Shown piece by piece: positions 1-64,000 of a stretch of 64,000 nt of DNA (positions are counted from its first letter, which is position 1; the number at the start of each line of letters is the position of its first letter). A program made the translations under genes and the position numbers. Under the pieces are notes generated by a model. That model saw only the letters and a program-made list of their open reading frames with translations. It searched no databases and was not told the DNA's origin. Origin of the DNA: Streptococcus sp. M334 (GTDB lineage: Bacteria > Bacillota > Bacilli > Lactobacillales > Streptococcaceae). Where the stretch lies: positions 62,001 through 126,000 of the forward strand of contig NZ_GL732490.1 in NCBI RefSeq assembly GCF_000187745.1, given 5' to 3'.

Positions 1-1110
1 GTTTCTGATATGAATAATATTGGAAATGAAACTGAGATGAGAAATGCAAACAATTATGTTACACAGGAGCAAATTGTGAAAAATAGCTGGAATGTTGTTA
101 AAGACACCCCAGCTATCATCTTTGCTAAAGTCGGTGCTGCATTAATGTTAAATAGAAAACGGTTAGTTACTAAAACTTTTCTGATTGACAATAATACTAT
201 GAGTTATTCTCTTAATAAATCATGGGATAAAGATTTTGGTTTGACATTATTTCAAACGATATATTTACCCAAGTATGCACAAATCGGTGCCCTTCCTTCA
301 TACAATGCTAGTGATATAGCGACGATAAAGGTTAATGTGCCTAATATTCAAGAACAATCCGCCATCGGTACCCTTTTTCGTACCCTCGACGACCTTTTGG
401 CGAGCTATAAGGACAATCTCGCTAACTACCAATCTCTCAAGGCGACTATGCTATCCAAGATGTTTCCCAAAGCTGGACAGACAGTCCCTGAGATTCGTTT
501 GGATGGATTTGAAGGTGAGTGGGAGAAAACTACTTTAGAAAAATCTACAGATCGTGTAAAATCTTACTCTTTGTCAAGAGATGTTGAGACGAATCAAGAT
601 ACAGGTCTAAAGTACATACATTATGGTGATATTCATCTAGGAAAAGTTTCTATGATAGATGATGGAAATTCAATTCCATATATTAAAACTGATACAAAAT
701 TAAGTGAATTTCTACAGCAGGGAGATTTAATTTTCGCTGATGCTTCAGAAGATTACAAAGGAATTGCAGAAGTTGCAGTAGTTGTTGATGCTCTATCAGA
801 AAAAATAGTTGCAGGCCTTCATACGATAGCTGTTAGACCTCAGTCAATTTTTGATTCAATTTTCTTATATTTCATGTTTAAAACTCAAACATTTAGAAAA
901 TATGGCTATAAAGTAGGTACAGGTATGAAAGTATTTGGAATAAGTCCATCAAACTTAATGAAATATGAATTTTACTATCCTGATAAAAAAGAACAACAAG
1001 CCATCGGTTTCTATTTTTCAAACCTCGATAACCTCATCAACTCACACCAAGAAAAAATTTCTCAATTGGAAACACTCAAAAAGAAACTCTTGCAGGATAT
1101 GTTTATATAA
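1..1110 (+). CDS. hsdS: Type I restriction-modification specificity subunit HsdS (5' end outside window)
   Basis: HsdS sets the DNA target of a type I restriction-modification complex by binding HsdM (and HsdR). The frame is open from base 1, before the first ATG at 10, so the start lies upstream and only the end of target-recognition domain 1 is present. Two copies of the conserved helical spacer are visible: one near residues 117-160 (EQSAIGTLFRTLDDLL) and one at the C-terminus (EQQAIGFYFSNLDNLI). Between them is target-recognition domain 2, about residues 175-320. The conserved parts are normal in composition while the recognition domains are AT-rich, as usual for exchangeable HsdS domains. 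The order is unusual: hsdS comes first, then a DUF6119 gene, then hsdM. No hsdR is seen downstream; it may lie upstream of the window. Confidence 0.93.
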   Translation, partial: VSDMNNIGNETEMRNANNYVTQEQIVKNSWNVVKDTPAIIFAKVGAALMLNRKRLVTKTFLIDNNTMSYSLNKSWDKDFGLTLFQTIYLPKYAQIGALPSYNASDIATIKVNVPNIQEQSAIGTLFRTLDDLLASYKDNLANYQSLKATMLSKMFPKAGQTVPEIRLDGFEGEWEKTTLEKSTDRVKSYSLSRDVETNQDTGLKYIHYGDIHLGKVSMIDDGNSIPYIKTDTKLSEFLQQGDLIFADASEDYKGIAEVAVVVDALSEKIVAGLHTIAVRPQSIFDSIFLYFMFKTQTFRKYGYKVGTGMKVFGISPSNLMKYEFYYPDKKEQQAIGFYFSNLDNLINSHQEKISQLETLKKKLLQDMFI

Positions 1111-1123
1111 GATTGGAGAGACT

Positions 1124-2719
1124 ATGACGAAAAAATTAAAAACTACTCAAATTTCTTTGTTTCTTAATAGTAGATTAGTTAAAAATTTTGAAGATTGTCT
1201 AAAAGATAAGTTTAAATATGATGAATACCCATTAAATAGTGTGATTGGGCTAGAGGGGAAAATATTTGTTCAAAAATCAGATCCTAAATCGCCCTCTTGG
1301 GAGGATGAGTTGAATCAATTATCTGCCCAAAAGATAGAATTTGCTAAAAATGTTCCTAATAAGGCTGTGGTAGTATTAAAATATAAAAGAAGATTTTTTA
1401 GTATAACATTCGGATATGGTAGATCAATGTTAAATGAATCAGCTATTATTCGAAATTTCGGTTTGAAAGTTGCAGCTAATTTAATAGATAAAGATAAAAT
1501 AAGAAGCATGAATATAACTAGTATTGAAGATGTCATAGTCTCATCTCAAAGACAAAGTTCGATTTATGCTTCTCAAGATATATTTGCTCTAGATACTAGG
1601 AAAAATCTATTACAGTCTGTCTCAGGAGCGCCTGCTTTGGAGAGTGTAGCATCATTTCTTGTAGGAACAGATAGTTTAGTAGCTAGTCGAAAGATGAATA
1701 TAACTGATATTAAAGATAGTATTGATTTTTATTATAATAGTTATAAAAAAAATGATTATAAAAATAATGGTTTTTCATGGCTCGATAATATTTTGGAAGT
1801 GAGAGAAAAAAATTTAAAATATGATTTAGATAATCAATTATACCTGGAGATAACAGAGGATCGCTGTCCAACCATTGCTCCTAATACTTTACTTGATTGG
1901 GAGAATGTAGAAGGTTTTTTTCTTACTGGAACTGGAAACAGAGAAAGAGAGTTTTCAATTGAAATTGATTCGAACGCATATTTTTCAAAAATAGGGGGAA
2001 AAAATGAATCAAGTAGCACTTTTATATCGTCTTTAAAACGAAATAAATTAGTTGCCAAATATAGAGACACAGATGAGGAAAGAATAGTTGGAAGTTTATA
2101 TTCATCATTAATTTTCGAAATAGATTATAACAGAGAAAAATATATTTTATGTTATGGTTCTTGGTATAAAATTAATAAAAAATTTTTTAATACTATAAAA
2201 ACTGAAATTAATAATATTGTAGATACTATGCTTCCAATTGTTCTCCTAGCTTCTAATGGACAGAGCGAAGGAGATTTTAATAAAGCATTTTCTGCAAGTC
2301 ATCCAGATTACTATATATTGGATAAAGAAATGTATCATGGGGATAGTTATGGAAGAAGTAGTGTTGAAGTGGCAGATATTGTGACCAAAGACAAAAAGTT
2401 AATTCATGTAAAAAAAGGAGGTTCTTCGTCAAAATTAAGTCATTTATTTTCTCAGGGTGTTGTGTCTGCTACTATCTTAGCTCAGGATATTAAAATGAAA
2501 GAATTCATTAATAAAAAATGCGGTTGTAAAATACTGAATCTATCAGAGACAAATAATGAGTTTGAAATTGTATTTGCAATCTTAGATAAACGAGTAACAG
2601 GAAAAGTAAAAAATTCTGATATATTACCATTCTTTTCAATGGTTAATTTATTTAATGCGATTCAACAATTAAAAAGCATGGGATTTAAATATTCAATTTT
2701 AAAAATTCCAGTAGTTTAA
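1124..2719 (+). CDS. DUF6119 (TIGR04141) family protein in the hsd locus
   Basis: A protein of 531 residues. I recognise it from remembered family blocks: FGYGRSML near residue 93, an FGL-VAANLIDKDKIRSM block, and a C-terminal block with VEVADI, LIHVKKGGSSSKLSHLF and QGVVSATIL. The family is known as sporadically distributed and without an established function. The start is ATG 1124, after GGAGAG, 13 bases behind hsdS; an upstream in-frame ATG at 965 lies inside hsdS and is not preferred. The gene is far more AT-rich than hsdM, a sign of separate acquisition. Residues Asp418 and His428-x-Lys430 sit like the core of a PD-(D/E)xK nuclease with His in place of Asp/Glu; that is only an inference. 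Spacing with hsdS and hsdM suggests co-transcription. Confidence 0.8.
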   Translation: MTKKLKTTQISLFLNSRLVKNFEDCLKDKFKYDEYPLNSVIGLEGKIFVQKSDPKSPSWEDELNQLSAQKIEFAKNVPNKAVVVLKYKRRFFSITFGYGRSMLNESAIIRNFGLKVAANLIDKDKIRSMNITSIEDVIVSSQRQSSIYASQDIFALDTRKNLLQSVSGAPALESVASFLVGTDSLVASRKMNITDIKDSIDFYYNSYKKNDYKNNGFSWLDNILEVREKNLKYDLDNQLYLEITEDRCPTIAPNTLLDWENVEGFFLTGTGNREREFSIEIDSNAYFSKIGGKNESSSTFISSLKRNKLVAKYRDTDEERIVGSLYSSLIFEIDYNREKYILCYGSWYKINKKFFNTIKTEINNIVDTMLPIVLLASNGQSEGDFNKAFSASHPDYYILDKEMYHGDSYGRSSVEVADIVTKDKKLIHVKKGGSSSKLSHLFSQGVVSATILAQDIKMKEFINKKCGCKILNLSETNNEFEIVFAILDKRVTGKVKNSDILPFFSMVNLFNAIQQLKSMGFKYSILKIPVV

Positions 2720-2741
2720 AAAGAAAGAAAAAATTAGATCT

Positions 2742-4349
2742 ATGATTAAAGAAACAACACAAACTTCCCAGTCGCTTTACCAAGCCCTGTGGAACTCAGC
2801 GGATGTTCTCCGCTCTAAGATGGATGCTAATGACTACAAGTCCTATCTTTTGGGTATGGTCTTTTATAAGTACCTGTCAGATAAGATGCTCTTTTTCGTG
2901 GCGGAGACTATGGAGGAGGGGAGTGAGAGTCTAGAGGCTGCCCTTGAGGTCTATCGTAACTACTATGAGGATGCGGACACTCACGAGGATCTTCTTGCAG
3001 TCATGAAGGACGAACTCAACTATAGTATCAAGCCTGAGTTGACTTTTACGGCTCTGGTAGCACGTGTCAATGAGGGAACTTTCCAGTTGGAAGATTTGGC
3101 TCAGGGTTTTAGAGATATTGAGCAGAGTGATGAACTCTATGAAAATCTCTTTGAAGATATTGACCTCTATTCTAAAAAGCTAGGGGCGACTCCGCAAAAG
3201 CAAAACCAAACGGTGGCGGCGGTCATGAAGGAGTTGGCTGTGCTAGATGTGGCTGGACATGCTGGTGATATGCTGGGGGATGCCTATGAGTATCTGATCG
3301 GTCAGTTTGCGACTGACTCGGGGAAGAAGGCTGGTGAGTTCTATACACCTCAGCCTGTTGCCAAGCTCATGACTCAGATTGCCTTTTTGGGTCGTGAGGA
3401 CCAGCTAGGCTTTACCATCTATGATGCGACTATGGGGTCTGGCTCCCTCTTGCTCAATGCCAAGAAGTACTCTCATAAACCGCAGACAGTAGTCTACTTT
3501 GGTCAGGAACTCAATACTTCAACCTATAACTTGGCTCGGATGAACATGATTCTGCACGGTGTTCCTGTTGAGAATCAATTCCTCCACAATGCCGATACCT
3601 TGGATGAAGACTGGCCGACTCAAGAGCCAACCAACTTTGACGGTGTTCTCATGAACCCTCCATACTCTGCCAAGTGGTCAGCAAACTCTGGATTCCTGAA
3701 TGATCCTCGTTTCTCTCCTTTTGGGAAACTGGCACCCCAGTCCAAGGCTGACTTTGCCTTTCTTTTGCATGGTTACTACCATCTCAAGCAAGATAATGGA
3801 GTTATGGCTATCGTCCTTCCCCACGGTGTTCTTTTCCGTGGCAATGCGGAAGGGACAATTCGTAAGGCCTTGTTAGAAGAGGGGGCCATTGACACAGTTA
3901 TCGGTCTTCCAGCCAATATCTTCTTTAACACCAGTATTCCGACCACGGTCATCATTCTCAAAAAGAACCGTACCGACCGTGATGTCTACTTTATCGATGC
4001 CTCTAAGGAGTTTGATAAGGGGAAAAATCAGAATATCATGACGGATGCTCATATAGAGAAGATTCTGGAAGCCTACAAGTCTCGTGAGGAGATGGACAAG
4101 TTTGCCCATCTGGCGAGCTATGAGGAAATCGTCGAAAATGACTACAACCTCAATATCCCTCGTTACGTAGATACCTTTGAGGAAGAAGAAGTCGAGCCAC
4201 TGACAGACATCGTTAGCAAGATTAACACGACAAATGAAGCAATCCAAAACCAAACCGCTTCTCTACTTGAAATGCTCGGTCAACTACACGGAACCACACC
4301 AGAAGCCGATGCTGAATTCAAAGAGTTTTTGAAAGAGTTTGGAGGGTGA
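2742..4349 (+). CDS. hsdM: Type I restriction-modification methyltransferase subunit HsdM
   Basis: HsdM is the adenine-N6 methyltransferase subunit; it works with HsdS to methylate, and with HsdR to restrict. The 535 residues match the usual length. Visible motifs are GEFYTPQPVAKLM before the S-adenosylmethionine site, DATMGSGSLLL (motif I, about residues 228-238) and NPPY (motif IV, about residues 305-308). An N-terminal helical HsdM domain precedes them and a helical tail follows. The start is ATG 2742, 22 bases after the DUF6119 gene, with a weak ribosome-binding site. Base use is ordinary for this genome, in contrast with the gene before it. The gene ends close to a good terminator at 4383, so an hsdR, if present, is not in this transcription unit downstream. 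Confidence 0.96.
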   Translation: MIKETTQTSQSLYQALWNSADVLRSKMDANDYKSYLLGMVFYKYLSDKMLFFVAETMEEGSESLEAALEVYRNYYEDADTHEDLLAVMKDELNYSIKPELTFTALVARVNEGTFQLEDLAQGFRDIEQSDELYENLFEDIDLYSKKLGATPQKQNQTVAAVMKELAVLDVAGHAGDMLGDAYEYLIGQFATDSGKKAGEFYTPQPVAKLMTQIAFLGREDQLGFTIYDATMGSGSLLLNAKKYSHKPQTVVYFGQELNTSTYNLARMNMILHGVPVENQFLHNADTLDEDWPTQEPTNFDGVLMNPPYSAKWSANSGFLNDPRFSPFGKLAPQSKADFAFLLHGYYHLKQDNGVMAIVLPHGVLFRGNAEGTIRKALLEEGAIDTVIGLPANIFFNTSIPTTVIILKKNRTDRDVYFIDASKEFDKGKNQNIMTDAHIEKILEAYKSREEMDKFAHLASYEEIVENDYNLNIPRYVDTFEEEEVEPLTDIVSKINTTNEAIQNQTASLLEMLGQLHGTTPEADAEFKEFLKEFGG

Positions 4350-4382
4350 TGGAGAAATAGTTAGATACATCTATCAGATTTG

Positions 4383-4424
4383 AAATACCAGCCAAATTAA
4401 CTTTTGGTTGGTATTTGTTTTCTA
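4383..4424 (+). terminator. Rho-independent terminator after hsdM
   Basis: A 14-bp stem (AAATACCAGCCAAA with TTTGGTTGGTATTT, one G-T pair) with a short loop is followed by a T-rich stretch. It separates the hsd genes from the toxin-antitoxin pair. Confidence 0.75.
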
Positions 4425-4428
4425 AAAA

Positions 4429-4463
4429 TGATATAATTAAATTACCTAAAAGGTAATTTAATT
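4429..4463 (+). promoter_or_regulatory. Promoter and operator of the higB-higA pair
   Basis: An extended -10 (TGATATAAT, 4429-4437) runs directly into a perfect inverted repeat. The arms are 13 bp (4435-4447 and 4451-4463, AATTAAATTACCT and its complement) with a 3-base spacer. The repeat overlaps the 3' end of the -10 box and the expected start of transcription. This is the position expected for autorepression by the downstream helix-turn-helix antitoxin; that role is inferred. Confidence 0.8.
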
Positions 4464-4479
4464 TAACAGAAAGGGACAT

Positions 4480-4818
4480 ATGAAGCTTATCTATACAAAC
4501 AAAACTGTTGAAAAGCAGTGCACAGAGCTGAGGAGAGCGAAAAAGGATTTTTCGGATAAGGTTGCTGTAAAGTTGCATCTCTTGATTAACTTTTTGGAAG
4601 CGGCGGATTCTTTAGCTAGTGTGACAGCTTTTCCTAAATATCACTTTCATCAACTAAAGGGAAAGAGACAGGGGCAGTTTGCTTTGGATATAGATGGTCG
4701 AAGGAGTTCCTATCGGTTGATTGTAAAATTTCGTGACGAGGATTTAGAAAAAGTGTTTCCAAATCCTGTTGAGATCGAAATCTTAAAAATAGAGGAGGTC
4801 AGCAATCACTATGAGTAA
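4480..4818 (+). CDS. higB: HigB/RelE-type toxin
   Basis: A basic protein of 112 residues of the plasmid-maintenance killer type (RelE/ParE fold). Such toxins usually cut mRNA at the ribosome. Support comes from length, from the pattern of basic residues (RRAKKDF; HQLKGKRQGQFALDIDGRRSSYRLIVKF; a late EIEILKIEEVSNHYE strand) and from the gene partner. The C-terminal 8 bases overlap the antitoxin gene, so the two are translationally coupled. The toxin comes before the antitoxin, the order typical of higBA. The start is ATG 4480 after AAAGGGA. The family call is firm; the exact target is not shown by the sequence. Confidence 0.85.
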   Translation: MKLIYTNKTVEKQCTELRRAKKDFSDKVAVKLHLLINFLEAADSLASVTAFPKYHFHQLKGKRQGQFALDIDGRRSSYRLIVKFRDEDLEKVFPNPVEIEILKIEEVSNHYE

Positions 4819-5896
4819 TAAAATTGTTGAATACAAAGACCTGATTGCTTTTCATCCAGGCCAGTATGTCAGTGAGTTAATCGAAGATTATAATGTAACG
4901 CAGAAGGAATTTGCGGAGCGTTTGGGAGTTTCGGCAAAGACTATCAGCAAGCTGGTCAATGCAGAGGAGTCCATTAGTAAGGAAACGGCTCATAAGTTAG
5001 CCAAGCTAAGTGGAGTTTCCATGCAAACCTGGCTTAATCTTCAGAATACTTACGATGTAAAAGTTGCAGAGATTGTAGAACAAAAAGAGCTAGAAGAAGG
5101 TAGCGAGAAAGACATCTGTGAGATGATTGATTTCAAGTATTTTAAGGAAGAAGGCTACGTGCCAGACAAACGCTATAGCTTGAAGGAAAAGATTATCGAG
5201 CTTCGAAAGATTCTAGGGGTGGCAAGTTTAGAAAACCTTACATCTTTTAACCATTTAGTCAGCTATCGTAATACACGTAAGTTTACGACTAAAAGTATAG
5301 TCAACTCCAATGTCATGCTGGAGTTGGCATCTAAAAAAGCACGTGATACAACAACTACCAAGCTCAACCGCAAAAAGCTAGAGAAAAGCTTGCCTGTTTT
5401 GAGAGAGTTGACCAGACAAGATCCAGAAGTTTTTCCTCAACGATTGTATGATATCTTGCTAGATTGTGGTGTTGTCCTAGTAGGTCTACCTGCTTTGCCA
5501 AATGCCAATCTAAATGGAGCGACTAAAAAATTTAGCAATGGTAGTGCCTTGCTTTTACTTACAGATCGAAACAAAGCATCAGATATTTTCTGGTTCTCAC
5601 TCTTCCATGAGATTGGGCACATTCTGGAAAATGATTTTTCATCTGATGAAGGAAACAGTGAGTCCTATCTTCGTTCTGAGGAACAGGCAGACCGGTTTGC
5701 AAAAGATTTCTTGATTAGACCAGAAGATTATCAAGCTTTTGTAGAAACAGGAAACTTTGATAAGACAGATATCCTTCGATTTTCTGAGGAGATAGATATT
5801 CATCCTAGTGTCGTTTTGGGCAGATTACAAAATGAGGGTATTCTAGGTTTTGACCGTTTCCGAGAACTAAAAGAGAATTATTACTTTGTTTCCTAA
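4811..5896 (+). CDS. HigA-like antitoxin fused to an ImmA/IrrE metallopeptidase
   Basis: A protein of 361 residues with two parts. Residues about 12-65 form an Xre/HigA-type helix-turn-helix (QKEFAERLGVSAKTISKLVN), which should bind the dyad at 4435-4463. Residues about 210-310 form an ImmA/IrrE (DUF955) domain with the zinc motif HEIGH (H266, E267, H270) and a following EEQADRFAKDFL helix that supplies the third ligand. ImmA-type peptidases cleave helix-turn-helix repressors in other systems, such as phage and ICE induction, so a self-cleaving or partner-cleaving antitoxin is a reasonable inference. The ATG lies in the toxin gene and overlaps it by 8 bases. Most HigA proteins are about 100 residues, so the fusion is notable though known in databases. 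Confidence 0.85.
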   Translation: MSNKIVEYKDLIAFHPGQYVSELIEDYNVTQKEFAERLGVSAKTISKLVNAEESISKETAHKLAKLSGVSMQTWLNLQNTYDVKVAEIVEQKELEEGSEKDICEMIDFKYFKEEGYVPDKRYSLKEKIIELRKILGVASLENLTSFNHLVSYRNTRKFTTKSIVNSNVMLELASKKARDTTTTKLNRKKLEKSLPVLRELTRQDPEVFPQRLYDILLDCGVVLVGLPALPNANLNGATKKFSNGSALLLLTDRNKASDIFWFSLFHEIGHILENDFSSDEGNSESYLRSEEQADRFAKDFLIRPEDYQAFVETGNFDKTDILRFSEEIDIHPSVVLGRLQNEGILGFDRFRELKENYYFVS

Positions 5897-5984
5897 GTGT
5901 CAGGAAATTTTTAGAAGAAGAAAAAAGAGTCATACATTCAGTCATGTGAAGTCATTAATTCGCTCATTTTTAAGATACAACCTT

Positions 5985-6005
5985 GTTTCCATATTTCCTG
6001 GAAAC
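5985..6005. promoter_or_regulatory. Dyad upstream of ybgA
   Basis: A perfect 7-bp inverted repeat (GTTTCCA, 7-base spacer, TGGAAAC) sits 21 bases before the ybgA start. It could be an operator or an mRNA hairpin near the ribosome-binding site. I do not recognise it as a known site. Confidence 0.35.
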
Positions 6006-6026
6006 TGATAAAAAGCAAGGAGCAAG

Positions 6027-6431
6027 ATGGAACAAACTAACCAAAAATCCCAGTGCCAGCAACTCTGGGCTAGAAACAAATACCTTGTTTTGAGCCATTC
6101 CAGCAATATTTACAATGAGATTCGCCAATACTTGAAGAATGAAGAGGTGGAGGTGAGTCAGGTTCAGGAGATGATTGACCGTGCCTGTCAGATTCCAGAA
6201 CACAGGGGTCAGGTTTGCAACGCCTTTCAGCATATTTGGGGCTATTTCAAAAAGAAAGCGGTAGATGCCGAGCGACAAGATTATATGCTCTTGCTGGATC
6301 GCTATCGCTTTGGTCAGGCTTCTAAGGAAGATTTAATAGCTAAGACTCGGGACTTGCTTGAACTTTATCCAAATACTTACTTGCAACATTCGACTTTACT
6401 GAAAGGAGACTCCGATGAGACTTTGGCATGA
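6027..6431 (+). CDS. ybgA: YbgA family (DUF1722) protein
   Basis: The 134 residues carry the YbgA/DUF1722 pattern: an N-terminal WARNKYLVLSHSSNIYNEI helix, then an FQHIWGYFKKK block near residue 72, then ERQDYMLLLDRYR. The function is not established. In E. coli ybgA sits directly before the photolyase gene, and in other bacteria DUF1722 can be fused to DUF523. Here its gene overlaps the next gene by 17 bases, and that gene resembles a pyrimidine-dimer glycosylase. This again places YbgA next to ultraviolet-damage repair, an inference from context. The ribosome-binding site AAGGAG precedes ATG 6027. Confidence 0.85.
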   Translation: MEQTNQKSQCQQLWARNKYLVLSHSSNIYNEIRQYLKNEEVEVSQVQEMIDRACQIPEHRGQVCNAFQHIWGYFKKKAVDAERQDYMLLLDRYRFGQASKEDLIAKTRDLLELYPNTYLQHSTLLKGDSDETLA

Positions 6432-6780
6432 GGACTTAATTTCTCAACTTCCCCGTCCTCAACTTTTGGGGCAACATCGAGAGTGTTGCGCCCTGCGTGG
6501 TAATGGCTGGGGCAGAAAGCATGCGACGGTGGACTATGTCTTTACCCACTCGCCCTATCGCCTCTATGACTATCATCGCTCGATTATGAAGGAGATGGCT
6601 GATCGTGGCTACAATGTCAGTCCAGAATGGTTGGACAAGAACTATCGTGGCAAGACCTGCCCTCCTTATCAAGACTTAGTAGAGGAGAAGTTGACTAGTC
6701 CTATATACAGCGAACATGACGCTGCCTACTATAAGGAGTGTCTGGACAATCTCCGAGAGAAGGGGATAGAGCTAGAGTAA
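6415..6780 (+). CDS. T4 endonuclease V-like (pyrimidine-dimer glycosylase family, TIGR02328-type) protein
   Basis: A protein of 121 residues with the layout of T4 endonuclease V (Pyr_excise family). An N-terminal RLWHEDLISQLP helix is followed by LLGQHRE, a central HATVDYVFTHSPYRLYDYHRSIMKEMADRGYNV segment, and a C-terminal YYKECLDNLR helix. The T4 catalytic Glu23 and preceding Arg22 align exactly with Arg22-Glu23 here. However, T4 uses the amino group of Thr2 as nucleophile, and residue 2 here is Arg, which normally prevents removal of Met1. Activity as a glycosylase is therefore uncertain. The start lies inside ybgA (17-base overlap). The gene ends before a terminator at 6841. Confidence 0.75.
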   Translation: MRLWHEDLISQLPRPQLLGQHRECCALRGNGWGRKHATVDYVFTHSPYRLYDYHRSIMKEMADRGYNVSPEWLDKNYRGKTCPPYQDLVEEKLTSPIYSEHDAAYYKECLDNLREKGIELE

Positions 6781-6840
6781 TTGTAAGAATTATCAACTCT
6801 TTATAACTCTTCTCGTAATTTTTTCGAATAATAAAAATGA

Positions 6841-6872
6841 GACCTTTAGAATGATTCTAAGGTCTTCTTTTT
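6841..6872 (+). terminator. Terminator after the ybgA pair
   Basis: GACCTTTAGAAT pairs with ATTCTAAGGTC (one bulged base), followed by CTTCTTTTT. It closes the ybgA transcription unit. Confidence 0.75.
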
Positions 6873-6899
6873 ATGAGTGTTCAGATTTACTTTTAATAA

Positions 6900-6977
6900 C
6901 TTTTGAGTTATAATTTTAAAAAAACCAAGCGTGAACTAAAGGACTTAAAAGAAAGAAGGTTAAGTGATGAAGAATAG
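6900..6977 (+). pseudogene. C-terminal remnant of a toxin (HigB/Gp49-like)
   Basis: A short open stretch in one frame encodes TKRELKDLKERRLSDEE and then a stop at 6975-6977. Its last codons overlap the start of the antitoxin pseudogene at 6967, as in intact toxin-antitoxin pairs. The text resembles the end of phage-derived Gp49-like HigB toxins. The body of the toxin is missing: a stop codon at 6897 and the preceding terminator stand where it should be. This is a judgement from a short stretch and from position. Confidence 0.5.
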
Positions 6978-7259
6978 TGCTATTGGGAGCAATTGGAAGG
7001 ATGTCCAATCTGGGCTCTTTAGCAAAGAGGAAATCCTTGAAAGTGATATGCGAGTGGCTATTATGAGCGAATTGATTGAGGCCAGACATGAGCAAGGAAT
7101 CAGCCAGAAAAAGCTAGAAGAACTTAGTGAGTAAGTCAACCTGTCATAGCTAGAATGGAAACAGGAAAGACTAGTCCCCAGTTGGATACGGTATTGAAAG
7201 TTTTAGCCAGTTTAGGAAAGACACTAGCAATCGTCCCACTTGAACAGAGAAAGAGTTGA
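6967..7259 (+). pseudogene. Frameshifted Xre-family antitoxin
   Basis: ATG 6967 opens a helix-turn-helix protein: KNSAIGSNWKDVQSGLF, then EARHEQGISQKKLEELS. It stops at TAA 7132-7134 after 55 residues. One base lower in frame the protein continues as VSQPVIARMETGKTSPQLD, VLKVLASLGKTLAIVPL, ending at TGA 7257-7259. The total length is 293 bases, one short of a multiple of three, so a single base was lost near 7128-7131 (LSG-VSQ joined wrongly). The missing second half contains the recognition part of the helix-turn-helix. This is an Xre antitoxin of a HigA type, now broken together with its toxin. Confidence 0.85.
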
Positions 7260-7394
7260 TAGGAAGAGGTTGGAAAACTTTAACAAATTTAACAGTTATA
7301 GTGCCTCAAGTGTATAATATAGAAAAATTATGCTTTATTTATATCAAGTGCGAACGAAGTGAGCTTTTATCGGATATTTCCCGCTATAGTGGTA

Positions 7395-7424
7395 TTCTAG
7401 ATAATAATTTATTATTATCTAGAA
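7395..7424. repeat. Perfect 14-bp inverted repeat
   Basis: TTCTAGATAATAAT and its exact complement are separated by two T residues. It is nearly all A+T and has no T tract after it, so it is not a standard terminator. It may be the footprint of a small mobile element or a protein site. Confidence 0.7.
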
Positions 7425-7440
7425 CGGAATTTTTGAGAGT

Positions 7441-7465
7441 AAAATAGTTCGGGGAACTATTTTAG
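7441..7465. repeat. Perfect 11-bp hairpin
   Basis: TAAAATAGTTC and its complement flank a GGG loop, 16 bases after the previous inverted repeat. No T tract follows. Its role is unknown. Confidence 0.7.
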
Positions 7466-7730
7466 CCTGAGCATAGAAATGAAAAAGCGAAGTGCTCAAA
7501 AATTAGGAATGAAATTACGAAGTAAGTTGCTCCCGTCCGCACTTTTCAGGGAAATGTCAGAATTACAAAAGAAAAATCAACCTATAGTCTTTTCTAATAA
7601 CAAGTCATAGTCACTTATAAGAATTACTAATAACACATTTGAACAGTCTAACTGAAATACGGCTTTAAAATAAGCTACACAAAGGATTTGAGGCATTTGT
7701 CTCGGGTCTTTTTCTTTTGTTTGAAACAGA

Positions 7731-7751
7731 GGTATAGTTTCAAACTATACC
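7731..7751. promoter_or_regulatory. MET-box (MtaR/MetR-type operator) before metE
   Basis: A 21-bp palindrome with 10-bp perfect arms around one central C contains TATAGTTTCAAACTATA. This matches the MET-box described for methionine genes in Streptococcaceae and bound by the LysR-type regulator MtaR/MetR. It lies 81 bases before the metE start, and a half-site (ATAGTTTCAA) recurs near 7799. A -10 candidate TAAGAT is at 7795-7800. Confidence 0.88.
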
Positions 7752-7831
7752 AAAGCCTAATTTTTTACAATTATACAGACGCTTTCTTTTCTGTTAAGAT
7801 AGTTTCAACAACAAATTTTGGAGGACACATC

Positions 7832-10081
7832 ATGTCAACTACAATCATCGGTTTCCCTCGTTTGGGCGAATTCCGCGAATTAAAATTTACAACTGAAAAA
7901 TATTTTAGAAAAGAAATCTCAGAAGAAGAACTCTTGGCAGCCGCAAAAGACTTACGTGCAAAACACTGGAACATCGTCAAAGAAAAAGGCATCACTGAAA
8001 TCCCATCAAATGACTTTTCTCACTATGACAACTTCCTAGATGCAGCTTTCCTTTTCAACGTGGTACCTGCTTCAGTTCAAAACTTGGACTTGTCTGACCT
8101 TGAGCGCTACTTCGCTTTGGGACGTGGTTACCAAGGAGAAAAAGGAGACGTTCGCGCCCTTCCAATGAAGAAATGGTTCAACACCAACTACCACTACATC
8201 GTTCCTAAATTTGAAAAAGACACTCAAGTAAAATTGGCAGGTCACAAAATCTTTGATGAGTTCCAAGAAGCAAAAGAACTTGGATTGAACACTCGTCCTG
8301 TTCTTGTAGGTCCATTCACTTTCCTTCAATTGTCAGACTTTGAAGAAGGCGTGAAAGCAGAAGACTTCGTAGATAGCTTAGTTGCTGCTTACCAAGAAGT
8401 TTTTGCAAAATTGGCTGAACTTGGTGCGACTCGCATCCAATTGGATGAAGCTGCTCTTGTGAAAGATTTGACTGCCGAAGAAAAAGCTCTCTTCTTGAAT
8501 CTCTACAATAAACTCTTGGCTGACAAAAAAGGACTTGAAGTCTTGCTTCAAACTTACTTCGGAGACGTTCGTGACGTCTATGCTGACCTTGTGAACTTGC
8601 CAGTTGATGCTATCGGTCTTGACTTCGTTGAAGGTAAGAAAACTCTTGAACTCGTTAAAGGTGGTTTCCCAGCTGATAAGACTCTTTATGCAGGTATTGT
8701 CAATGGTAAAAACATCTGGCGCAACAACTACGAAAAGAGCTTGGCTGTTCTTGAGCAAATCCCAGCTGAAAACATTGTCTTGACAAGCTCATGCTCACTT
8801 CTTCATGTGCCATTTACAACTGCTAATGAAGAATTTGAACCAGCTATCTTGAACCACTTTGCCTTTGCAGTTGAAAAATTGGATGAGATTCGTGATTTGG
8901 ATGCTATCCGCAATGGTCAAGGCGCAGAAGCTCTTGCAGCCAACAAAGAACTCTTTGCGACTGAGCGTGTTGGTGAAAATGCGGAACTTCGTGCGCGCAT
9001 CGCTGGCTTGACGGACGCAGACTACACTCGTTTGCCAGCCTTTGCAGAACGTGAAGCTATCCAAGAAGAAGCTTTCAAACTTCCAGCTCTTCCAACAACA
9101 ACTATCGGTTCATTCCCTCAAACTAAAGAAGTTCGTGCCAAACGTTTGGCTTACCGTAAAGGTGAATTGTCTCAAGAAGAGTACGACGCTTTCCTTGCTG
9201 AAACGATCGATGAATGGATCAAATGGCAAGAAGATATCGACTTTGATGTCCTTGTTCATGGTGAGTTTGAGCGTAATGACATGGTTGAGTACTTCGGTCA
9301 AAACTTGTCAGGTTACCTCTTCTCTAAAAATGGTTGGGTACAATCTTACGGTATGCGTGGGGTGAAACCACCAATCATCTGGGGTGATGTTACTCGTCTT
9401 AACCCAATCACTGTTAAATGGTCTAGCTATGCACAAAGCCGTACAAACAAACCTGTTAAAGGGATGTTGACTGGACCTGTTACAATTCTTAACTGGTCAT
9501 TCCCACGTGAAGACATCTCTATCAAGGATTCTACTCTTCAAATCGCCCTTGCTATCAAGGATGAAGTGCTTGACCTTGAAGCTGCTGGTGTGAAAATCAT
9601 CCAAATCGACGAGGCTGCTCTTCGTGAAAAATTGCCACTTCGTCGTAGCGACTGGTACGAAGACTACCTTGACTGGGCAATTCCTGCCTTCCGCTTGGTA
9701 CACTCAACAGTAGCGCCAGATACACAAATCCACACTCACATGTGTTACTCAGAATTTACAGATATCATTCCAGCTATCGACAACATGGATGCGGACGTTA
9801 TTTCCTTTGAAGCTAGCCGTTCAAATCTCGAAATCTTGGACGAACTCAAAGCGAAAAACTTCCAAACTGAAGTGGGACCTGGGGTTTACGATATCCACTC
9901 ACCTCGTGTGCCGAACGAAGGCGAAATCGATAATACTATCGAAGCTATCCTTGCTAAAGTACCAAGCAAGAAAGTTTGGATCAACCCTGACTGTGGTTTG
10001 AAAACACGTGGTATTCCAGAAACAAAAGAAAGCTTGCTCCGCCTTGTTGAAGCAGCTAAAGCTGCGCGTGAGAAATTGTAA
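7832..10081 (+). CDS. metE: Cobalamin-independent methionine synthase MetE
   Basis: MetE moves a methyl group from 5-methyltetrahydropteroyl-triglutamate to homocysteine, the last step of methionine synthesis. The protein has 749 residues, the usual length, with two barrel domains. The zinc ligands of the C-terminal domain are visible: H636-x-C638 in THMCYSEF and C721 in [10 protein letters not shown]. The start is ATG 7832 ([12 protein letters not shown]) after GGAGG at 7820; a longer in-frame opening reaching 7688 crosses the MET-box and promoter and is rejected. metF follows at 10183 and supplies the methyl donor, so the two genes probably form one MET-box-controlled unit. Confidence 0.98.
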
Positions 10082-10182
10082 GATAAGATTTCTCAAGAAG
10101 CGCTGTTTGGTCAATCTGCCTGTTTCACTTGGGTTCTAGGAGTCCAGCTAACGAAAAAATCAACTAGAAAAGGATAATGACT

Positions 10183-11049
10183 ATGTCACGCCAAACACCG
10201 TCACTCTCATTTGAAGTGTTCCCTCCCAACCCAGCCGTGGGTAATGATAAAATTATTTCTGCTCTTCAAGATATGCAGGGGTTGGCTCCCCACTTTATCA
10301 GTGTGACTGCCAGCAATAATAAATTTAATATCAAGGAAACGACGGTCCGTTTGGCCGACTTTATCCAAAATGACTTGGCGATTCCGACTATTGCTCATTT
10401 GCCAGCCATCTATTTGACTAAGGACAAGGTTGCTGAATCCATTGCTGATTTGGACAAGGTTGGAGTGCAGAAAATCTTGGCTCTTCGTGGGGATATTATT
10501 CCTGATGTGGAACCACAAAAGGATTTCCGCTATGCAACCGACTTGATTGAGTTCATCAAGGAACAAGCCCCTCACTTTGATATTGTTGGTGCTTGTTATC
10601 CAGAAGGGCATCCAGATTCACCAAATCAGATTTCAGATATTCAAAATCTTAAGAAGAAAGTAGATGCAGGCTGTTCGAGCCTTGTAACTCAGCTTTTCTT
10701 TGACAATGAGCGCTTCTATGATTTCCAAGACAAGTGCATCTTGGCTGGGATTGATATTCCTATTCATGCAGGGATTATGCCAATTCTGAATCGAAATCAG
10801 GCTCTCCGTCTCTTGAAGACTTGTGAGAATATCCATCTTCCACGCAAATTTAAAGCCATCTTAGACAAGTATGAGCATGACCCTGAGTCGCTCAGAGCAG
10901 CAGGACTTGCCTATGCGGTGGACCAAATCGTGGACTTGGTAACTCAGGATGTTGCCGGTGTGCATCTCTACACTATGAACAATGCAGAAACTGCAAAATA
11001 CATCCACCAAGCAACTCATGCCTTGTTTAATCACCAGTCTCTAGGATAA
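10183..11049 (+). CDS. metF: Methylenetetrahydrofolate reductase MetF
   Basis: MetF is a flavoprotein that reduces 5,10-methylene- to 5-methyl-tetrahydrofolate, the methyl donor precursor used by MetE just upstream. The 288 residues form the expected single barrel: SLSFEVFPPNPAVGN at the start, ITHL-like AHLPAIYLTK, LALRGD (ILALRGDI) near residue 102, and QLFFDNERFYDF near residue 167. Two ATG codons are possible, 10177 and 10183. The second gives better spacing from AAAAGG at 10167-10172 and matches MSRQTPSLSFEVF, the usual form. A terminator follows at 11059. Confidence 0.96.
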   Translation: MSRQTPSLSFEVFPPNPAVGNDKIISALQDMQGLAPHFISVTASNNKFNIKETTVRLADFIQNDLAIPTIAHLPAIYLTKDKVAESIADLDKVGVQKILALRGDIIPDVEPQKDFRYATDLIEFIKEQAPHFDIVGACYPEGHPDSPNQISDIQNLKKKVDAGCSSLVTQLFFDNERFYDFQDKCILAGIDIPIHAGIMPILNRNQALRLLKTCENIHLPRKFKAILDKYEHDPESLRAAGLAYAVDQIVDLVTQDVAGVHLYTMNNAETAKYIHQATHALFNHQSLG

Positions 11050-11058
11050 TAAAAAGCA

Positions 11059-11095
11059 AACCATTCTTCTCAGGTGAGGGGAATGGTTCCTTTTT
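11059..11095 (+). terminator. Terminator after metF
   Basis: AACCATTC pairs with GAATGGTT across a loop, followed by CCTTTTT. Confidence 0.8.
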
Positions 11096-11099
11096 AATG

Positions 11100-11329
11100 G
11101 TAAAGACCGCACTTTTTAAGAAAAATATGATAAAATAGACTCTGTACGTACTTGATACAAAGATGAGGGTATTAAAAAATAATGCATTTAAACTGAAAGG
11201 ATTAGCGACACGAACGAGTCAAATCGATGTTATTTGACGAGAGAGTTAGTAAAGCATTTAGCTAATTGCCTGATAGCGATTAGCGTGAAAGGATTAGATG
11301 CTTTAGCATCAAACCTTTCTAATGATTTA
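11100..11329 (+). promoter_or_regulatory. Structured leader or non-coding RNA region before pnp
   Basis: No gene is seen. An extended -10 (TGATAAAAT, -10 at 11131-11136) could start a transcript of about 470 bases before pnp. Downstream are GTCAAAT/ATTTGAC (11218-11239), AGCTAAT/GATTAGC, and a strong hairpin at 11287-11319 (GAAAGG with CCTTTC, GATGCT with AGCATC). TGAAAGGATTAG occurs twice, at 11194-11205 and 11286-11297, so CCTTTC at 11314-11319 has two possible partners. That could give switching structures. The pnp leader is an RNase target in other bacteria, so autoregulation is plausible but inferred. Confidence 0.45.
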
Positions 11330-11443
11330 TATCTTGAGTAGTTGAACACGGGCTAAATCCCTAGTGAAAAAGATAGATTTCCTGGTGTACATGGTACACT
11401 GCGTCAATCTCCTATTTTCATATGGGATTCTTCACGCCCTTAG
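11330..11443 (+). repeat. Tandem repeat unit 1 (about 113 bp) before pnp
   Basis: The unit starts with TATCTTGAG, continues with TTGAACACG, contains an AAAAAGAT... CCTATTTTC pairing and ends before the next TATCTTGAG. The period to the next unit is 114 bases. A related unit lies before dapB at 60151. It may be a leader RNA class or a small repeat element; see the findings. Confidence 0.7.
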
Positions 11444-11555
11444 TATCTTGAGAATTGAACACGCCTACAACTCTTTGGAAAAAGATAAATCTGCCTAGGA
11501 GCAGTCGCTCCGTCGTCCGATTTCCTATTTTCCTTTGAGTTGCTTAACGGCTTTG
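11444..11555 (+). repeat. Tandem repeat unit 2 (about 112 bp) before pnp
   Basis: It starts with TATCTTGAGAATTGAACACG and ends before a third TATCTTGA at 11556. GGAAAAAGAT and ATTTCCTATTTTCC can form the outer stem, and GGAGC/GCTCC an inner stem (GGAGCAGTCGCTCC). The 112-base spacing equals that of the unit before dapB. pnp starts 55 bases later. Confidence 0.7.
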
Positions 11556-11610
11556 TATCTTGATCTTTGTAGGCAAGACGTATAATATTATCAATCCAAA
11601 GGGGATTAAA

Positions 11611-13824
11611 ATGACAAAACAAGTGTTTCAAACGACTTTTGCGGGTCGTGAGTTAATTGTAGAGACTGGTCAGGTTGCTAAGCAAGCCAATGGCTCTGTT
11701 GTTGTACGTTACGGTGAGTCAACTGTCTTGACTGCTGCCGTTATGTCTAAGAAGATGGCAACTGGGGATTTCTTCCCTCTTCAAGTCAACTACGAAGAAA
11801 AAATGTATGCGGCTGGGAAGTTTCCTGGTGGCTTTATGAAACGTGAAGGACGTCCTTCAACAGATGCGACCTTGACAGCGCGTTTGATTGACCGTCCAAT
11901 CCGTCCTATGTTTGCGGAAGGTTTCCGTAATGAAGTCCAAGTCATCAATACCGTGCTTTCTTATGATGAAAATGCTTCTGCACCAATGGCTGCTATGTTT
12001 GGTTCATCCTTGGCGCTTTCTATCTCAGATATTCCATTTGACGGACCAATCGCCGGTGTCCAAGTGGGTTATGTGGATGGTCAAATCATCATCAACCCAA
12101 GTCAAGAACAAGCAGAGCAATCTCTCCTTGAATTGACAGTAGCTGGTACCAAGCACGCCATCAACATGGTAGAGTCTGGTGCCAAAGAATTGTCAGAAGA
12201 AATCATGTTGGAAGCCCTTCTTAAAGGGCACGAAGCGGTCAAAGAATTGATTGCTTTCCAAGAAGAAATCGTTGCTGCTGTCGGTAAGGAAAAAGCAGAA
12301 GTAGAATTGCTTCGTGTGGATGCTGACTTGCAAGCTGAAATCATCGCAGCCTATAACAGCGACCTCCAAAAAGCTGTTCAAGTAGAAGAAAAATTGGCAC
12401 GTGAAGCTGCAACTCAAGCAGTCAAAGACCAAGTAACTGCTGTTTACGAAGAAAAATATGCAGATCATGAAGAATTTGACCGTATCATGCGTGATGTTGC
12501 TGAAATCTTGGAACAAATGGAACATGCTGAAGTGCGCCGTTTGATCACAGAAGACAAGGTACGTCCTGATGGTCGTAAGGTCGATGAAATCCGTCCTTTG
12601 GATGCGGTTGTTGACTTCCTTCCTCGTGTACACGGTTCTGGTCTCTTCACTCGTGGCCAAACTCAAGCTCTTTCAGTCTTGACCTTGGCTCCGATGGGGG
12701 AAACTCAAATCATCGATGGTTTGGACCCAGAGTACAAGAAACGCTTTATGCATCACTATAACTTCCCACAATACTCTGTAGGGGAAACAGGTCGTTACGG
12801 TGCGCCAGGTCGTCGTGAGATTGGTCACGGTGCTCTCGGTGAGCGTGCCCTTGCTCAAGTCTTGCCAAGCTTGGAAGAATTCCCATACGCTATCCGTCTA
12901 GTAGCAGAAGTTTTGGAATCAAACGGTTCTTCCTCTCAAGCCTCTATCTGTGCGGGAACTCTTGCTCTTATGGCTGGTGGTGTGCCAATTAAGGCGCCAG
13001 TAGCAGGGATTGCCATGGGTCTCATCTCAGATGGAAACAACTATACAGTCTTGACAGATATCCAAGGTTTGGAAGACCACTTTGGAGACATGGACTTCAA
13101 GGTTGCAGGTACTCGTGACGGGATTACAGCCCTTCAAATGGATATCAAGATCCAAGGGATTACTGCAGAAATCTTGACTGAGGCTCTTGCCCAAGCCAAG
13201 AAAGCTCGTTTTGAAATCCTTGATGTGATTGAAGCAACCATTCCAGAAGTTCGTCCAGAATTGGCTCCAACTGCTCCGAAAATTGATACCATCAAGATTG
13301 ATGTGGACAAGATTAAGATTGTCATCGGTAAGGGTGGAGAAACCATCGACAAGATTATCGCTGAAACAGGCGTTAAGATTGATATCGACGAAGAAGGAAA
13401 TGTGTCTATCTACTCTAGCGACCAAGATGCCATTAATCGTGCTAAAGAGATTATTGCTGGTTTGGTCCGTGAAGCTAAGGTGGACGAAGTTTACCGTGCC
13501 AAAGTCGTTCGTATCGAGAAATTTGGTGCCTTTGTTAACCTTTTTGATAAGACAGATGCCCTTGTTCATATCTCTGAGATGGCTTGGACGCGTACCAATA
13601 ATGTCGAAGACTTGGTAGCAATCGGGGATGAAGTTGATGTTAAGGTTATCAAGATTGATGAAAAAGGACGTGTGGATGCTTCTATGAAAGCTCTTCTTCC
13701 TCGTCCTCCAAAACCTGAACGTGATGAAAAAGGCGAAAAGTCTGAGAGACCTCACCGCCCACGTCATCACAAGGACCACAAACCTAAGAAAGAATTTACA
13801 GAAACACCAAAAGATTCAGAATAA
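11611..13824 (+). CDS. pnp: Polyribonucleotide nucleotidyltransferase (PNPase)
   Basis: PNPase is a trimeric 3'-5' phosphorolytic exoribonuclease of mRNA decay. The 737 residues show the full domain order: RNase PH-like domain 1, an all-helical linker (about 240-310), catalytic RNase PH-like domain 2, KH (GKGGETI near 573-579) and S1 (about 615-690). A charged tail rich in Arg, His and Lys ends the protein. The start is ATG 11611 ([12 protein letters not shown]) with AAGGGG 6 bases before; an in-frame start at 11560 lies in the leader. cysE follows 15 bases later and may be co-transcribed. The long leader with repeats suggests RNA-level control. Confidence 0.98.
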
Positions 13825-13839
13825 GAAAAGGAGAAATGT

Positions 13840-14457
13840 ATGGGATGGTGGCGCGAAACCATTGATATCGTAAAAGAAAATGATCCAGCGGCCCGCACCA
13901 CTTTGGAGGTTTTACTGACTTATCCAGGTGTCAAGGCCTTGGCGGCCCACCGTCTTTCACATTTTCTCTGGAAGCATGGCTTCAAACTCTTGGCTCGTAT
14001 GCACAGTCAGTTTTGGCGCTTTTGGACTCAGATTGAGATTCATCCAGGTGCCCAGATTGATTCAGGTGTCTTTATCGACCATGGTTCGGGTTTGGTGATT
14101 GGGGAAACAGCGATCGTTGAAAAAGGTGTTCTTCTTTATCACGGGGTGACTCTTGGTGGGACTGGTAAGGATGTTGGCAAACGCCATCCGACTGTACGTA
14201 AAGGAGCTCTCATATCGGCTCATGCCCAAGTCATCGGACCGGTAGAAATCGGTGAAAATGCCAAAGTCGGTGCAGCAGCAGTTGTCGTGGCAGACGTACC
14301 TAGTGATGTGACAGTGGTCGGTATTCCTGCTAAGATTGTCCGTGTACATGGTAAGAAAGACGAGCCGATCATTCACGAAGTTGAAGAAAAACGAGAGTAC
14401 TACGTCAATAAACTCGAGCAGGCTAAAGAAGCTAGTCACAGATCGTCTGGTTTGTAG
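13840..14457 (+). CDS. cysE: Serine O-acetyltransferase
   Basis: CysE makes O-acetylserine from serine and acetyl-CoA, the first step of cysteine synthesis. The 205 residues contain the left-handed beta-helix hexapeptide repeats (HPGAQIDSGVFIDHGSGLVIG, then GVTLGGTGKDVGKRHPTV) and the VVGIPAKIV end of the helix. The short N-terminal helical region is usual for Gram-positive CysE. The ribosome-binding site AAAAGGAG precedes ATG 13840. The gene lies between pnp and an acetyltransferase gene with short gaps, and cysS is close by, so cysteine supply and charging cluster here. Confidence 0.96.
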   Translation: MGWWRETIDIVKENDPAARTTLEVLLTYPGVKALAAHRLSHFLWKHGFKLLARMHSQFWRFWTQIEIHPGAQIDSGVFIDHGSGLVIGETAIVEKGVLLYHGVTLGGTGKDVGKRHPTVRKGALISAHAQVIGPVEIGENAKVGAAAVVVADVPSDVTVVGIPAKIVRVHGKKDEPIIHEVEEKREYYVNKLEQAKEASHRSSGL

Positions 14458-14468
14458 AGGATACCTAT

Positions 14469-15353
14469 ATGATTCAAGCAAAAAACAAGTTAAGCCAAGA
14501 GGAGTTATCTGAGGCGAAAAAACTAATTAAGTGTTGCCAAAACTATGACGGTACCTATCGTGATCCCTATCTCTCTAACATGCTTAATTTTGACCCAAAC
14601 ATGCCCGCCTTTTTCCTTTATTATGAAAAAGGCGAACTTGTTGGTTTATTAACTGTCTATGCAGATGACCAAGATGTGGAAGTGACGATACTGGTTCATC
14701 CAAATCATCGCCGTCAGGGGATTGCGCGTGCATTGTTTACTGGTTTTGAGAAAGAAACAGCTTCTTTCTCTATTTGTTCAGTCACTTTTCAGACAGAGCG
14801 TGTTTTTCTAGACCGCCATCCTGATTTTGTTAGCAACTGGGGATTGGTAGAGGATGAGGATACAGAAACCTGGTTAGGTAAGGATAGAAAACCTTATCAG
14901 TTAGCAAAGGTTTCTAATCTTGAAGTTTTGTTAGCAGATAGTTCGTATCAGGAGCAAATCAGTCAGTTAAAATTTCAGGCATTTTCAGAGGAACATGAGT
15001 CTAGAGAGATTGTGGATAGATATGTCGCTGAAGCTCTGAAGGATCCAGAAAGTCGCTTATATATTTTGTTAAAAGACGGTCAGGTTATTGGGACTTGCAC
15101 GGTTGATTTATCGAGCGATACGAATTACTTCTACGGGTTAGCAATATCGGAACCTGAACGTGGGAAAGGCTATGGAAGCTACTTAGCAAAATTCCTTGTC
15201 AACCAACTAGTTGAGCAAAATGATAAGGAATTTCAGATTGCAGTGGAAGATAGCAATGTAGGTGCCAAGCGCTTGTATGAAAAAATTGGCTTTGTCAAAC
15301 AGACCCAGGTGGTTTATCTGAATGAGAAAGGAGCAAGGGATTCCGAAGTGTAG
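14469..15353 (+). CDS. Tandem GNAT-domain acetyltransferase
   Basis: A protein of 294 residues with two GNAT folds. The first covers about residues 30-110, with the acetyl-CoA loop VHPNHRRQGIARALF. The second covers about 155-285, with GLAISEPERGKGYGSYLAKFLV and a C-terminal VEDSNVGAKRLYEKIGF. The first copy has a complete R/Q-x-x-G-x-A loop, so both may bind acetyl-CoA. The substrate is not evident. It starts 11 bases after cysE, so it probably shares its transcript. Confidence 0.85.
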   Translation: MIQAKNKLSQEELSEAKKLIKCCQNYDGTYRDPYLSNMLNFDPNMPAFFLYYEKGELVGLLTVYADDQDVEVTILVHPNHRRQGIARALFTGFEKETASFSICSVTFQTERVFLDRHPDFVSNWGLVEDEDTETWLGKDRKPYQLAKVSNLEVLLADSSYQEQISQLKFQAFSEEHESREIVDRYVAEALKDPESRLYILLKDGQVIGTCTVDLSSDTNYFYGLAISEPERGKGYGSYLAKFLVNQLVEQNDKEFQIAVEDSNVGAKRLYEKIGFVKQTQVVYLNEKGARDSEV

Positions 15354-15434
15354 AGAGATTCGGACTGAAATTGAATTGAACTCTTAGTGATGAAACTAAC
15401 TGTTCTTGGATTTTAGCTTTCCTGATTATGATTT

Positions 15435-15470
15435 ATGATTAAAATTTACGACACCTTGAGCCGGAAGTAG
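15435..15470 (+). pseudogene. Relic of a second cysS start
   Basis: The frame reads MIKIYDTLSRK and then stops at TAG 15468-15470. The real cysS at 16193 begins MIKIYDTMSRD. The first seven codons are identical at DNA level, while the next ones differ partly by synonymous codons (AGC against TCT, CGG against CGT). This points to a diverged homologue rather than a fresh copy. Confidence 0.7.
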
Positions 15471-15487
15471 ACAGGAGAGACGCTTGA

Positions 15488-15620
15488 ATGTTTAAGAATG
15501 AACCGTTCTGCTGCAGATTGGAATTGCTGTTTTCTGGTTTATTTTTCTGGTCCAGCAAGGATTTTGCTGAATACTTTGATTAGCTTAGGTATAATCATCT
15601 GGGCTTATCCCGCTAAGTGA
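15488..15620 (+). pseudogene. Possible small membrane protein, probably frameshifted
   Basis: ATG 15488 has a good ribosome-binding site (AGGAGAG, 8 bases before) and opens MFKNEPFCCRLELLFSGLFFW, ending at 15583. In another frame a peptide running from ATG 15498 to TGA 15618-15620 ends with RILLNTLISLGIIIWAYPAK, which looks like a real membrane helix. Joining the two needs a frameshift. I do not recognise the protein. It may be a broken small membrane protein or chance. Confidence 0.3.
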
Positions 15621-15653
15621 AGGCGAAGCAGAACTAGAAAGGAAACTACGAGA

Positions 15654-16175
15654 ATGGCAGTATATTTTTACGGCTGTATCACCATGGATGGCTACTTGGC
15701 AGACAGCCAGCACAGGATAGACTGGTTGCATCAGCTTGGTTCTGTAGAGGATACAGGCTATGATGAGTTTTACAGGCAAATGGATATCACCATCATGGGC
15801 AAGCGGACTTTTGAGGCAATTCAAGATTTGCAAGATGTAGAAAGTTTTTATCAAGCTACGGAAAACTATGTCTTTACGCATGATAGGCACCTGCCTGTCA
15901 GCAATTACCAGCCAGTAGCTGGGGATGTGGTGGACTTTGTTCACCAGATTGACAAAGGCAAAAATGTCTTTGTGATTGGTGGTAATTCCTTGGTAGGACC
16001 GCTCTTGGATGCAGATCTTTTCGACCACCTCATTATTCAGATAGCGCCCCTTATCCTGGGAAAGGGGGTTCCCCTCTTTACCCAAGAGGAAGGGCAGCGC
16101 TGTTACCAACTGGATAGCCTTAGACAATTTGGTCCTTTTGCAGAGCTGGTTTTCAGCCGAAAAAGTCAGAAATAG
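15654..16175 (+). CDS. Dihydrofolate reductase-like (RibD C-terminal family) protein
   Basis: The 173 residues match the RibD C-terminal/DHFR-like fold used by many NADPH-dependent reductases of unknown substrate. The start YFYGCITMDGYLAD, the mid TIMGKRTFEAI and the late VFVIGGNSLVGPLLDADLFDHLIIQIAPLILGKGVPLF are typical. It is not the true DHFR, which is at 48921. Position between the relic cysS start and the real cysS suggests it arrived with an insertion at this spot (inference). The start ATG 15654 is preceded by GGAAACTACGAG, a modest ribosome-binding site. Confidence 0.82.
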   Translation: MAVYFYGCITMDGYLADSQHRIDWLHQLGSVEDTGYDEFYRQMDITIMGKRTFEAIQDLQDVESFYQATENYVFTHDRHLPVSNYQPVAGDVVDFVHQIDKGKNVFVIGGNSLVGPLLDADLFDHLIIQIAPLILGKGVPLFTQEEGQRCYQLDSLRQFGPFAELVFSRKSQK

Positions 16176-16192
16176 AGAAGGGAGTGGACCGC

Positions 16193-17536
16193 ATGATTAA
16201 AATTTACGACACCATGTCTCGTGATTTGCGAGAATTTGTCCCGATTGAGGACGGCAAAGTTAAGATGTATGTTTGTGGGCCAACGGTGTACAACTATATC
16301 CACGTGGGGAATGCTCGTTCGACGGTGGCTTTTGATACCATTCGTCGCTACTTTGAGTACCGCGGTTACGAAGTTGCCTATATTTCCAATTTTACAGATG
16401 TGGATGATAAGATTATCAACCGTGCCAAGGAAGAAGGTATCACGCCTCAGGAAGTTGCGGACAAGTACATCGCTGCCTTTCGTGAAGATGTGACGGCCTT
16501 GGGCGTGAAACCTGCGACTCGCCATCCGCGTGTGGTGGAGTTTATGGCTGACATTATCCGTTTTGTGGAAGACTTGATTGAAAAAGGTTTTGCCTACGAG
16601 AGTCAAGGGGATGTTTATTTCCGTGTGGAAAAATCCCACAATTATGCCAAGTTGGCCAATAAAACCTTAGAAGATTTGGAGCTGGGTGCTTCAGGTCGTA
16701 CCGATGAAGAAACGGCTCGTAAGGAAAATCCTGTAGACTTTGCCCTCTGGAAATCTGCCAAGCCAGGCGAGATTTCTTGGGATAGTCCTTGGGGACCTGG
16801 TCGTCCGGGCTGGCATATCGAGTGTTCAGTCATGTCGACAGAGATTTTAGGTGATACCATTGATATCCACGGCGGTGGAGCTGACCTTGAGTTTCCACAC
16901 CACACCAACGAGATTGCCCAGTCAGAAGCCAAAACAGGCAAGACCTTTGCCAACTACTGGATGCACAATGGCTTTGTCAATATCGATAATGTCAAGATGT
17001 CCAAGTCCTTGGGCAACTTTATTACCGTACATGATGCCCTTAAAACTCTTGATGGGCAAGTACTTCGTTTCTTCTTTGCGACTCAACATTATCGCAAGCC
17101 TATCAACTTTACGGAAAAGGCAGTGCGAGACGCTGAGACTAATCTCAAGTATTTGAAGAACACTTACGAGCAACCATTTTCAGGAACTGTAGATGCTCAA
17201 GAGTTACAAACCTTTAAAGATAAGTTTGTAGCCGCTATGGATGAAGATTTTAACGCTGCCAACGGTATCACAGTTGTCTTTGAGATGGCCAAATGGATAA
17301 ACTCTGGCAATTATGATGCAAGTGTCAAGCAAGCTCTTGCGTCTATGTTGGAAGTCTTTGGGATTGTCTTTGTTGAGGAAGTTTTGGATGCAGAGATTGA
17401 AGCCTTGATTCAAAAACGCCAAGAAGCGCGTGCCAATCGTGACTTTGCGACAGCAGACCAGATTCGTGATCAACTGGCTGCTCAAGGCATTAAACTATTG
17501 GATACAAAAGATGGAGTGAGGTGGACACGTGATTGA
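16193..17536 (+). CDS. cysS: Cysteinyl-tRNA synthetase
   Basis: A class I synthetase that charges tRNA-Cys. The 447 residues contain the zinc-binding YVCGPTVYNYIHVGNARS region with the HIGH-type motif HVGN near residue 37, further zinc ligands in the IECSVMS segment and HHTNE, and KMSKS (VKMSKSLGNF) near residue 270. The DALR-type helical domain follows. The start is ATG 16193 after GGGAG; an in-frame GTG at 16184 is less likely. It overlaps mrnC by 8 bases, an arrangement seen in many Firmicutes. Confidence 0.97.
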   Translation: MIKIYDTMSRDLREFVPIEDGKVKMYVCGPTVYNYIHVGNARSTVAFDTIRRYFEYRGYEVAYISNFTDVDDKIINRAKEEGITPQEVADKYIAAFREDVTALGVKPATRHPRVVEFMADIIRFVEDLIEKGFAYESQGDVYFRVEKSHNYAKLANKTLEDLELGASGRTDEETARKENPVDFALWKSAKPGEISWDSPWGPGRPGWHIECSVMSTEILGDTIDIHGGGADLEFPHHTNEIAQSEAKTGKTFANYWMHNGFVNIDNVKMSKSLGNFITVHDALKTLDGQVLRFFFATQHYRKPINFTEKAVRDAETNLKYLKNTYEQPFSGTVDAQELQTFKDKFVAAMDEDFNAANGITVVFEMAKWINSGNYDASVKQALASMLEVFGIVFVEEVLDAEIEALIQKRQEARANRDFATADQIRDQLAAQGIKLLDTKDGVRWTRD

Positions 17537-17915
17537 TGTCAATCTCATTAACGGGATTGCGCTAGCCTTTGAGGGGGACGCGGTTTATTCTATGTATATT
17601 CGCCGTCACCTCATCCTCAAAGGTATGACCAAGCCCAATAAACTCCACCAAGAGGCGACCAAGTATGTGTCGGCTAAAGCTCAGGCTCGCCTGATTTCCC
17701 TCATGTTGGAGGAGCAAGTCCTGACGGAAAAAGAAGAAGAAATCTACAAACGTGGTCGCAATACCAATAGTCACACCAAGGCCAAAAATGCTGATGTGGT
17801 GACTTACCGTATGTCCACAGGTTTTGAAGCAGTGATGGGCTATCTCCATATGACTGAAAATCTGGAACGTCTTGAGAGCTTGATTTCATGGTGCATCCAA
17901 AAAGTGGAGGGCTAG
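17529..17915 (+). CDS. mrnC: Mini-ribonuclease III MrnC
   Basis: Mini-III is an RNase III catalytic domain without a double-strand-binding domain; it matures 23S rRNA ends in Firmicutes. The 128 residues show ALAFEGDAVYSMYIRRHLI with the catalytic Asp, and the later KAKNADVVTYRMSTGFEAVMGYLHM block. The start codon is GTG 17529, overlapping the cysS end by 8 bases, with GAGGTG as ribosome-binding site. The pair cysS-mrnC is conserved in related bacteria. Confidence 0.93.
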   Translation: MIDVNLINGIALAFEGDAVYSMYIRRHLILKGMTKPNKLHQEATKYVSAKAQARLISLMLEEQVLTEKEEEIYKRGRNTNSHTKAKNADVVTYRMSTGFEAVMGYLHMTENLERLESLISWCIQKVEG

Positions 17916-17918
17916 GAC

Positions 17919-18788
17919 ATGATGGCAAAAGAACTACAAGACTGGTTTCCTGAAGCTCAGATTTCAGACCAACCAGTAGAGAAAGAGGGCTTTCTCACTC
18001 TCCCTCTAGTTTCTCAGCAGTGGATTTTGCTGGAGGAAGCTGGGCTCAGTGAGCGTGAAAAGCAGTTGATTTCTCTTTTGACCCAGCAGGAGCAGGCTCG
18101 TTCGCTCAATCCTTGGTATTCCTATCTGATTGAGGGGAAGGGACAGGCACCACAAACTTTTAAAAAGATTCAGTTGGTTTATTGTCATCTGTCCTATTTT
18201 CAGCAGGAAAATCTAGCTTCTTGGCTAGATATGATGCGGACTCTTTTTCCTAACTGTCAGACGGTGATTCAGGTCGGAGCTCAGGATTATGTTTTCGTGC
18301 TTCAACAAGACAAATACACCTCTGTACGAGCTATTTTAAGTGATACGATTGAAGCGGTTGAGTATGACTTTGGACTTCGTCTCTCTATCATGTTAGGTCA
18401 AGTTTGGTCTCAGACGGGGCATCAAGCCCTATCAGACTTAATCAAAGCGGAGCGAGATTTGTTTAAGACTTGGTGGCGTCAGGGTCACCAAGGTGTTCAT
18501 ACTTTTTCACAACTCTATCTTTGGAGTATGGGAGAAAGACTTGTGAACCTGAGAGCAATCAAGGAATGCTTGCACCAGATGATTCTGGATCAGGATCAGA
18601 TTCAGGAAATTATTCTCTCTCTTTGGGAAAATAGTGCTGTCCTAACAAAAACAGCCCAGCAACTCTATCTGCACCGTAATTCTCTCCAATACAAGATTGA
18701 TAAATGGGAAGAATTGACAGGGCTTCAGTTGAAGGAATTGACCGATCTGACCTTGTGTTATCAATTGATTTTACCAGATATTCTATAA
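17919..18788 (+). CDS. PucR/CdaR-type helix-turn-helix regulator
   Basis: A protein of 289 residues. The C-terminal 60 residues form the PucR-type helix-turn-helix: ENSAVLTKTAQQLYLHRNSLQYKIDKWEELTGLQLK. The middle (about 120-215) resembles the GGDEF-like domain common in this family. The N-terminal part has no clear domain. Such proteins control sugar-acid, purine or amino-acid use. Two ATG codons stand in a row at 17919 and 17922, after GGAGG. It comes right after mrnC, and a terminator separates it from msmK. Its target is unknown; the sugar-importer ATPase gene next door is a candidate only by position. Confidence 0.82.
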   Translation: MMAKELQDWFPEAQISDQPVEKEGFLTLPLVSQQWILLEEAGLSEREKQLISLLTQQEQARSLNPWYSYLIEGKGQAPQTFKKIQLVYCHLSYFQQENLASWLDMMRTLFPNCQTVIQVGAQDYVFVLQQDKYTSVRAILSDTIEAVEYDFGLRLSIMLGQVWSQTGHQALSDLIKAERDLFKTWWRQGHQGVHTFSQLYLWSMGERLVNLRAIKECLHQMILDQDQIQEIILSLWENSAVLTKTAQQLYLHRNSLQYKIDKWEELTGLQLKELTDLTLCYQLILPDIL

Positions 18789-18819
18789 AGTTTTGTGCAA
18801 GTTGCACAGAACTTTTTTA
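18788..18819 (+). terminator. Terminator after the PucR-like gene
   Basis: AAGTTTTGTGCA pairs with TGCACAGAACTT (one mismatch), followed by a T tract. It begins at the last base of the stop codon. Confidence 0.8.
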
Positions 18820-18845
18820 TTTTTTTGGTCATCTTGCCATAGAAA

Positions 18846-18868
18846 TGTAAAGCGTTTTCATTTATAAT
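18846..18868 (+). promoter_or_regulatory. Putative cre site and -10 of msmK
   Basis: TGTAAAGCGTTTTCA (18846-18860) resembles a catabolite-responsive element bound by CcpA, with one extra base in the left half. It sits directly before a -10 TATAAT (18863-18868). This would give glucose repression of a sugar-importer ATPase gene. No good -35 is seen. Confidence 0.6.
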
Positions 18869-18900
18869 AAAACTATCAAAAGACAAAAGGAGTTCACCTC

Positions 18901-20031
18901 ATGGTAGAATTAAATCTTAAAAATATTTACAAAAAATATCCAAACAGCGAACACTATTCAGTTGAAGATTTCAATTTGAACATCAAAGACAAAGAGTTCA
19001 TCGTTTTCGTAGGACCTTCAGGATGTGGTAAATCAACTACTCTCCGTATGATTGCAGGTCTTGAAGATATTACAGAAGGTACTGCATCTATTGATGGCGT
19101 GGTTGTCAACGACGTAGCTCCAAAAGACCGTGACATCGCCATGGTATTCCAAAACTACGCTCTTTACCCACACATGACTGTTTATGATAACATGGCTTTC
19201 GGTTTGAAATTGCGTAAATACAGCAAGGAAGACATCGACAAACGTGTGCAAGAAGCAGCTGAAATCCTTGGATTAAAAGAATTCTTGGAACGTAAACCAG
19301 CTGACCTTTCAGGTGGTCAACGTCAACGTGTTGCCATGGGTCGTGCCATCGTCCGTGATGCAAAAGTATTCTTGATGGACGAACCTTTGTCTAACTTGGA
19401 TGCTAAACTTCGTGTATCAATGCGTGCTGAAATCGCTAAAATTCACCGTCGTATCGGAGCTACAACTATCTACGTAACTCACGACCAAACAGAAGCGATG
19501 ACACTTGCAGACCGTATCGTTATCATGTCAGCAACTAAGAACCCTGCTGGTACAGGTACTATCGGACGTGTAGAACAAATCGGTTCTCCTCAAGAAGTTT
19601 ACAAAAACCCAGTTAACAAATTCGTTGCAGGATTCATCGGAAGCCCAGCTATGAACTTCATTAATGTGAAATTGGTTGGTAGCGAAATTGTTTCAGACGG
19701 TTTCCGTTTGAAAGTTCCAGAAGGTGCTTTGAAAGTACTTCGTGAAAAAGGCTATGAAGGTAAAGAATTGATCTTCGGTATCCGTCCAGAAGACGTGAAT
19801 GCAGAAGAAGCATTCCTTGAAACATTCCCAGATTCAGTTGTAAAAGCGACTATCTCTGTATCAGAATTGCTTGGTTCAGAATCTCACCTTTACTGCCAAG
19901 TTGGTAAAGATGAATTTGTTGCCAAAGTGGATGCTCGTGACTACTTGCAAACAGGCGCAACAGTTGAACTTGGATTTGACTTGAACAAAGCCCACTTCTT
20001 CGATGTAGAAACTGAAAGAACAGTCTACTAA
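18901..20031 (+). CDS. msmK: Multi-sugar ABC importer ATPase MsmK
   Basis: A 376-residue ATPase of the MsmK/MalK/UgpC class. It carries Walker A GPSGCGKST, the LSGGQRQRVAMG signature, Walker B FLMDEPLSNLD, and a C-terminal TOBE/OB region (about 240-376). In pneumococci one such ATPase energises several sugar importers whose operons lack their own; its solitary position here fits that. The ribosome-binding site AAAAGGAG precedes ATG 18901. Codon use is that of a highly expressed gene. A terminator follows at 20046. Confidence 0.95.
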   Translation: MVELNLKNIYKKYPNSEHYSVEDFNLNIKDKEFIVFVGPSGCGKSTTLRMIAGLEDITEGTASIDGVVVNDVAPKDRDIAMVFQNYALYPHMTVYDNMAFGLKLRKYSKEDIDKRVQEAAEILGLKEFLERKPADLSGGQRQRVAMGRAIVRDAKVFLMDEPLSNLDAKLRVSMRAEIAKIHRRIGATTIYVTHDQTEAMTLADRIVIMSATKNPAGTGTIGRVEQIGSPQEVYKNPVNKFVAGFIGSPAMNFINVKLVGSEIVSDGFRLKVPEGALKVLREKGYEGKELIFGIRPEDVNAEEAFLETFPDSVVKATISVSELLGSESHLYCQVGKDEFVAKVDARDYLQTGATVELGFDLNKAHFFDVETERTVY

Positions 20032-20045
20032 GATAAATGAAACTC

Positions 20046-20077
20046 AAAACACTGCTAGAAATCTGGCAGTGTTTTTT
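20046..20077. terminator. Terminator between msmK and the NOX gene
   Basis: AAAACACTGC pairs with GCAGTGTTTT, followed by further T residues. A run of A on the other side could let it also serve the convergent minus-strand gene. Confidence 0.8.
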
Positions 20078-20126
20078 GCGGTTGAGTAGAAAAAACTCCT
20101 GAGAAATCCCAAGAGAATGTGATTGA

Positions 20127-21317
20127 TTATTTAAAGTTGAATCCTTCGTAAATAAGCTCTGCTTTGGGATTTTGTTTCTTAATCTGTTTGGAGAGTGACT
20201 TCATCATAGAAAGAGGACCACACATATAGAAGCTTGCATGTTCGGGCACTTCTTTTTGTTCAAAATTAAGATAGCCATCTTTCCTACTGTCTACTAGATG
20301 GAGTTCAAAATTAGGATTTTTCTGAGCATAGTCACGGAGCAAGTCTAGGTAGACTGCATTTTCTTCTCCACGGAAGCTATAGTAGAAGTGAACCTGTTTA
20401 TCTAAAATAGGATGTTCACGGATGTAAGAGATGAAGGGGGTAATCCCAATACCTCCAGCAATCCAAATCTGATTTTTTCGTCCTTGGTTGATGATCATGT
20501 GTCCGTAAGCTCTGTCTACGCTTACTTTGCTGCCGACTTGAAGATTGTCATAGATATTCTTGGTATGGTCACCTGAATTTTTAACAGTAAAGTAAAGCGT
20601 TTGACCATGACCTCCTGAGATAGAAAAGGGATGCGGAGCACTTTCAAAACCTTCTTGGAAAATCTTTAGGAAGGCAAATTGTCCTGCTTGATAGTTGAAA
20701 GGTCTGCTAAGATGGATTTGAATTTCTCTAGTATCGTGATTTAAGCGTTTGAGATTGGTAATTTTCCCTAGATAGGGGAAGCCAATCTTTTGATAAAGGA
20801 AGATGATATAAAAACCAGCCACTAATCCTAAAAGGGCATAGCTACCAACAAGAAAACTTAGAAGATTAAATGTAAGAAGACGATTGCCCATCATCATGTA
20901 GACGTGAAAGAGTCCGAAAATATAAGCTAGGTAAACTAGACGGTGAATCCATCGCCAAGCTTCGTATTGGATGTATTTGCCTAAATAGGCTACAAGGATG
21001 ATGCTGACAAAGATATAGATGGCAAGGTTGCCAAACTGAGCAGCTAAGCGAGAGCCCCACAAACCGCCCATACTAAAGTTATGAAAGATGAGTAGAATAA
21101 TGGAGAGAAAGGCTGTGAATTTGTGGACGGTGTAGACCTTTTCCAAACCGTGAAACCAGCTTTCTAGTAGTGGGAGACGAGTGGCGAGGATAAAAGTCAG
21201 AGATAGGCTTGTTAAAGCTAGTCCTGGAATCATGAATTGGGGAGAAGTGCTCATCCAAGTCAAAATAGTCAAGACAAAACTAGCTATGATAAAGAGTAGT
21301 CCTTTGAGTGATTTCAT
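20127..21317 (-). CDS. NOX-type flavocytochrome (bacterial NADPH oxidase homologue)
   Basis: A 396-residue membrane flavocytochrome, nearly the same as the NADPH-oxidase homologue known as SpNOX. Six membrane helices form a ferric-reductase domain; two His pairs (H65/H79 and H125/H138) have the 13-14 residue spacing of bis-haem ligands. Then comes an FAD domain (HPFSISGG) and an NAD(P)H domain (AGGIGITPF, YMCGP). It passes electrons from NAD(P)H across the membrane to oxygen or iron. The start ATG at 21317 has GGAA before it; upstream in-frame codons lack this. It lies between msmK (convergent) and an ABC operon and has its own promoter. Confidence 0.93.
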   Translation of the reverse strand: MKSLKGLLFIIASFVLTILTWMSTSPQFMIPGLALTSLSLTFILATRLPLLESWFHGLEKVYTVHKFTAFLSIILLIFHNFSMGGLWGSRLAAQFGNLAIYIFVSIILVAYLGKYIQYEAWRWIHRLVYLAYIFGLFHVYMMMGNRLLTFNLLSFLVGSYALLGLVAGFYIIFLYQKIGFPYLGKITNLKRLNHDTREIQIHLSRPFNYQAGQFAFLKIFQEGFESAPHPFSISGGHGQTLYFTVKNSGDHTKNIYDNLQVGSKVSVDRAYGHMIINQGRKNQIWIAGGIGITPFISYIREHPILDKQVHFYYSFRGEENAVYLDLLRDYAQKNPNFELHLVDSRKDGYLNFEQKEVPEHASFYMCGPLSMMKSLSKQIKKQNPKAELIYEGFNFK

Positions 21318-21348
21318 AAAAAATTCCATTTCATTTAGATTTGTTGTA

Positions 21349-21391
21349 AACAAATTTGTTACATTTTATCATAGAAAAAGTATGATGTCAA
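21349..21391 (-). promoter_or_regulatory. Promoter and possible operator of the NOX gene
   Basis: On the minus strand TTGACA (21386-21391) and TAAAAT (21363-21368) are 17 bases apart, an excellent sigma-A promoter. Just downstream is a perfect 12-bp palindrome AACAAATTTGTT (21349-21360), overlapping a second short repeat TTGTT/AACAA (21341-21353). This is the right place for a repressor. Its identity is unknown. Confidence 0.75.
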
Positions 21392-21420
21392 ATTGAGTTC
21401 TATAAATATCTACTCTCATC

Positions 21421-21448
21421 AAAAAAACTCTCCAATTGAACTGGAGAG
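21421..21448 (-). terminator. Terminator of the amino-acid ABC operon
   Basis: On the minus strand CTCTCCA pairs with TGGAGAG, followed by seven T residues. Confidence 0.85.
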
Positions 21449-21455
21449 TGGCTGT

Positions 21456-22115
21456 TTATTCTGCAGCTTGTTGCCAACGTTTTGCTAGCATATGAGATAG
21501 GCTCGAAATTGCTAGGTTAAAGCTGAAGTAGATGAGGGCAATCAGGATATAAAGACTAAAGACTTGCTCTGGTTCGAAATAACGGCCCATGAGAATTTGG
21601 CTAGCTCCAAAGAGTTCTTGTAGGGCGATAACAGAGTAGAGAAGACTGGTATCCTTAATTACGGTTACAAACTGGGAAATGATGGCTGGCAACATTTTGC
21701 GGATGGCTTGTGGAAGAATGATGTGGTAGAGGATTTGGGCTGAGGTGAAGCCCTGTGACATTCCTGCTTCGTACTGTCCCTTGTCTACGGCATTGAGACC
21801 GCCTCGGATAATCTCAGCCAAGGCTGCTGATGTAAAGAGGGTAAAGGCAGTAATACCTGCTGGTGTGGATTTCATCTTGAAAACTAAAAAGATAGTAAAG
21901 ATCCAGAGAAGGTTGGGAACGTTGCGCACAAACTCGATGTAAATGCTGGAAATAATACGCAAGATAGGATTTTTCCCATTTCTCATGACGGCTAGCACTG
22001 TGCCGATAAGTGTAGCGAGGACGATGGCAATCAGAGAAATATAGAGGGTCAAGCCAAATCCTTTAAAGATAAAGATTAGGTTATCTGGGGTCAAAACTTC
22101 TAAAATGGATTCCAT
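21456..22115 (-). CDS. Amino-acid ABC importer permease (GlnP type), second
   Basis: A 219-residue permease of the HisM/GlnP class with about five membrane helices. The EAA loop contacting the ATPase is seen in EAGMSQGFTSAQILYHIILPQAIRKMLP. It is the last gene of a four-gene operon (ATPase, binding protein, permease, permease) on the minus strand. Two unequal permeases form the channel pair. Gaps between the genes are 9-12 bases. Substrate is a polar amino acid, probably glutamine or glutamate by family. Confidence 0.93.
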   Translation of the reverse strand: MESILEVLTPDNLIFIFKGFGLTLYISLIAIVLATLIGTVLAVMRNGKNPILRIISSIYIEFVRNVPNLLWIFTIFLVFKMKSTPAGITAFTLFTSAALAEIIRGGLNAVDKGQYEAGMSQGFTSAQILYHIILPQAIRKMLPAIISQFVTVIKDTSLLYSVIALQELFGASQILMGRYFEPEQVFSLYILIALIYFSFNLAISSLSHMLAKRWQQAAE

Positions 22116-22124
22116 AGTAACCTC

Positions 22125-22802
22125 CTAAAGTGAATAGGCTTTTTTATTAGTTTGCTCTATCTTGCGACCAAACTGGGCAACAGGGAAGCATAGAGAAAAG
22201 TAGAGAAGGGCAGCACCTAGAAAGGCTGGGATGTAGTTTCCGTTGAGAGCTGACCAAGACTTGGTCACAAACATCAAGTCCACTCCAGAGATGATAGCGA
22301 CTGTAGAGGTATTCTTGATGAGGTTGACGATTTGGTTGGTCAAAGGAGGGAGGATAATACGGAAGGCCTGTGGCAAGATAATTAAGCGCATGGCACTGAT
22401 ATAGGTAAAACCTTGCGACAAGGCGGCCTCCATCTGACCGCTAGGAATAGACTGAATCCCTGAGCGAATCACCTCAGCAATATAGGCACCGTGATAGAGT
22501 CCCACGCAGAGAACGGCTGTCCAATAAATTGGAATCATGATGATATGGTCACTGATAAGAGGTAGGCCATAAAAAACGATGACAAACTGCACCAAGAGGG
22601 GAGTGTTTTGGTAAAACTCCACAAAGATGCGAGCTAAAATGCGTAAAATTGGACGTTTACTAGTTGACATGGCTCCAAATAAGATGCCTAAGACCATGGC
22701 TAGGATAAAGGATCCGATCGCTAGGGCAAGGGTGAAGAGGAAACCGTTGAAAAATTGTCCAAAATCCTGAAAATAGGCAGTCCAAGATGATAAATCTGTC
22801 AT
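22125..22802 (-). CDS. Amino-acid ABC importer permease (GlnP type), first
   Basis: A 225-residue HisM/GlnP-class permease with an EAA loop (EAALSQGFTYISAMRLIILPQAFRIILP) and about five membrane helices. It partners the next gene as a heterodimer. Start ATG 22802 follows AGGAGG in the gap after the binding-protein gene. Confidence 0.93.
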   Translation of the reverse strand: MTDLSSWTAYFQDFGQFFNGFLFTLALAIGSFILAMVLGILFGAMSTSKRPILRILARIFVEFYQNTPLLVQFVIVFYGLPLISDHIIMIPIYWTAVLCVGLYHGAYIAEVIRSGIQSIPSGQMEAALSQGFTYISAMRLIILPQAFRIILPPLTNQIVNLIKNTSTVAIISGVDLMFVTKSWSALNGNYIPAFLGAALLYFSLCFPVAQFGRKIEQTNKKAYSL

Positions 22803-22814
22803 GATGTGTCCTCC

Positions 22815-23609
22815 TTAATCTGCGGTATGGCTAGATGGTTTGAGCTTGTAACGGTCATAAAGTTTTTGCAAACTGCCATCTTTGCTCCATTTGGTGACCA
22901 AGTTATCAAGATAATCGTTGAGCTCTGTATTTGATTTCTTGGTAACGATACCATAGTCAGATGGCTTGAAACTATCATCTAGTAGAGCTGTTCGTTTACT
23001 AGTGTAGCCAGACAGAATCGAGCGATCAACGGAAAAGGCATCAATACGGTGTGCATGAAGGGAAGTAATCAATTCTGGGTAGGAACCGAGCTCGACGAAT
23101 TTAAAGGTCAGGCCTTTCTTTTTACCCAGTTCGGTAATCAGGCGTTGGGTAATGGAACCTTGGGCAACTCCGATGGTTTTTCCGTTTAAGTCCTCAATGC
23201 TTTTGATTTTGGCAGATTTATTGACCAAAAAGCCAGATGCGTCCGTGTAGTAGGGACTGGTAAAGTTGTAGAGTTTTTTGCGTTCATCTGTGATGGTAAA
23301 GGTCGCGATATCCATATCAACCTGTTCATTATCTAGAAGGGGTCCACGAGTTTGCGCTGTAACAGGAACATAGCGAACCTTGACCTTGAGTTCATCTGCT
23401 ACCATCTTAGCCAAGTCGGTTTCAATACCAGAATAGGTCCCAGTCTTAGGATCCTTATAGCCGAAATTGGGAACGTCTTGTTTGACACCAACAACCAGCT
23501 CGCCTCTCTTTTGAATGTCTGCGACACTGGTATCAGCCTGAACTGGTTTTGTAGCAGCAAGACCGAAAAGGCTAATCAATAATGCGGATAAAAAGAATTT
23601 CTTTTTCAT
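22815..23609 (-). CDS. Polar amino-acid solute-binding protein of the ABC importer
   Basis: A 264-residue periplasmic-type binding protein (SBP_bac_3): GELVVGVKQDVPNFGYKD at the N-terminus of the mature part, then SGIETDLAKMVADEL and TITDERKKLYNFTSPYY. The start is ATG 23609 after AAGGAGG; an upstream in-frame stretch to 23801 lies inside the ATPase gene. The signal peptide MKKKFFLSALLISLFGLAAT continues as KPVQA-DTS and shows no lipobox Cys, unusual for a Gram-positive importer. It may be held by another anchor or by its signal sequence, or be secreted. Confidence 0.93.
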   Translation of the reverse strand: MKKKFFLSALLISLFGLAATKPVQADTSVADIQKRGELVVGVKQDVPNFGYKDPKTGTYSGIETDLAKMVADELKVKVRYVPVTAQTRGPLLDNEQVDMDIATFTITDERKKLYNFTSPYYTDASGFLVNKSAKIKSIEDLNGKTIGVAQGSITQRLITELGKKKGLTFKFVELGSYPELITSLHAHRIDAFSVDRSILSGYTSKRTALLDDSFKPSDYGIVTKKSNTELNDYLDNLVTKWSKDGSLQKLYDRYKLKPSSHTAD

Positions 23610-23619
23610 AGGCGCCTCC

Positions 23620-24378
23620 TTATTTAACTTTGTCACTTTCGTGGTTGATGATTTTGCTGAGAAATTGTTGGGCACGAGGTTCGCTTGGATTGTCGAAAAA
23701 GTCATCAACATCTGTCGTATCCACCAAAACCTCTCCGTCAGCCATAAAGATGATGCGATCCGCAACTTCACGGGCAAAGCCCATTTCATGGGTAACGACA
23801 ATCATATTCATACCATCGTGGGCTAATTTTTGCATAACTGCCAGAACATCGCCGATGGTTTCAGGATCAAGGGCAGATGTTGGTTCATCAAAGAGGAGGA
23901 GTTCCGGATGCATAGCGAGTCCACGCGCGATGGCAATCCGTTGTTTTTGTCCACCAGATAGCATGGCTGGATATGAATCTTTCTTGTCCCACATATTTAC
24001 AAATTCTAGATATTTTTGGGCTGTTTTTTCAGCTTCTTTTTTATCAATTCCTAGAACTTTTATGGGTGCGAGTGTTACGTTTTCTAACACTGTTTTATGC
24101 GGATAGAGATTAAAATGTTGGAAAACCATGCCGACTTCCTTACGAAGAGGCACTAAATCTTTCTGGCTGGCACCAGCAACTTGGTGGCCATTGACTAGAA
24201 GACTTCCTTTATCAACAGCCTCTAAACCATTGATGGTACGGATAAGAGTGGACTTCCCAGAACCAGAAGGGCCAAGGAGGACAACAACTTGTCCTTTTTC
24301 AAAACGGAGATTGATGTCGCGGAGTGCATGGTAGTCTCCGTAATATTTTTCGACGTGTTCAAATTCTACTAAAGCCAT
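23620..24378 (-). CDS. glnQ: Amino-acid ABC importer ATPase (GlnQ type)
   Basis: A 252-residue ATPase of the polar amino-acid class: Walker A GPSGSGKST, Q-loop VFQHFNLYPH, signature LSGGQKQRIAIARGLA, Walker B LLFDEPTSALDPE and the switch His in VVTHEMGF. It is the first gene of the operon, with its own promoter at 24413-24441. GlnQ is the family name; glutamine as substrate is likely but not proven. Confidence 0.93.
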   Translation of the reverse strand: MALVEFEHVEKYYGDYHALRDINLRFEKGQVVVLLGPSGSGKSTLIRTINGLEAVDKGSLLVNGHQVAGASQKDLVPLRKEVGMVFQHFNLYPHKTVLENVTLAPIKVLGIDKKEAEKTAQKYLEFVNMWDKKDSYPAMLSGGQKQRIAIARGLAMHPELLLFDEPTSALDPETIGDVLAVMQKLAHDGMNMIVVTHEMGFAREVADRIIFMADGEVLVDTTDVDDFFDNPSEPRAQQFLSKIINHESDKVK

Positions 24379-24412
24379 AAGGGATCTCCTTTGTGTTAGA
24401 TTTTATAACATG

Positions 24413-24441
24413 ATTCTACACCAAAAGATTTGTCTTGTCAA
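24413..24441 (-). promoter_or_regulatory. Promoter of the amino-acid ABC operon
   Basis: On the minus strand TTGACA (24436-24441) and TAGAAT (24413-24418) are 17 bases apart. Confidence 0.8.
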
Positions 24442-24509
24442 ATCATATCTGAAAAAATTCACTAAAATTTTATAAAAAGGCAATCTGGATAGAGAAAAAG
24501 CCTAAATCG

Positions 24510-24518
24510 TGTTATAAT
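24510..24518 (+). promoter_or_regulatory. Extended -10 of recJ
   Basis: TGTTATAAT (extended -10, TATAAT at 24513-24518) lies about 37 bases before the recJ start. No clear -35 is needed for this type. Confidence 0.7.
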
Positions 24519-24554
24519 GAAGCAATAGAATTCTTAGAAAGAGTGGATGTCTTT

Positions 24555-26777
24555 TTGATAACACCTACTTATGAATGGCAGTTTGCCCCGCAGGTTGAAG
24601 ATGCGGATTTTACAAAGATAGCCAAGAAGGCTGGACTGGGTCCTGAGGTGGCTCGGTTATTATTTGAAAGAGGGATTCAGGACCAAGAAAGTCTGAAGAA
24701 GTTTTTAGAACCATCCTTGGAGGACTTGCATGATCCTTATCTGCTCCATGATATGGACAAGGCAGTGGCTCGGATTCGTCAGGCCATTGAAGAAGGGGAA
24801 AATATTCTCATCTATGGAGACTACGATGCGGATGGCATGACTTCAGCTTCGATTGTGAAGGAAAGTTTGGAACAGCTTGGTGCCGAGTGCCGTGTTTACT
24901 TGCCAAATCGTTTTACTGATGGCTATGGACCTAATGCCAGTGTTTACAAATATTTTATCGAGCAAGAAGGAATTTCCTTGATTGTGACAGTGGACAATGG
25001 GGTTGCTGGTCATGAAGCTATTGAATTGGCTCAGTCTATGGGAGTAGATGTCATTGTGACTGACCACCATTCCATGCCTGAAACCTTACCAGATGCCTAT
25101 GCTATTGTCCATCCTGAACATCCAGATGCGAACTATCCTTTCAAATATTTGGCTGGTTGTGGAGTTGCTTTCAAGCTGGCTTGTGCCCTGTTAGAAGAAG
25201 TACAAGTGGAATTGCTTGATTTGGTCGCTATTGGTACCATTGCAGATATGGTGAGTTTGACAGATGAGAACCGTATTCTAGTTCAATATGGTCTGGAAAT
25301 GTTGGGGCACACTCAGCGCATTGGTCTACAAGAAATGCTGGACATGGCTGGGATTGCTGCTAACGAGGTGACAGAAGAGACAGTTGGTTTCCAGATTGCC
25401 CCTCGTTTGAATGCCTTGGGTCGCTTGGATGATCCTAATCCTGCCATTGATTTGCTGACTGGATTTGACGACGAGGAGGCGCATGAGATTGCCCTTATGA
25501 TTCATCAGAAAAACGAAGAGCGCAAGGAAATCGTCCAGTCTATCTATGAAGAAGCTAAGACCATGGTGGATCCTGAGAAGAAGGTCCAGGTTTTGGCCAA
25601 GGAAGGCTGGAATCCTGGGGTTCTAGGTATCGTGGCTGGTCGTTTGTTGGAAGAACTAGGGCAGACAGTCATCGTTCTCAATATAGAGGACGGTCGTGCC
25701 AAGGGTAGTGCTCGTAGCGTGGAAGCGGTCGATATTTTTGAGGCTCTGGATCCTCATAGAGACCTCTTCATAGCCTTTGGTGGCCATGCTGGCGCAGCAG
25801 GAATGACGCTGGAAGTGGAGAAACTCTCAGATTTATCTCAGGTTTTGGAAGATTATGTCCGTGAAAAAGGTACAGATGCTGCTGGCAAGAACAAGTTAAA
25901 CTTAGATGAAGAGCTAGACTTGGAGACACTTAGCTTGGAAACGGTCAAAAGTTTTGAACGTTTAGCTCCCTTTGGAATGAACAATCAGAAACCTGTCTTT
26001 TATATCAAGGATTTTCAGGTCGAAAGTGCCCGTACTATGGGGGCAGGCAATGCCCATCTCAAGTTGAAAATTTCCAAAGGTGAGGCGAGTTTTGAAGTGG
26101 TAGCCTTCGGTCAAGGCAGATTGGCAACAGAATTTGCCCAAACCAAGAATCTAGAGTTGGCAGTTAAATTGTCTGTCAACCAATGGAATGGTCAAACTGC
26201 CCTCCAGTTGATGATGGTGGATGCGCGTGTGGAGGGTGTTCAACTCTTTAACATTCGTGGGAAGAATGCAGTCTTACCAGAAGGGGTTCCAGTCTTGGAT
26301 TTTGCTGGAGAACTGCCAAATCTGGTGGTTAGTGAAGCTATTGTCGTAAAAAACATTCCTGAGGATATTGCCCTGCTGAAGACCATTTTTCAGAAACAGA
26401 ATTTTTCCGCTGTCTATTTCAAAAATGACATTGACAAGGCCTATTATCTGACAGGTTATGGGACTAGAGAGCAGTTTGCCAAATTGTACAAGACTATTTA
26501 CCAGTTCCCAGAGTTTGATATTCGCTACAAGCTGAAGGATTTGGCTACTTATCTTAATATTCAACAAATCTTGCTGGTCAAGATGATTCAAGTGTTTGAA
26601 GAACTAGGCTTTGTGATCATCAAAGATGGGGTCATGACAGTCAATAAAGAGGCACCGAAGCGGGAAATCGGAGAAAGTCAGATTTATCAAAAGCTGAAAC
26701 AAACCGTCAAAGACCAAGAAATGATGGCGCTGGGTACCGTGCAAGAAATTTATGACTTTTTAATGGAAAAAGAATAG
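24555..26777 (+). CDS. recJ: Single-stranded-DNA-specific exonuclease RecJ
   Basis: RecJ degrades 5' single-stranded DNA in recombination and repair. The protein has 740 residues with DHH motifs YGDYDADGMTS, VTVDNG and TDHHS, the DHHA1 part with FGGHAGAAGMT, an OB domain, and a longer C-terminal extension typical of Firmicutes. The start chosen is TTG 24555 (ITPTYEWQFAP) with AGTGGA 7 bases before; GTG 24543 has no room for a ribosome-binding site. It is divergent from the ABC operon. A terminator follows at 26786. Confidence 0.94.
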   Translation: MITPTYEWQFAPQVEDADFTKIAKKAGLGPEVARLLFERGIQDQESLKKFLEPSLEDLHDPYLLHDMDKAVARIRQAIEEGENILIYGDYDADGMTSASIVKESLEQLGAECRVYLPNRFTDGYGPNASVYKYFIEQEGISLIVTVDNGVAGHEAIELAQSMGVDVIVTDHHSMPETLPDAYAIVHPEHPDANYPFKYLAGCGVAFKLACALLEEVQVELLDLVAIGTIADMVSLTDENRILVQYGLEMLGHTQRIGLQEMLDMAGIAANEVTEETVGFQIAPRLNALGRLDDPNPAIDLLTGFDDEEAHEIALMIHQKNEERKEIVQSIYEEAKTMVDPEKKVQVLAKEGWNPGVLGIVAGRLLEELGQTVIVLNIEDGRAKGSARSVEAVDIFEALDPHRDLFIAFGGHAGAAGMTLEVEKLSDLSQVLEDYVREKGTDAAGKNKLNLDEELDLETLSLETVKSFERLAPFGMNNQKPVFYIKDFQVESARTMGAGNAHLKLKISKGEASFEVVAFGQGRLATEFAQTKNLELAVKLSVNQWNGQTALQLMMVDARVEGVQLFNIRGKNAVLPEGVPVLDFAGELPNLVVSEAIVVKNIPEDIALLKTIFQKQNFSAVYFKNDIDKAYYLTGYGTREQFAKLYKTIYQFPEFDIRYKLKDLATYLNIQQILLVKMIQVFEELGFVIIKDGVMTVNKEAPKREIGESQIYQKLKQTVKDQEMMALGTVQEIYDFLMEKE

Positions 26778-26785
26778 CAGATAGG

Positions 26786-26813
26786 AAAGAGTTGGGCAAC
26801 CAGCTCTTTTTTG
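26786..26813 (+). terminator. Terminator after recJ
   Basis: AAGAGTTGG pairs with CCAGCTCTT (one G-T pair), followed by T residues. Confidence 0.75.
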
Positions 26814-26828
26814 AAAATAAATCTTCAT

Positions 26829-26950
26829 TTTGAAAATCATCAAAAAAATGGTATAATGGTAGGAAAAGATTCGGCTAAAAGTAATAGTGCTTTTAGAATA
26901 AAAGGGCAAGCAACCCTATAATCAAGATAAATTAAGCTTTCGGAGGAAAA
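26829..26950 (+). promoter_or_regulatory. Promoter and leader of the RNase J2 gene
   Basis: TTTGAA (26829-26834), 17 bases, then extended -10 TGGTATAAT (TATAAT 26852-26857). The 80-base leader holds a hairpin CTAAAAG/CTTTTAG (26875-26896) and ends with CGGAGG before the start. Confidence 0.7.
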
Positions 26951-28612
26951 ATGAGTAATATCAGTTTAACAACACTTGGTGGTGTACGTGAAAATGGGAA
27001 AAATATGTATATCGCTGAAATCGATGGGTCTATTTTCGTTTTGGATGCAGGTCTAAAGTACCCTGAAAATGAACAACTAGGGGTGGATGTCGTCATTCCA
27101 AATATGGACTACCTTTTTGAAAACAGTGACCGTATAGCAGGAGTCTTCTTGACCCATGGGCATGCGGATGCCATTGGTGCTCTTCCTTATCTCTTGGCTG
27201 AAGCCAAGGTACCTGTATTTGGGTCTGAGCTGACCATTGAGTTGGCCAAACTCTTTGTCAAAGGAAATGACACGGTTAAGAAATTCAATGATTTCCATGT
27301 CATTGATGAAGATTCGGAGATTGATTTTGGAGGAACTGTGGTGTCCTTCTTCCGTACGACCCACTCTATCCCAGAAAGTTTGGGTGTGGTCTTGAAGACA
27401 GCTGAAGGTAGCATCGTTTATACAGGTGACTTCAAATTTGACCAGACAGCTAGTGAATCCTATGCGACAGACTTCGCTCGTTTGGCAGAAATCGGTCGTG
27501 ATGGAGTTCTGGCTCTTCTTAGCGATTCAGCCAATGCGGACAGTAATATCCAAGTGGCTAGCGAAAGTGAAGTTGGGGACGAGATCACTCAAACCATTGC
27601 AGACTGGGAGGGCCGTATCATCGTTGCGGCAGTAGCCAGCAACCTCTCTCGTATCCAGCAGGTGTTTGATGCTGCGGATGCAACAGGCCGCCGTGTGGTC
27701 TTGACAGGATTTGATATTGAAAATATCGTCCGCACTGCTATTCGCCTTAAGAAATTATCTCTAGCTAACGAAAGTCTTTTGATTAAACCAAAAGATATGT
27801 CTCGTTTTGAAGACCATGAGTTGATTATCCTTGAGACAGGTCGTATGGGTGAGCCTATCAACGGTCTTCGCAAGATGTCGATTGGTCGCCACCGTTATGT
27901 GGAAATCAAGGACGGTGACCTAGTTTATATTGTAACCACTCCATCTATCGCCAAAGAGGCGGTCATGGCGCGTGTGGAAAACATGATTTACCAAGCTGGT
28001 GGGGTTGTCAAACTGATCACCCAAAGTTTGCGTGTGTCAGGGCACGGAAATGCGCGTGATTTGCAGTTGATGATTAATCTCTTGCAACCTAAGTATCTCT
28101 TCCCGATTCAGGGGGAATACCGTGAGTTGGATGCCCATGCTAAGGCTGCTATGGCGGTTGGAATGTTGCCAGAACGCATTTTCATCCCTAAAAAGGGAAC
28201 TAGCATGGCTTATGAGAATGGAGATTTTGTCCCAGCTGGAGCAGTTTCGGCAGGGGATGTCTTGATTGACGGGAATGCCATTGGTGATGTTGGAAATGTG
28301 GTTCTTCGTGACCGCAAGGTCTTGTCAGAGGATGGTATCTTCATCGTCGCAATCACCGTTAACCGTCGTGAGAAAAAAATTGTGGCCAAGGCCCGTGTTC
28401 ATACGCGTGGATTTGTTTATCTCAAGAAGAGTCGTGATATTCTCCGTGAAAGTTCAGAATTGATTAACCAGACGGTAGAAGAGTATCTTCAAGGAGATGA
28501 CTTTGACTGGGCAGATCTTAAAGGGAAGGTTCGTGATAATCTTACCAAGTATCTCTTTGACCAAACCAAGCGTCGTCCAGCTATTTTACCAGTAGTCATG
28601 GAAGCAAAATAA
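26951..28612 (+). CDS. rnjB: Ribonuclease J2
   Basis: A 553-residue metallo-beta-lactamase/beta-CASP ribonuclease. RNase J1 and J2 form a complex that processes and decays RNA. Motif 2, normally HxHxDH, reads H69-G-H71-A-D73-A74, so the last His is lost. Motif 4 (YTGDFKFDQ) and SGHGNARDLQ are kept. The lost ligand fits J2, which is the weak partner of J1 in streptococci, so J2 is preferred over J1. The start ATG 26951 follows CGGAGG. The beta-CASP and C-terminal domains are complete. Confidence 0.92.
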   Translation: MSNISLTTLGGVRENGKNMYIAEIDGSIFVLDAGLKYPENEQLGVDVVIPNMDYLFENSDRIAGVFLTHGHADAIGALPYLLAEAKVPVFGSELTIELAKLFVKGNDTVKKFNDFHVIDEDSEIDFGGTVVSFFRTTHSIPESLGVVLKTAEGSIVYTGDFKFDQTASESYATDFARLAEIGRDGVLALLSDSANADSNIQVASESEVGDEITQTIADWEGRIIVAAVASNLSRIQQVFDAADATGRRVVLTGFDIENIVRTAIRLKKLSLANESLLIKPKDMSRFEDHELIILETGRMGEPINGLRKMSIGRHRYVEIKDGDLVYIVTTPSIAKEAVMARVENMIYQAGGVVKLITQSLRVSGHGNARDLQLMINLLQPKYLFPIQGEYRELDAHAKAAMAVGMLPERIFIPKKGTSMAYENGDFVPAGAVSAGDVLIDGNAIGDVGNVVLRDRKVLSEDGIFIVAITVNRREKKIVAKARVHTRGFVYLKKSRDILRESSELINQTVEEYLQGDDFDWADLKGKVRDNLTKYLFDQTKRRPAILPVVMEAK

Positions 28613-28628
28613 TCGTTGAAATAAATAG

Positions 28629-29459
<831 letters not shown>

Positions 29460-29521
29460 TTTAGCTTTCTTTCAGCTTGTTTTAGTAAAATAGACTTTAT
29501 TTGCTAGAAAGGTGGGGAGAC

Positions 29522-30223
29522 ATGCGCTGGATTTTTCGTTTGATAGGGGCTTTCTTTTCTTTTGTGTGGCGTTTGTTTTGGCGCCTAGTTTGGATATCCG
29601 TGCTCCTATGTGCTCTTGCTTTCGGACTTCTCTGGTATCTAAACGGGGATTTTCAAGGAGCGCTAAAGGAAGCAGAACGGTCAGTCAAGATTGGTCAACA
29701 AAGTATCAACCAATGGGGAAAAACAGGGCAACTGCCTAAGTTGAACCAGACAGATAGTCACCAACACTCTGAAGGAAGGTGGCCGCAGGCTTCAGCTCGT
29801 ATTTACCTAGATCCCCAGATGGATTCACGCTTTCAAGAAGCTTACTTAGAAGCGATTCAGAACTGGAATCAAACGGGTGCTTTTAACTTTGAAATCGTGA
29901 CTGAGTCTAGTAAGGCGAATATTATGGCTACGGAGATGAATGACGGAGGCACTCCTGTGGCAGGAGAAGCGGAAAGTCAGACCAACCTCTTAACAGGACA
30001 ATTCTTGTCTGTCACGGTGCGTCTGAATCACTATTATCTGTCCAATCCTGACTATGGCTATTCCTATGAGCGTATTGTCCATACGGCAGAACATGAGTTA
30101 GGGCATGCGATTGGCTTGGACCATACAGATGAGAAGTCTGTCATGCAACCTGCAGGTTCCTTTTATGGTATCCAGGAAGAGGATGTCGCAAACCTCCGAA
30201 AATTATATGATACCAATGAGTAG
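29522..30223 (+). CDS. Membrane-anchored metzincin (M10-type) zinc metalloprotease
   Basis: A 233-residue protein with an N-terminal Arg/Trp-rich start and a membrane segment (about residues 10-40), then a linker, then a matrixin-like domain. The zinc motif [11 protein letters not shown] near residue 193 and the Met-turn SVMQPAG mark a metzincin. The domain faces outside, since only the N-terminus is inside. The substrate is unknown. ATG 29522 follows GGTGGGGAG; an upstream in-frame TTG at 29501 is less likely. The stop codon lies in the terminator. Confidence 0.88.
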
Positions 30224-30247
30224 GGAACTACCTTTCCCTACTTTTTT
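30220..30247 (+). terminator. Terminator overlapping the metalloprotease stop
   Basis: GTAGGGAA pairs perfectly with TTCCCTAC, then T6. The stem includes the stop codon TAG at 30221-30223. Confidence 0.85.
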
Positions 30248-30261
30248 GCTATAATGGAACT

Positions 30262-32109
30262 ATGAATAACTTGATTAAATCAAAACTAGAGCTCTTGCCG
30301 ACCAGCCCTGGTTGCTACATTCACAAGGATAAAAACGGTACGATTATCTATGTAGGAAAGGCTAAAAATCTGCGTAATCGCGTGAGGTCCTATTTCCGTG
30401 GAAGTCATGATACTAAGACAGAGGCTCTGGTATCTGAAATTGTGGATTTTGAATTTATCGTTACGGAGTCCAATATTGAGGCACTTCTCCTAGAAATTAA
30501 TCTGATCAAGGAAAATAAGCCTAAATACAATATCATGCTCAAGGATGACAAGTCCTATCCTTTCATCGAAATTACCAATGAGCGCTATCCTCGTTTGATT
30601 ATTACCCGTCAGGTCAAAAAGGACGGCGGTCTCTACTTTGGACCTTACCCAGATGTGGGGGCAGCCAATGAAATCAAGCGGCTGCTGGATCGGATTTTCC
30701 CTTTTCGTAAGTGTACAAACCCACCGTCTAAGGTCTGTTTTTACTATCATATCGGTCAATGTATGGCCCATACCATCTGTAAGAAGGACGAGGCCTACTT
30801 CAAGTCTATGGCTCAGGAGGTTTCTGATTTTCTGAAAGGGCAGGATGATCAAATTATCGATGATCTCAAGGGGAAAATGGCAGTGGCAGCCCAGACTATG
30901 GAGTTTGAACGTGCGGCGGAATACCGTGATCTGATTCAGGCGATTGGAACGCTTCGAACCAAGCAGCGGGTCATGGCTAAGGATCTCCAAAATCGGGATG
31001 TCTTTGGCTACTATGTGGACAAGGGATGGATGTGTGTTCAGGTTTTCTTTGTCCGTCAGGGAAAACTCATTGAGCGGGATGTCAATCTCTTTCCCTACTA
31101 CAATGATCCGGATGAGGACTTTTTGACCTATGTGGGACAATTTTATCAAGAAAAATCTCATCTAGTTCCCAATGAGGTACTGATTCCGCAGGATATCGAT
31201 GAAGAAGCCGTTAAGGCTTTGGTGGATACCAAGATTCTTAAGCCTCAGCGTGGAGAGAAAAAACAGCTGGTCAATTTGGCTATAAAAAATGCACGAGTCA
31301 GCCTAGAGCAGAAATTCAATCTGCTAGAAAAATCTGTCGAAAAGACACAAGGAGCTATTGAAAATCTAGGACGTTTGCTCCAAATCCCAACCCCAGTTCG
31401 TATCGAATCTTTCGATAACTCCAACATCATGGGGACCAGTCCTGTTTCAGCCATGGTGGTCTTTGTCAATGGGAAGCCAAGTAAAAAAGATTATCGTAAG
31501 TACAAGATAAAAACCGTTGTTGGGCCGGACGACTATGCCAGTATGAGAGAAGTCATTCGCAGGCGCTATGGTCGAGTACAGCGTGACGGTTTGACTCCGC
31601 CAGATTTGATTGTGATTGATGGGGGACAAGGTCAAGTCAATATCGCCAAGCAAGTTATCCAAGATGAACTAGGCTTGGATATTCCAATTGCTGGGCTGCA
31701 AAAGAATGACAAGCACCAAACCCATGAATTGCTCTTTGGAGATCCGCTTGAGGTGGTGGAGTTATCTCGCAATTCTCAGGAATTTTTCCTCCTCCAACGC
31801 ATTCAAGATGAGGTGCACCGCTTTGCCATTACTTTCCATCGCCAACTGCGCTCTAAAAATTCCTTTTCTTCACAACTGGATGGAATTGAAGGGCTGGGAC
31901 CTAAACGCAAGCAAAATCTCATGAAGCATTTCAAGTCTTTGACCAAAATCAAGGAAGCCAGTGTGGATGAGATTGTCGAAGTTGGAGTACCAAGAGCAGT
32001 TGCAGAAGCTGTGCAGAGGAAGTTGAACCCGCAGGAGGCAGAAGCCTTGCCTCAAGTGGCGGAAAAGAGAGTAGATTACCAAACGGAAGGAAACCACAAT
32101 GAACCATAA
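30262..32109 (+). CDS. uvrC: Excinuclease ABC subunit UvrC
   Basis: UvrC makes both cuts in nucleotide-excision repair. The 615 residues show the GIY-YIG nuclease ([24 protein letters not shown], residues about 13-35), a Cys-rich stretch ([23 protein letters not shown]), the UVR motif that binds UvrB (about 200-235), the RNase H-like C-terminal nuclease ([17 protein letters not shown]) and two helix-hairpin-helix motifs ([15 protein letters not shown]). The start is ATG 30262. The following phosphodiesterase gene overlaps by 11 bases. Confidence 0.97.
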
Positions 32110-32932
32110 AATCGCAATTTTATCAGATATTCATGGAAATGCGACGGCTTTAGGAGCAGTGATTGCAGATGCTAAAAATCAAGGAGTCAGTGAATACTGG
32201 CTTCTAGGAGATATTTTTCTTCCCGGTCCAGGTGCAAATGACTTGGTCGCTCTGTTAAAGGACCTTCCTATCACAGCCAGTGTTCGAGGCAATTGGGATG
32301 ATTGTGTCCTTGAGGCCTTGGATGGTGAATATGGTTTGGAAGATCCACAAGAAATCCAGTCAATGCGAATGACCCAGTTTTTGATGGAGCGAATGGATCC
32401 TGCAACGATTGTCTGGTTACGAAGCTTGCCTTTGCTGGAAAAGAAAGAGGTTGATGGGTTGCGCTTTTCTATCTCTCATAATTTACCTGACAAAAATTAT
32501 GGGGGTGACTTGTTGGTTGGGAATGATACAGAAAAATTTGACCAACTGCTAGATGAGGAAACGGACGTGGCAGTCTATGGTCATGTCCACAAGCAGTTGC
32601 TTCGTTATGGCAGTCAAGGGCAACAAATCATCAATCCAGGGTCGATTGGCATGCCCTATTTTAATTGGGAGGCGTTAAAAAATCACCGTGCCCAGTATGT
32701 CGTGATAGAGGTTGAAGATGGGGAATTGATAAATATCCTATTTCGTAAAGTCGCTTATGACTATGAAGCGGAGTTGGAATTGGCCAAGTCCAAGGGACTT
32801 CCCTTTATCGAAATGTATGAAGAGTTGCGAAGAGAAGACAACTATCAGGGGCACAATCTGGAACTATTAGCAAGCTTAATAGAAAAGCATGGGTATGTAG
32901 AAGATGTGAAGAATTTTTTTGATTTTTTGTAA
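32099..32932 (+). CDS. Metallophosphoesterase (calcineurin-like)
   Basis: A 277-residue phosphoesterase with the metal ligands in order: SDIHGN near residue 9, [15 protein letters not shown] near residue 64, and YGHVHKQ near residue 161. It belongs to the YfcE/MPP class; the substrate is unknown. It overlaps uvrC by 11 bases, so they are translated from one mRNA. The uvrC link may be only by operon. Confidence 0.88.
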
Positions 32933-32960
32933 GAGTTTCCTAAAATAACCGATGTAAACT

Positions 32961-32993
32961 AAAAAAGCGATTGGCTGGTCCAATCGCTTTTAG
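32961..32993. terminator. Bidirectional terminator between convergent genes
   Basis: AAAAGCGATTGG pairs perfectly with CCAATCGCTTTT across a 5-base loop, with A and T runs on both sides. It serves the phosphoesterase gene and the minus-strand binding-protein gene. Confidence 0.9.
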
Positions 32994-32999
32994 TATATC

Positions 33000-33800
33000 T
33001 TACTGTAACTGAGATTTATCTGGAAGGTAAGAACCACCTAGATAAGTATTACTAAGTTTTTCAAGTGTTCCGTCTTGATAGAGTTCTTTGAGCGCTTTAT
33101 CAAATTTCTCTTTAAACTCCTTTTGGTCGCTTGAGAAAACGATATAGTTGTTGGGGCTATCAGCAGAAGGTAAGTCAACGACTGAGAGATCTAAGCCACG
33201 GTCCTTGATAATCTTTTGGACGGATACCTTGTCAAAGACTAGGAAATCAAACTCTCCGTTAGAGAGGTCTAGGATTCGTTTACCGATATCCTCTCCAGAA
33301 AAATCGATAGTAGCGGGATTGTCAGTGTGTTTTTGATTCCAGTTATTGATGAATTGAGCGTTTGAAGTTCCGGTATCCTCTTGAGTTGTTTTGCCAGCGA
33401 TTTGGTCAAGAGAAGTTAAAGGATTTTTCTTGTTGCTGACGAGGACGAGGGGATTGTTTGAAATTGGAAGTGAGTAGAGGTATTTTTCAGCACGCTCTTT
33501 TGTGTAACTCAAATTATTTGCTGCAGCCTGATAGTGACCAGAATCAAGTCCTGGGAAGATACTCTCCCAGGCGGTTCTTTGAAATTGAATCTCGTAGTCG
33601 CTGAGTTTTTCATCCACTGCTTTTAGAACTTCTATATCGAAGCCTGTCAAATTTCCCTTATCTTCGTAGTCAAATGGTGGCACGTCGCCAGCTGTAGCAA
33701 CGACGATTGCCTTTTGAGAATTAGTCTCTTTGGGTGTGGATTGATTCCCACAGGCAACTAAAAAGGGGATGATGGCTAGTAATAGGCTGAATTTTTTCAT
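33000..33800 (-). CDS. Amino-acid ABC solute-binding lipoprotein
   Basis: A 266-residue SBP_bac_3 protein. The signal peptide MKKFSLLLAIIPFLVAC ends in a lipobox (LVAC), so it is a lipoprotein. The mature part has VVATAGDVPPFDYEDKGNLTGFDIEVLKAV and SYTKERAEKYLYS. The start is ATG 33800 after GGAG. No ATPase or permease is adjacent, so it is an orphan binding protein that must share a transporter. Compare the unlipidated family member at 22815. Confidence 0.92.
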   Translation of the reverse strand: MKKFSLLLAIIPFLVACGNQSTPKETNSQKAIVVATAGDVPPFDYEDKGNLTGFDIEVLKAVDEKLSDYEIQFQRTAWESIFPGLDSGHYQAAANNLSYTKERAEKYLYSLPISNNPLVLVSNKKNPLTSLDQIAGKTTQEDTGTSNAQFINNWNQKHTDNPATIDFSGEDIGKRILDLSNGEFDFLVFDKVSVQKIIKDRGLDLSVVDLPSADSPNNYIVFSSDQKEFKEKFDKALKELYQDGTLEKLSNTYLGGSYLPDKSQLQ

Positions 33801-33970
33801 AATATCTCCATTCAAATGTAAAGTACTTGCTAGTTTATCAGAAACTTTCCTGATGAACCAGTATATATTTTTTATGGTTGTGATAAAAAAACTTAATCAT
33901 GAAAAATCCCTGCAAGCTCTTTCAAAATATGGTAAAATGGAAGCAGTAGAATTAGAAAAGGAAATCGATT

Positions 33971-34576
33971 ATGAAATTTCTTGAATTAAACAAAAAACGT
34001 CATGCGACTAAGCAGTTCACTGATAAGCCTGTTGATCCAAAAGATGTGCGTACGGCTATCGAAATTGCAACCTTGGCACCAAGCGCCCACAATAGCCAGC
34101 CTTGGAAATTTGTGGTGGTTCGTGAGAAAAATGCTGAACTGGCAAAATTAGCTTATGGTTCCAACTTTGAACAGGTATCATCAGCGCCTGTAACTATTGC
34201 CTTATTTACAGACACAGATTTGGCTAAACGTGCTCGTAAGATTGCCCGAGTTGGTGGTGCTAATAACTTTTCTGAAGAACAACTTCAATATTTCATGAAG
34301 AATTTGCCTGCGGAATTTGCACGCTATAACGAACAGCAAGTCAGCGACTACCTAGCTCTCAATGCAGGTCTGGTTGCCATGAATTTGGTTCTTGCTCTTA
34401 CAGATCAAGGAATTGGCTCAAATATGATCCTTGGTTTTGACAAATCACAAGTCAATGAAGTTTTGGACATCGAAGACCGTTTCCGCCCAGAACTTTTGAT
34501 TACGGTAGGCTATACGGACGAAAAATTAGAACCAAGCTACCGCTTGCCAGTAGATGAAATCATCGAGAAAAGATAG
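33971..34576 (+). CDS. Nitroreductase family protein
   Basis: A 201-residue FMN-dependent reductase of the nitroreductase fold: RHATKQFTDKPV at the FMN phosphate site, LAPSAHNSQPWKFVVV near residue 35, and GIGSNMILGF near the C-terminus. These enzymes reduce nitro compounds or quinones with NAD(P)H; the physiological substrate is unknown. It may be co-transcribed with pepV 12 bases later. A -10-like TAAAAT at 33932-33937 precedes it. Confidence 0.9.
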   Translation: MKFLELNKKRHATKQFTDKPVDPKDVRTAIEIATLAPSAHNSQPWKFVVVREKNAELAKLAYGSNFEQVSSAPVTIALFTDTDLAKRARKIARVGGANNFSEEQLQYFMKNLPAEFARYNEQQVSDYLALNAGLVAMNLVLALTDQGIGSNMILGFDKSQVNEVLDIEDRFRPELLITVGYTDEKLEPSYRLPVDEIIEKR

Positions 34577-34588
34577 AAGGAAGATAAT

Positions 34589-35989
34589 ATGACAGCAATT
34601 GATTTTACAGCAGAAGTAGAAAAACGCAAAGACGACCTCTTGGCTGACTTGTTTAGCCTTTTGGAAATCAACTCAGAACGTGATGATAGCAAGGCTGATG
34701 CTGAGCATCCATTTGGACCTGGTCCAGTAAAAGCCTTGGAGAAATTCCTTGAAATCGCAGACCGTGATGGTTATCCAACTAAAAATGTTGATAACTACGC
34801 AGGACATTTCGAGTTTGGTGATGGAGAAGAAGTTCTCGGAATCTTTGCCCACATGGACGTGGTGCCTGCTGGTAGCGGTTGGGACACAGACCCTTACACA
34901 CCAACTATCAAAGACGGTCGCCTTTATGCGCGTGGAGCTTCGGACGACAAGGGTCCTACAACAGCTTGTTACTATGGTTTGAAAATCATCAAAGAATTGG
35001 GCCTTCCAACATCTAAGAAAGTCCGTTTCATTGTTGGAACAGACGAAGAATCAGGCTGGGCAGATATGGACTACTACTTCGAGCACGTAGGACTTGCGAA
35101 GCCAGACTTTGGTTTCTCTCCAGACGCTGAGTTCCCTATCATCAACGGTGAAAAAGGAAATATTACTGAATACCTCCACTTTGCAGGTGAAAATGCAGGT
35201 GATGCCCGTCTTCATAGCTTCACAGGTGGTTTGCGTGAAAATATGGTGCCTGAATCAGCAACAGCGGTTGTTTCAGGAGATTTGACTGACTTGCAAGCTA
35301 AACTAGATGCTTTTGTTGCAGAACACAAACTTAGAGGAGAACTCCAAGAAGAAAACGGCCAATACAAGGTGACGATCATTGGTAAATCAGCCCACGGTGC
35401 TATGCCTGCTTCAGGTGTCAATGGTGCGACTTACCTAGCCCTCTTCCTCAGCCAGTTTGACTTTGCTGGTCCAGCCAAAGACTACCTTGACATCGCTGGT
35501 AAGATTCTCTTGAACGACCATGAGGGTGAAAATCTCAAGATTGCCCATGTGGATGAAAAGATGGGTGCTCTTTCTATGAATGCGGGTGTCTTCCGCTTCG
35601 ATGAAACAAGTGCTGATAATACCATTGCCCTTAATATCCGCTATCCAAAAGGAACAAGTCCAGAGCAAATCAAGTCAATCCTTGAAAACTTGCCAGTTGC
35701 TTCTGTTAGCCTTTCTGAACATGGACATACGCCTCACTACGTGCCAATGGAAGATCCACTTGTCCAAACCTTGTTGAATGTCTATGAAAAACAAACTGGA
35801 CTTAAGGGTCACGAGCAAGTCATCGGTGGTGGAACCTTTGGTCGCTTGCTAGAACGAGGTGTTGCCTACGGTGCTATGTTCCCAGACTCGATTGATACCA
35901 TGCACCAAGCCAATGAATTTATCGCCTTGGATGATCTCTTCCGAGCAGCAGCAATTTATGCCGAAGCTATTTATGAATTGATCAAATAA
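34589..35989 (+). CDS. pepV: Dipeptidase PepV
   Basis: An M20-family zinc dipeptidase of 466 residues that splits dipeptides taken up by peptide importers. It shows the metal ligands FAHMDVVPAG (His near residue 87), GASDDKGP (Asp near residue 119), GTDEESG (Glu 153-154 as base and ligand) and a C-terminal His in TMHQANE. The lid domain lies between about 190 and 350. The gene carries the codon use of a well-expressed gene. A terminator follows. Confidence 0.95.
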   Translation: MTAIDFTAEVEKRKDDLLADLFSLLEINSERDDSKADAEHPFGPGPVKALEKFLEIADRDGYPTKNVDNYAGHFEFGDGEEVLGIFAHMDVVPAGSGWDTDPYTPTIKDGRLYARGASDDKGPTTACYYGLKIIKELGLPTSKKVRFIVGTDEESGWADMDYYFEHVGLAKPDFGFSPDAEFPIINGEKGNITEYLHFAGENAGDARLHSFTGGLRENMVPESATAVVSGDLTDLQAKLDAFVAEHKLRGELQEENGQYKVTIIGKSAHGAMPASGVNGATYLALFLSQFDFAGPAKDYLDIAGKILLNDHEGENLKIAHVDEKMGALSMNAGVFRFDETSADNTIALNIRYPKGTSPEQIKSILENLPVASVSLSEHGHTPHYVPMEDPLVQTLLNVYEKQTGLKGHEQVIGGGTFGRLLERGVAYGAMFPDSIDTMHQANEFIALDDLFRAAAIYAEAIYELIK

Positions 35990-35993
35990 AACG

Positions 35994-36029
35994 ATAGAAG
36001 TCTGAGATCTTATGCTTAGACTTCTTTTT
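35994..36029 (+). terminator. Terminator after pepV
   Basis: AGAAGTCT pairs with AGACTTCT, followed by TTTTT. Confidence 0.75.
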
Positions 36030-36042
36030 GGAGGGAAAGTAG

Positions 36043-36621
36043 ATGTCTCAAATTGAAAGAATCAAGCAGGCTATTATGGCGGATCCACAGAATGTCGACT
36101 ATACAAAGCGTGGCATTGAGCCTCTCTTTGCAGCGCCAAAGACTGCTCGCATCAATATCATCGGTCAAGCGCCTGGTCTTAAAACCCAAGAAGCAGGCCT
36201 TTACTGGAAGGACAAAAGTGGCGATCGTTTGCGGGACTGGCTAGGTGTGGATGAAGATACCTTTTACAACTCAGGTTATTTTGCTGTTCTGCCTATGGAT
36301 TTTTACTTTCCAGGACATGGTAAGTCAGGAGATTTACCGCCTAGAGCAGGCTTTGCAGAAAAATGGCATCCGCAGCTCTTGCAAGAATTACCCGATATCC
36401 AGTTGACCCTCTTGATTGGCCAGTATGCCCAAGCCTACTATTTACAGGAGAAAGTCAGTGGCAAGGTGACAGAACGGGTAAAACATTACCAGAACTACTT
36501 GCCAGCCTATTTTCCACTAGTTCACCCCTCACCTCGAAATCAAATCTGGATGGCCAAAAATCCTTGGTTTGAGTCAGAAGTGGTGCCAGATTTGAAAAAA
36601 AGAATTAAAACCATTTTATAG
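36043..36621 (+). CDS. Uracil-DNA glycosylase family protein
   Basis: A 192-residue glycosylase of the UDG superfamily: IIGQAPGLKTQEAG near residue 40 as catalytic loop, LPMDFYFPG, and VHPSPRNQIW near residue 166 as the DNA-contact loop. It probably removes damaged or deaminated bases. It is not the classic Ung family. Its stop codon (36619-36621) lies in a BOX repeat, so the repeat inserted at or next to the gene end. Confidence 0.85.
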   Translation: MSQIERIKQAIMADPQNVDYTKRGIEPLFAAPKTARINIIGQAPGLKTQEAGLYWKDKSGDRLRDWLGVDEDTFYNSGYFAVLPMDFYFPGHGKSGDLPPRAGFAEKWHPQLLQELPDIQLTLLIGQYAQAYYLQEKVSGKVTERVKHYQNYLPAYFPLVHPSPRNQIWMAKNPWFESEVVPDLKKRIKTIL

Positions 36622-36722
36622 TCAATGAAAATCAAAGAGCAAACTAGGAAGCTAGCCGCAGGCTGTACTTGAGTACGGTAAGGCGACGCTGACGTGGTTT
36701 GAAGAGATTTTCGAAGAGTATT
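36616..36722 (+). repeat. BOX element 1 (short form)
   Basis: A BOX repeat, recognised by AAATCAAAGAGCAAACTAGG, GGCGACGCTGACG and GAAGAGATTTTCGAAGAGTA. It is about 104 bp, a short form without a full boxB. It begins at the glycosylase stop codon and ends just before the AGGAG of the rhodanese gene, so it makes up the whole gap between them. Confidence 0.9.
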
Positions 36723-36734
36723 AGGAGAAAAAGA

Positions 36735-37022
36735 ATGAAAGAAATTACCTTTGACGCATTTTACCAGCTTTATCAAAACGGTCAACTTTCTTTAGTGGAC
36801 GTGAGAGAAGTGGATGAGTTTGAAGCTCTTCACTTAGAAGGTGCCCACAATCTACCGCTTAGTCAATTAGCTGATAGCTATAATCAGTTGGACAAGGACC
36901 AGTTTCATTATGTCATTTGTAAAGCTGGAATGAGATCAGCGCGTGCTTGCCAATTCTTATCAGAACAAGGTTATGAGGTTATCAATGTTCAAGGTGGTAT
37001 GATGGCCTTTGAAGAACTTTAA
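36735..37022 (+). CDS. Rhodanese-like domain protein
   Basis: A single rhodanese domain of 95 residues with the active-site Cys in VICKAGMRSA near residue 65 and the typical VDVREVDEFEALHLEGAHNLPL start. It likely carries sulfur as a persulfide; the donor and acceptor are unknown. ATG 36735 follows AGGAG right after BOX element 1; an upstream in-frame start at 36699 lies inside the repeat. A weak terminator-like hairpin (CTCCTA/TAGGAG, 37034-37075) follows. Confidence 0.9.
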   Translation: MKEITFDAFYQLYQNGQLSLVDVREVDEFEALHLEGAHNLPLSQLADSYNQLDKDQFHYVICKAGMRSARACQFLSEQGYEVINVQGGMMAFEEL

Positions 37023-37033
37023 AAATTTGCATT

Positions 37034-37075
37034 TCTCCTAATTGGTGTAGACTGAGTAGGAGAGTTTTATTTTTA
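37034..37075 (+). terminator. Possible terminator after the rhodanese gene
   Basis: TCTCCTA and TAGGAGA form a short stem with a long loop, followed by a T-rich stretch. Confidence 0.5.
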
Positions 37076-37193
37076 GACAATTCATACTTTTTAGAATCTT
37101 AAAAACATTTAACATTTTGCTTCGTGATGCTTTTTTCAGACTTCTAATCGTGGTATACTAGGTCAGTATTTTATAAATATGAAGGAGATTTTC

Positions 37194-38519
37194 ATGGCTA
37201 AAAAAGGTGCCCTAACAGGTTTGCTCCTGTTTGGAATATTTTTTGGTGCGGGAAACTTGATTTTTCCGCCTTCTCTAGGTGCTTTATCTGGAGAACATTT
37301 TCTTCCTGCCATCGCAGGTTTTGTCTTTTCAGGCGTCGGTATCGCCGTCTTGACCCTTATTATTGGAACGCTAAATCCTAAAGGATATATTCACGAGATT
37401 TCAACAAAGATAGCGCCTTGGTTTGCGCCTCTGTACCTCGTAGTTCTCTATTTGTCAATTGGTCCATTCTTTGCTATCCCACGTACTGCTACAACGGCTT
37501 ACGAAGTAGGGATTAGCCCTCTTCTGTCGGATGCAAATAAAGGTCTGGGCTTGATTGTCTTTACAGTTCTGTATTTTGCAGCAGCCTATTTGATTTCGCT
37601 TAATCCATCAAAAATCTTAGACCGTATCGGCCGTATTTTAACACCAGTCTTTGCTATTTTGATTGTTATCTTGGTTGTCCTAGGAGCTTTCAAATACGGT
37701 GGAACAAGTCCTCAAGCTGCTTCAGCTGCTTATCAAGCTTCTGCCTTTGGGACAGGTTTCCTCGAAGGTTACAATACCTTGGATGCCCTTGCCTCTGTTG
37801 CTTTTAGTGTAATCGCAGTTCAAACCTTGAAACAACTTGGCTTCTCAAGTAAGAAAGAATACATTTCAACTATTTGGGTTGTTGGTATCGTTGTTGCCCT
37901 TGCCTTCAGCGCTCTTTATATCGGTTTAGGTTTCCTTGGAAATCATTTCCCAGTACCAGCTGAGGCGATGAAGGGTGGAACACCAGGTGTTTACATCTTG
38001 TCACAAGCCACTCAAGAAATCTTTGGTTCAACAGCTCAACTCTTCCTGGCAGCTATGGTTACCGTAACCTGCTTTACAACAACTGTTGGTTTAATTGTGT
38101 CAACAGCTGAGTTCTTTAATGAGCGTTTCCCACAAGTCAGCTACAAGGTTTATGCGACAGCCTTTACCTTGATTGGATTTGCGATTGCCAATTTGGGTCT
38201 TGATGCGATTATCAAGTACTCAATCCCTGTGCTGGTTATTTTGTACCCAATCACCATTGCCATCGTTATGATTGTCATTGTCAACAAATTTGTAGCTCTT
38301 TCAAAACCAGGTATGCAGTTGACAATTGCAGTGGTTACAGCTATTGCCATTGCAAGCGTACTAGGAAGCTCATTTAAAGTTGAGTTTCTTGCAAATCTTG
38401 TCAAGGCTCTTCCTTTTGCTAAGGCATCACTCCCATGGTTGGTGCCAGCCATTGTCGGAATCTTGCTCTCATTGGTTCTACCAAACAAGCAAGAAAGTGA
38501 TGTTTTTGAAATGGAATAA
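37194..38519 (+). CDS. brnQ: Branched-chain amino-acid cation symporter BrnQ
   Basis: A 441-residue membrane transporter with about 12 membrane helices, of the LIVCS family. It takes up leucine, isoleucine and valine with a cation. The start is ATG 37194 (MAKKGALTGLLLFGIFFGAGNLIFPP) with AAGGAG 7 bases before. The in-frame ATG at 37179 overlaps the ribosome-binding site and is rejected. Several GxG-rich and proline-broken helices are as in BrnQ. BOX element 2 follows. Confidence 0.95.
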   Translation: MAKKGALTGLLLFGIFFGAGNLIFPPSLGALSGEHFLPAIAGFVFSGVGIAVLTLIIGTLNPKGYIHEISTKIAPWFAPLYLVVLYLSIGPFFAIPRTATTAYEVGISPLLSDANKGLGLIVFTVLYFAAAYLISLNPSKILDRIGRILTPVFAILIVILVVLGAFKYGGTSPQAASAAYQASAFGTGFLEGYNTLDALASVAFSVIAVQTLKQLGFSSKKEYISTIWVVGIVVALAFSALYIGLGFLGNHFPVPAEAMKGGTPGVYILSQATQEIFGSTAQLFLAAMVTVTCFTTTVGLIVSTAEFFNERFPQVSYKVYATAFTLIGFAIANLGLDAIIKYSIPVLVILYPITIAIVMIVIVNKFVALSKPGMQLTIAVVTAIAIASVLGSSFKVEFLANLVKALPFAKASLPWLVPAIVGILLSLVLPNKQESDVFEME

Positions 38520-38523
38520 TCAC

Positions 38524-38630
38524 TAATACTCTTCGAAAATCTCTTCAAACCGCGTCAACGTCGCCTTGTCGTACTCAAGTACAGCCCGTGGCTAGTTTCC
38601 TAGTTTGCTCTTTGATTTTCATTGAGTATA
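38524..38630 (-). repeat. BOX element 2 (short form, reverse)
   Basis: A reversed BOX repeat: ATACTCTTCGAAAATCTC at the start, CGTCAACGTCGCC inside, TTTGCTCTTTGATTTTCATT at the end. It is about 107 bp, directly after brnQ. Confidence 0.9.
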
Positions 38631-38674
38631 AAATCACTTTTGTAGCCAGTCTACAGGAGTGATTTTCTTTTTTT
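38631..38674 (+). terminator. Terminator after brnQ and BOX 2
   Basis: AAATCACT pairs with AGTGATTT, enclosing a second stem (TGTAG/CTACA), then a T-rich run. Confidence 0.7.
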
Positions 38675-38720
38675 ATCCGATGATAAATGTGTTATAATAG
38701 GTAGCAAAAGAGGTGAAAAA

Positions 38721-39758
38721 ATGAATCAAACAGTAGAATATATCAAAGAATTGACAGCCATTGCGTCTCCAACCGGCTTCACTCGTGAGATTTCGGACTA
38801 TTTAGTCAAGACTCTAGAAGGTTTTGGTTACCAGCCGGTTCGCACAGCCAAGGGTGGTGTCAATATAACTATCAAAGGGCAAAATGATGAAGAGCATCGC
38901 TATGTGACTGCCCATGTGGATACACTGGGTGCTATTGTCCGTGCTGTCAAATCAGACGGCCGTCTCAAATTGGACCGTATCGGTGGCTTCCCTTGGAATA
39001 TGATTGAAGGAGAAAATTGTACCGTTCATGTGGCTAGTACAGGTGAAAAAGTATCAGGAACCATCCTTATCCACCAAACTTCTTGCCATGTCTACAAGGA
39101 TGCAGGAACTACAGAACGCACGCAGGACAATATGGAAGTGCGTTTGGACGCAAAAGTAACTAATGAAAAAGAAACTCGTGCCTTGGGAATTGAAGTCGGT
39201 GATTTTATCAGCTTTGACCCACGAACTGTCGTGACAGAGACAGGCTTTATCAAATCTCGTCATTTGGACGATAAGGTCAGTGCAGCGATTTTGCTTAACC
39301 TGCTTCGTCTTTATAAGAAAGAGAAGATTGAATTGCCAGTTACAACCCATTTTGCTTTTTCAGTTTTTGAAGAAGTGGGACACGGTGCTAATTCTAACAT
39401 TCCTGCCCAGGTAGTAGAATATCTGGCTGTGGATATGGGAGCCATGGGCGATGACCAGCAAACAGATGAGTACACAGTATCTATCTGTGTAAAGGATGCT
39501 TCAGGTCCTTATCACTATGACTTCCGTCAACACTTAGTGGCCTTGGCCAAAGAGCAAGATATTCCATTTAAGTTGGATATCTACCCATTTTATGGTTCTG
39601 ACGCTTCAGCAGCCATGTCTGCAGGGGCAGAGGTTAAACATGCTCTTCTTGGTGCTGGTATCGAGTCTAGCCACTCTTATGAGCGTACCCATATTGACTC
39701 GGTGGTCGCAACGGAACGTATGGTTGATGCCTATCTTAAGAGCGCATTGGTAGACTAA
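38721..39758 (+). CDS. M42 family aminopeptidase
   Basis: A 345-residue metallo-aminopeptidase of the M42 (glutamyl/leucyl aminopeptidase, FrvX-like) family. Metal and catalytic motifs are TAHVDTLGAIVR near residue 65, RHLDDKVSAA near residue 180, FSVFEEVGHGAN (Glu-Glu near residue 215), AVDMGA near residue 238, and a late SHSYERTH. It trims peptides in the cytoplasm. The HIT gene starts 2 bases after it, forming an operon with ldcB. Confidence 0.92.
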   Translation: MNQTVEYIKELTAIASPTGFTREISDYLVKTLEGFGYQPVRTAKGGVNITIKGQNDEEHRYVTAHVDTLGAIVRAVKSDGRLKLDRIGGFPWNMIEGENCTVHVASTGEKVSGTILIHQTSCHVYKDAGTTERTQDNMEVRLDAKVTNEKETRALGIEVGDFISFDPRTVVTETGFIKSRHLDDKVSAAILLNLLRLYKKEKIELPVTTHFAFSVFEEVGHGANSNIPAQVVEYLAVDMGAMGDDQQTDEYTVSICVKDASGPYHYDFRQHLVALAKEQDIPFKLDIYPFYGSDASAAMSAGAEVKHALLGAGIESSHSYERTHIDSVVATERMVDAYLKSALVD

Positions 39759-39759
39759 T

Positions 39760-40230
39760 ATGTGTCTTATTTGCCAGAGAATTGAGCTCATCAAGAAGGG
39801 AGAAAATCCCTATTTTGTCAAAGAGTTGGAAACAGGCTACCTTGTAATCGGAGATCACCAGTATTTTGCAGGCTATAGTCTCTTTCTAGCCAAGGAACAC
39901 GTTACCGAATTGCACCATTTGAAAAAGGAGACAAGGCTCCGTTTTCTAGAAGAAATGAGTGTGGTCCAAGAGGCGGTTGCTAAGTCCTTTGCTGCTGAGA
40001 AAATGAATATCGAACTGCTAGGCAATGGTGATGCACATATCCACTGGCATCTTTTTCCTAGAAGAAGAGGTGATATGAATGGCCATGGTCTCAAGGAACG
40101 TGGTCCAGTTTGGTGGGTTCCTTTTGAAGAAATGACAGCAGAAACCTGCCAAGCAAAACCGGATGAGATTAAAAGATTAGTCAAACGTCTATCGTTAGAA
40201 GTAGATAAACTATTAGAAATAAAGGAGTAG
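39760..40230 (+). CDS. HIT family nucleotide-binding protein
   Basis: A 156-residue histidine-triad protein with H93-x-H95-x-H97 in HIHWHLFPR. An N-terminal MCLICQRIELI start with two Cys residues is common in this group. These proteins hydrolyse nucleotidyl conjugates. It lies between an M42 peptidase and ldcB with only 2-base gaps. Confidence 0.9.
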   Translation: MCLICQRIELIKKGENPYFVKELETGYLVIGDHQYFAGYSLFLAKEHVTELHHLKKETRLRFLEEMSVVQEAVAKSFAAEKMNIELLGNGDAHIHWHLFPRRRGDMNGHGLKERGPVWWVPFEEMTAETCQAKPDEIKRLVKRLSLEVDKLLEIKE

Positions 40231-40232
40231 AA

Positions 40233-40949
40233 ATGAAAAAAAGATACCTTATCTTGACAGCTTTGCTAGCCTTGAGTCTAGCAGCTTGTTCACAAGAAAA
40301 AGCAAAAAATGAAGATGGCGCAGCTAAGACAGAACAAACCGCCAAGTCTGATGGAACAGTTGGCAGTAAGTCTCAAGGAGCTGCCCAGAAAAAAGCAGAA
40401 GTGGTTAACAAAGGAGACTACTACAGCATCCAAGGGAAATACGATGAAATCATCGTAGCCAACAAACACTATCCATTGTCTAAAGACTATAATCCAGGGG
40501 AAAATCCAACAGCTAAGGCAGAGTTGGTCAAACTCATCAAAGCTATGCAAGAGGCAGGTTTCCCAATCAGCGATCATTACAGTGGCTTTAGAAGTTATGA
40601 AACTCAGACCAAGCTCTATCAAGATTATGTCAATCAAGATGGGAAAGAAGCTGCCGACCGTTATTCTGCTCGACCTGGCTATAGCGAACACCAGACAGGT
40701 TTGGCCTTTGATGTGATTAGCACAAATGGAGAATTGGTGACAGAAGAAAAAGCGGCCCAATGGCTCTTGGACCATGCAGCTGATTATGGCTTTGTTGTAC
40801 GTTATCTCAAAGGCAAGGAAAAGGAAACAGGCTATATGGCTGAAGAATGGCACCTTCGTTATGTCGGAAAAGAAGCTAAAGAAATTGCTGAGAGTGGTCT
40901 CAGTTTGGAAGAATACTATGGCTTTGAAGGCGGAGATTACGTCGATTAA
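40233..40949 (+). CDS. ldcB: LD-carboxypeptidase LdcB/DacB (lipoprotein)
   Basis: A 238-residue peptidoglycan carboxypeptidase of the VanY/M15B family. It trims the tetrapeptide stem to tripeptide. The signal peptide ends in a lipobox (SLAAC at residue 19). A Lys/Ala/Gln-rich linker precedes the catalytic domain (about 60-235), with SGFRSYETQ, the zinc-binding GYSEHQTGLAFD and EWHLRYVG. The stop codon at 40947 borders BOX element 3. Confidence 0.94.
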   Translation: MKKRYLILTALLALSLAACSQEKAKNEDGAAKTEQTAKSDGTVGSKSQGAAQKKAEVVNKGDYYSIQGKYDEIIVANKHYPLSKDYNPGENPTAKAELVKLIKAMQEAGFPISDHYSGFRSYETQTKLYQDYVNQDGKEAADRYSARPGYSEHQTGLAFDVISTNGELVTEEKAAQWLLDHAADYGFVVRYLKGKEKETGYMAEEWHLRYVGKEAKEIAESGLSLEEYYGFEGGDYVD

Positions 40950-41100
40950 TACTCTTCGAAAATCTCTTCAAACCACATCAGCGTCGCCTTACCGTATGTG
41001 TAGGATACTGACTACGTCAGTTCCATCTACAACCTCAAAGCTGTACTTTGAGCAGCCTACGGCTAGCTTCCTAGTTTGCTCTTTGATTTTCATTGAGTAT
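40949..41100 (-). repeat. BOX element 3 (full form, reverse)
   Basis: A reversed BOX repeat of about 152 bp with boxA, boxB (a stem GACTACGTCAGTTCC region) and boxC. It begins at the ldcB stop codon and ends just before the rplK promoter. Confidence 0.93.
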
Positions 41101-41121
41101 AAAAAAAAACAAACTTTTCTC

Positions 41122-41227
41122 TTGCAATTCTAGATAAATAGTGTATAATAGATGGGTATGTGTAAAGCATACTTGTGGGAGGTAAAAATCTTTAATTACC
41201 GCCAAAACCACAAAGGAGGATTTAAAA
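41122..41227 (+). promoter_or_regulatory. rplK promoter and leader hairpins
   Basis: TTGCAA (41122-41127) and TATAAT (41144-41149) are 16 bases apart. The leader can fold as GTATG/CATAC (41156-41172) and GTGG-GGTAA / TTACC-CCAC (41175-41212), just before AAAGGAGG. Ribosomal-protein feedback is known for such leaders; here it is inferred. Confidence 0.65.
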
Positions 41228-41653
41228 ATGGCTAAAAAAGTCGAAAAACTTGTAAAATTGCAAATCCCTGCTGGTAAAGCTACACCAGCTCCACCGGTTG
41301 GACCTGCTCTTGGTCAAGCTGGTATCAACATCATGGGATTCACAAAAGAGTTCAACGCTCGTACAGCTGACCAAGCTGGTATGATCATTCCAGTTGTTAT
41401 CTCAGTTTACGAAGATAAATCATTTACTTTCATCACTAAAACACCACCAGCTGCTGTTCTTTTGAAAAAAGCTGCAGGTGTTGAAAAAGGATCAGGTACA
41501 CCTAACAAAACTAAAGTTGCTACAGTTACTCGTGCACAAGTACAAGAAATTGCAGAAACTAAGATGCCAGATTTGAACGCAGCAAACGTAGAGTCTGCAA
41601 TGCGTATGATCGAAGGTACTGCTCGTTCTATGGGATTCACTGTTGTTGACTAA
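41228..41653 (+). CDS. rplK: Ribosomal protein L11
   Basis: L11 (141 residues) is part of the GTPase-associated centre. [29 protein letters not shown] and the C-terminal [15 protein letters not shown]-binding region are diagnostic. Codon use is strongly biased as for highly expressed genes. The gene is followed by a 206-base gap before rplA. Confidence 0.98.
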
Positions 41654-41680
41654 TCAATAACACAGTAGAAAATCTCACAG

Positions 41681-41779
41681 CAGTCTATTAGTTGCTTTTC
41701 ATACTAGGCAAGTGACTGAAGCTTGTACTTGGGTACAGCAAGGGAGCTTAACGAAGTAGGAAAAGAATCTAATAGACTG
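41681..41779. repeat. Long stem-loop element between rplK and rplA
   Basis: CAGTCTATTAG and its exact complement bound 99 bases. The stem continues inside as CTTTTC/GAAAAG, then AAGCT/AGCTT, then GTAC/GTAC. It could be an L1 leader signal or a small (RUP-like) inverted-repeat element. I cannot assign it. Confidence 0.7.
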
Positions 41780-41859
41780 AAAACCCGCAAGACTTCATCA
41801 TTTCGAGGAGTGACGTGGGAGATGAAAATCGATTGAACCACTTACAAGGAGAATAGAAA

Positions 41860-42549
41860 ATGGCTAAAAAAAGCAAACAACTTCGTGCTGCTCTTGAGAA
41901 AATCGACAGCACAAAAGCATACAGCGTAGAAGAAGCTGTAGCACTTGCAAAAGAAACTAACTTTGCAAAATTTGACGCAACTGTAGAAGTTGCTTACAAC
42001 TTGAACATTGACGTTAAAAAAGCTGACCAACAAATCCGTGGAGCAATGGTATTGCCAAACGGTACTGGTAAAACTTCACGCGTTCTTGTTTTCGCACGTG
42101 GTGCAAAAGCTGAAGAAGCAAAAGCTGCTGGTGCAGACTTTGTTGGTGAAGATGACCTTGTTGCTAAAATCAACGACGGTTGGTTGGACTTCGACGTGGT
42201 TATCGCTACACCTGACATGATGGCTCTTGTTGGACGTCTTGGACGTGTCCTTGGACCACGTAACTTGATGCCAAACCCTAAAACTGGTACTGTAACAATG
42301 GATGTTGCAAAAGCAGTTGAAGAGTCTAAAGGTGGTAAAATCACTTACCGTGCTGACCGTGCAGGTAACGTTCAAGCAATCATCGGTAAAGTATCATTTG
42401 AAACTGAAAAATTGGTTGAAAACTTCAAAGCTTTCAACGAAACAATCCAAAAAGCAAAACCAGCTACAGCTAAAGGAACTTACGTAACAAACTTGACTAT
42501 CACAACTACTCAAGGTGTTGGTATCAAAGTTGACGTAAACTCACTTTAA
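41860..42549 (+). CDS. rplA: Ribosomal protein L1
   Basis: L1 (229 residues) forms the mobile stalk at the E site and often represses its own operon. [41 protein letters not shown] and the final [12 protein letters not shown] are typical. Its ribosome-binding site is AAGGAG. It ends before a strong terminator. Confidence 0.98.
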
Positions 42550-42567
42550 TCAGTAGTTTATAAAAGA

Positions 42568-42597
42568 GAAAACGAGTACGAAAGTGCTCGTTTTTTT
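42568..42597 (+). terminator. Terminator after rplA
   Basis: AAACGAGTAC pairs with GTGCTCGTTT around a GAAA loop, followed by T residues. It ends where the possible intron fragment begins. Confidence 0.85.
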
Positions 42598-42599
42598 AG

Positions 42600-42790
42600 G
42601 TACGACGACATGTCGTTTATCTGAGGTGTAAGTCCTTTGTGGGTAGAACCTGTTAGCGATTCTCAAGTCTGACGCTGGAAATAAGAATCTGCAGAGGAAG
42701 GGATAGAGAAATAGTAGGTCTACGAATAGAAAGGTGGAGGTTCGTAGAGCGGATGAAGATGAGAGCAATTCCAAAGTACAAAAAATAGTC
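42600..42790 (+). mobile_element. Possible 5' fragment of a group II intron
   Basis: The stretch begins GTACGAC-GACAT-GTCGTT (close to the GUGYG start of group II introns), followed by GAGGTGTAAGTCCT and later CGAATAGAAAGGTGGAGGTTCG, all resembling domain I. No intron-encoded protein, domain V or VI is visible, so it would be a truncated piece of about 190 bases. The call is from memory of such sequences. Confidence 0.35.
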
Positions 42791-42968
42791 GTAATCCATA
42801 CGTTTAAATGATGGGAGGAGTTGAATTCGAACTAGAGAGGTGACTAATAGATTTATGCTATAGTCATGGCGTACTATATGCTTTTGACTCTAGTTTATCA
42901 AATAATAGATTAGAATTGTCAGATAATATAATTTTATGTTATAATGAAGAAAAAACAGAGGTGTTCAA
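42791..42968 (+). promoter_or_regulatory. Promoter of the methyltransferase gene
   Basis: TTGTCA (42916-42921) and TATAAT (42940-42945), 18 bases apart, precede the gene; the rest of this stretch shows nothing recognised. Confidence 0.6.
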
Positions 42969-43727
42969 ATGTCAGAAGCAGGTCATAAGTTTTTAGCAAA
43001 ACTGGGGAAAAAACGCTTACGTCCAGGTGGAAAACGTGCCACAGATTGGTTAATTGCAGAAGGAGGATTTTCAAAAGAAAAGAGAATACTAGAAGTTGCG
43101 TGTAATAGGGGAACTACAGCAATTGAGTTGGCACAGCGTTTTGGTTGTAAGATAACTGCTGTTGATATGGATGGACAAGCTTTAGAAGTGGCTAAAAAAT
43201 CTGCTGAAACGGCAGGTGTTGGGCATCTAATCAGGTTTGAAAGAGCCAATGCAATGAAACTTCCTTATGAAGATGCTAGTTTTGATATTGTTATAAATGA
43301 AGCTATGCTGACTATGCAAGCCGATCAAGCTAAGAAAAAATGTGTAATGGAATATCTAAGGGTATTAAAACCTGAAGGTCTTCTCTTGACACATGATGTG
43401 CTTCTTAAGGAAGCTAAAGAGTCTGTCAGACAGGAATTGTCACAAGCAATTCATGTAAATGTAGGCCCTTTAACTCAAGATGGTTGGGAACAGGTGATGA
43501 TAGAATCAGGTTATCGTGATGTGAAAGTATTGACTGGTGAAATGACATTAATGAAATTATCAGGTATGATTTATGACGAAGGTTGGCTAGGAACCTTGAA
43601 AATTTGTGTAAATGCTTGTAAAAAGGAGAATAGAAAGCAGTTTTTAACTATGTATAAAATGTTTGCTAAGAATAAACAGAAATTGGGTTTTATTGCTATG
43701 GCTAGCTATAAATCGTCAAATCGTTAG
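42969..43727 (+). CDS. Class I SAM-dependent methyltransferase
   Basis: A 252-residue methyltransferase of the UbiE/Methyltransf_11 type. Motif I is ILEVACNRGTTAIELA near residue 40 (Cys-Asn in place of the usual Gly-x-Gly start), followed by ITAVDMDGQAL and NAMKLPYEDASFDIVINEAMLTM. The substrate is unknown. Ribosome-binding site is AGAGG before ATG 42969. Base use is less biased than its neighbours. It stands between a possible intron fragment and apt. Confidence 0.85.
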   Translation: MSEAGHKFLAKLGKKRLRPGGKRATDWLIAEGGFSKEKRILEVACNRGTTAIELAQRFGCKITAVDMDGQALEVAKKSAETAGVGHLIRFERANAMKLPYEDASFDIVINEAMLTMQADQAKKKCVMEYLRVLKPEGLLLTHDVLLKEAKESVRQELSQAIHVNVGPLTQDGWEQVMIESGYRDVKVLTGEMTLMKLSGMIYDEGWLGTLKICVNACKKENRKQFLTMYKMFAKNKQKLGFIAMASYKSSNR

Positions 43728-43772
43728 ATAATTATTGAAGTTAACTTTTCCTTTTTTCTTTCTTAAAAAATA

Positions 43773-43781
43773 TGCTATAAT
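43773..43781 (+). promoter_or_regulatory. Extended -10 of apt
   Basis: TGCTATAAT (TATAAT 43776-43781) precedes the apt start by 35 bases. Confidence 0.7.
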
Positions 43782-43816
43782 AGAGAGTAAAAAACTTTGA
43801 AAGAAAGAAAAAAAAG

Positions 43817-44329
43817 ATGAATTTAAAAGATTACATTGCAACAATTGAAAATTATCCGAAGGAAGGAATTACCTTCCGTGATATCAGTCCTTTGATGGCT
43901 GATGGGAATGCTTATAGCTATGCTGTTCGTGAAATCGTTCAGTATGCTACTGACAAGAAAATCGACATGGTCGTGGGACCTGAGGCGCGTGGATTTATCG
44001 TGGGCTGTCCAGTTGCCTTTGAGTTGGGAATTGGTTTTGCGCCTGTTCGTAAGCCAGGTAAATTGCCACGTGAAGTTATTTCTGCTGACTATGAAAAAGA
44101 GTACGGTGTTGATACCTTGACTATGCACGCGGATGCCATCAAGCCAGGTCAACGTGTTCTTATCGTAGATGATCTCTTGGCAACAGGTGGAACTGTTAAG
44201 GCAACCATCGAGATGATTGAAAAACTTGGCGGTGTTGTAGCAGGTTGTGCCTTCCTTGTTGAATTGGATGAATTGAACGGCCGTGAAAAAATCGGTGACT
44301 ACGATTACAAAGTTCTGATGCATTATTAA
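43817..44329 (+). CDS. apt: Adenine phosphoribosyltransferase
   Basis: Apt converts adenine and PRPP to AMP in purine salvage. The 170 residues contain the PRPP loop [13 protein letters not shown] near residue 115 and the start [28 protein letters not shown] terminator follows at 44331. In most Firmicutes apt is near recJ; here it is about 19 kb away from recJ. Confidence 0.97.
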
Positions 44330-44330
44330 T

Positions 44331-44355
44331 GAAAAACAGTCCCTAGGGCTGTTTT
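44331..44355 (+). terminator. Terminator after apt
   Basis: AAAACAGTCCC pairs with GGGCTGTTTT, then TCT. Confidence 0.75.
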
Positions 44356-44465
44356 CTCTACATTAGGATATAAAAATAGACTATAGCTAGTTAGAGAAAA
44401 AGTATAATTGAAAACTATATCTTCTTGCAGTATAATAAAAGGACTAAGTGTTTGAGATTTAGTTT

Positions 44466-44616
44466 TATACTCAATGAAAATCAAAGAGCAAACTAGGAAA
44501 CTAGCTGCAGGCTGCTCAAAGTACAGCTTTGAGGTTGTAGATGGAACTGACGTAGTCAGTATCCTACACATACGGCAAGGCAACGTTGACGCGGTTTGAA
44601 GAGATTTTCGAAGAGT
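44466..44616 (+). repeat. BOX element 4 (full form)
   Basis: A BOX repeat of about 151 bp with TATACTCAATGAAAATC at the start, boxB stem, CGGCAAGGCAACGTTGACG and a GAAGAGATTTTCGAAGAGT end. It lies in the 335-base gap between apt and metA. The bases 44356-44465 before it show two weak -10-like boxes and nothing else. Confidence 0.93.
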
Positions 44617-44664
44617 TTCAAACATATGCAATTATTCCTGAAAGAGTACAGTTAGGAGAGGGTT

Positions 44665-45609
44665 ATGCCGATTCGAATTGATAAAAAATTACCAGCTGTT
44701 GAGATTTTACGGACAGAGAATATCTTTGTCATGGATGATCAACGTGCAGCCCACCAAGATATCCGTCCTTTGAAGATTTTAATCTTAAATCTCATGCCAC
44801 AAAAAATGGTCACAGAGACCCAGTTGTTGCGCCATTTGGCCAATACACCCCTGCAACTGGATATTGATTTTCTCTATATGGAAAGCCATCGTTCTAAGAC
44901 AACTCGTTCAGAGCACATGGAGACCTTTTATAAAACTTTTCCTGAAGTTAAGGACGAGTATTTTGATGGGATGATTATCACAGGTGCTCCAGTTGAGCAT
45001 TTACCATTTGAGGAAGTGGACTATTGGGAGGAATTCAGTCAGGTAATCGAGTGGTCCAAGACCCATGTCTATTCGACCCTTCATATCTGTTGGGGGGCTC
45101 AGGCAGGACTCTATCTGCGTTATGGGGTGGAAAAATACCAGATGGACAGTAAATTATCAGGTATCTATCCTCAGGACACCTTAAAGGAAGGTCACCTTCT
45201 CTTTAGAGGCTTTGACGATAGCTACGTTTCCCCTCATTCACGGCATACGGAAATTTCTAAGGAAGAGGTCTTAAACAAAACCAATCTCGAGATTTTATCA
45301 GAAGGACCTCAGGTTGGGGTTTCTATTTTGGCCAGTCGTGATTTACGAGAAATTTATAGTTTTGGGCATTTGGAATATGACCGTGATACCTTGGCAAAAG
45401 AGTATTTTAGGGATCGTGACGCAGGTTTAGACCCACATATTCCAGAAAATTACTTTAAGGATGATGATGTCAATCAGACACCTTGTCTTTGTTGGTCTTC
45501 ATCAGCAGCCCTCTTTTTCAGTAACTGGGTGAACTATGCGGTCTATCAGGAAACCCCTTTTGACTGGAGAAAAATTCAAGATGATGCATCTGCATTTGGG
45601 TATTTATAA
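44665..45609 (+). CDS. metA: Homoserine O-acetyltransferase MetA
   Basis: A 314-residue enzyme of the MetA fold, acylating homoserine in methionine synthesis. The catalytic Cys142 is in [11 protein letters not shown]; His235 and Glu237 are in FGHLE. Residue 111 is Glu (GAPVEHL). In known MetA enzymes Glu111 goes with acetyl-CoA and Gly111 with succinyl-CoA, so acetyl transfer is predicted. The start ATG 44665 follows AGGAGAGG. dnaD follows 8 bases later. No MET-box was seen here, in contrast with metE. Confidence 0.95.
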
Positions 45610-45617
45610 GAGGAATT

Positions 45618-46295
45618 ATGACATATTTAGACGCTTTTAAATCAGGGAACTTGGTTTTACCGAGTGCCCTGCTCTTGCATTTTAAGGAACTCTTTCCTTC
45701 CAGCGACGATTTTCTGGTCTGGCAATTTTTCTATTTGCAAAATACGACAGGTTTGGAAGAAATGTCGCCAAGCCAGATTGCTGACAGGATTGGCAAGGAA
45801 ATTTCGGATGTCAACCAGTCCATTTCCAATCTGACGGAGAGGGGACTGCTTCAGTATCGTACTATCGAATTAAATGGCGAAATTGAATTGCTTTTTGATG
45901 CTAGTTTGGCTTTGGAACGTTTGGATGACTTGCTTGGAGTCGCTCATTTAAGTTCAGACCAGTTGACACCTCAAAACCAGCTCAAGGATTTGGTGGAAAC
46001 CTTCCAGCAGGAGTTGGGACGCTTGTTGACGCCTTTTGAGATTGAGGATTTGACCAAGACCCTAAAAGAAGATGGAACCAGTGCTGATTTGATTAAGGAA
46101 GCTCTTCGTGAAGCGGTTTTGAATGGAAAACCAAACTGGAAGTACATCCAGGCGATTTTGAGAAACTGGCGCCATGAAGGTATCAAAAGTGTGGCTCAAA
46201 TCGAGGCTAAGCGAGCAGAGAGAGAAGCAAGCAATCCTCAGTTGACACAGGTGTCGGCAGATTTCAGAAATGCCATGGATCTCTGGAAGGATTAA
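45618..46295 (+). CDS. dnaD: DnaD-type replication initiation protein
   Basis: A 225-residue DnaD protein: a winged-helix N-terminal domain (about 1-100, with SPSQIADRIGKEISDVNQSISNLTERGLL) and a helical DnaD C-terminal domain (about 125-205, with RLLTPFEIEDLTKTL and NWKYIQAILRNWRHEGI). It helps load the replicative helicase. It is probably co-transcribed with metA. Confidence 0.92.
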   Translation: MTYLDAFKSGNLVLPSALLLHFKELFPSSDDFLVWQFFYLQNTTGLEEMSPSQIADRIGKEISDVNQSISNLTERGLLQYRTIELNGEIELLFDASLALERLDDLLGVAHLSSDQLTPQNQLKDLVETFQQELGRLLTPFEIEDLTKTLKEDGTSADLIKEALREAVLNGKPNWKYIQAILRNWRHEGIKSVAQIEAKRAEREASNPQLTQVSADFRNAMDLWKD

Positions 46296-46328
46296 TCCAT
46301 GGCAGCAGGCTTGAAATTCTAGTAAGAT

Positions 46329-46357
46329 TTGCAAGCTGTGTCTAATTGTGATAAAAT
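46329..46357 (+). promoter_or_regulatory. tpiA promoter
   Basis: TTGCAA (46329-46334) and TAAAAT (46352-46357), 17 bases apart. Confidence 0.75.
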
Positions 46358-46392
46358 AAATAGAAAATAAATTGAAAAAAGAGGTATGTGAA

Positions 46393-47151
46393 ATGTCACG
46401 TAAACCATTTATCGCTGGTAACTGGAAAATGAACAAAAATCCAGAAGAAGCTAAAGCATTTGTTGAAGCAGTTGCATCAAAACTTCCTTCATCAGATCTT
46501 GTTGAAGCAGGTATCGCTGCTCCAGCTCTTGATTTGACAACTGTTCTTGCTGCTGCAAAAGGTTCAAACCTTAAAGTTGCTGCTCAAAACTGCTACTTTG
46601 AAAATGCAGGTGCTTTCACTGGTGAAACTAGCCCACAAGTTTTGAAAGAAATCGGTACTGACTACGTTGTTATCGGTCACTCAGAGCGCCGTGACTACTT
46701 CCATGAAACTGACGAAGATATTAACAAAAAAGCTAAAGCAATCTTTGCAAATGGTATGCTTCCAATCATCTGTTGTGGTGAATCACTCGAAACTTACGAA
46801 GCTGGTAAAGCAGCTGAATTCGTAGGTGCTCAAGTATCTGCTGCATTGGCTGGTTTGACTGCTGAACAAGTTGCGGCATCAGTTATCGCTTATGAGCCAA
46901 TCTGGGCTATCGGTACTGGTAAATCAGCTTCACAAGACGATGCACAAAAAATGTGTAAAGTTGTTCGTGACGTTGTAGCTGCTGACTTTGGTCAAGAAGT
47001 TGCAGACAAAGTTCGTGTTCAATACGGTGGTTCTGTTAAACCTGAGAATGTTGCTTCATACATGGCTTGCCCAGACGTTGACGGTGCCCTTGTAGGTGGT
47101 GCGTCACTTGAAGCTGAAAGCTTCTTGGCATTGCTTGACTTTGTAAAATAA
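46393..47151 (+). CDS. tpiA: Triosephosphate isomerase
   Basis: The glycolytic enzyme of 252 residues. It shows GNWKMNK (Lys at the start), GHSERRDYF with the catalytic His, [14 protein letters not shown] with the catalytic Glu, and VQYGGSV. Codon use is strongly biased as in a highly expressed gene. The start is ATG 46393 ([13 protein letters not shown]) with GAGG before it; an in-frame start at 46372 is rejected. A terminator follows. Confidence 0.98.
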
Positions 47152-47173
47152 TTAGTAAGTAGCAAAAGCTAGG

Positions 47174-47206
47174 TGGAACAGCATTGAGATGTCTGTTCCA
47201 TTTTTT
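47174..47206 (+). terminator. Terminator after tpiA
   Basis: TGGAACAG pairs with CTGTTCCA, followed by six T residues. Confidence 0.85.
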
Positions 47207-47221
47207 ATAGGAGAGGAAAGA

Positions 47222-47929
47222 TTGAAAACAAAGATTGGAAAAATTGGATTAGCAAGTATCTGCTTACTAGGCTTGGCAACTAGCTAGGTCGCTGCAAATG
47301 AAACTGAAGTAGCAAAAACTTCGTAGGATACAACGATAGTTTCAAGTAGTTCAGAGCAAAATCAGTCTTCTAATAAAACTCAAACGAGCGAAGGAGTAAA
47401 GGCCAATGCTTCTGCCCACTGGGAGGGGGATTATTATGTAAATGCTGATGGTTCCAAAACAAAGAGTGAGTGGATTTTCGATACTAGCTACAATAGCTGG
47501 TTCTATATAAAAGCAGACGGTTGTTATGCAGAAAATGAAACAGATGCCAATCAGACTATTGAACTCTTGAAAAAATACAATATGAACTTGTCGTATCCTA
47601 TCTACTATGATGTTGAGAACTGGGAATATGTCAATAAAACAAAGAGAGCTCCAAGTGATACTGGAACTTGGGTCAAGATTATCAATAAGTATATGGCAAC
47701 AATGAAGCAGGCTGGTTACCAAAATGTGAAAGTTTATAGCTATCGTCAACTCTTGCAAACTCGTTTGAATCATCCAGATATTTTACAACATGTCAACTGG
47801 GTTGCAGCTTATACTGATGCACTTGATTGGACAAATCCTCACTATTCAGGAGAAAAAGGATGGCAATATACTTCATCTGAATACTTAAAAGGAATTCGTG
47901 GACGTGTCAATGTCAGCGTTTGGTATTAA
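47222..47929 (+). pseudogene. lytC: Decayed choline-binding lysozyme LytC
   Basis: The frame from 47222 (TTG; KTKIGKIGLASICLLGLAT) to 47929 (ending NVSVWY) is LytC-like throughout, yet only 236 codons against about 500 in the intact protein. Two in-frame TAG stops lie at 47285-47287 (end of the signal peptide) and 47324-47326. The choline-binding repeats are cut to little more than one, and the start of the GH25 domain with its first catalytic Asp is missing. The text jumps from IKADGCYA to ENETDA-NQTIELLKKYN. The rest of GH25 (YPIYYDVENWEYV) remains. Intact LytC is a wall-bound lysozyme; this copy cannot work. Confidence 0.93.
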
Positions 47930-48010
47930 GATATAAAGTTGAGAAAGGAGTGTGCAAGAAATTTGCATCCTCTTTTTCTTTACTTTACTGAAGCAAAGGG
48001 GTATGAAATT

Positions 48011-48117
48011 TATACTCTTCGAAAATCTCTTTAAACTACGTCAGCTTTATCTGCAACCTCAAAGCTGTGCTTTGAGCAACCTGCGGCTAGCTTTCTAGTT
48101 TGATCTTCATTGAGTAT
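48011..48117 (-). repeat. BOX element 5 (short, degraded, reverse)
   Basis: A reversed BOX repeat of about 107 bp (ATACTCTTCGAAAATCTC start, TTCATTGAGTAT end). It is more diverged than the others and lies after the broken lytC. Confidence 0.85.
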
Positions 48118-48135
48118 TAATCCAAAAATCTCTAA

Positions 48136-48151
48136 ATAATTCTTAAATTAT
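48136..48151. promoter_or_regulatory. Dyad upstream of dpr
   Basis: ATAATT and AATTAT flank CTTA. An AT-rich dyad before dpr might bind an oxidative-stress regulator, but it does not fit the PerR box and is common by chance. Confidence 0.25.
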
Positions 48152-48188
48152 CAGTCTATTGCAACTTTTCTCATGTGAGTCTTTTGGC

Positions 48189-48217
48189 TTGCTATTGGTT
48201 TCTCTTAGTAGTATACT
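48189..48217 (+). promoter_or_regulatory. dpr promoter
   Basis: TTGCTA (48189-48194) and TATACT (48212-48217), 17 bases apart. Confidence 0.7.
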
Positions 48218-48271
48218 AAGGTAGTAATCATTAAGAAGTGGTTACAAAAAATAATGAATGAGGTAAAAACA

Positions 48272-48790
48272 ATGGTAGAATTGAAAAAAGAAGCAGTAAA
48301 AGACGTAACATCATTAACAAAAGTAGCACCAGTAGCATTGGCAAAAACAAAGGAAGTCTTGAACCAAGCTGTTGCTGATTTGTACGTAGCCCACGTTGCT
48401 TTGCATCAAGTACACTGGTACATGCGTGGTCGTGGGTTCCTTGTATGGCATCCAAAAATGGATGAGTACATGGATGCTCTTGATGGTCAATTGGATGAAA
48501 TCAGCGAACGCTTGATTACACTTGGAGGAAGCCCATTCTCTACGTTGACAGAATTCCTTCAAAATAGTGAAATCGAAGAAGAAGCTGGTGAATACCGTAA
48601 TGTTGAAGAAAGCTTGGAACGTGTCCTTGCTATCTACCGTTACTTGTCAGAACTCTTCCAAAAAGGTTTGGATGTCACTGATGAAGAAGGTGACGATGTG
48701 ACAAATGGTATCTTTGCAGATGCTAAAACTGAAACAGACAAAACAATCTGGATGCTTGCAGCAGAACTTGGACAAGCACCTGGTTTGTAA
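48272..48790 (+). CDS. dpr: Dps-like iron storage protein Dpr
   Basis: A 172-residue member of the Dps/Dpr family; it forms a 12-subunit shell that oxidises and stores iron and protects from peroxide. The ferroxidase-site residues lie in [28 protein letters not shown] and the partner helix. The start ATG 48272 ([12 protein letters not shown]) follows GAGG; ATG 48254 is upstream but lacks spacing. The C-terminal [10 protein letters not shown] is typical. Confidence 0.96.
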
Positions 48791-48810
48791 GAAACAATAG
48801 TAACATATAT

Positions 48811-48843
48811 AAATCTGTAGGAAATTTCTTACAGATTTTTTCT
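48811..48843 (+). terminator. Terminator after dpr
   Basis: AAATCTGTA pairs with TACAGATTT, followed by T residues. Confidence 0.85.
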
Positions 48844-48920
48844 ATTCTGTAAGCTATTCCAAACCAGTCTTTTTTTGAGTTTTTTGATAAAATAGTACTA
48901 TCAGTGAAAAGGATGGAAGC

Positions 48921-49427
48921 ATGACTAAGAAAATCGTAGCTATTTGGGCCCAGGATGAAGAGGGTGTGATTGGTAAGGACAATCGTCTGCCTTGGCATTT
49001 GCCGGCAGAATTGCAACACTTTAAAGAAACAACTCTGAATCATGCTATCTTGATGGGGCGTGTGACCTTTGATGGGATGGGGCGTCGCTTGCTTCCAAAA
49101 CGGGAGACCTTGATTTTGACACGTAACCCAGAAGAAAAGATAGATGGAGTTGCTACTTTTCAGGATATCCAGTCTGTCTTGGACTGGTATCAGGCTCAAG
49201 AAAAGAATCTCTATATTCTCGGTGGGAAGCAGATTTTTCAGGCTTTTGAGCCCTACCTTGACGAAGTGATTGTGACTCACATTCATGCTCGGGTGGAGGG
49301 AGATACCTATTTCCCTGAGGAGTTTGACTTGTCTCTTTTTGAGACAGTTTCAAGCAAATCCTATACCAAAGATGAGAAAAATCCTTATGATTTTACCATC
49401 CAATACCGCAAGAGAAAGGAAGTCTAA
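48921..49427 (+). CDS. folA: Dihydrofolate reductase
   Basis: DHFR, 168 residues, makes tetrahydrofolate and is the target of trimethoprim. It has [28 protein letters not shown] with Glu30 as the active-site acid, and [11 protein letters not shown]. Position 100 is Leu. In pneumococci the Ile100 to Leu change is the key one for trimethoprim resistance. Asp20, Ala92 and Phe135 also occur here and have been reported with it, though in a mitis-type strain they may be natural. The start ATG 48921 follows AAAGGATGG. It overlaps the next short gene by one base. Confidence 0.97.
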
Positions 49428-49596
49428 TGGAACGTAGTATATTTGGTTTTTTACAGCCATGCTGTGTTTGGTCTGCTTGCTTGCTGGAGCACAGGCTTTT
49501 CGTAAAAAGCGCTATGGACTTTCTGTCCTGCTCTGGTTAAATGCCTTTACCAATTTGGTCAATAGTATCCATGCTTTTTACATGACCTTATTTTAG
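49427..49596 (+). pseudogene. Small membrane protein gene, frameshifted in a T tract
   Basis: ATG 49427 overlaps the folA stop (TAATG) and begins MERSIFGF. The T run at 49447-49452 has six T; seven would continue as FTAMLCLVCLLAGAQAFRKKRYG, then LSVLLWLNAFTNLVNSIHAFYMTLF, ending at 49596. The full length is 170 bases, one short of a multiple of three. The restored 56-residue protein has two membrane helices. A shorter version could start at ATG 49459 in the correct frame (45 residues). I do not recognise a function. Confidence 0.7.
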
Positions 49597-49636
49597 ATAG
49601 AATGACAGTATAAAAAGAATAGAACGGAAGGAAATC

Positions 49637-50869
49637 ATGCCTACAACTAGGAATAATGATATGATGGTTTATTGCTCATTTTGTGGCAAAAGCCAAGAAG
49701 AAGTACAAAAAATAATCGCAGGTAACAACGCCTTTATCTGTAATGAATGTGTGGAGTTAGCCCAGGAAATCATTAGGGAGGAGTTGGCGGAAGAAGTCTT
49801 GGCAGACTTGTCTGAGGTACCAAAACCAATTGAACTTCTCCATATCTTGAATCACTATGTAATCGGTCAAGATCGTGCCAAGCGTGCCTTGGCAGTGGCG
49901 GTTTACAATCACTACAAACGTATCAATTTCCACGATACGCGTGAAGAGTCAGAAGATGTGGATTTGCAGAAATCAAACATCTTGATGATTGGTCCAACTG
50001 GCTCAGGGAAAACTTTCTTGGCCCAGACCTTGGCTAAAAGCTTGAATGTGCCTTTTGCGATTGCTGATGCGACAGCTCTTACGGAGGCTGGTTATGTGGG
50101 TGAGGACGTGGAAAATATCCTCCTCAAACTCTTGCAGGCTGCTGACTTTAACATTGAACGTACAGAGCGTGGCATTATCTATGTGGATGAAATTGACAAG
50201 ATTGCCAAGAAGAGCGAGAACGTGTCTATCACACGTGATGTTTCTGGTGAAGGGGTGCAACAAGCCCTTCTCAAGATTATTGAGGGAACAGTTGCAAGCG
50301 TGCCGCCTCAAGGTGGACGAAAACATCCGCAACAAGAGATGATTCAAGTGGATACCAAAAATATCCTCTTCATCGTGGGTGGTGCTTTTGATGGTATTGA
50401 AGAAATTGTCAAACAACGTCTGGGTGAAAAAGTCATCGGATTTGGTCAAAATAATAAAGCGATTGATGAAAATAGCTCTTACATGCAAGAAATCATCGCA
50501 GAAGATATTCAAAAATTTGGTATTATCCCTGAGTTGATTGGACGTTTGCCTGTCTTTGCTGCTCTTGAACAATTGACAGTAGATGATTTGGTGCGTATTT
50601 TGAAAGAGCCAAGAAATGCCTTGGTCAAACAATACCAAACCTTGCTGTCTTATGATGATGTTGAGTTGGAATTTGACGACGAAGCTCTTCAAGAGATTGC
50701 CAATAAGGCCATCGAACGCAAAACGGGTGCGCGTGGTCTTCGCTCGATTATTGAAGAAACCATGTTAGATGTCATGTTTGAAGTACCGAGTCAGGAAAAT
50801 GTTAAATTGGTCCGCATCACAAAAGAAGCTGTCGATGGAACGGATAAACCAATCCTAGAAACAGCCTAG
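49637..50869 (+). CDS. clpX: ATP-dependent protease ATPase ClpX
   Basis: ClpX unfolds proteins for ClpP. The 410 residues start with a zinc-binding domain ([23 protein letters not shown]), then the AAA+ domain with Walker [12 protein letters not shown] near residue 118, Walker B ([10 protein letters not shown]), pore-loop region GYVGEDVEN and [11 protein letters not shown] sensor 2. ysxC is next, as in many streptococci. Ribosome-binding site is GGAAGG. Confidence 0.98.
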
Positions 50870-50877
50870 AGGTGACT

Positions 50878-51465
50878 ATGGAACTTAATACACACAATGC
50901 AGAAATCTTGCTCAGTGCGGCGAATAAATCCCACTATCCGCAGGATGAACTGCCAGAGATTGCCCTAGCAGGGCGTTCAAATGTTGGTAAATCTAGCTTT
51001 ATCAATACCATGCTGAACCGCAAGAATCTAGCTCGAACATCAGGGAAACCTGGTAAAACCCAGCTTCTCAACTTCTTTAACATTGATGACAAAATGCGCT
51101 TTGTGGATGTGCCTGGTTATGGCTATGCCCGCGTTTCCAAGAAGGAACGTGAAAAGTGGGGGCGCATGATTGAGGAGTACTTAACGACTCGGGAAAATCT
51201 CCGTGCAGTGGTTAGTCTAGTTGACCTCCGTCATGACCCGTCAGCAGATGATGTGCAGATGTACGAATTTCTCAAGTATTACGAGATTCCGGTTATTATC
51301 GTTGCGACCAAGGCGGACAAGATTCCTCGTGGTAAATGGAACAAGCACGAATCAGCAATCAAAAAGAAATTAAATTTTGACCCAAGTGATGATTTCATCC
51401 TCTTTTCATCTGTCAGCAAGGCAGGGATGGATGAGGCTTGGGATGCAATCTTAGAAAAATTGTGA
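50878..51465 (+). CDS. ysxC: Ribosome-biogenesis GTPase YsxC/EngB
   Basis: A 195-residue GTPase needed for 50S assembly. G1 [10 protein letters not shown] near residue 29, G3 DVPGYG, G4 TKAD ([11 protein letters not shown]) and G5 SSV are visible. ATG 50878 is chosen over GTG 50872 because GAGGTG serves as ribosome-binding site. It follows clpX by 8 bases. Confidence 0.96.
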
Positions 51466-51475
51466 GGAAAAGAAA

Positions 51476-51856
51476 ATGGCAAAAACAATTCATACAGACA
51501 AAGCCCCAAAGGCTATCGGACCATATGTTCAAGGAAAAATCGTTGGCAACCTTTTGTTTGCTAGTGGTCAAGTTCCTCTCTCTCCTGAAACTGGGGAAAT
51601 CGTTGGAGAAACAATCCAAGAACAGACAGAACAAGTCTTGAAAAACATTGGTGCTATTTTGGCAGAGGCAGGAACTGACTTTGACCATGTTGTCAAAACA
51701 ACTTGTTTCTTGAGCGATATGAACGACTTTGTTCCTTTTAATGAGGTTTACCAAACGGCCTTTAAAGAGGAATTTCCAGCTCGTTCAGCTGTGGAGGTAG
51801 CTCGTCTTCCTCGTGATGTAAAAGTCGAAATCGAAGTCATCGCAGAGATTGGATAA
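51476..51856 (+). CDS. ridA: RidA family enamine/imine deaminase
   Basis: A 126-residue RidA/YjgF protein that removes toxic enamines formed by PLP enzymes. The start KTIHTDKAPKAIGPYVQGK, SGQVPLSPETGEIVG, the Arg in ARSAVEVARLPRDVKVEIE and C-terminal EVIAEIG are typical. It lies in line with ysxC (10-base gap) and ends before a terminator. Confidence 0.93.
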   Translation: MAKTIHTDKAPKAIGPYVQGKIVGNLLFASGQVPLSPETGEIVGETIQEQTEQVLKNIGAILAEAGTDFDHVVKTTCFLSDMNDFVPFNEVYQTAFKEEFPARSAVEVARLPRDVKVEIEVIAEIG

Positions 51857-51863
51857 GCTAGTT

Positions 51864-51890
51864 GAAGTTTGGTTCTGCCAAACTTCTTTT
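51864..51890 (+). terminator. Terminator between ridA and rapZ
   Basis: GAAGTTTGG pairs perfectly with CCAAACTTC across a 5-base loop, then TTTT. Confidence 0.85.
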
Positions 51891-51907
51891 GATATAAGGA
51901 GAAAAAG

Positions 51908-52798
51908 ATGACAAAGAAACAACTTCATTTGGTGATTGTGACAGGAATGAGTGGTGCAGGGAAAACAGTTGCCATTCAGTCCTTCGAAGATTTGGGTTAT
52001 TTTACTATTGATAATATGCCGCCAGCTCTCTTGCCTAAGTTTTTGCAGTTGGTGGAAACAAAGGAAGACGACCATAAGTTGGCCTTGGTAGTAGATATGC
52101 GTAGCCGTTCTTTCTTCTCAGAGATTCAAGCTGTTTTGGATGAGTTGGAAAACAAGGAAGAACTGGACTTTAAAATTCTCTTTTTGGATGCAGCTGATAA
52201 GGAATTGGTCGCTCGTTACAAGGAAACCAGACGGAGTCACCCATTAGCAGCAGATGGACGGATTTTGGATGGAATCAAGCTGGAACGTGAACTCTTGGCG
52301 CCTTTGAAAAATATGAGCCAAAATGTGGTGGATACGACTGAACTCACTCCACGTGAGCTACGTAAAACCCTTGCAGAGCAGTTTTCAGATCAAGAACAAG
52401 CCCAGTCTTTCCGTATCGAAGTCATGTCTTTTGGCTTTAAATATGGAATCCCGATTGATGCGGACTTGGTCTTTGATGTCCGTTTTTTACCAAATCCCTA
52501 CTACCTTCCAGAACTGCGAAACCAAACGGGTGTAGATGAACCAGTTTATGACTATGTCATGAATCACCCTGAGTCAGAAGACTTCTATCAACATTTGTTG
52601 GCCTTGATTGAGCCGATTTTGCCAAGTTACCAAAAGGAAGGTAAGTCCGTTTTGACCATTGCCATGGGTTGTACGGGTGGGCAACACCGTAGTGTGGCCT
52701 TTGCTAAACGCTTGGCGCAGGACTTATCCAAGAATTGGCCTGTTAATGAAGGGCATCGCGACAAAGACCGAAGAAAGGAAACGGTAAACCGTTCATGA
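51908..52798 (+). CDS. rapZ: RNase adapter RapZ (YvcJ-like)
   Basis: A 296-residue P-loop protein: Walker [11 protein letters not shown] near residue 16, and a C-terminal [18 protein letters not shown] block. In Firmicutes (YvcJ) it binds and hydrolyses nucleotides and supports competence; in E. coli RapZ controls amino-sugar synthesis. It forms a tight cluster with yvcK and whiA with 4-base overlaps. Confidence 0.94.
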
Positions 52799-53772
52799 GA
52801 AAACCAAAGATAACGGTGATTGGTGGAGGGACTGGGATCCCCGTCATTCTTAAAAGTCTGCGTGAAAAAGATGTGGAAATCGCAGCTATCGTAACGGTGG
52901 CGGATGACGGTGGTTCATCAGGTGAACTCCGAAAAAATATGCAGCAGTTGACACCACCAGGTGATCTTCGCAATGTCCTTGTGGCTATGTCGGATATGCC
53001 TAAGTTTTATGAGAAAGTCTTTCAGTACCGCTTTTCTGAGGATGCCGGAGCCTTTGCTGGCCATCCGCTGGGAAATCTCATTATCGCTGGCCTGTCAGAA
53101 ATGCAGGGTTCGACCTACAATGCCATGCAGTTACTGAGCAAATTTTTCCATACAACAGGGAAAATTTATCCTTCCAGCGATCATCCTTTGACCCTTCATG
53201 CAGTCTTTCAGGATGGGACAGAAGTGGCTGGAGAGAGTCATATTGCATCCCATCCAGGTATGATTGACCATGTCTATGTGACCAATACCCTCAACGATGA
53301 TACGCCTCTGGCTAGCCGTCGAGTAGTGCAGACCATTCTTGAAAGTGACATGATTGTCCTTGGACCTGGTTCCCTCTTTACCTCTATTTTACCTAATATC
53401 GTGATTAAGGAAATCGGGCAGGCGCTTTTGGAAACCAAGGCAGAAATCGCCTATGTCTGCAATATTATGACCCAACGTGGGGAGACAGAACACTTTACAG
53501 ATAGTGATCACGTGGAAGTCTTGCATCGTCATCTTGGCCGACCTTTTATCGATACTGTCTTAGTGAATATTGAAAAAGTGCCTCAGGAATACATGAATTC
53601 CAACCGTTTTGATGAATATTTGGTGCAGGTGGAACATGACTTTGCTGGTCTTTGTAAGCAAGTTCCACGCGTGATTTCATCTAACTTCCTTCGCCTGGAA
53701 AATGGGGGTGCCTTCCACGATGGGGATTTGCTTGTGGACGAATTGATGCGTATTATACAGGTGAGAAAATGA
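52795..53772 (+). CDS. yvcK: Gluconeogenesis factor YvcK
   Basis: A 325-residue CofD-like protein with [17 protein letters not shown] and [15 protein letters not shown], and a later [12 protein letters not shown]. It binds UDP-sugars and is linked to cell-wall and central metabolism in Bacillus. It overlaps rapZ and whiA by 4 bases each (ATGA), so these three are translated together. Confidence 0.95.
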
Positions 53773-54680
53773 GTTTCACAGTAGCAGTCAAAGAAGAAAT
53801 CCTAGGTCAGCACCATCTAAGCCGACATGAATTATCTGCCATTATCAAGATGTCTGGCAGTATCGGTCTTTCGACTTCAGGCTTGACCTTGTCTGTCGTG
53901 ACAGAAAATGCCAAGCTGGCTCGTCACCTCTATGAGTCCTTTCTCCATTTCTACAAAATCAAATCGGAAATTCGCCATCACCAGAGGAGCAATCTTCGCA
54001 AGAATCGGGTCTATACCGTTTTTACAGATGAAAAAGTGCAGGACTTGTTGAGTGATTTGCACTTGGCAGACTCTTTCTTTGGCCTGGAAACAGGTATAGA
54101 CGAGGAGATTTTATCAGACGAGGAAGCTGGCCGTGCCTATCTCTGTGGAGCTTTCTTGGCAAATGGCAGCATTCGTGACCCTGAGTCAGGCAAGTACCAG
54201 TTGGAAATTAGTTCTGTTTATCTGGACCACGCGCAAGGGATTGCCTCTCTTCTCCAGCAGTTTTTGCTGGATGCCAAGGTTCTTGAGCGCAAAAAGGGGG
54301 CTGTGACCTATCTCCAGCGTGCCGAAGATATTATGGACTTCTTGATTGTCATCGGAGCCATGCAGGCGCGTGATGATTTTGAGCGGGTTAAGATTTTGCG
54401 AGAAACCCGTAATGATCTCAATCGGGCCAACAATGCCGAAACAGCCAATATCGCTCGGACAGTTTCTGCCAGCATGAAGACCATCAACAATATCAGTAAA
54501 ATCAAAGATATCATGGGACTAGAGAATCTGCCAGTGGATTTGCAGGAGGTAGCGCAGTTGCGGATTCAGCATCCAGACTACTCTATCCAGCAGTTAGCAG
54601 ATAGCCTCAGCACCCCTCTGACCAAAAGTGGTGTCAACCACAGACTTAGAAAAATCAATAAGATAGCGGAAGAATTATAA
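53769..54680 (+). CDS. whiA: DNA-binding protein WhiA
   Basis: A 303-residue protein with an N-terminal LAGLIDADG-like fold ([13 protein letters not shown] with [11 protein letters not shown]) and a C-terminal helix-turn-helix (about 220-300: [24 protein letters not shown]). It binds DNA and is linked to cell division in Gram-positives. A terminator follows. Confidence 0.95.
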
Positions 54681-54716
54681 AACCACGAATCCTATGTGAC
54701 TCGTGGTTCTTTTTTA
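54681..54716. terminator. Terminator between whiA and ferredoxin reductase gene
   Basis: AACCACGA pairs with TCGTGGTT, then T residues (54710-54716). It overlaps the end of the minus-strand gene. Confidence 0.85.
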
Positions 54717-55682
54717 TAAACTAGTAGAGTGTTTTGGTTGTACTTTTTGTTCAGGATTGATGTAGTTGATAGCATTATTGACAGCGGTTGGAGCTTCTCC
54801 GAGGCCTGTCGCAATTAAGTCAATTTTTCCGTCATAGTAGCAGCAGTCACCGATAGCATAGATACCTGCTTGGCTGGATTCCTGTTTGCTGTTGACAATA
54901 ATCTTGTGGCGGTTGAGATCTAGACCCCAGTTTTTAAGGTTACCGACAGAAGATTTGAAACCATAGTTGACAAAGAGGTGTTCTAGGTCAATCGTTTCTG
55001 TTTCATCAGATTTGACTTTTGTGATTTCAAGTTTATCGAGCCTTTTTCCATCTCCAAGGAGTTGGCTAGGAACGAATGGTGTCTTGATGGTCACTGATGA
55101 TTCTTGCAAGGCTTGGACACTGTGTTCCAAGGCGCGGAAATTATCTCTGCGGTGAACAAGGGTAGTTGGTGCAATTTTTTCAAAAGCCAAAGCCCAATCC
55201 ACAGCTGAGTCTCCTCCACCAAGAATCGTCACTTTCTTACCAGCGTATTGCTGGATGTTGGAAACGTGGTAGTGGATATTTTCATAGCTCTCAACGCCTT
55301 CTAGTTCCAGCGGACGTGGTTTGAAGGCACCGCCACCCATAGCAATGATAACAGTTTTAGACAGGTGACTTCCTTTAGAAGTTGTAATGGTAAAGCCCTC
55401 TTCTTGTTTTTCAATCTCAAGAACTGTTTCATTGAGGTGAATAGGGGTATCAAAGCTGTTTAGTTGTTCAATCAAGCGGTTGGTCAATTCTTCTCCAGTC
55501 AGGTTTGGGAAACCTGGAACGTCGAGGATTTCCTTTTCAGGATAGAGAATAGCAGGTTGTCCACCTAGTTGAGGAAGAGAGTCGATGATTTGGACCTTGG
55601 CTTGGCGTAGATGGGCATAGAAGGCTGCAAAAAGTCCGACAGGACCACCACCTACAATGGTAATATCATAGAGTTGAGACAT
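54714..55682 (-). CDS. Ferredoxin/flavodoxin--NADP reductase (YumC type)
   Basis: A 322-residue thioredoxin-reductase-like flavoprotein. It has the FAD site ITIVGGGPVGLFAAFYAHLR, NADPH site VTILGGGDSAVDWAL and YAIGDCCYYDG. It lacks the CxxC of thioredoxin reductase, so it is the ferredoxin-NADP reductase type. On the minus strand an extended -10 TGATAAAAT (-10 at 55713-55718) lies 31 bases before its start. It is convergent with whiA. Confidence 0.9.
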   Translation of the reverse strand: MSQLYDITIVGGGPVGLFAAFYAHLRQAKVQIIDSLPQLGGQPAILYPEKEILDVPGFPNLTGEELTNRLIEQLNSFDTPIHLNETVLEIEKQEEGFTITTSKGSHLSKTVIIAMGGGAFKPRPLELEGVESYENIHYHVSNIQQYAGKKVTILGGGDSAVDWALAFEKIAPTTLVHRRDNFRALEHSVQALQESSVTIKTPFVPSQLLGDGKRLDKLEITKVKSDETETIDLEHLFVNYGFKSSVGNLKNWGLDLNRHKIIVNSKQESSQAGIYAIGDCCYYDGKIDLIATGLGEAPTAVNNAINYINPEQKVQPKHSTSL

Positions 55683-55775
55683 GGTTTCTCCTTTGTTTTT
55701 TCTAGTCAGTTTATTTTATCATATTTTTTCTTTAATTTAAAATGAAGTAGGATAGGGAAAAAAATGCCAGAAAAA

Positions 55776-55784
55776 TGGTATAAT
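55776..55784 (+). promoter_or_regulatory. Extended -10 of cdaA
   Basis: TGGTATAAT (TATAAT 55779-55784), 37 bases before the cdaA start. Confidence 0.7.
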
Positions 55785-55820
55785 AGAAAGGAACGTGTTT
55801 GGACAGAGAGGAGACAGCAG

Positions 55821-56678
55821 ATGAACTTTCAACAATTATCCAACCTGCAATATTGGACTAGCTTGTTTTCTAGTCCTTGGAGTATTGCCATCAATCTGTT
55901 TGATATTTTGATTGTGGCCTATATTTTATATCGTTTTACAAAAGCGATAGCTGGCACCAAGATTATGATTTTGGTACGGGGGGTCTTGATCTTTGTATTA
56001 GCCCAGGTCGTGGCCAATATTCTTGGTTTAACAACGATTTCTTGGTTGATTAATCAGATTATCACCTATGGGGTTATTGCTGCGGTTGTTATCTTCTCTC
56101 CAGAGATTCGGACTGGTTTAGAACGTTTGGGAAGGGCGACAGATTTCTTTTCCACTACTCAAATTAGTGCAGAAGAGCAAATGATTCGTGCCTTTGTCAA
56201 GTCAGTTGAATACATGAGTCCTCGTAAGATTGGTGCTCTGGTTGCTATTCAACGAGTTCGGACCTTGCAAGAATATATCGCGACAGGAATTCCCTTGGAT
56301 GCCAAAATTTCAGCAGAACTCCTTATCAATATTTTTATTCCCAACACACCCCTACATGATGGTGCTGTGATTATCAGAGAAAATCGAATAGCAGTAACCT
56401 CTGCCTATCTGCCCTTGACAGAAAGTACAGGGATTTCCAAGGAATTTGGGACCAGACACCGGGCGGCTATTGGTTTATCAGAAGTATCCGATGCCTTGAC
56501 TTTCATTGTCTCAGAGGAAACAGGTGGTATCTCTATTACTTACAATGGGGTCTTCAAGCATGATTTGACTCTTGAAGAATTTGAAGCAGAATTACGAGCA
56601 CTTCTTTTGCCAACCGTTGAAGAAAAAGTCAGTTTCAAGGAACGTTTGCTAGGAGGTTGGAAATATGAGAAAAAATAG
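55821..56678 (+). CDS. cdaA: Diadenylate cyclase CdaA
   Basis: CdaA makes c-di-AMP, a second messenger for osmolyte and potassium control. The 285 residues hold about three membrane helices (10-80) and the DAC domain with DGA (LHDGAVIIRENRI near residue 180) and RHR (GTRHRAAIG near residue 210). The start is ATG 55821 after GGAGAC. It overlaps cdaR by 14 bases. The cdaA-cdaR-glmM order is conserved in Firmicutes. Confidence 0.97.
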   Translation: MNFQQLSNLQYWTSLFSSPWSIAINLFDILIVAYILYRFTKAIAGTKIMILVRGVLIFVLAQVVANILGLTTISWLINQIITYGVIAAVVIFSPEIRTGLERLGRATDFFSTTQISAEEQMIRAFVKSVEYMSPRKIGALVAIQRVRTLQEYIATGIPLDAKISAELLINIFIPNTPLHDGAVIIRENRIAVTSAYLPLTESTGISKEFGTRHRAAIGLSEVSDALTFIVSEETGGISITYNGVFKHDLTLEEFEAELRALLLPTVEEKVSFKERLLGGWKYEKK

Positions 56679-57444
56679 TCTATATATCATTTCATCTCTC
56701 TTTTTTGCTTGTGTCTTATTTGTCTATGCAACGTCAACCAACTTTCAAAATAGCAATACCGCAAGGCAGGTCAAATCGGAAACCTACACCAATACGATAA
56801 CGAATGTTCCTATCGATATTCATTATGATAATAGTCAATACTTTATTAGTGGTTTTGCTTCAGAAGTTTCAGTTGTGCTGACAGGTGCCAATCGTGTGGC
56901 TTTGGCCAGCGAAATGCAGGAAAGTACTCGTAAGTTTAAGGTCACAGCGGATTTGACGGATGCCAGTGTTGGAACGATTGAAGTTTCCTTGAACATTGAA
57001 AATCTTCCAAGTGGATTGACCGCTGTGGCAACGCCTCAAAAGATCACAGTGAAAGTTGGGAAGAAGGTTAAAAGAGATGGGATGATTGTTGTGCCACAAG
57101 TTGACCAAAACCAGATTGATCCCAAGTTACAAATTGATAGTGTAACCGTGTCAAATGAACGAGTTTCGGTCACAACTGACCAAGAAACATTAGCTAAGAT
57201 TGACAAAGTTATTGCGCTTTTACCAACCAGCGAACGGATTACAGGTAACTATAGTGGTTCAGTACCTTTGCAGGCAATCGACCGCAATGGGGTTGTCTTA
57301 CCAGTAGTTATCACTCCGTTTGACACAACAATGAAGGTGACTACAAAACCAGTGACACCAAGTTCAAGCACATCAAATTCAACTACAAGCAGTTCGTCGG
57401 AGACATCCTCGTCAACGAAAGCAACTAGTTCAAAAACGAATTAA
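56665..57444 (+). CDS. cdaR: CdaR (YbbR-domain) regulator of CdaA
   Basis: A 259-residue membrane protein with one N-terminal membrane helix (SLYIISSLFFACVLFVYAT) and about two YbbR domains outside. It binds and regulates CdaA. The C-terminal 30 residues are nearly all Ser and Thr (TSNSTTSSSSETSSSTKAT), a flexible wall-side tail. It overlaps cdaA and precedes glmM by 24 bases. Confidence 0.93.
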   Translation: MRKNSLYIISSLFFACVLFVYATSTNFQNSNTARQVKSETYTNTITNVPIDIHYDNSQYFISGFASEVSVVLTGANRVALASEMQESTRKFKVTADLTDASVGTIEVSLNIENLPSGLTAVATPQKITVKVGKKVKRDGMIVVPQVDQNQIDPKLQIDSVTVSNERVSVTTDQETLAKIDKVIALLPTSERITGNYSGSVPLQAIDRNGVVLPVVITPFDTTMKVTTKPVTPSSSTSNSTTSSSSETSSSTKATSSKTN

Positions 57445-57468
57445 AAATAGGAAAAGGATTTTATAAAA

Positions 57469-58821
57469 ATGGGTAAATATTTTGGGACTGATGGAGTCCG
57501 TGGAGAAGCTAACGTAGAACTAACGCCAGAATTGGCCTTTAAGCTAGGACGTTTTGGAGGTTATGTCCTTAGCCAACATGAAACGGAAGCACCGAAAGTT
57601 TTTGTGGGACGTGATACGCGTATTTCAGGGGAAATGCTAGAATCAGCCTTGGTGGCAGGTCTCCTTTCAGTAGGGATTCACGTGTATAAATTAGGCGTTC
57701 TGGCAACACCAGCAGTAGCTTACTTGGTCAAAACAGAGGGAGCCAGTGCAGGTGTCATGATTTCTGCTAGCCATAACCCAGCCCTTGATAATGGAATCAA
57801 GTTCTTTGGTGGGGATGGCTTCAAACTAGATGATGAAAAAGAAGCAGAAATTGAAGCTTTGCTAGATGCTGCGGAAGATACTCTTCCTCGTCCAAGTGCA
57901 GAAGGTTTGGGAACTTTGGTAGATTATCCAGAAGGTTTGCGTAAGTATGAAAGCTATCTGGTTTCAACTGGAACTCCCCTTGAAGGAATGAAGGTTGCCT
58001 TGGATACAGCAAACGGTGCAGCGTCTACCAGTGCCCGTCAAATCTTTGCAGACCTTGGAGCTCACTTGACTGTTATCGGAGAAACACCAGATGGTCTTAA
58101 CATCAACCTTAATGTTGGTTCTACACACCCAGAAGCCCTTCAAAAAGTGGTCAAAGAAAGCGGGTCAGCTATCGGTTTGGCCTTTGACGGAGACAGTGAC
58201 CGTTTGATTGCGGTTGATGAGAATGGCGACATCGTAGATGGTGACAAGATTATGTACATCATCGGGAAATACCTTTCTGAAAAAGGACAATTGGCTCAAA
58301 ATACAATTGTGACAACTGTTATGTCTAACCTTGGTTTCCACAAGGCCTTGGATCGTGAAGGTATTAACAAGGCAGTCACTGCAGTTGGTGACCGCTACGT
58401 TGTTGAAGAAATGAGAAAATCAGGCTACAATCTTGGTGGTGAACAGTCTGGTCACGTCATCTTGATGGATTACAATACAACAGGTGATGGCCAATTATCT
58501 GCTGTTCAATTGACCAAAATCATGAAGGAAACTGGTAAGAGCTTGTCAGAGTTGGCAGCAGAAGTAACCATCTATCCACAAAAATTAGTCAATATCCGAG
58601 TGGAAAATGCCATGAAGGAAAAGGCTATGGAAGTGCCAGCTATCAAGACTATCATCGAGAAGATGGAAGAAGAGATGGCGGGGAACGGACGTATCCTTGT
58701 TCGCCCAAGTGGAACAGAACCCCTCTTGCGTGTTATGGCAGAAGCGCCTACAACAGAAGAAGTGGACTACTATGTTGATACCATCGCAGATGTGGTTCGA
58801 GCTGAAATCGGGATTGACTAA
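57469..58821 (+). CDS. glmM: Phosphoglucosamine mutase
   Basis: GlmM converts glucosamine-6-P to glucosamine-1-P for UDP-GlcNAc and the cell wall. The 450 residues show [10 protein letters not shown] at the start, the phospho-Ser in [13 protein letters not shown] near residue 101, the metal loop DGDSDR near residue 241, and [12 protein letters not shown] at the end. It is in the cda operon; GlmM is known to bind CdaA in other Firmicutes. Confidence 0.97.
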
Positions 58822-58894
58822 ATCCTAGAAAACTAGATGAAAATAAAAAATTATGGTACAATAGCTTATAATATTGTAGCCGAGGGAGAAAGAC

Positions 58895-59269
58895 ATGAAT
58901 CTTAAACGTGAACAAGAATTTGTTAGTCAGTATCATTTTGATGCGCGTAATTTTGAATGGGAAAATGAAAATGGAGCTCCTGAAACTAAGGTGGATGTGA
59001 ACTTCCAATTGATTCAACATGACCAAGAAAATCAAGTGACTTCCTTGATTGTCATCTTGACCTTTATGATTGTATTTGATAAGTTTGTCATCAGTGGAAC
59101 CATTTCACAAGTGAACCATATCGATGGCCGTATTGTTAACGAACCAAGTGAATTGAACCAAGAAGAAGTTGAAACCTTGGCTCGTCCATGTTTGAACATG
59201 CTCAACCGTTTGACTTACGAAGTAACTGAAATTGCATTAGACTTACCAGGAATCAATTTGGAGTTCTAA
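58895..59269 (+). CDS. DUF1149 family protein
   Basis: A 124-residue streptococcal protein of the DUF1149 family with a SecB-like fold. No catalytic residues are visible. It may act as a chaperone, which is an inference from the fold. An extended -10 TGGTACAAT (TACAAT 58857-58862) precedes it. degV follows with a 1-base gap. Confidence 0.85.
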
Positions 59270-59270
59270 T

Positions 59271-60119
59271 ATGAAATTAGCTGTTATCACAGATTCTTCT
59301 GCTTATCTCAGTGCAGAGACCTTACAAAGAGAAGATTTGTATGTTTTGGATATTCCTGTCAATATTGATGGTGAGGAGTATGTCGAAGGTATCAATCTGA
59401 CTGCTGAGGAATTTTACCAAAAAATGGCTCAGGCTTCTGAATTGCCTAAGACCAGTCAACCAAGTATTGCCAAGTTAGATGAAATTTTAACTTCGCTCAA
59501 AGAACAAGGCTATACCCATGTCTTAGGGCTTTTCCTATCTTCTGGAATTTCAGGCTTTTACCAAAATATCCAGTATATGGTCGATGATTATGAGGGCTTA
59601 ACCATTGCCTTCCCAGACACTTTGATTACAAGTGCTCCGCTGGGTATCATGGTTGAAAGTGTCTTTAACTGGCGAGACCAGGGCGATGATTTTGCTATTA
59701 TTCAGGATAAGCTAGCTATTCAAATCAGCCGTACGTCAGCCTTTATCATGGTCGATGATTTGGACCATTTGGTGAAAGGTGGACGTCTTTCAAATGGGGC
59801 TGCTATTTTGGGCAATTTGCTTAGCATTAAGCCAATCCTTTATTTCAACGACCAAGGTGTGATTGAAGTTTACGAAAAAGTTCGTACTGAGAAGAAAGCA
59901 ACCAAGCGTTTAATTGAAATTATAAAGGAAACAACGGCTTCAGGCCAATACCGTGTCATTGTCATTCACGGAAATGCTCCTGAAAAGGCTGAAGAATTGC
60001 GTCAGCACTTGCTTGATTCTGGCTTGGGTTCAGATATTTCACTTGCTACATTTGGTAGTGTCATTGGAACCCACCTAGGTGCAGGAAGTATTGCTCTGGG
60101 TTATATTCCAGTGATTTAG
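59271..60119 (+). CDS. DegV family fatty-acid-binding protein
   Basis: A 282-residue DegV protein: [20 protein letters not shown] near residue 63, [11 protein letters not shown] near residue 90 and [20 protein letters not shown] near residue 168. Such proteins hold fatty acids, and some act with FakA as fatty-acid kinase subunits. It directly follows the DUF1149 gene and is followed by the repeat before dapB. Confidence 0.9.
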
Positions 60120-60150
60120 TTGGTGCTTCTAGGCTAGTTAAGATGCCTTG

Positions 60151-60262
60151 TATCTTAGAAATTGAACACGGACTACCTGCCTCTTGAAAAAAGATGCCTG
60201 CCTTGCCTTTTGTGGAAAGTCAGCGTCATTCCCTATTTTTCATGGGCAGATAAGGTCCTTTG
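60151..60262 (+). repeat. Leader repeat before dapB, related to the pnp repeats
   Basis: It starts TATCTTAGAAATTGAACACG and ends 112 bases later at a second TATCTTA (60263). AAAAAAGATGCC and CTATTTTTCATGGGC follow the same layout as the two units before pnp. It lies between degV and dapB, 20 bases before the dapB start. Confidence 0.75.
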
Positions 60263-60282
60263 TATCTTAAATAGGAGTAGAG

Positions 60283-61050
60283 ATGAGTATTCGAGTAATT
60301 ATTGCTGGTTTTAAGGGAAAGATGGGCCAGGCTGCTTGTCAGATGGTCTTGGCTGATCCAGAATTGGACTTGGTAGCAGTTTTGGATCCTTTTGAGTCTG
60401 AGTCAGAATGGCAGGGTATTCCTGTTTTCAAGGATAAGGTTGATTTAGCGGGCTTTGAAGCGGATGTCTGGGTAGACTTTACTACACCAACTGTTGCCTA
60501 TGAAAATACACGCTTTGCTCTTGAAAATGGTTTTGCTCCAGTAGTTGGAACAACAGGTTTCACAAGTGAAGAAATTGCAGAGTTAAAAGAATTTTCTCGT
60601 GCCCAAGATTTGGGTGGCTTGATCGCTCCTAACTTTGCCTTGGGTGCTGTCTTGCTTATGCAATTTGCGAGGCAGGCTGTCAAATATTTCCCAAATGTGG
60701 AGATTATCGAGCTCCATCATGACAAGAAAAAGGATGCTCCGAGTGGAACAGCTATTAAAACAGCTGAGTTGATGGCAGAAGTTCGAGAGTCAATCCAGCA
60801 AGGTGCGCCTGATGAGGAAGAATTGATTGCAGGTGCCCGTGGTGCTGATTTTGATGGCATGCGCATCCACTCAGTTCGTTTGCCAGGCTTGGTAGCTCAT
60901 CAGGAAGTCATCTTTGGCAATCGGGGAGAAGGATTGACCCTCCGTCATGACTCTTATGATCGCAGCTCCTTCATGACAGGGGTGAATTTGGGAATTAAAG
61001 AAGTTGTCAAGCGTCATGAGCTTGTCTATGGATTAGAACACTTATTATGA
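60283..61050 (+). CDS. dapB: 4-hydroxy-tetrahydrodipicolinate reductase DapB
   Basis: DapB works in the lysine/diaminopimelate path. The 255 residues show the NAD(P)-binding [22 protein letters not shown] near residue 90, [10 protein letters not shown] near residue 112 and the substrate loop [15 protein letters not shown] near residue 145. It overlaps cca by 4 bases. A repeat/leader stands upstream. Confidence 0.97.
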
Positions 61051-62246
61051 GATTAACACAAATGCCTTCTGAATTTCAGAAGGCTTTACCAGTATTAGAA
61101 AAAATCAAAGAAGCAGGTTTTGAGGCCTATTTTGTTGGGGGTTCTGTTCGAGATGCCCTCCTCAATCGCCCTATCCATGATGTGGATATTGCGACGTCTT
61201 CCTATCCAGAAGAGACCAAGCAAATTTTTCCGCGAACAGCCGATATCGGAATCGAGCATGGAACTGTCTTGGTTTTAGATGGGGATGAGGAGTATGAGGT
61301 GACTACTTTTCGGACAGAGGATGTCTATGTGGACTATCGCAGACCCAGTGCGGTTTCCTTTGTGCGCTCGCTAGAAGAAGACCTCAAACGCCGTGATTTC
61401 ACAGTCAACGCCTTTGCCTTGGACGAGACGGGGGAAATCATAGACTTGTTCCATGGGCTAGAAGATTTGGAAAATCAAGTCTTGCGAGCAGTTGGAGTGG
61501 CTAGTGAGCGTTTCAACGAAGATGCTCTGCGGATTATGCGTGGTTTCCGTTTTCAGGCCAGTCTTGGCTTTGAGCTTGAGTCAGAAACCTTTAAAGCTAT
61601 GAAGACCTTGACGCCACTTTTGGAGAAAATTTCTGTGGAGCGTACCTTCGTCGAGTTTGATAAACTCTTGCTGGCGCCATTTTGGAGAAGGGGCTTGGCT
61701 TCCATGATTGAGAGTCAAGCTTATGACTATCTCCCTGATATGGCCTCTAGCCAGGACAAGCTCAACAGACTGTTTGATTTGGAGACTAATTTCACCTTTG
61801 AATCTTCTGAACAAGCTTGGGCAGCTTTACTGTGGGCTTTGGAGATTGAAAATGCGCAGCCATTTTTGAAGGCTTGGAAGACTTCACGTCAGTTTGCCAA
61901 GCAAGTTCAGGATTTACTGACTACTTTGGCCTTGCGTGAAAAGGGAGAATTGAGCAAGCGCGATTGTTACCGTTTTGACTTGGATTTGCTTTTACAGGCT
62001 GAAAATCTTCGTCAGGCTCAAGGAAAACCAGTCAACCCACAAGCCATCACAGAAATCTACCAGAGTTTGACCATTCATGATAAGAAAGAAATCCAAATCA
62101 ATGGTGGTATTTTGATAAAAGAATATGGTTATCAACCGGGACCAGACTTGGGAGAGATTTTAACAGAGATTGAATATGCCATTGTCGATGGAGAATTGGA
62201 AAATGACCGTCAAGCCATCCATACTTACCTGAGGGAGAAAAAATGA
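61047..62246 (+). CDS. cca: CCA tRNA nucleotidyltransferase
   Basis: It adds or repairs the CCA end of tRNAs. The 399 residues hold the head ([28 protein letters not shown] with the metal Asp pair), [10 protein letters not shown], and [16 protein letters not shown]. The tail region is of the bacterial type. It overlaps dapB and the following ABC-F gene by 4 bases each. Confidence 0.96.
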
Positions 62247-64000
62247 GTGATTTTATCGTTGAAAAACTAAGTAAATCCGTCGGTGACAAGACCGTTTTTA
62301 AGGATATTTCCTTTATCATCCATGACTTGGATAGAATTGGTTTAATTGGTGTTAATGGGACTGGTAAGACTACCCTTTTAGATGTCCTTTCTGGTGTTTC
62401 TGGATTTGATGGGGATGTTAGTCCCTTTTCAGTTAAGAATGATTACCAGATTGGTTACTTGACCCAAGATCCTGATTTTGATGATAGCAAGACAGTTTTG
62501 GATACGGTTCTATCTAGTGATCTCAAGGAAATCCAGCTTATTCGTGAGTATGAATTGATCATGATCAACTACAGTGAGGACAAGCAGGCGCGTTTGGAAC
62601 GGGTCATGGCTGAAATGGATTCTCTCCAAGCTTGGGAAATTGAGAGTCAGGTCAAGACCGTTCTTAGCAAGCTGGGGATTCAGAACTTATCTACTCCAGT
62701 TGGAGAATTGTCAGGTGGTCTAAGAAGACGGGTCCAGTTGGCACAAGTCTTACTTGGCAACCACGACCTTTTGCTACTGGATGAGCCGACCAACCATTTG
62801 GATATTGCGACTATTGAGTGGCTGACCCTCTTTTTAAAAAATTCCAAGAAGACCGTCCTTTTTATCACCCACGATCGTTATTTCTTGGACGCTTTGTCAA
62901 CACGGATTTTCGAGTTGGACCGAGCTGGCTTGACCGAGTATCAGGGGAATTATCAGGACTATGTTCGCCTAAAGGCGGAACAGGATGAGCGCGATGCAGC
63001 TCTTCTCCACAAAAAGGAACAACTCTATAAGCAAGAATTGGCATGGATGCGCAGACAACCGCAGGCGCGTGCGACCAAGCAGCAGGCTCGTATCAATCGT
63101 TTTCATGATTTGAAAAAGGATGTTTCAGTAGGTGCTGCTGAGACAGACTTGACCATGAACTTTGAAACCAGTCGGATTGGGAAGAAAGTCATCGAGTTTC
63201 AGGATGTTTCCTTTGCCTATGAAAACAAGCCTATTTTGCAAGATTTTAATCTCTTGGTGCAGGCCAAAGACCGTATCGGAATCGTTGGGGACAACGGTGT
63301 TGGAAAATCAACCCTGCTCAACTTGATTGCAGGAAGTCTTGAGCCGACAGCAGGTCAAGTTGTGATTGGGGAAACTGTTCGTATCGCCTATTTCTCTCAA
63401 CAAATTGAGGGTTTGGATGAAAGCAAGCGTGTTATCAATTACTTGCAGGAAGTGGCAGAAGAGGTCAAGACCAGCGGTGGTTCTACGACTTCCATTGCAG
63501 AGTTGCTGGAGCAGTTCCTTTTCCCACGTTCGACGCATGGAACCTTGATTGCGAAATTGTCAGGTGGAGAGAAAAAACGTCTTTATCTCCTCAAATTGCT
63601 TTTGGAGAAACCAAATGTTCTTCTCTTGGACGAACCGACAAATGACCTAGATATTGCGACCTTGACAGTTTTGGAGAATTTCTTGCAAGGCTTTGCTGGT
63701 CCAGTCTTAACAGTTAGTCACGATCGCTATTTCTTGGATAAGGTAGCGACCAAGATTCTCGCTTTTGAAGATGGCAAGATTCGTCCTTTCTTTGGTCATT
63801 ACACCGACTATCTTGATGAAAACGCCTTTGAAACAGAGATGGTCAATCAAGTGCAAAAGGCTGAAAAGGAAAAGGTGGTCAAGGTCAGAGAAGACAAGAA
63901 ACGCATGACCTACCAAGAAAAGCAGGAGTGGGCAAGTATTGAAGGCGATATTGAAGCCTTGGAAAATCGTATCGCTGCTATTGAAGAGGAAATGCAGGCA
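62243..64000 (+). CDS. ABC-F ATPase (Uup/EttA type), 3' end outside window
   Basis: The reading frame opens at ATG 62243 ([21 protein letters not shown]) and is still open at base 64000, giving at least 586 residues. It carries two ABC domains: first Walker [12 protein letters not shown] near residue 36, signature [12 protein letters not shown], Walker [12 protein letters not shown]; second Walker [12 protein letters not shown] near residue 349, signature [12 protein letters not shown] and [11 protein letters not shown]. No membrane segments are present. These proteins act on the ribosome, in translation control or antibiotic protection; the type here looks like the housekeeping Uup group. 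It overlaps cca by 4 bases. Confidence 0.93.

Follow-up and report, generated by a model that had tools for sequence, protein, structure and literature searches.

The window analyzed here, a stretch of 64,000 nucleotides of the Streptococcus sp. M334 genome (G000; 2.2 Mb in 32 contigs), contains on its minus strand the gene nox, preceded by a promoter and an inverted repeat (Table 1). The open reading frame runs from 20127 to 21353 in the list of frames for the window, and the interval 20127 to 21391 outlined by the initial annotation joins coding sequence and promoter. The start codon is likely at 21317; an in-frame alternative, the ATG at 21329, would give a protein of 400 amino acids (MEFF...). 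The published SpNOX residue numbers match a start four codons 5' of MKS, that is, the ATG at 21329. In more distant nox promoters an AAGGA sits right for the later ATG, which makes MKS a possible N terminus of the native protein.

Table 1. Features of the nox locus (positions in the window)
Feature	Position	Strand	Remarks
nox coding sequence (SpNOX ortholog)	20127-21317	minus	396 aa from ATG (MKSLKG)
-35 hexamer TTGACA	21386-21391	minus	First five bases invariant in 27 distinct promoters
-10 hexamer TAAAAT	21363-21368	minus	Preceded by TG (extended -10)
Predicted SifR operator TGTAACAAATTTGTTTACA	21345-21363	minus	19-bp inverted repeat TGTAA-N9-TTACA
12-bp palindrome AACAAATTTGTT of the initial annotation	21349-21360		Inside the operator 21345-21363
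Terminator-like hairpin upstream of nox	21427-21449	minus	Between the amino-acid ABC transporter genes (permease gene) and nox
Terminator-like hairpin after nox	20096-20115	minus	z -2.16

The NADPH oxidase homology claimed for the product in the initial annotation was borne out. The FAD_binding_8 and NAD_binding_1 domains exceed the Pfam cut-off, and the SpNOX chains 8qt6, 8qq7, and 8qta align with the product from end to end (E value of 6.3e-253 for 8qt6), its dehydrogenase part being matched also by the chains 8qq5 and 8qq1 of about 220 residues. Ferric_reduct reaches 26.5 bits (Pfam cut-off, 28); since the homology with SpNOX runs over the whole length, a ferric-reductase-like transmembrane domain is near certain in the predicted product. 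Among the NCBIfam models only distant flavin-reductase families matched, all below the cut-off. The haem-ligand histidines of SpNOX, H69, H83, H129, and H142, lie in TM3 and TM5 (PMC11564096); both pairs are kept in the window as His 65, 79, 125, and 138, and the constant offset of 4 means that the published numbering fits the ATG four codons upstream. Judged by its sequence, the gene is an ortholog of the structurally solved SpNOX of Streptococcus pneumoniae. When the NOX proteins are compared, S. mitis and S. pneumoniae rank, together with others, as the nearest of the named loci.

The promoter, TTGACA-17-TAAAAT (21391 to 21363, minus strand), carries 11 of the 12 consensus bases, so that the earlier description of a strong promoter belonging to nox itself stands, whereas the word "perfect" does not. 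Since terminator-like hairpins lie on both sides and the downstream gene is convergent, an own transcript is probable; nox is thus probably transcribed alone, in agreement with the earlier view that the gene stands by itself. Its upstream neighbors are amino-acid ABC transporter genes. Two genes away from nox, directly before a UgpC/MalK-type gene, the reading frame 17919 to 18788 (plus strand) encodes a PucR-type C-terminal helix-turn-helix.

A palindrome at the start point, taken by the initial annotation as the site of a dedicated repressor, is indeed present and covers the expected start, but it does not go beyond chance, as the window holds 12 perfect 12-mer palindromes against a mean of 17.65 (range, 11 to 24) in 20 first-order Markov control sequences. 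Moreover, AACAAATTTGTT is hardly conserved, being present in one of the 28 close orthologs (the window's own copy) and one of the 35 named loci, and we dropped it as an operator. The genome contains TAACAAATTTGTT in perfect form once more (C10:2169), before a gene read by eye as adenylosuccinate synthase and without the TGTAA-N9-TTACA frame; this site was also set aside. As far as the aligned sequences tell, the palindrome forms the center of the real 19-bp site, where conservation is poor. That site begins on the final base of the -10 hexamer and spans the expected start point.

Unlike the 12-mer, the repeat TGTAA-N9-TTACA lies beyond chance. Its chance expectation is about 0.0002 per 150 bp, and it is found exactly in all 28 close nox orthologs, defined by at least 65% identity in a full-length alignment; these fall into about three identity groups (92 to 100%, 77 to 78%, and 65 to 66%), so that they are not 28 independent cases. 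The ortholog at L019 (G108), counted among the 28, is interrupted by an in-frame stop at codon 121, its promoter and operator being intact. Across the 27 distinct promoters, five bases of the -35 hexamer, two bases of the spacer, and several bases near the -10 hexamer are constant, and most other columns vary; the half-sites are constant too, their columns being the same by construction in an alignment anchored on the exact repeat, although this anchoring drops no sequence, as all 28 promoters have the repeat. The exact operator was also present in 31 of the 35 named loci, which overlap with the genomes of the 28 orthologs. It was missing from Leptotrichia L073 (56% identity), from L074 of Streptococcus sp. 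HF-1907 (58%, with a match starting only at residue 29), and from the partial S. sanguinis 2908 matches L072 and L075; the missing 5' end of L072 sits in a separate piece which bears the operator (genome G105). This interrupted copy of G105 (L044), with the exact operator in its 5' piece, was left out of the 28; a further partial copy in G105 is without the exact operator.

Upstream of eight more distant nox copies the exact operator was not found. Four of them belong to genomes without a SifR of at least 57% identity (G012, G020, G058, and G111) and four to genomes with SifR (G041, G053, G090, and the second copy of G040). In both G041 and G053 a -10-like hexamer is directly followed by the same 8/10 version of the operator, and the best operator match at the G090 gene is likewise 8/10. 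The G012 copy contains two internal stops, and the G058 match starts at residue 28, which makes its upstream stretch uncertain. The link between operator and nox is therefore limited to the closer clades; not every nox gene has it. In eight relatives the exact motif occurs at 42 sites, compared with 21 for the reversed control. In G000 it is not enriched (4 sites versus 3 in the reversed control and, with one mismatch allowed, 120 sites per strand versus 112), and for this reason the sequence alone would not prove an operator.

The geometry of the repeat is that of the 19-bp operator, TGTAA-N9-TTACA, of SifR, a quinone-sensing repressor of the Rrf2 family whose small regulon comprises catE, ywnB, yhdA, fre, and others (PMC9218516). 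In S. pneumoniae D39, SifR binds the operators of catE, ywnB, yhdA, and fre (SPD_0527), the latter with a Ka of 0.25e8 per M, and deletion of sifR raises the fre transcript, as determined by RNA-seq under strict anaerobiosis (PMC9218516). Modification of Cys102 by quinones leads to loss of DNA binding, which was measured by anisotropy on the catE operator; for the fre operator, the NMR spectrum after quinone treatment was intermediate between those of bound and free SifR (PMC9218516). For fre, published evidence of binding and derepression comes only from D39 (SPD_0527). The same report describes SPD_0527 as a putative membrane protein with two haems and an FRE domain, leaving its function open, and the products of the other genes under SifR act on catechols, quinones, and iron (PMC9218516).

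The identity of SPD_0527 can be approached through gene order. In the S. pneumoniae-like genome G039 the order is fba (assigned by Pfam), nox, permease, permease, and binding protein, and its NOX agrees almost completely with the solved SpNOX, in 391 of 396 residues as counted by eye. In D39, Fba is encoded by SPD_0526 (PMC6018154) and a substrate-binding protein by SPD_0530 (PMC10286718); since three genes fit between these two, with nox as the first of them, nox corresponds to SPD_0527. The published description as a dihaem FRE-domain membrane protein agrees with SpNOX. On the basis of gene order and the D39 tags, then, SPD_0527 ("fre") is SpNOX.

When we inspected the genome of the window, sifR was found at C3:99924-100364, with an Rrf2 domain, Cys84, Cys102, and the HxxPNPxC motif, close to a gene for a PsaR-like iron/manganese repressor, as described for D39 (PMC9218516). 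The yhdA gene of G000 has a one-mismatch operator 46 bp 5' of the matched coding region. The genome search did not find catE and ywnB, though sifR, nox, and yhdA are kept, so that the published catechol pathway is incomplete in G000. In two relatives a sifR copy stands tail to tail directly after nox (L182:5793-7584 in G092 and L183:7502-9293 in G031); the metallophosphoesterase-like neighbor of sifR came along in this rearrangement, which ties regulator to target.

Twenty regions with the motif, picked by eye, contain 22 sites of TGTAA-N9-TTACA; when reading frames were called mechanically, 19 of these sites fell into the gaps between frames. Several sites precede catE-like, YwnB-like, YhdA-like, and nitroreductase genes, and some lie near a gene for an Rrf2-type regulator (one of each assigned by Pfam). 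In G056, TGTAA-N9-TTACA stands just 5' of a nitroreductase gene (L100:2251; Pfam) and just 5' of a YhdA-like FMN reductase gene (L102:2116), which suggests a wider SifR-type regulon in this genome. Paired sites 42 bp apart (L112:2023 and 2065; L113:2008 and 2050) lie downstream of a gene for a SifR-type regulator and precede a catE-like gene. In three relatives a small thioredoxin gene has a site about 300 bp ahead of it (L114:1997, L115:2011, and L119:2004; Pfam for the L114 gene), and at L105:2044 and L106:2044, in two genomes with an S. oralis-like NOX, TGTAAATAATATTGTTACA is found about 200 bp 5' of a gene for a UDP-GlcNAc 2-epimerase (assigned by Pfam at L105). Co-occurrence was assessed over 118 genomes, of which 56 have some nox match; 20 weaker ones were dropped, leaving 36 nox genomes with a match of at least 49% identity, the interrupted G012, G105, and G108 included. 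A SifR of at least 57% identity is present in 32 of these 36 and in 53 of the 82 others, and catE, with five weak-match genomes dropped, in 34 of 36 and 42 of 82; the two comparisons agree in direction, but they are confounded by kinship and carry little weight.

We consider it very probable that nox is regulated by SifR, a control which for the strain of the window is carried over by analogy with D39. Operator and repressor, as foreseen by the initial annotation, are upheld, whereas "dedicated" is not, as the site is very probably the operator of the known SifR, which is shared among the genes of a small regulon; the iron, oxygen, and metal stress recommended there for expression tests would miss the published signal, quinones. 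A dedicated, undescribed repressor acting on AACAAATTTGTT is extremely unlikely. It would account for the position of the palindrome across the expected start point, and the PucR-type frame two genes away offers a candidate, but the counts among controls, close orthologs, and named loci given above speak against it, the immediate neighbors of nox in the window are transporter genes, and where a regulator does adjoin nox, in G092 and G031, it is SifR itself. We regard as very improbable the use of the site by another regulator with TGTxA-like half-sites, such as WalR/VicR or GlnR. In the strain of the window, TGTAAC-N5-TGTTTA resembles a direct repeat of WalR; however, most close orthologs have TATTTA in place of its second half, TGTTTA, whereas none departs from the inverted half-sites. 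The spacing of GlnR sites, TGTNA-N7-TNACA, does not fit. The motifs of WalR, GlnR, and Rex were compared with the site and set aside. Against WalR and GlnR it also counts that binding of SifR to the TGTAA-N9-TTACA geometry is already published (PMC9218516).

It is just as improbable that nox is constantly expressed and that the repeat serves for spacing or survives as a relic. The strong promoter would suit this explanation, as would the SpNOX knockout, for which the source states, with data not shown, that it had no identifiable phenotype (PMC5676040). However, in the repeat-anchored alignment of 27 distinct promoters the half-sites are unchanged while most of the remaining columns have diverged, and the SPD_0527 transcript rises upon deletion of sifR (PMC9218516). 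According to the mechanism that we favor, a reduced SifR dimer, encoded elsewhere in the genome, would occupy TGTAA-N9-TTACA over the -10 hexamer and start point and thereby block transcription. Catechol-derived quinones would modify Cys102 and release SifR from the DNA, turning on nox with the regulon, which in the genome of the window probably means yhdA too. The product, a predicted membrane flavocytochrome with FAD and two haems, would then take electrons from NAD(P)H in the cytosol and pass them to an extracellular acceptor. As SpNOX is constitutively active in vitro (PMC5676040, PMC11031084), transcription control is probably the main switch of NOX activity.

What the enzyme reduces is the step of which we are least sure. 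Control by quinones makes quinones and Fe(III)-catecholates the first acceptors to consider. Tentatively, as something a little short of an even chance, we infer that the acceptor is an Fe(III)-catecholate or a quinone at the cell surface, reached directly or via superoxide; equally tentative is the corresponding role of NOX as an inducible surface reductase of quinones or Fe(III)-catecholates, induced by quinones through SifR. The acceptors reported for SpNOX are O2 and cytochrome c (PMC11564096, PMC5676040). A reasonable if rather doubtful possibility is that SifR controls nox and the enzyme reduces oxygen, with no role for iron or quinones, so as to supply external superoxide or peroxide as a signal or weapon or to re-oxidize NAD(P)H. 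Consistent with this, purified SpNOX forms superoxide from NADPH and O2, an activity published for SpNOX only, and its ferric reduction was superoxide dependent in that earlier study (PMC5676040); direct ferric reduction is slow, with a kcat of only 0.05 per s (PMC11564096). However, the fellow targets of SifR process catechols, quinones, and iron, and derepression in the RNA-seq analysis occurred under strict anaerobiosis (PMC9218516), while the accessibility of the outer haem and the efficient reduction of cytochrome c leave room for other acceptors (PMC11564096, PMC11031084).

The SpNOX structures, the SifR operator, and the binding of SifR to, and derepression of, "fre" in D39 are already known. 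The analysis adds the proposed link of SpNOX to SifR, which would tie a bacterial NADPH oxidase to catechol and quinone stress. We found no paper joining the two among the main texts searched, for the most part from outside the subscription journals. In the full-text literature searched, SPD_0527 occurs only in PMC9218516, the text of which does not contain "NOX," and the text of the eLife paper on SpNOX (PMC11031084) does not contain "quinone"; a 2023 review treats both subjects apart and calls the role of the oxidase unknown (PMC10543277). SpNOX is a structural model for the NOX family, and its own papers leave its role open (PMC5676040, PMC11564096, PMC11031084), just as SPD_0527 stood under another name, "fre," as an open question in the SifR paper (PMC9218516). 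Joined, the two literatures point to conditions to examine (quinones and catechol-bound iron, with and without oxygen) and to acceptors worth trying on the purified enzyme, so that the role becomes testable. If NOX does act as a surface reductase of quinones or Fe(III)-catecholates, the model bacterial NOX would be an enzyme of catechol and quinone stress rather than one devoted to producing reactive oxygen.

Compared with SpNOX (PDB 8qt6, 8qq7, and 8qta; PMC5676040, PMC11564096, PMC11031084), the protein of the window is alike in its full-length match, four haem-ligand histidines, and C-terminal GF.F region, and differs in being about 92% identical (363 of 396 residues versus the S. pneumoniae-like protein of G039). 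Its gene has the same neighbors as in G039 on the amino-acid transporter side, whereas downstream of nox a UgpC/MalK-type ATP-binding gene takes the place of the fba gene of the S. pneumoniae-like order. With the SifR regulon of D39 (PMC9218516), the locus shares the fre gene itself, the same by synteny, both operator half-sites, and a sifR with Cys102; the difference is the lack of catE and ywnB among the genes detected in the genome of the window. According to the same source, HypR of Staphylococcus aureus recognizes the core motif TGTAA-x9-TTACA, like that of the nox site, but it has two Cys residues and senses hypochlorite, whereas SifR has one conserved Cys and senses quinones; YwnA of Bacillus subtilis has a single conserved Cys, as SifR does (PMC9218516).
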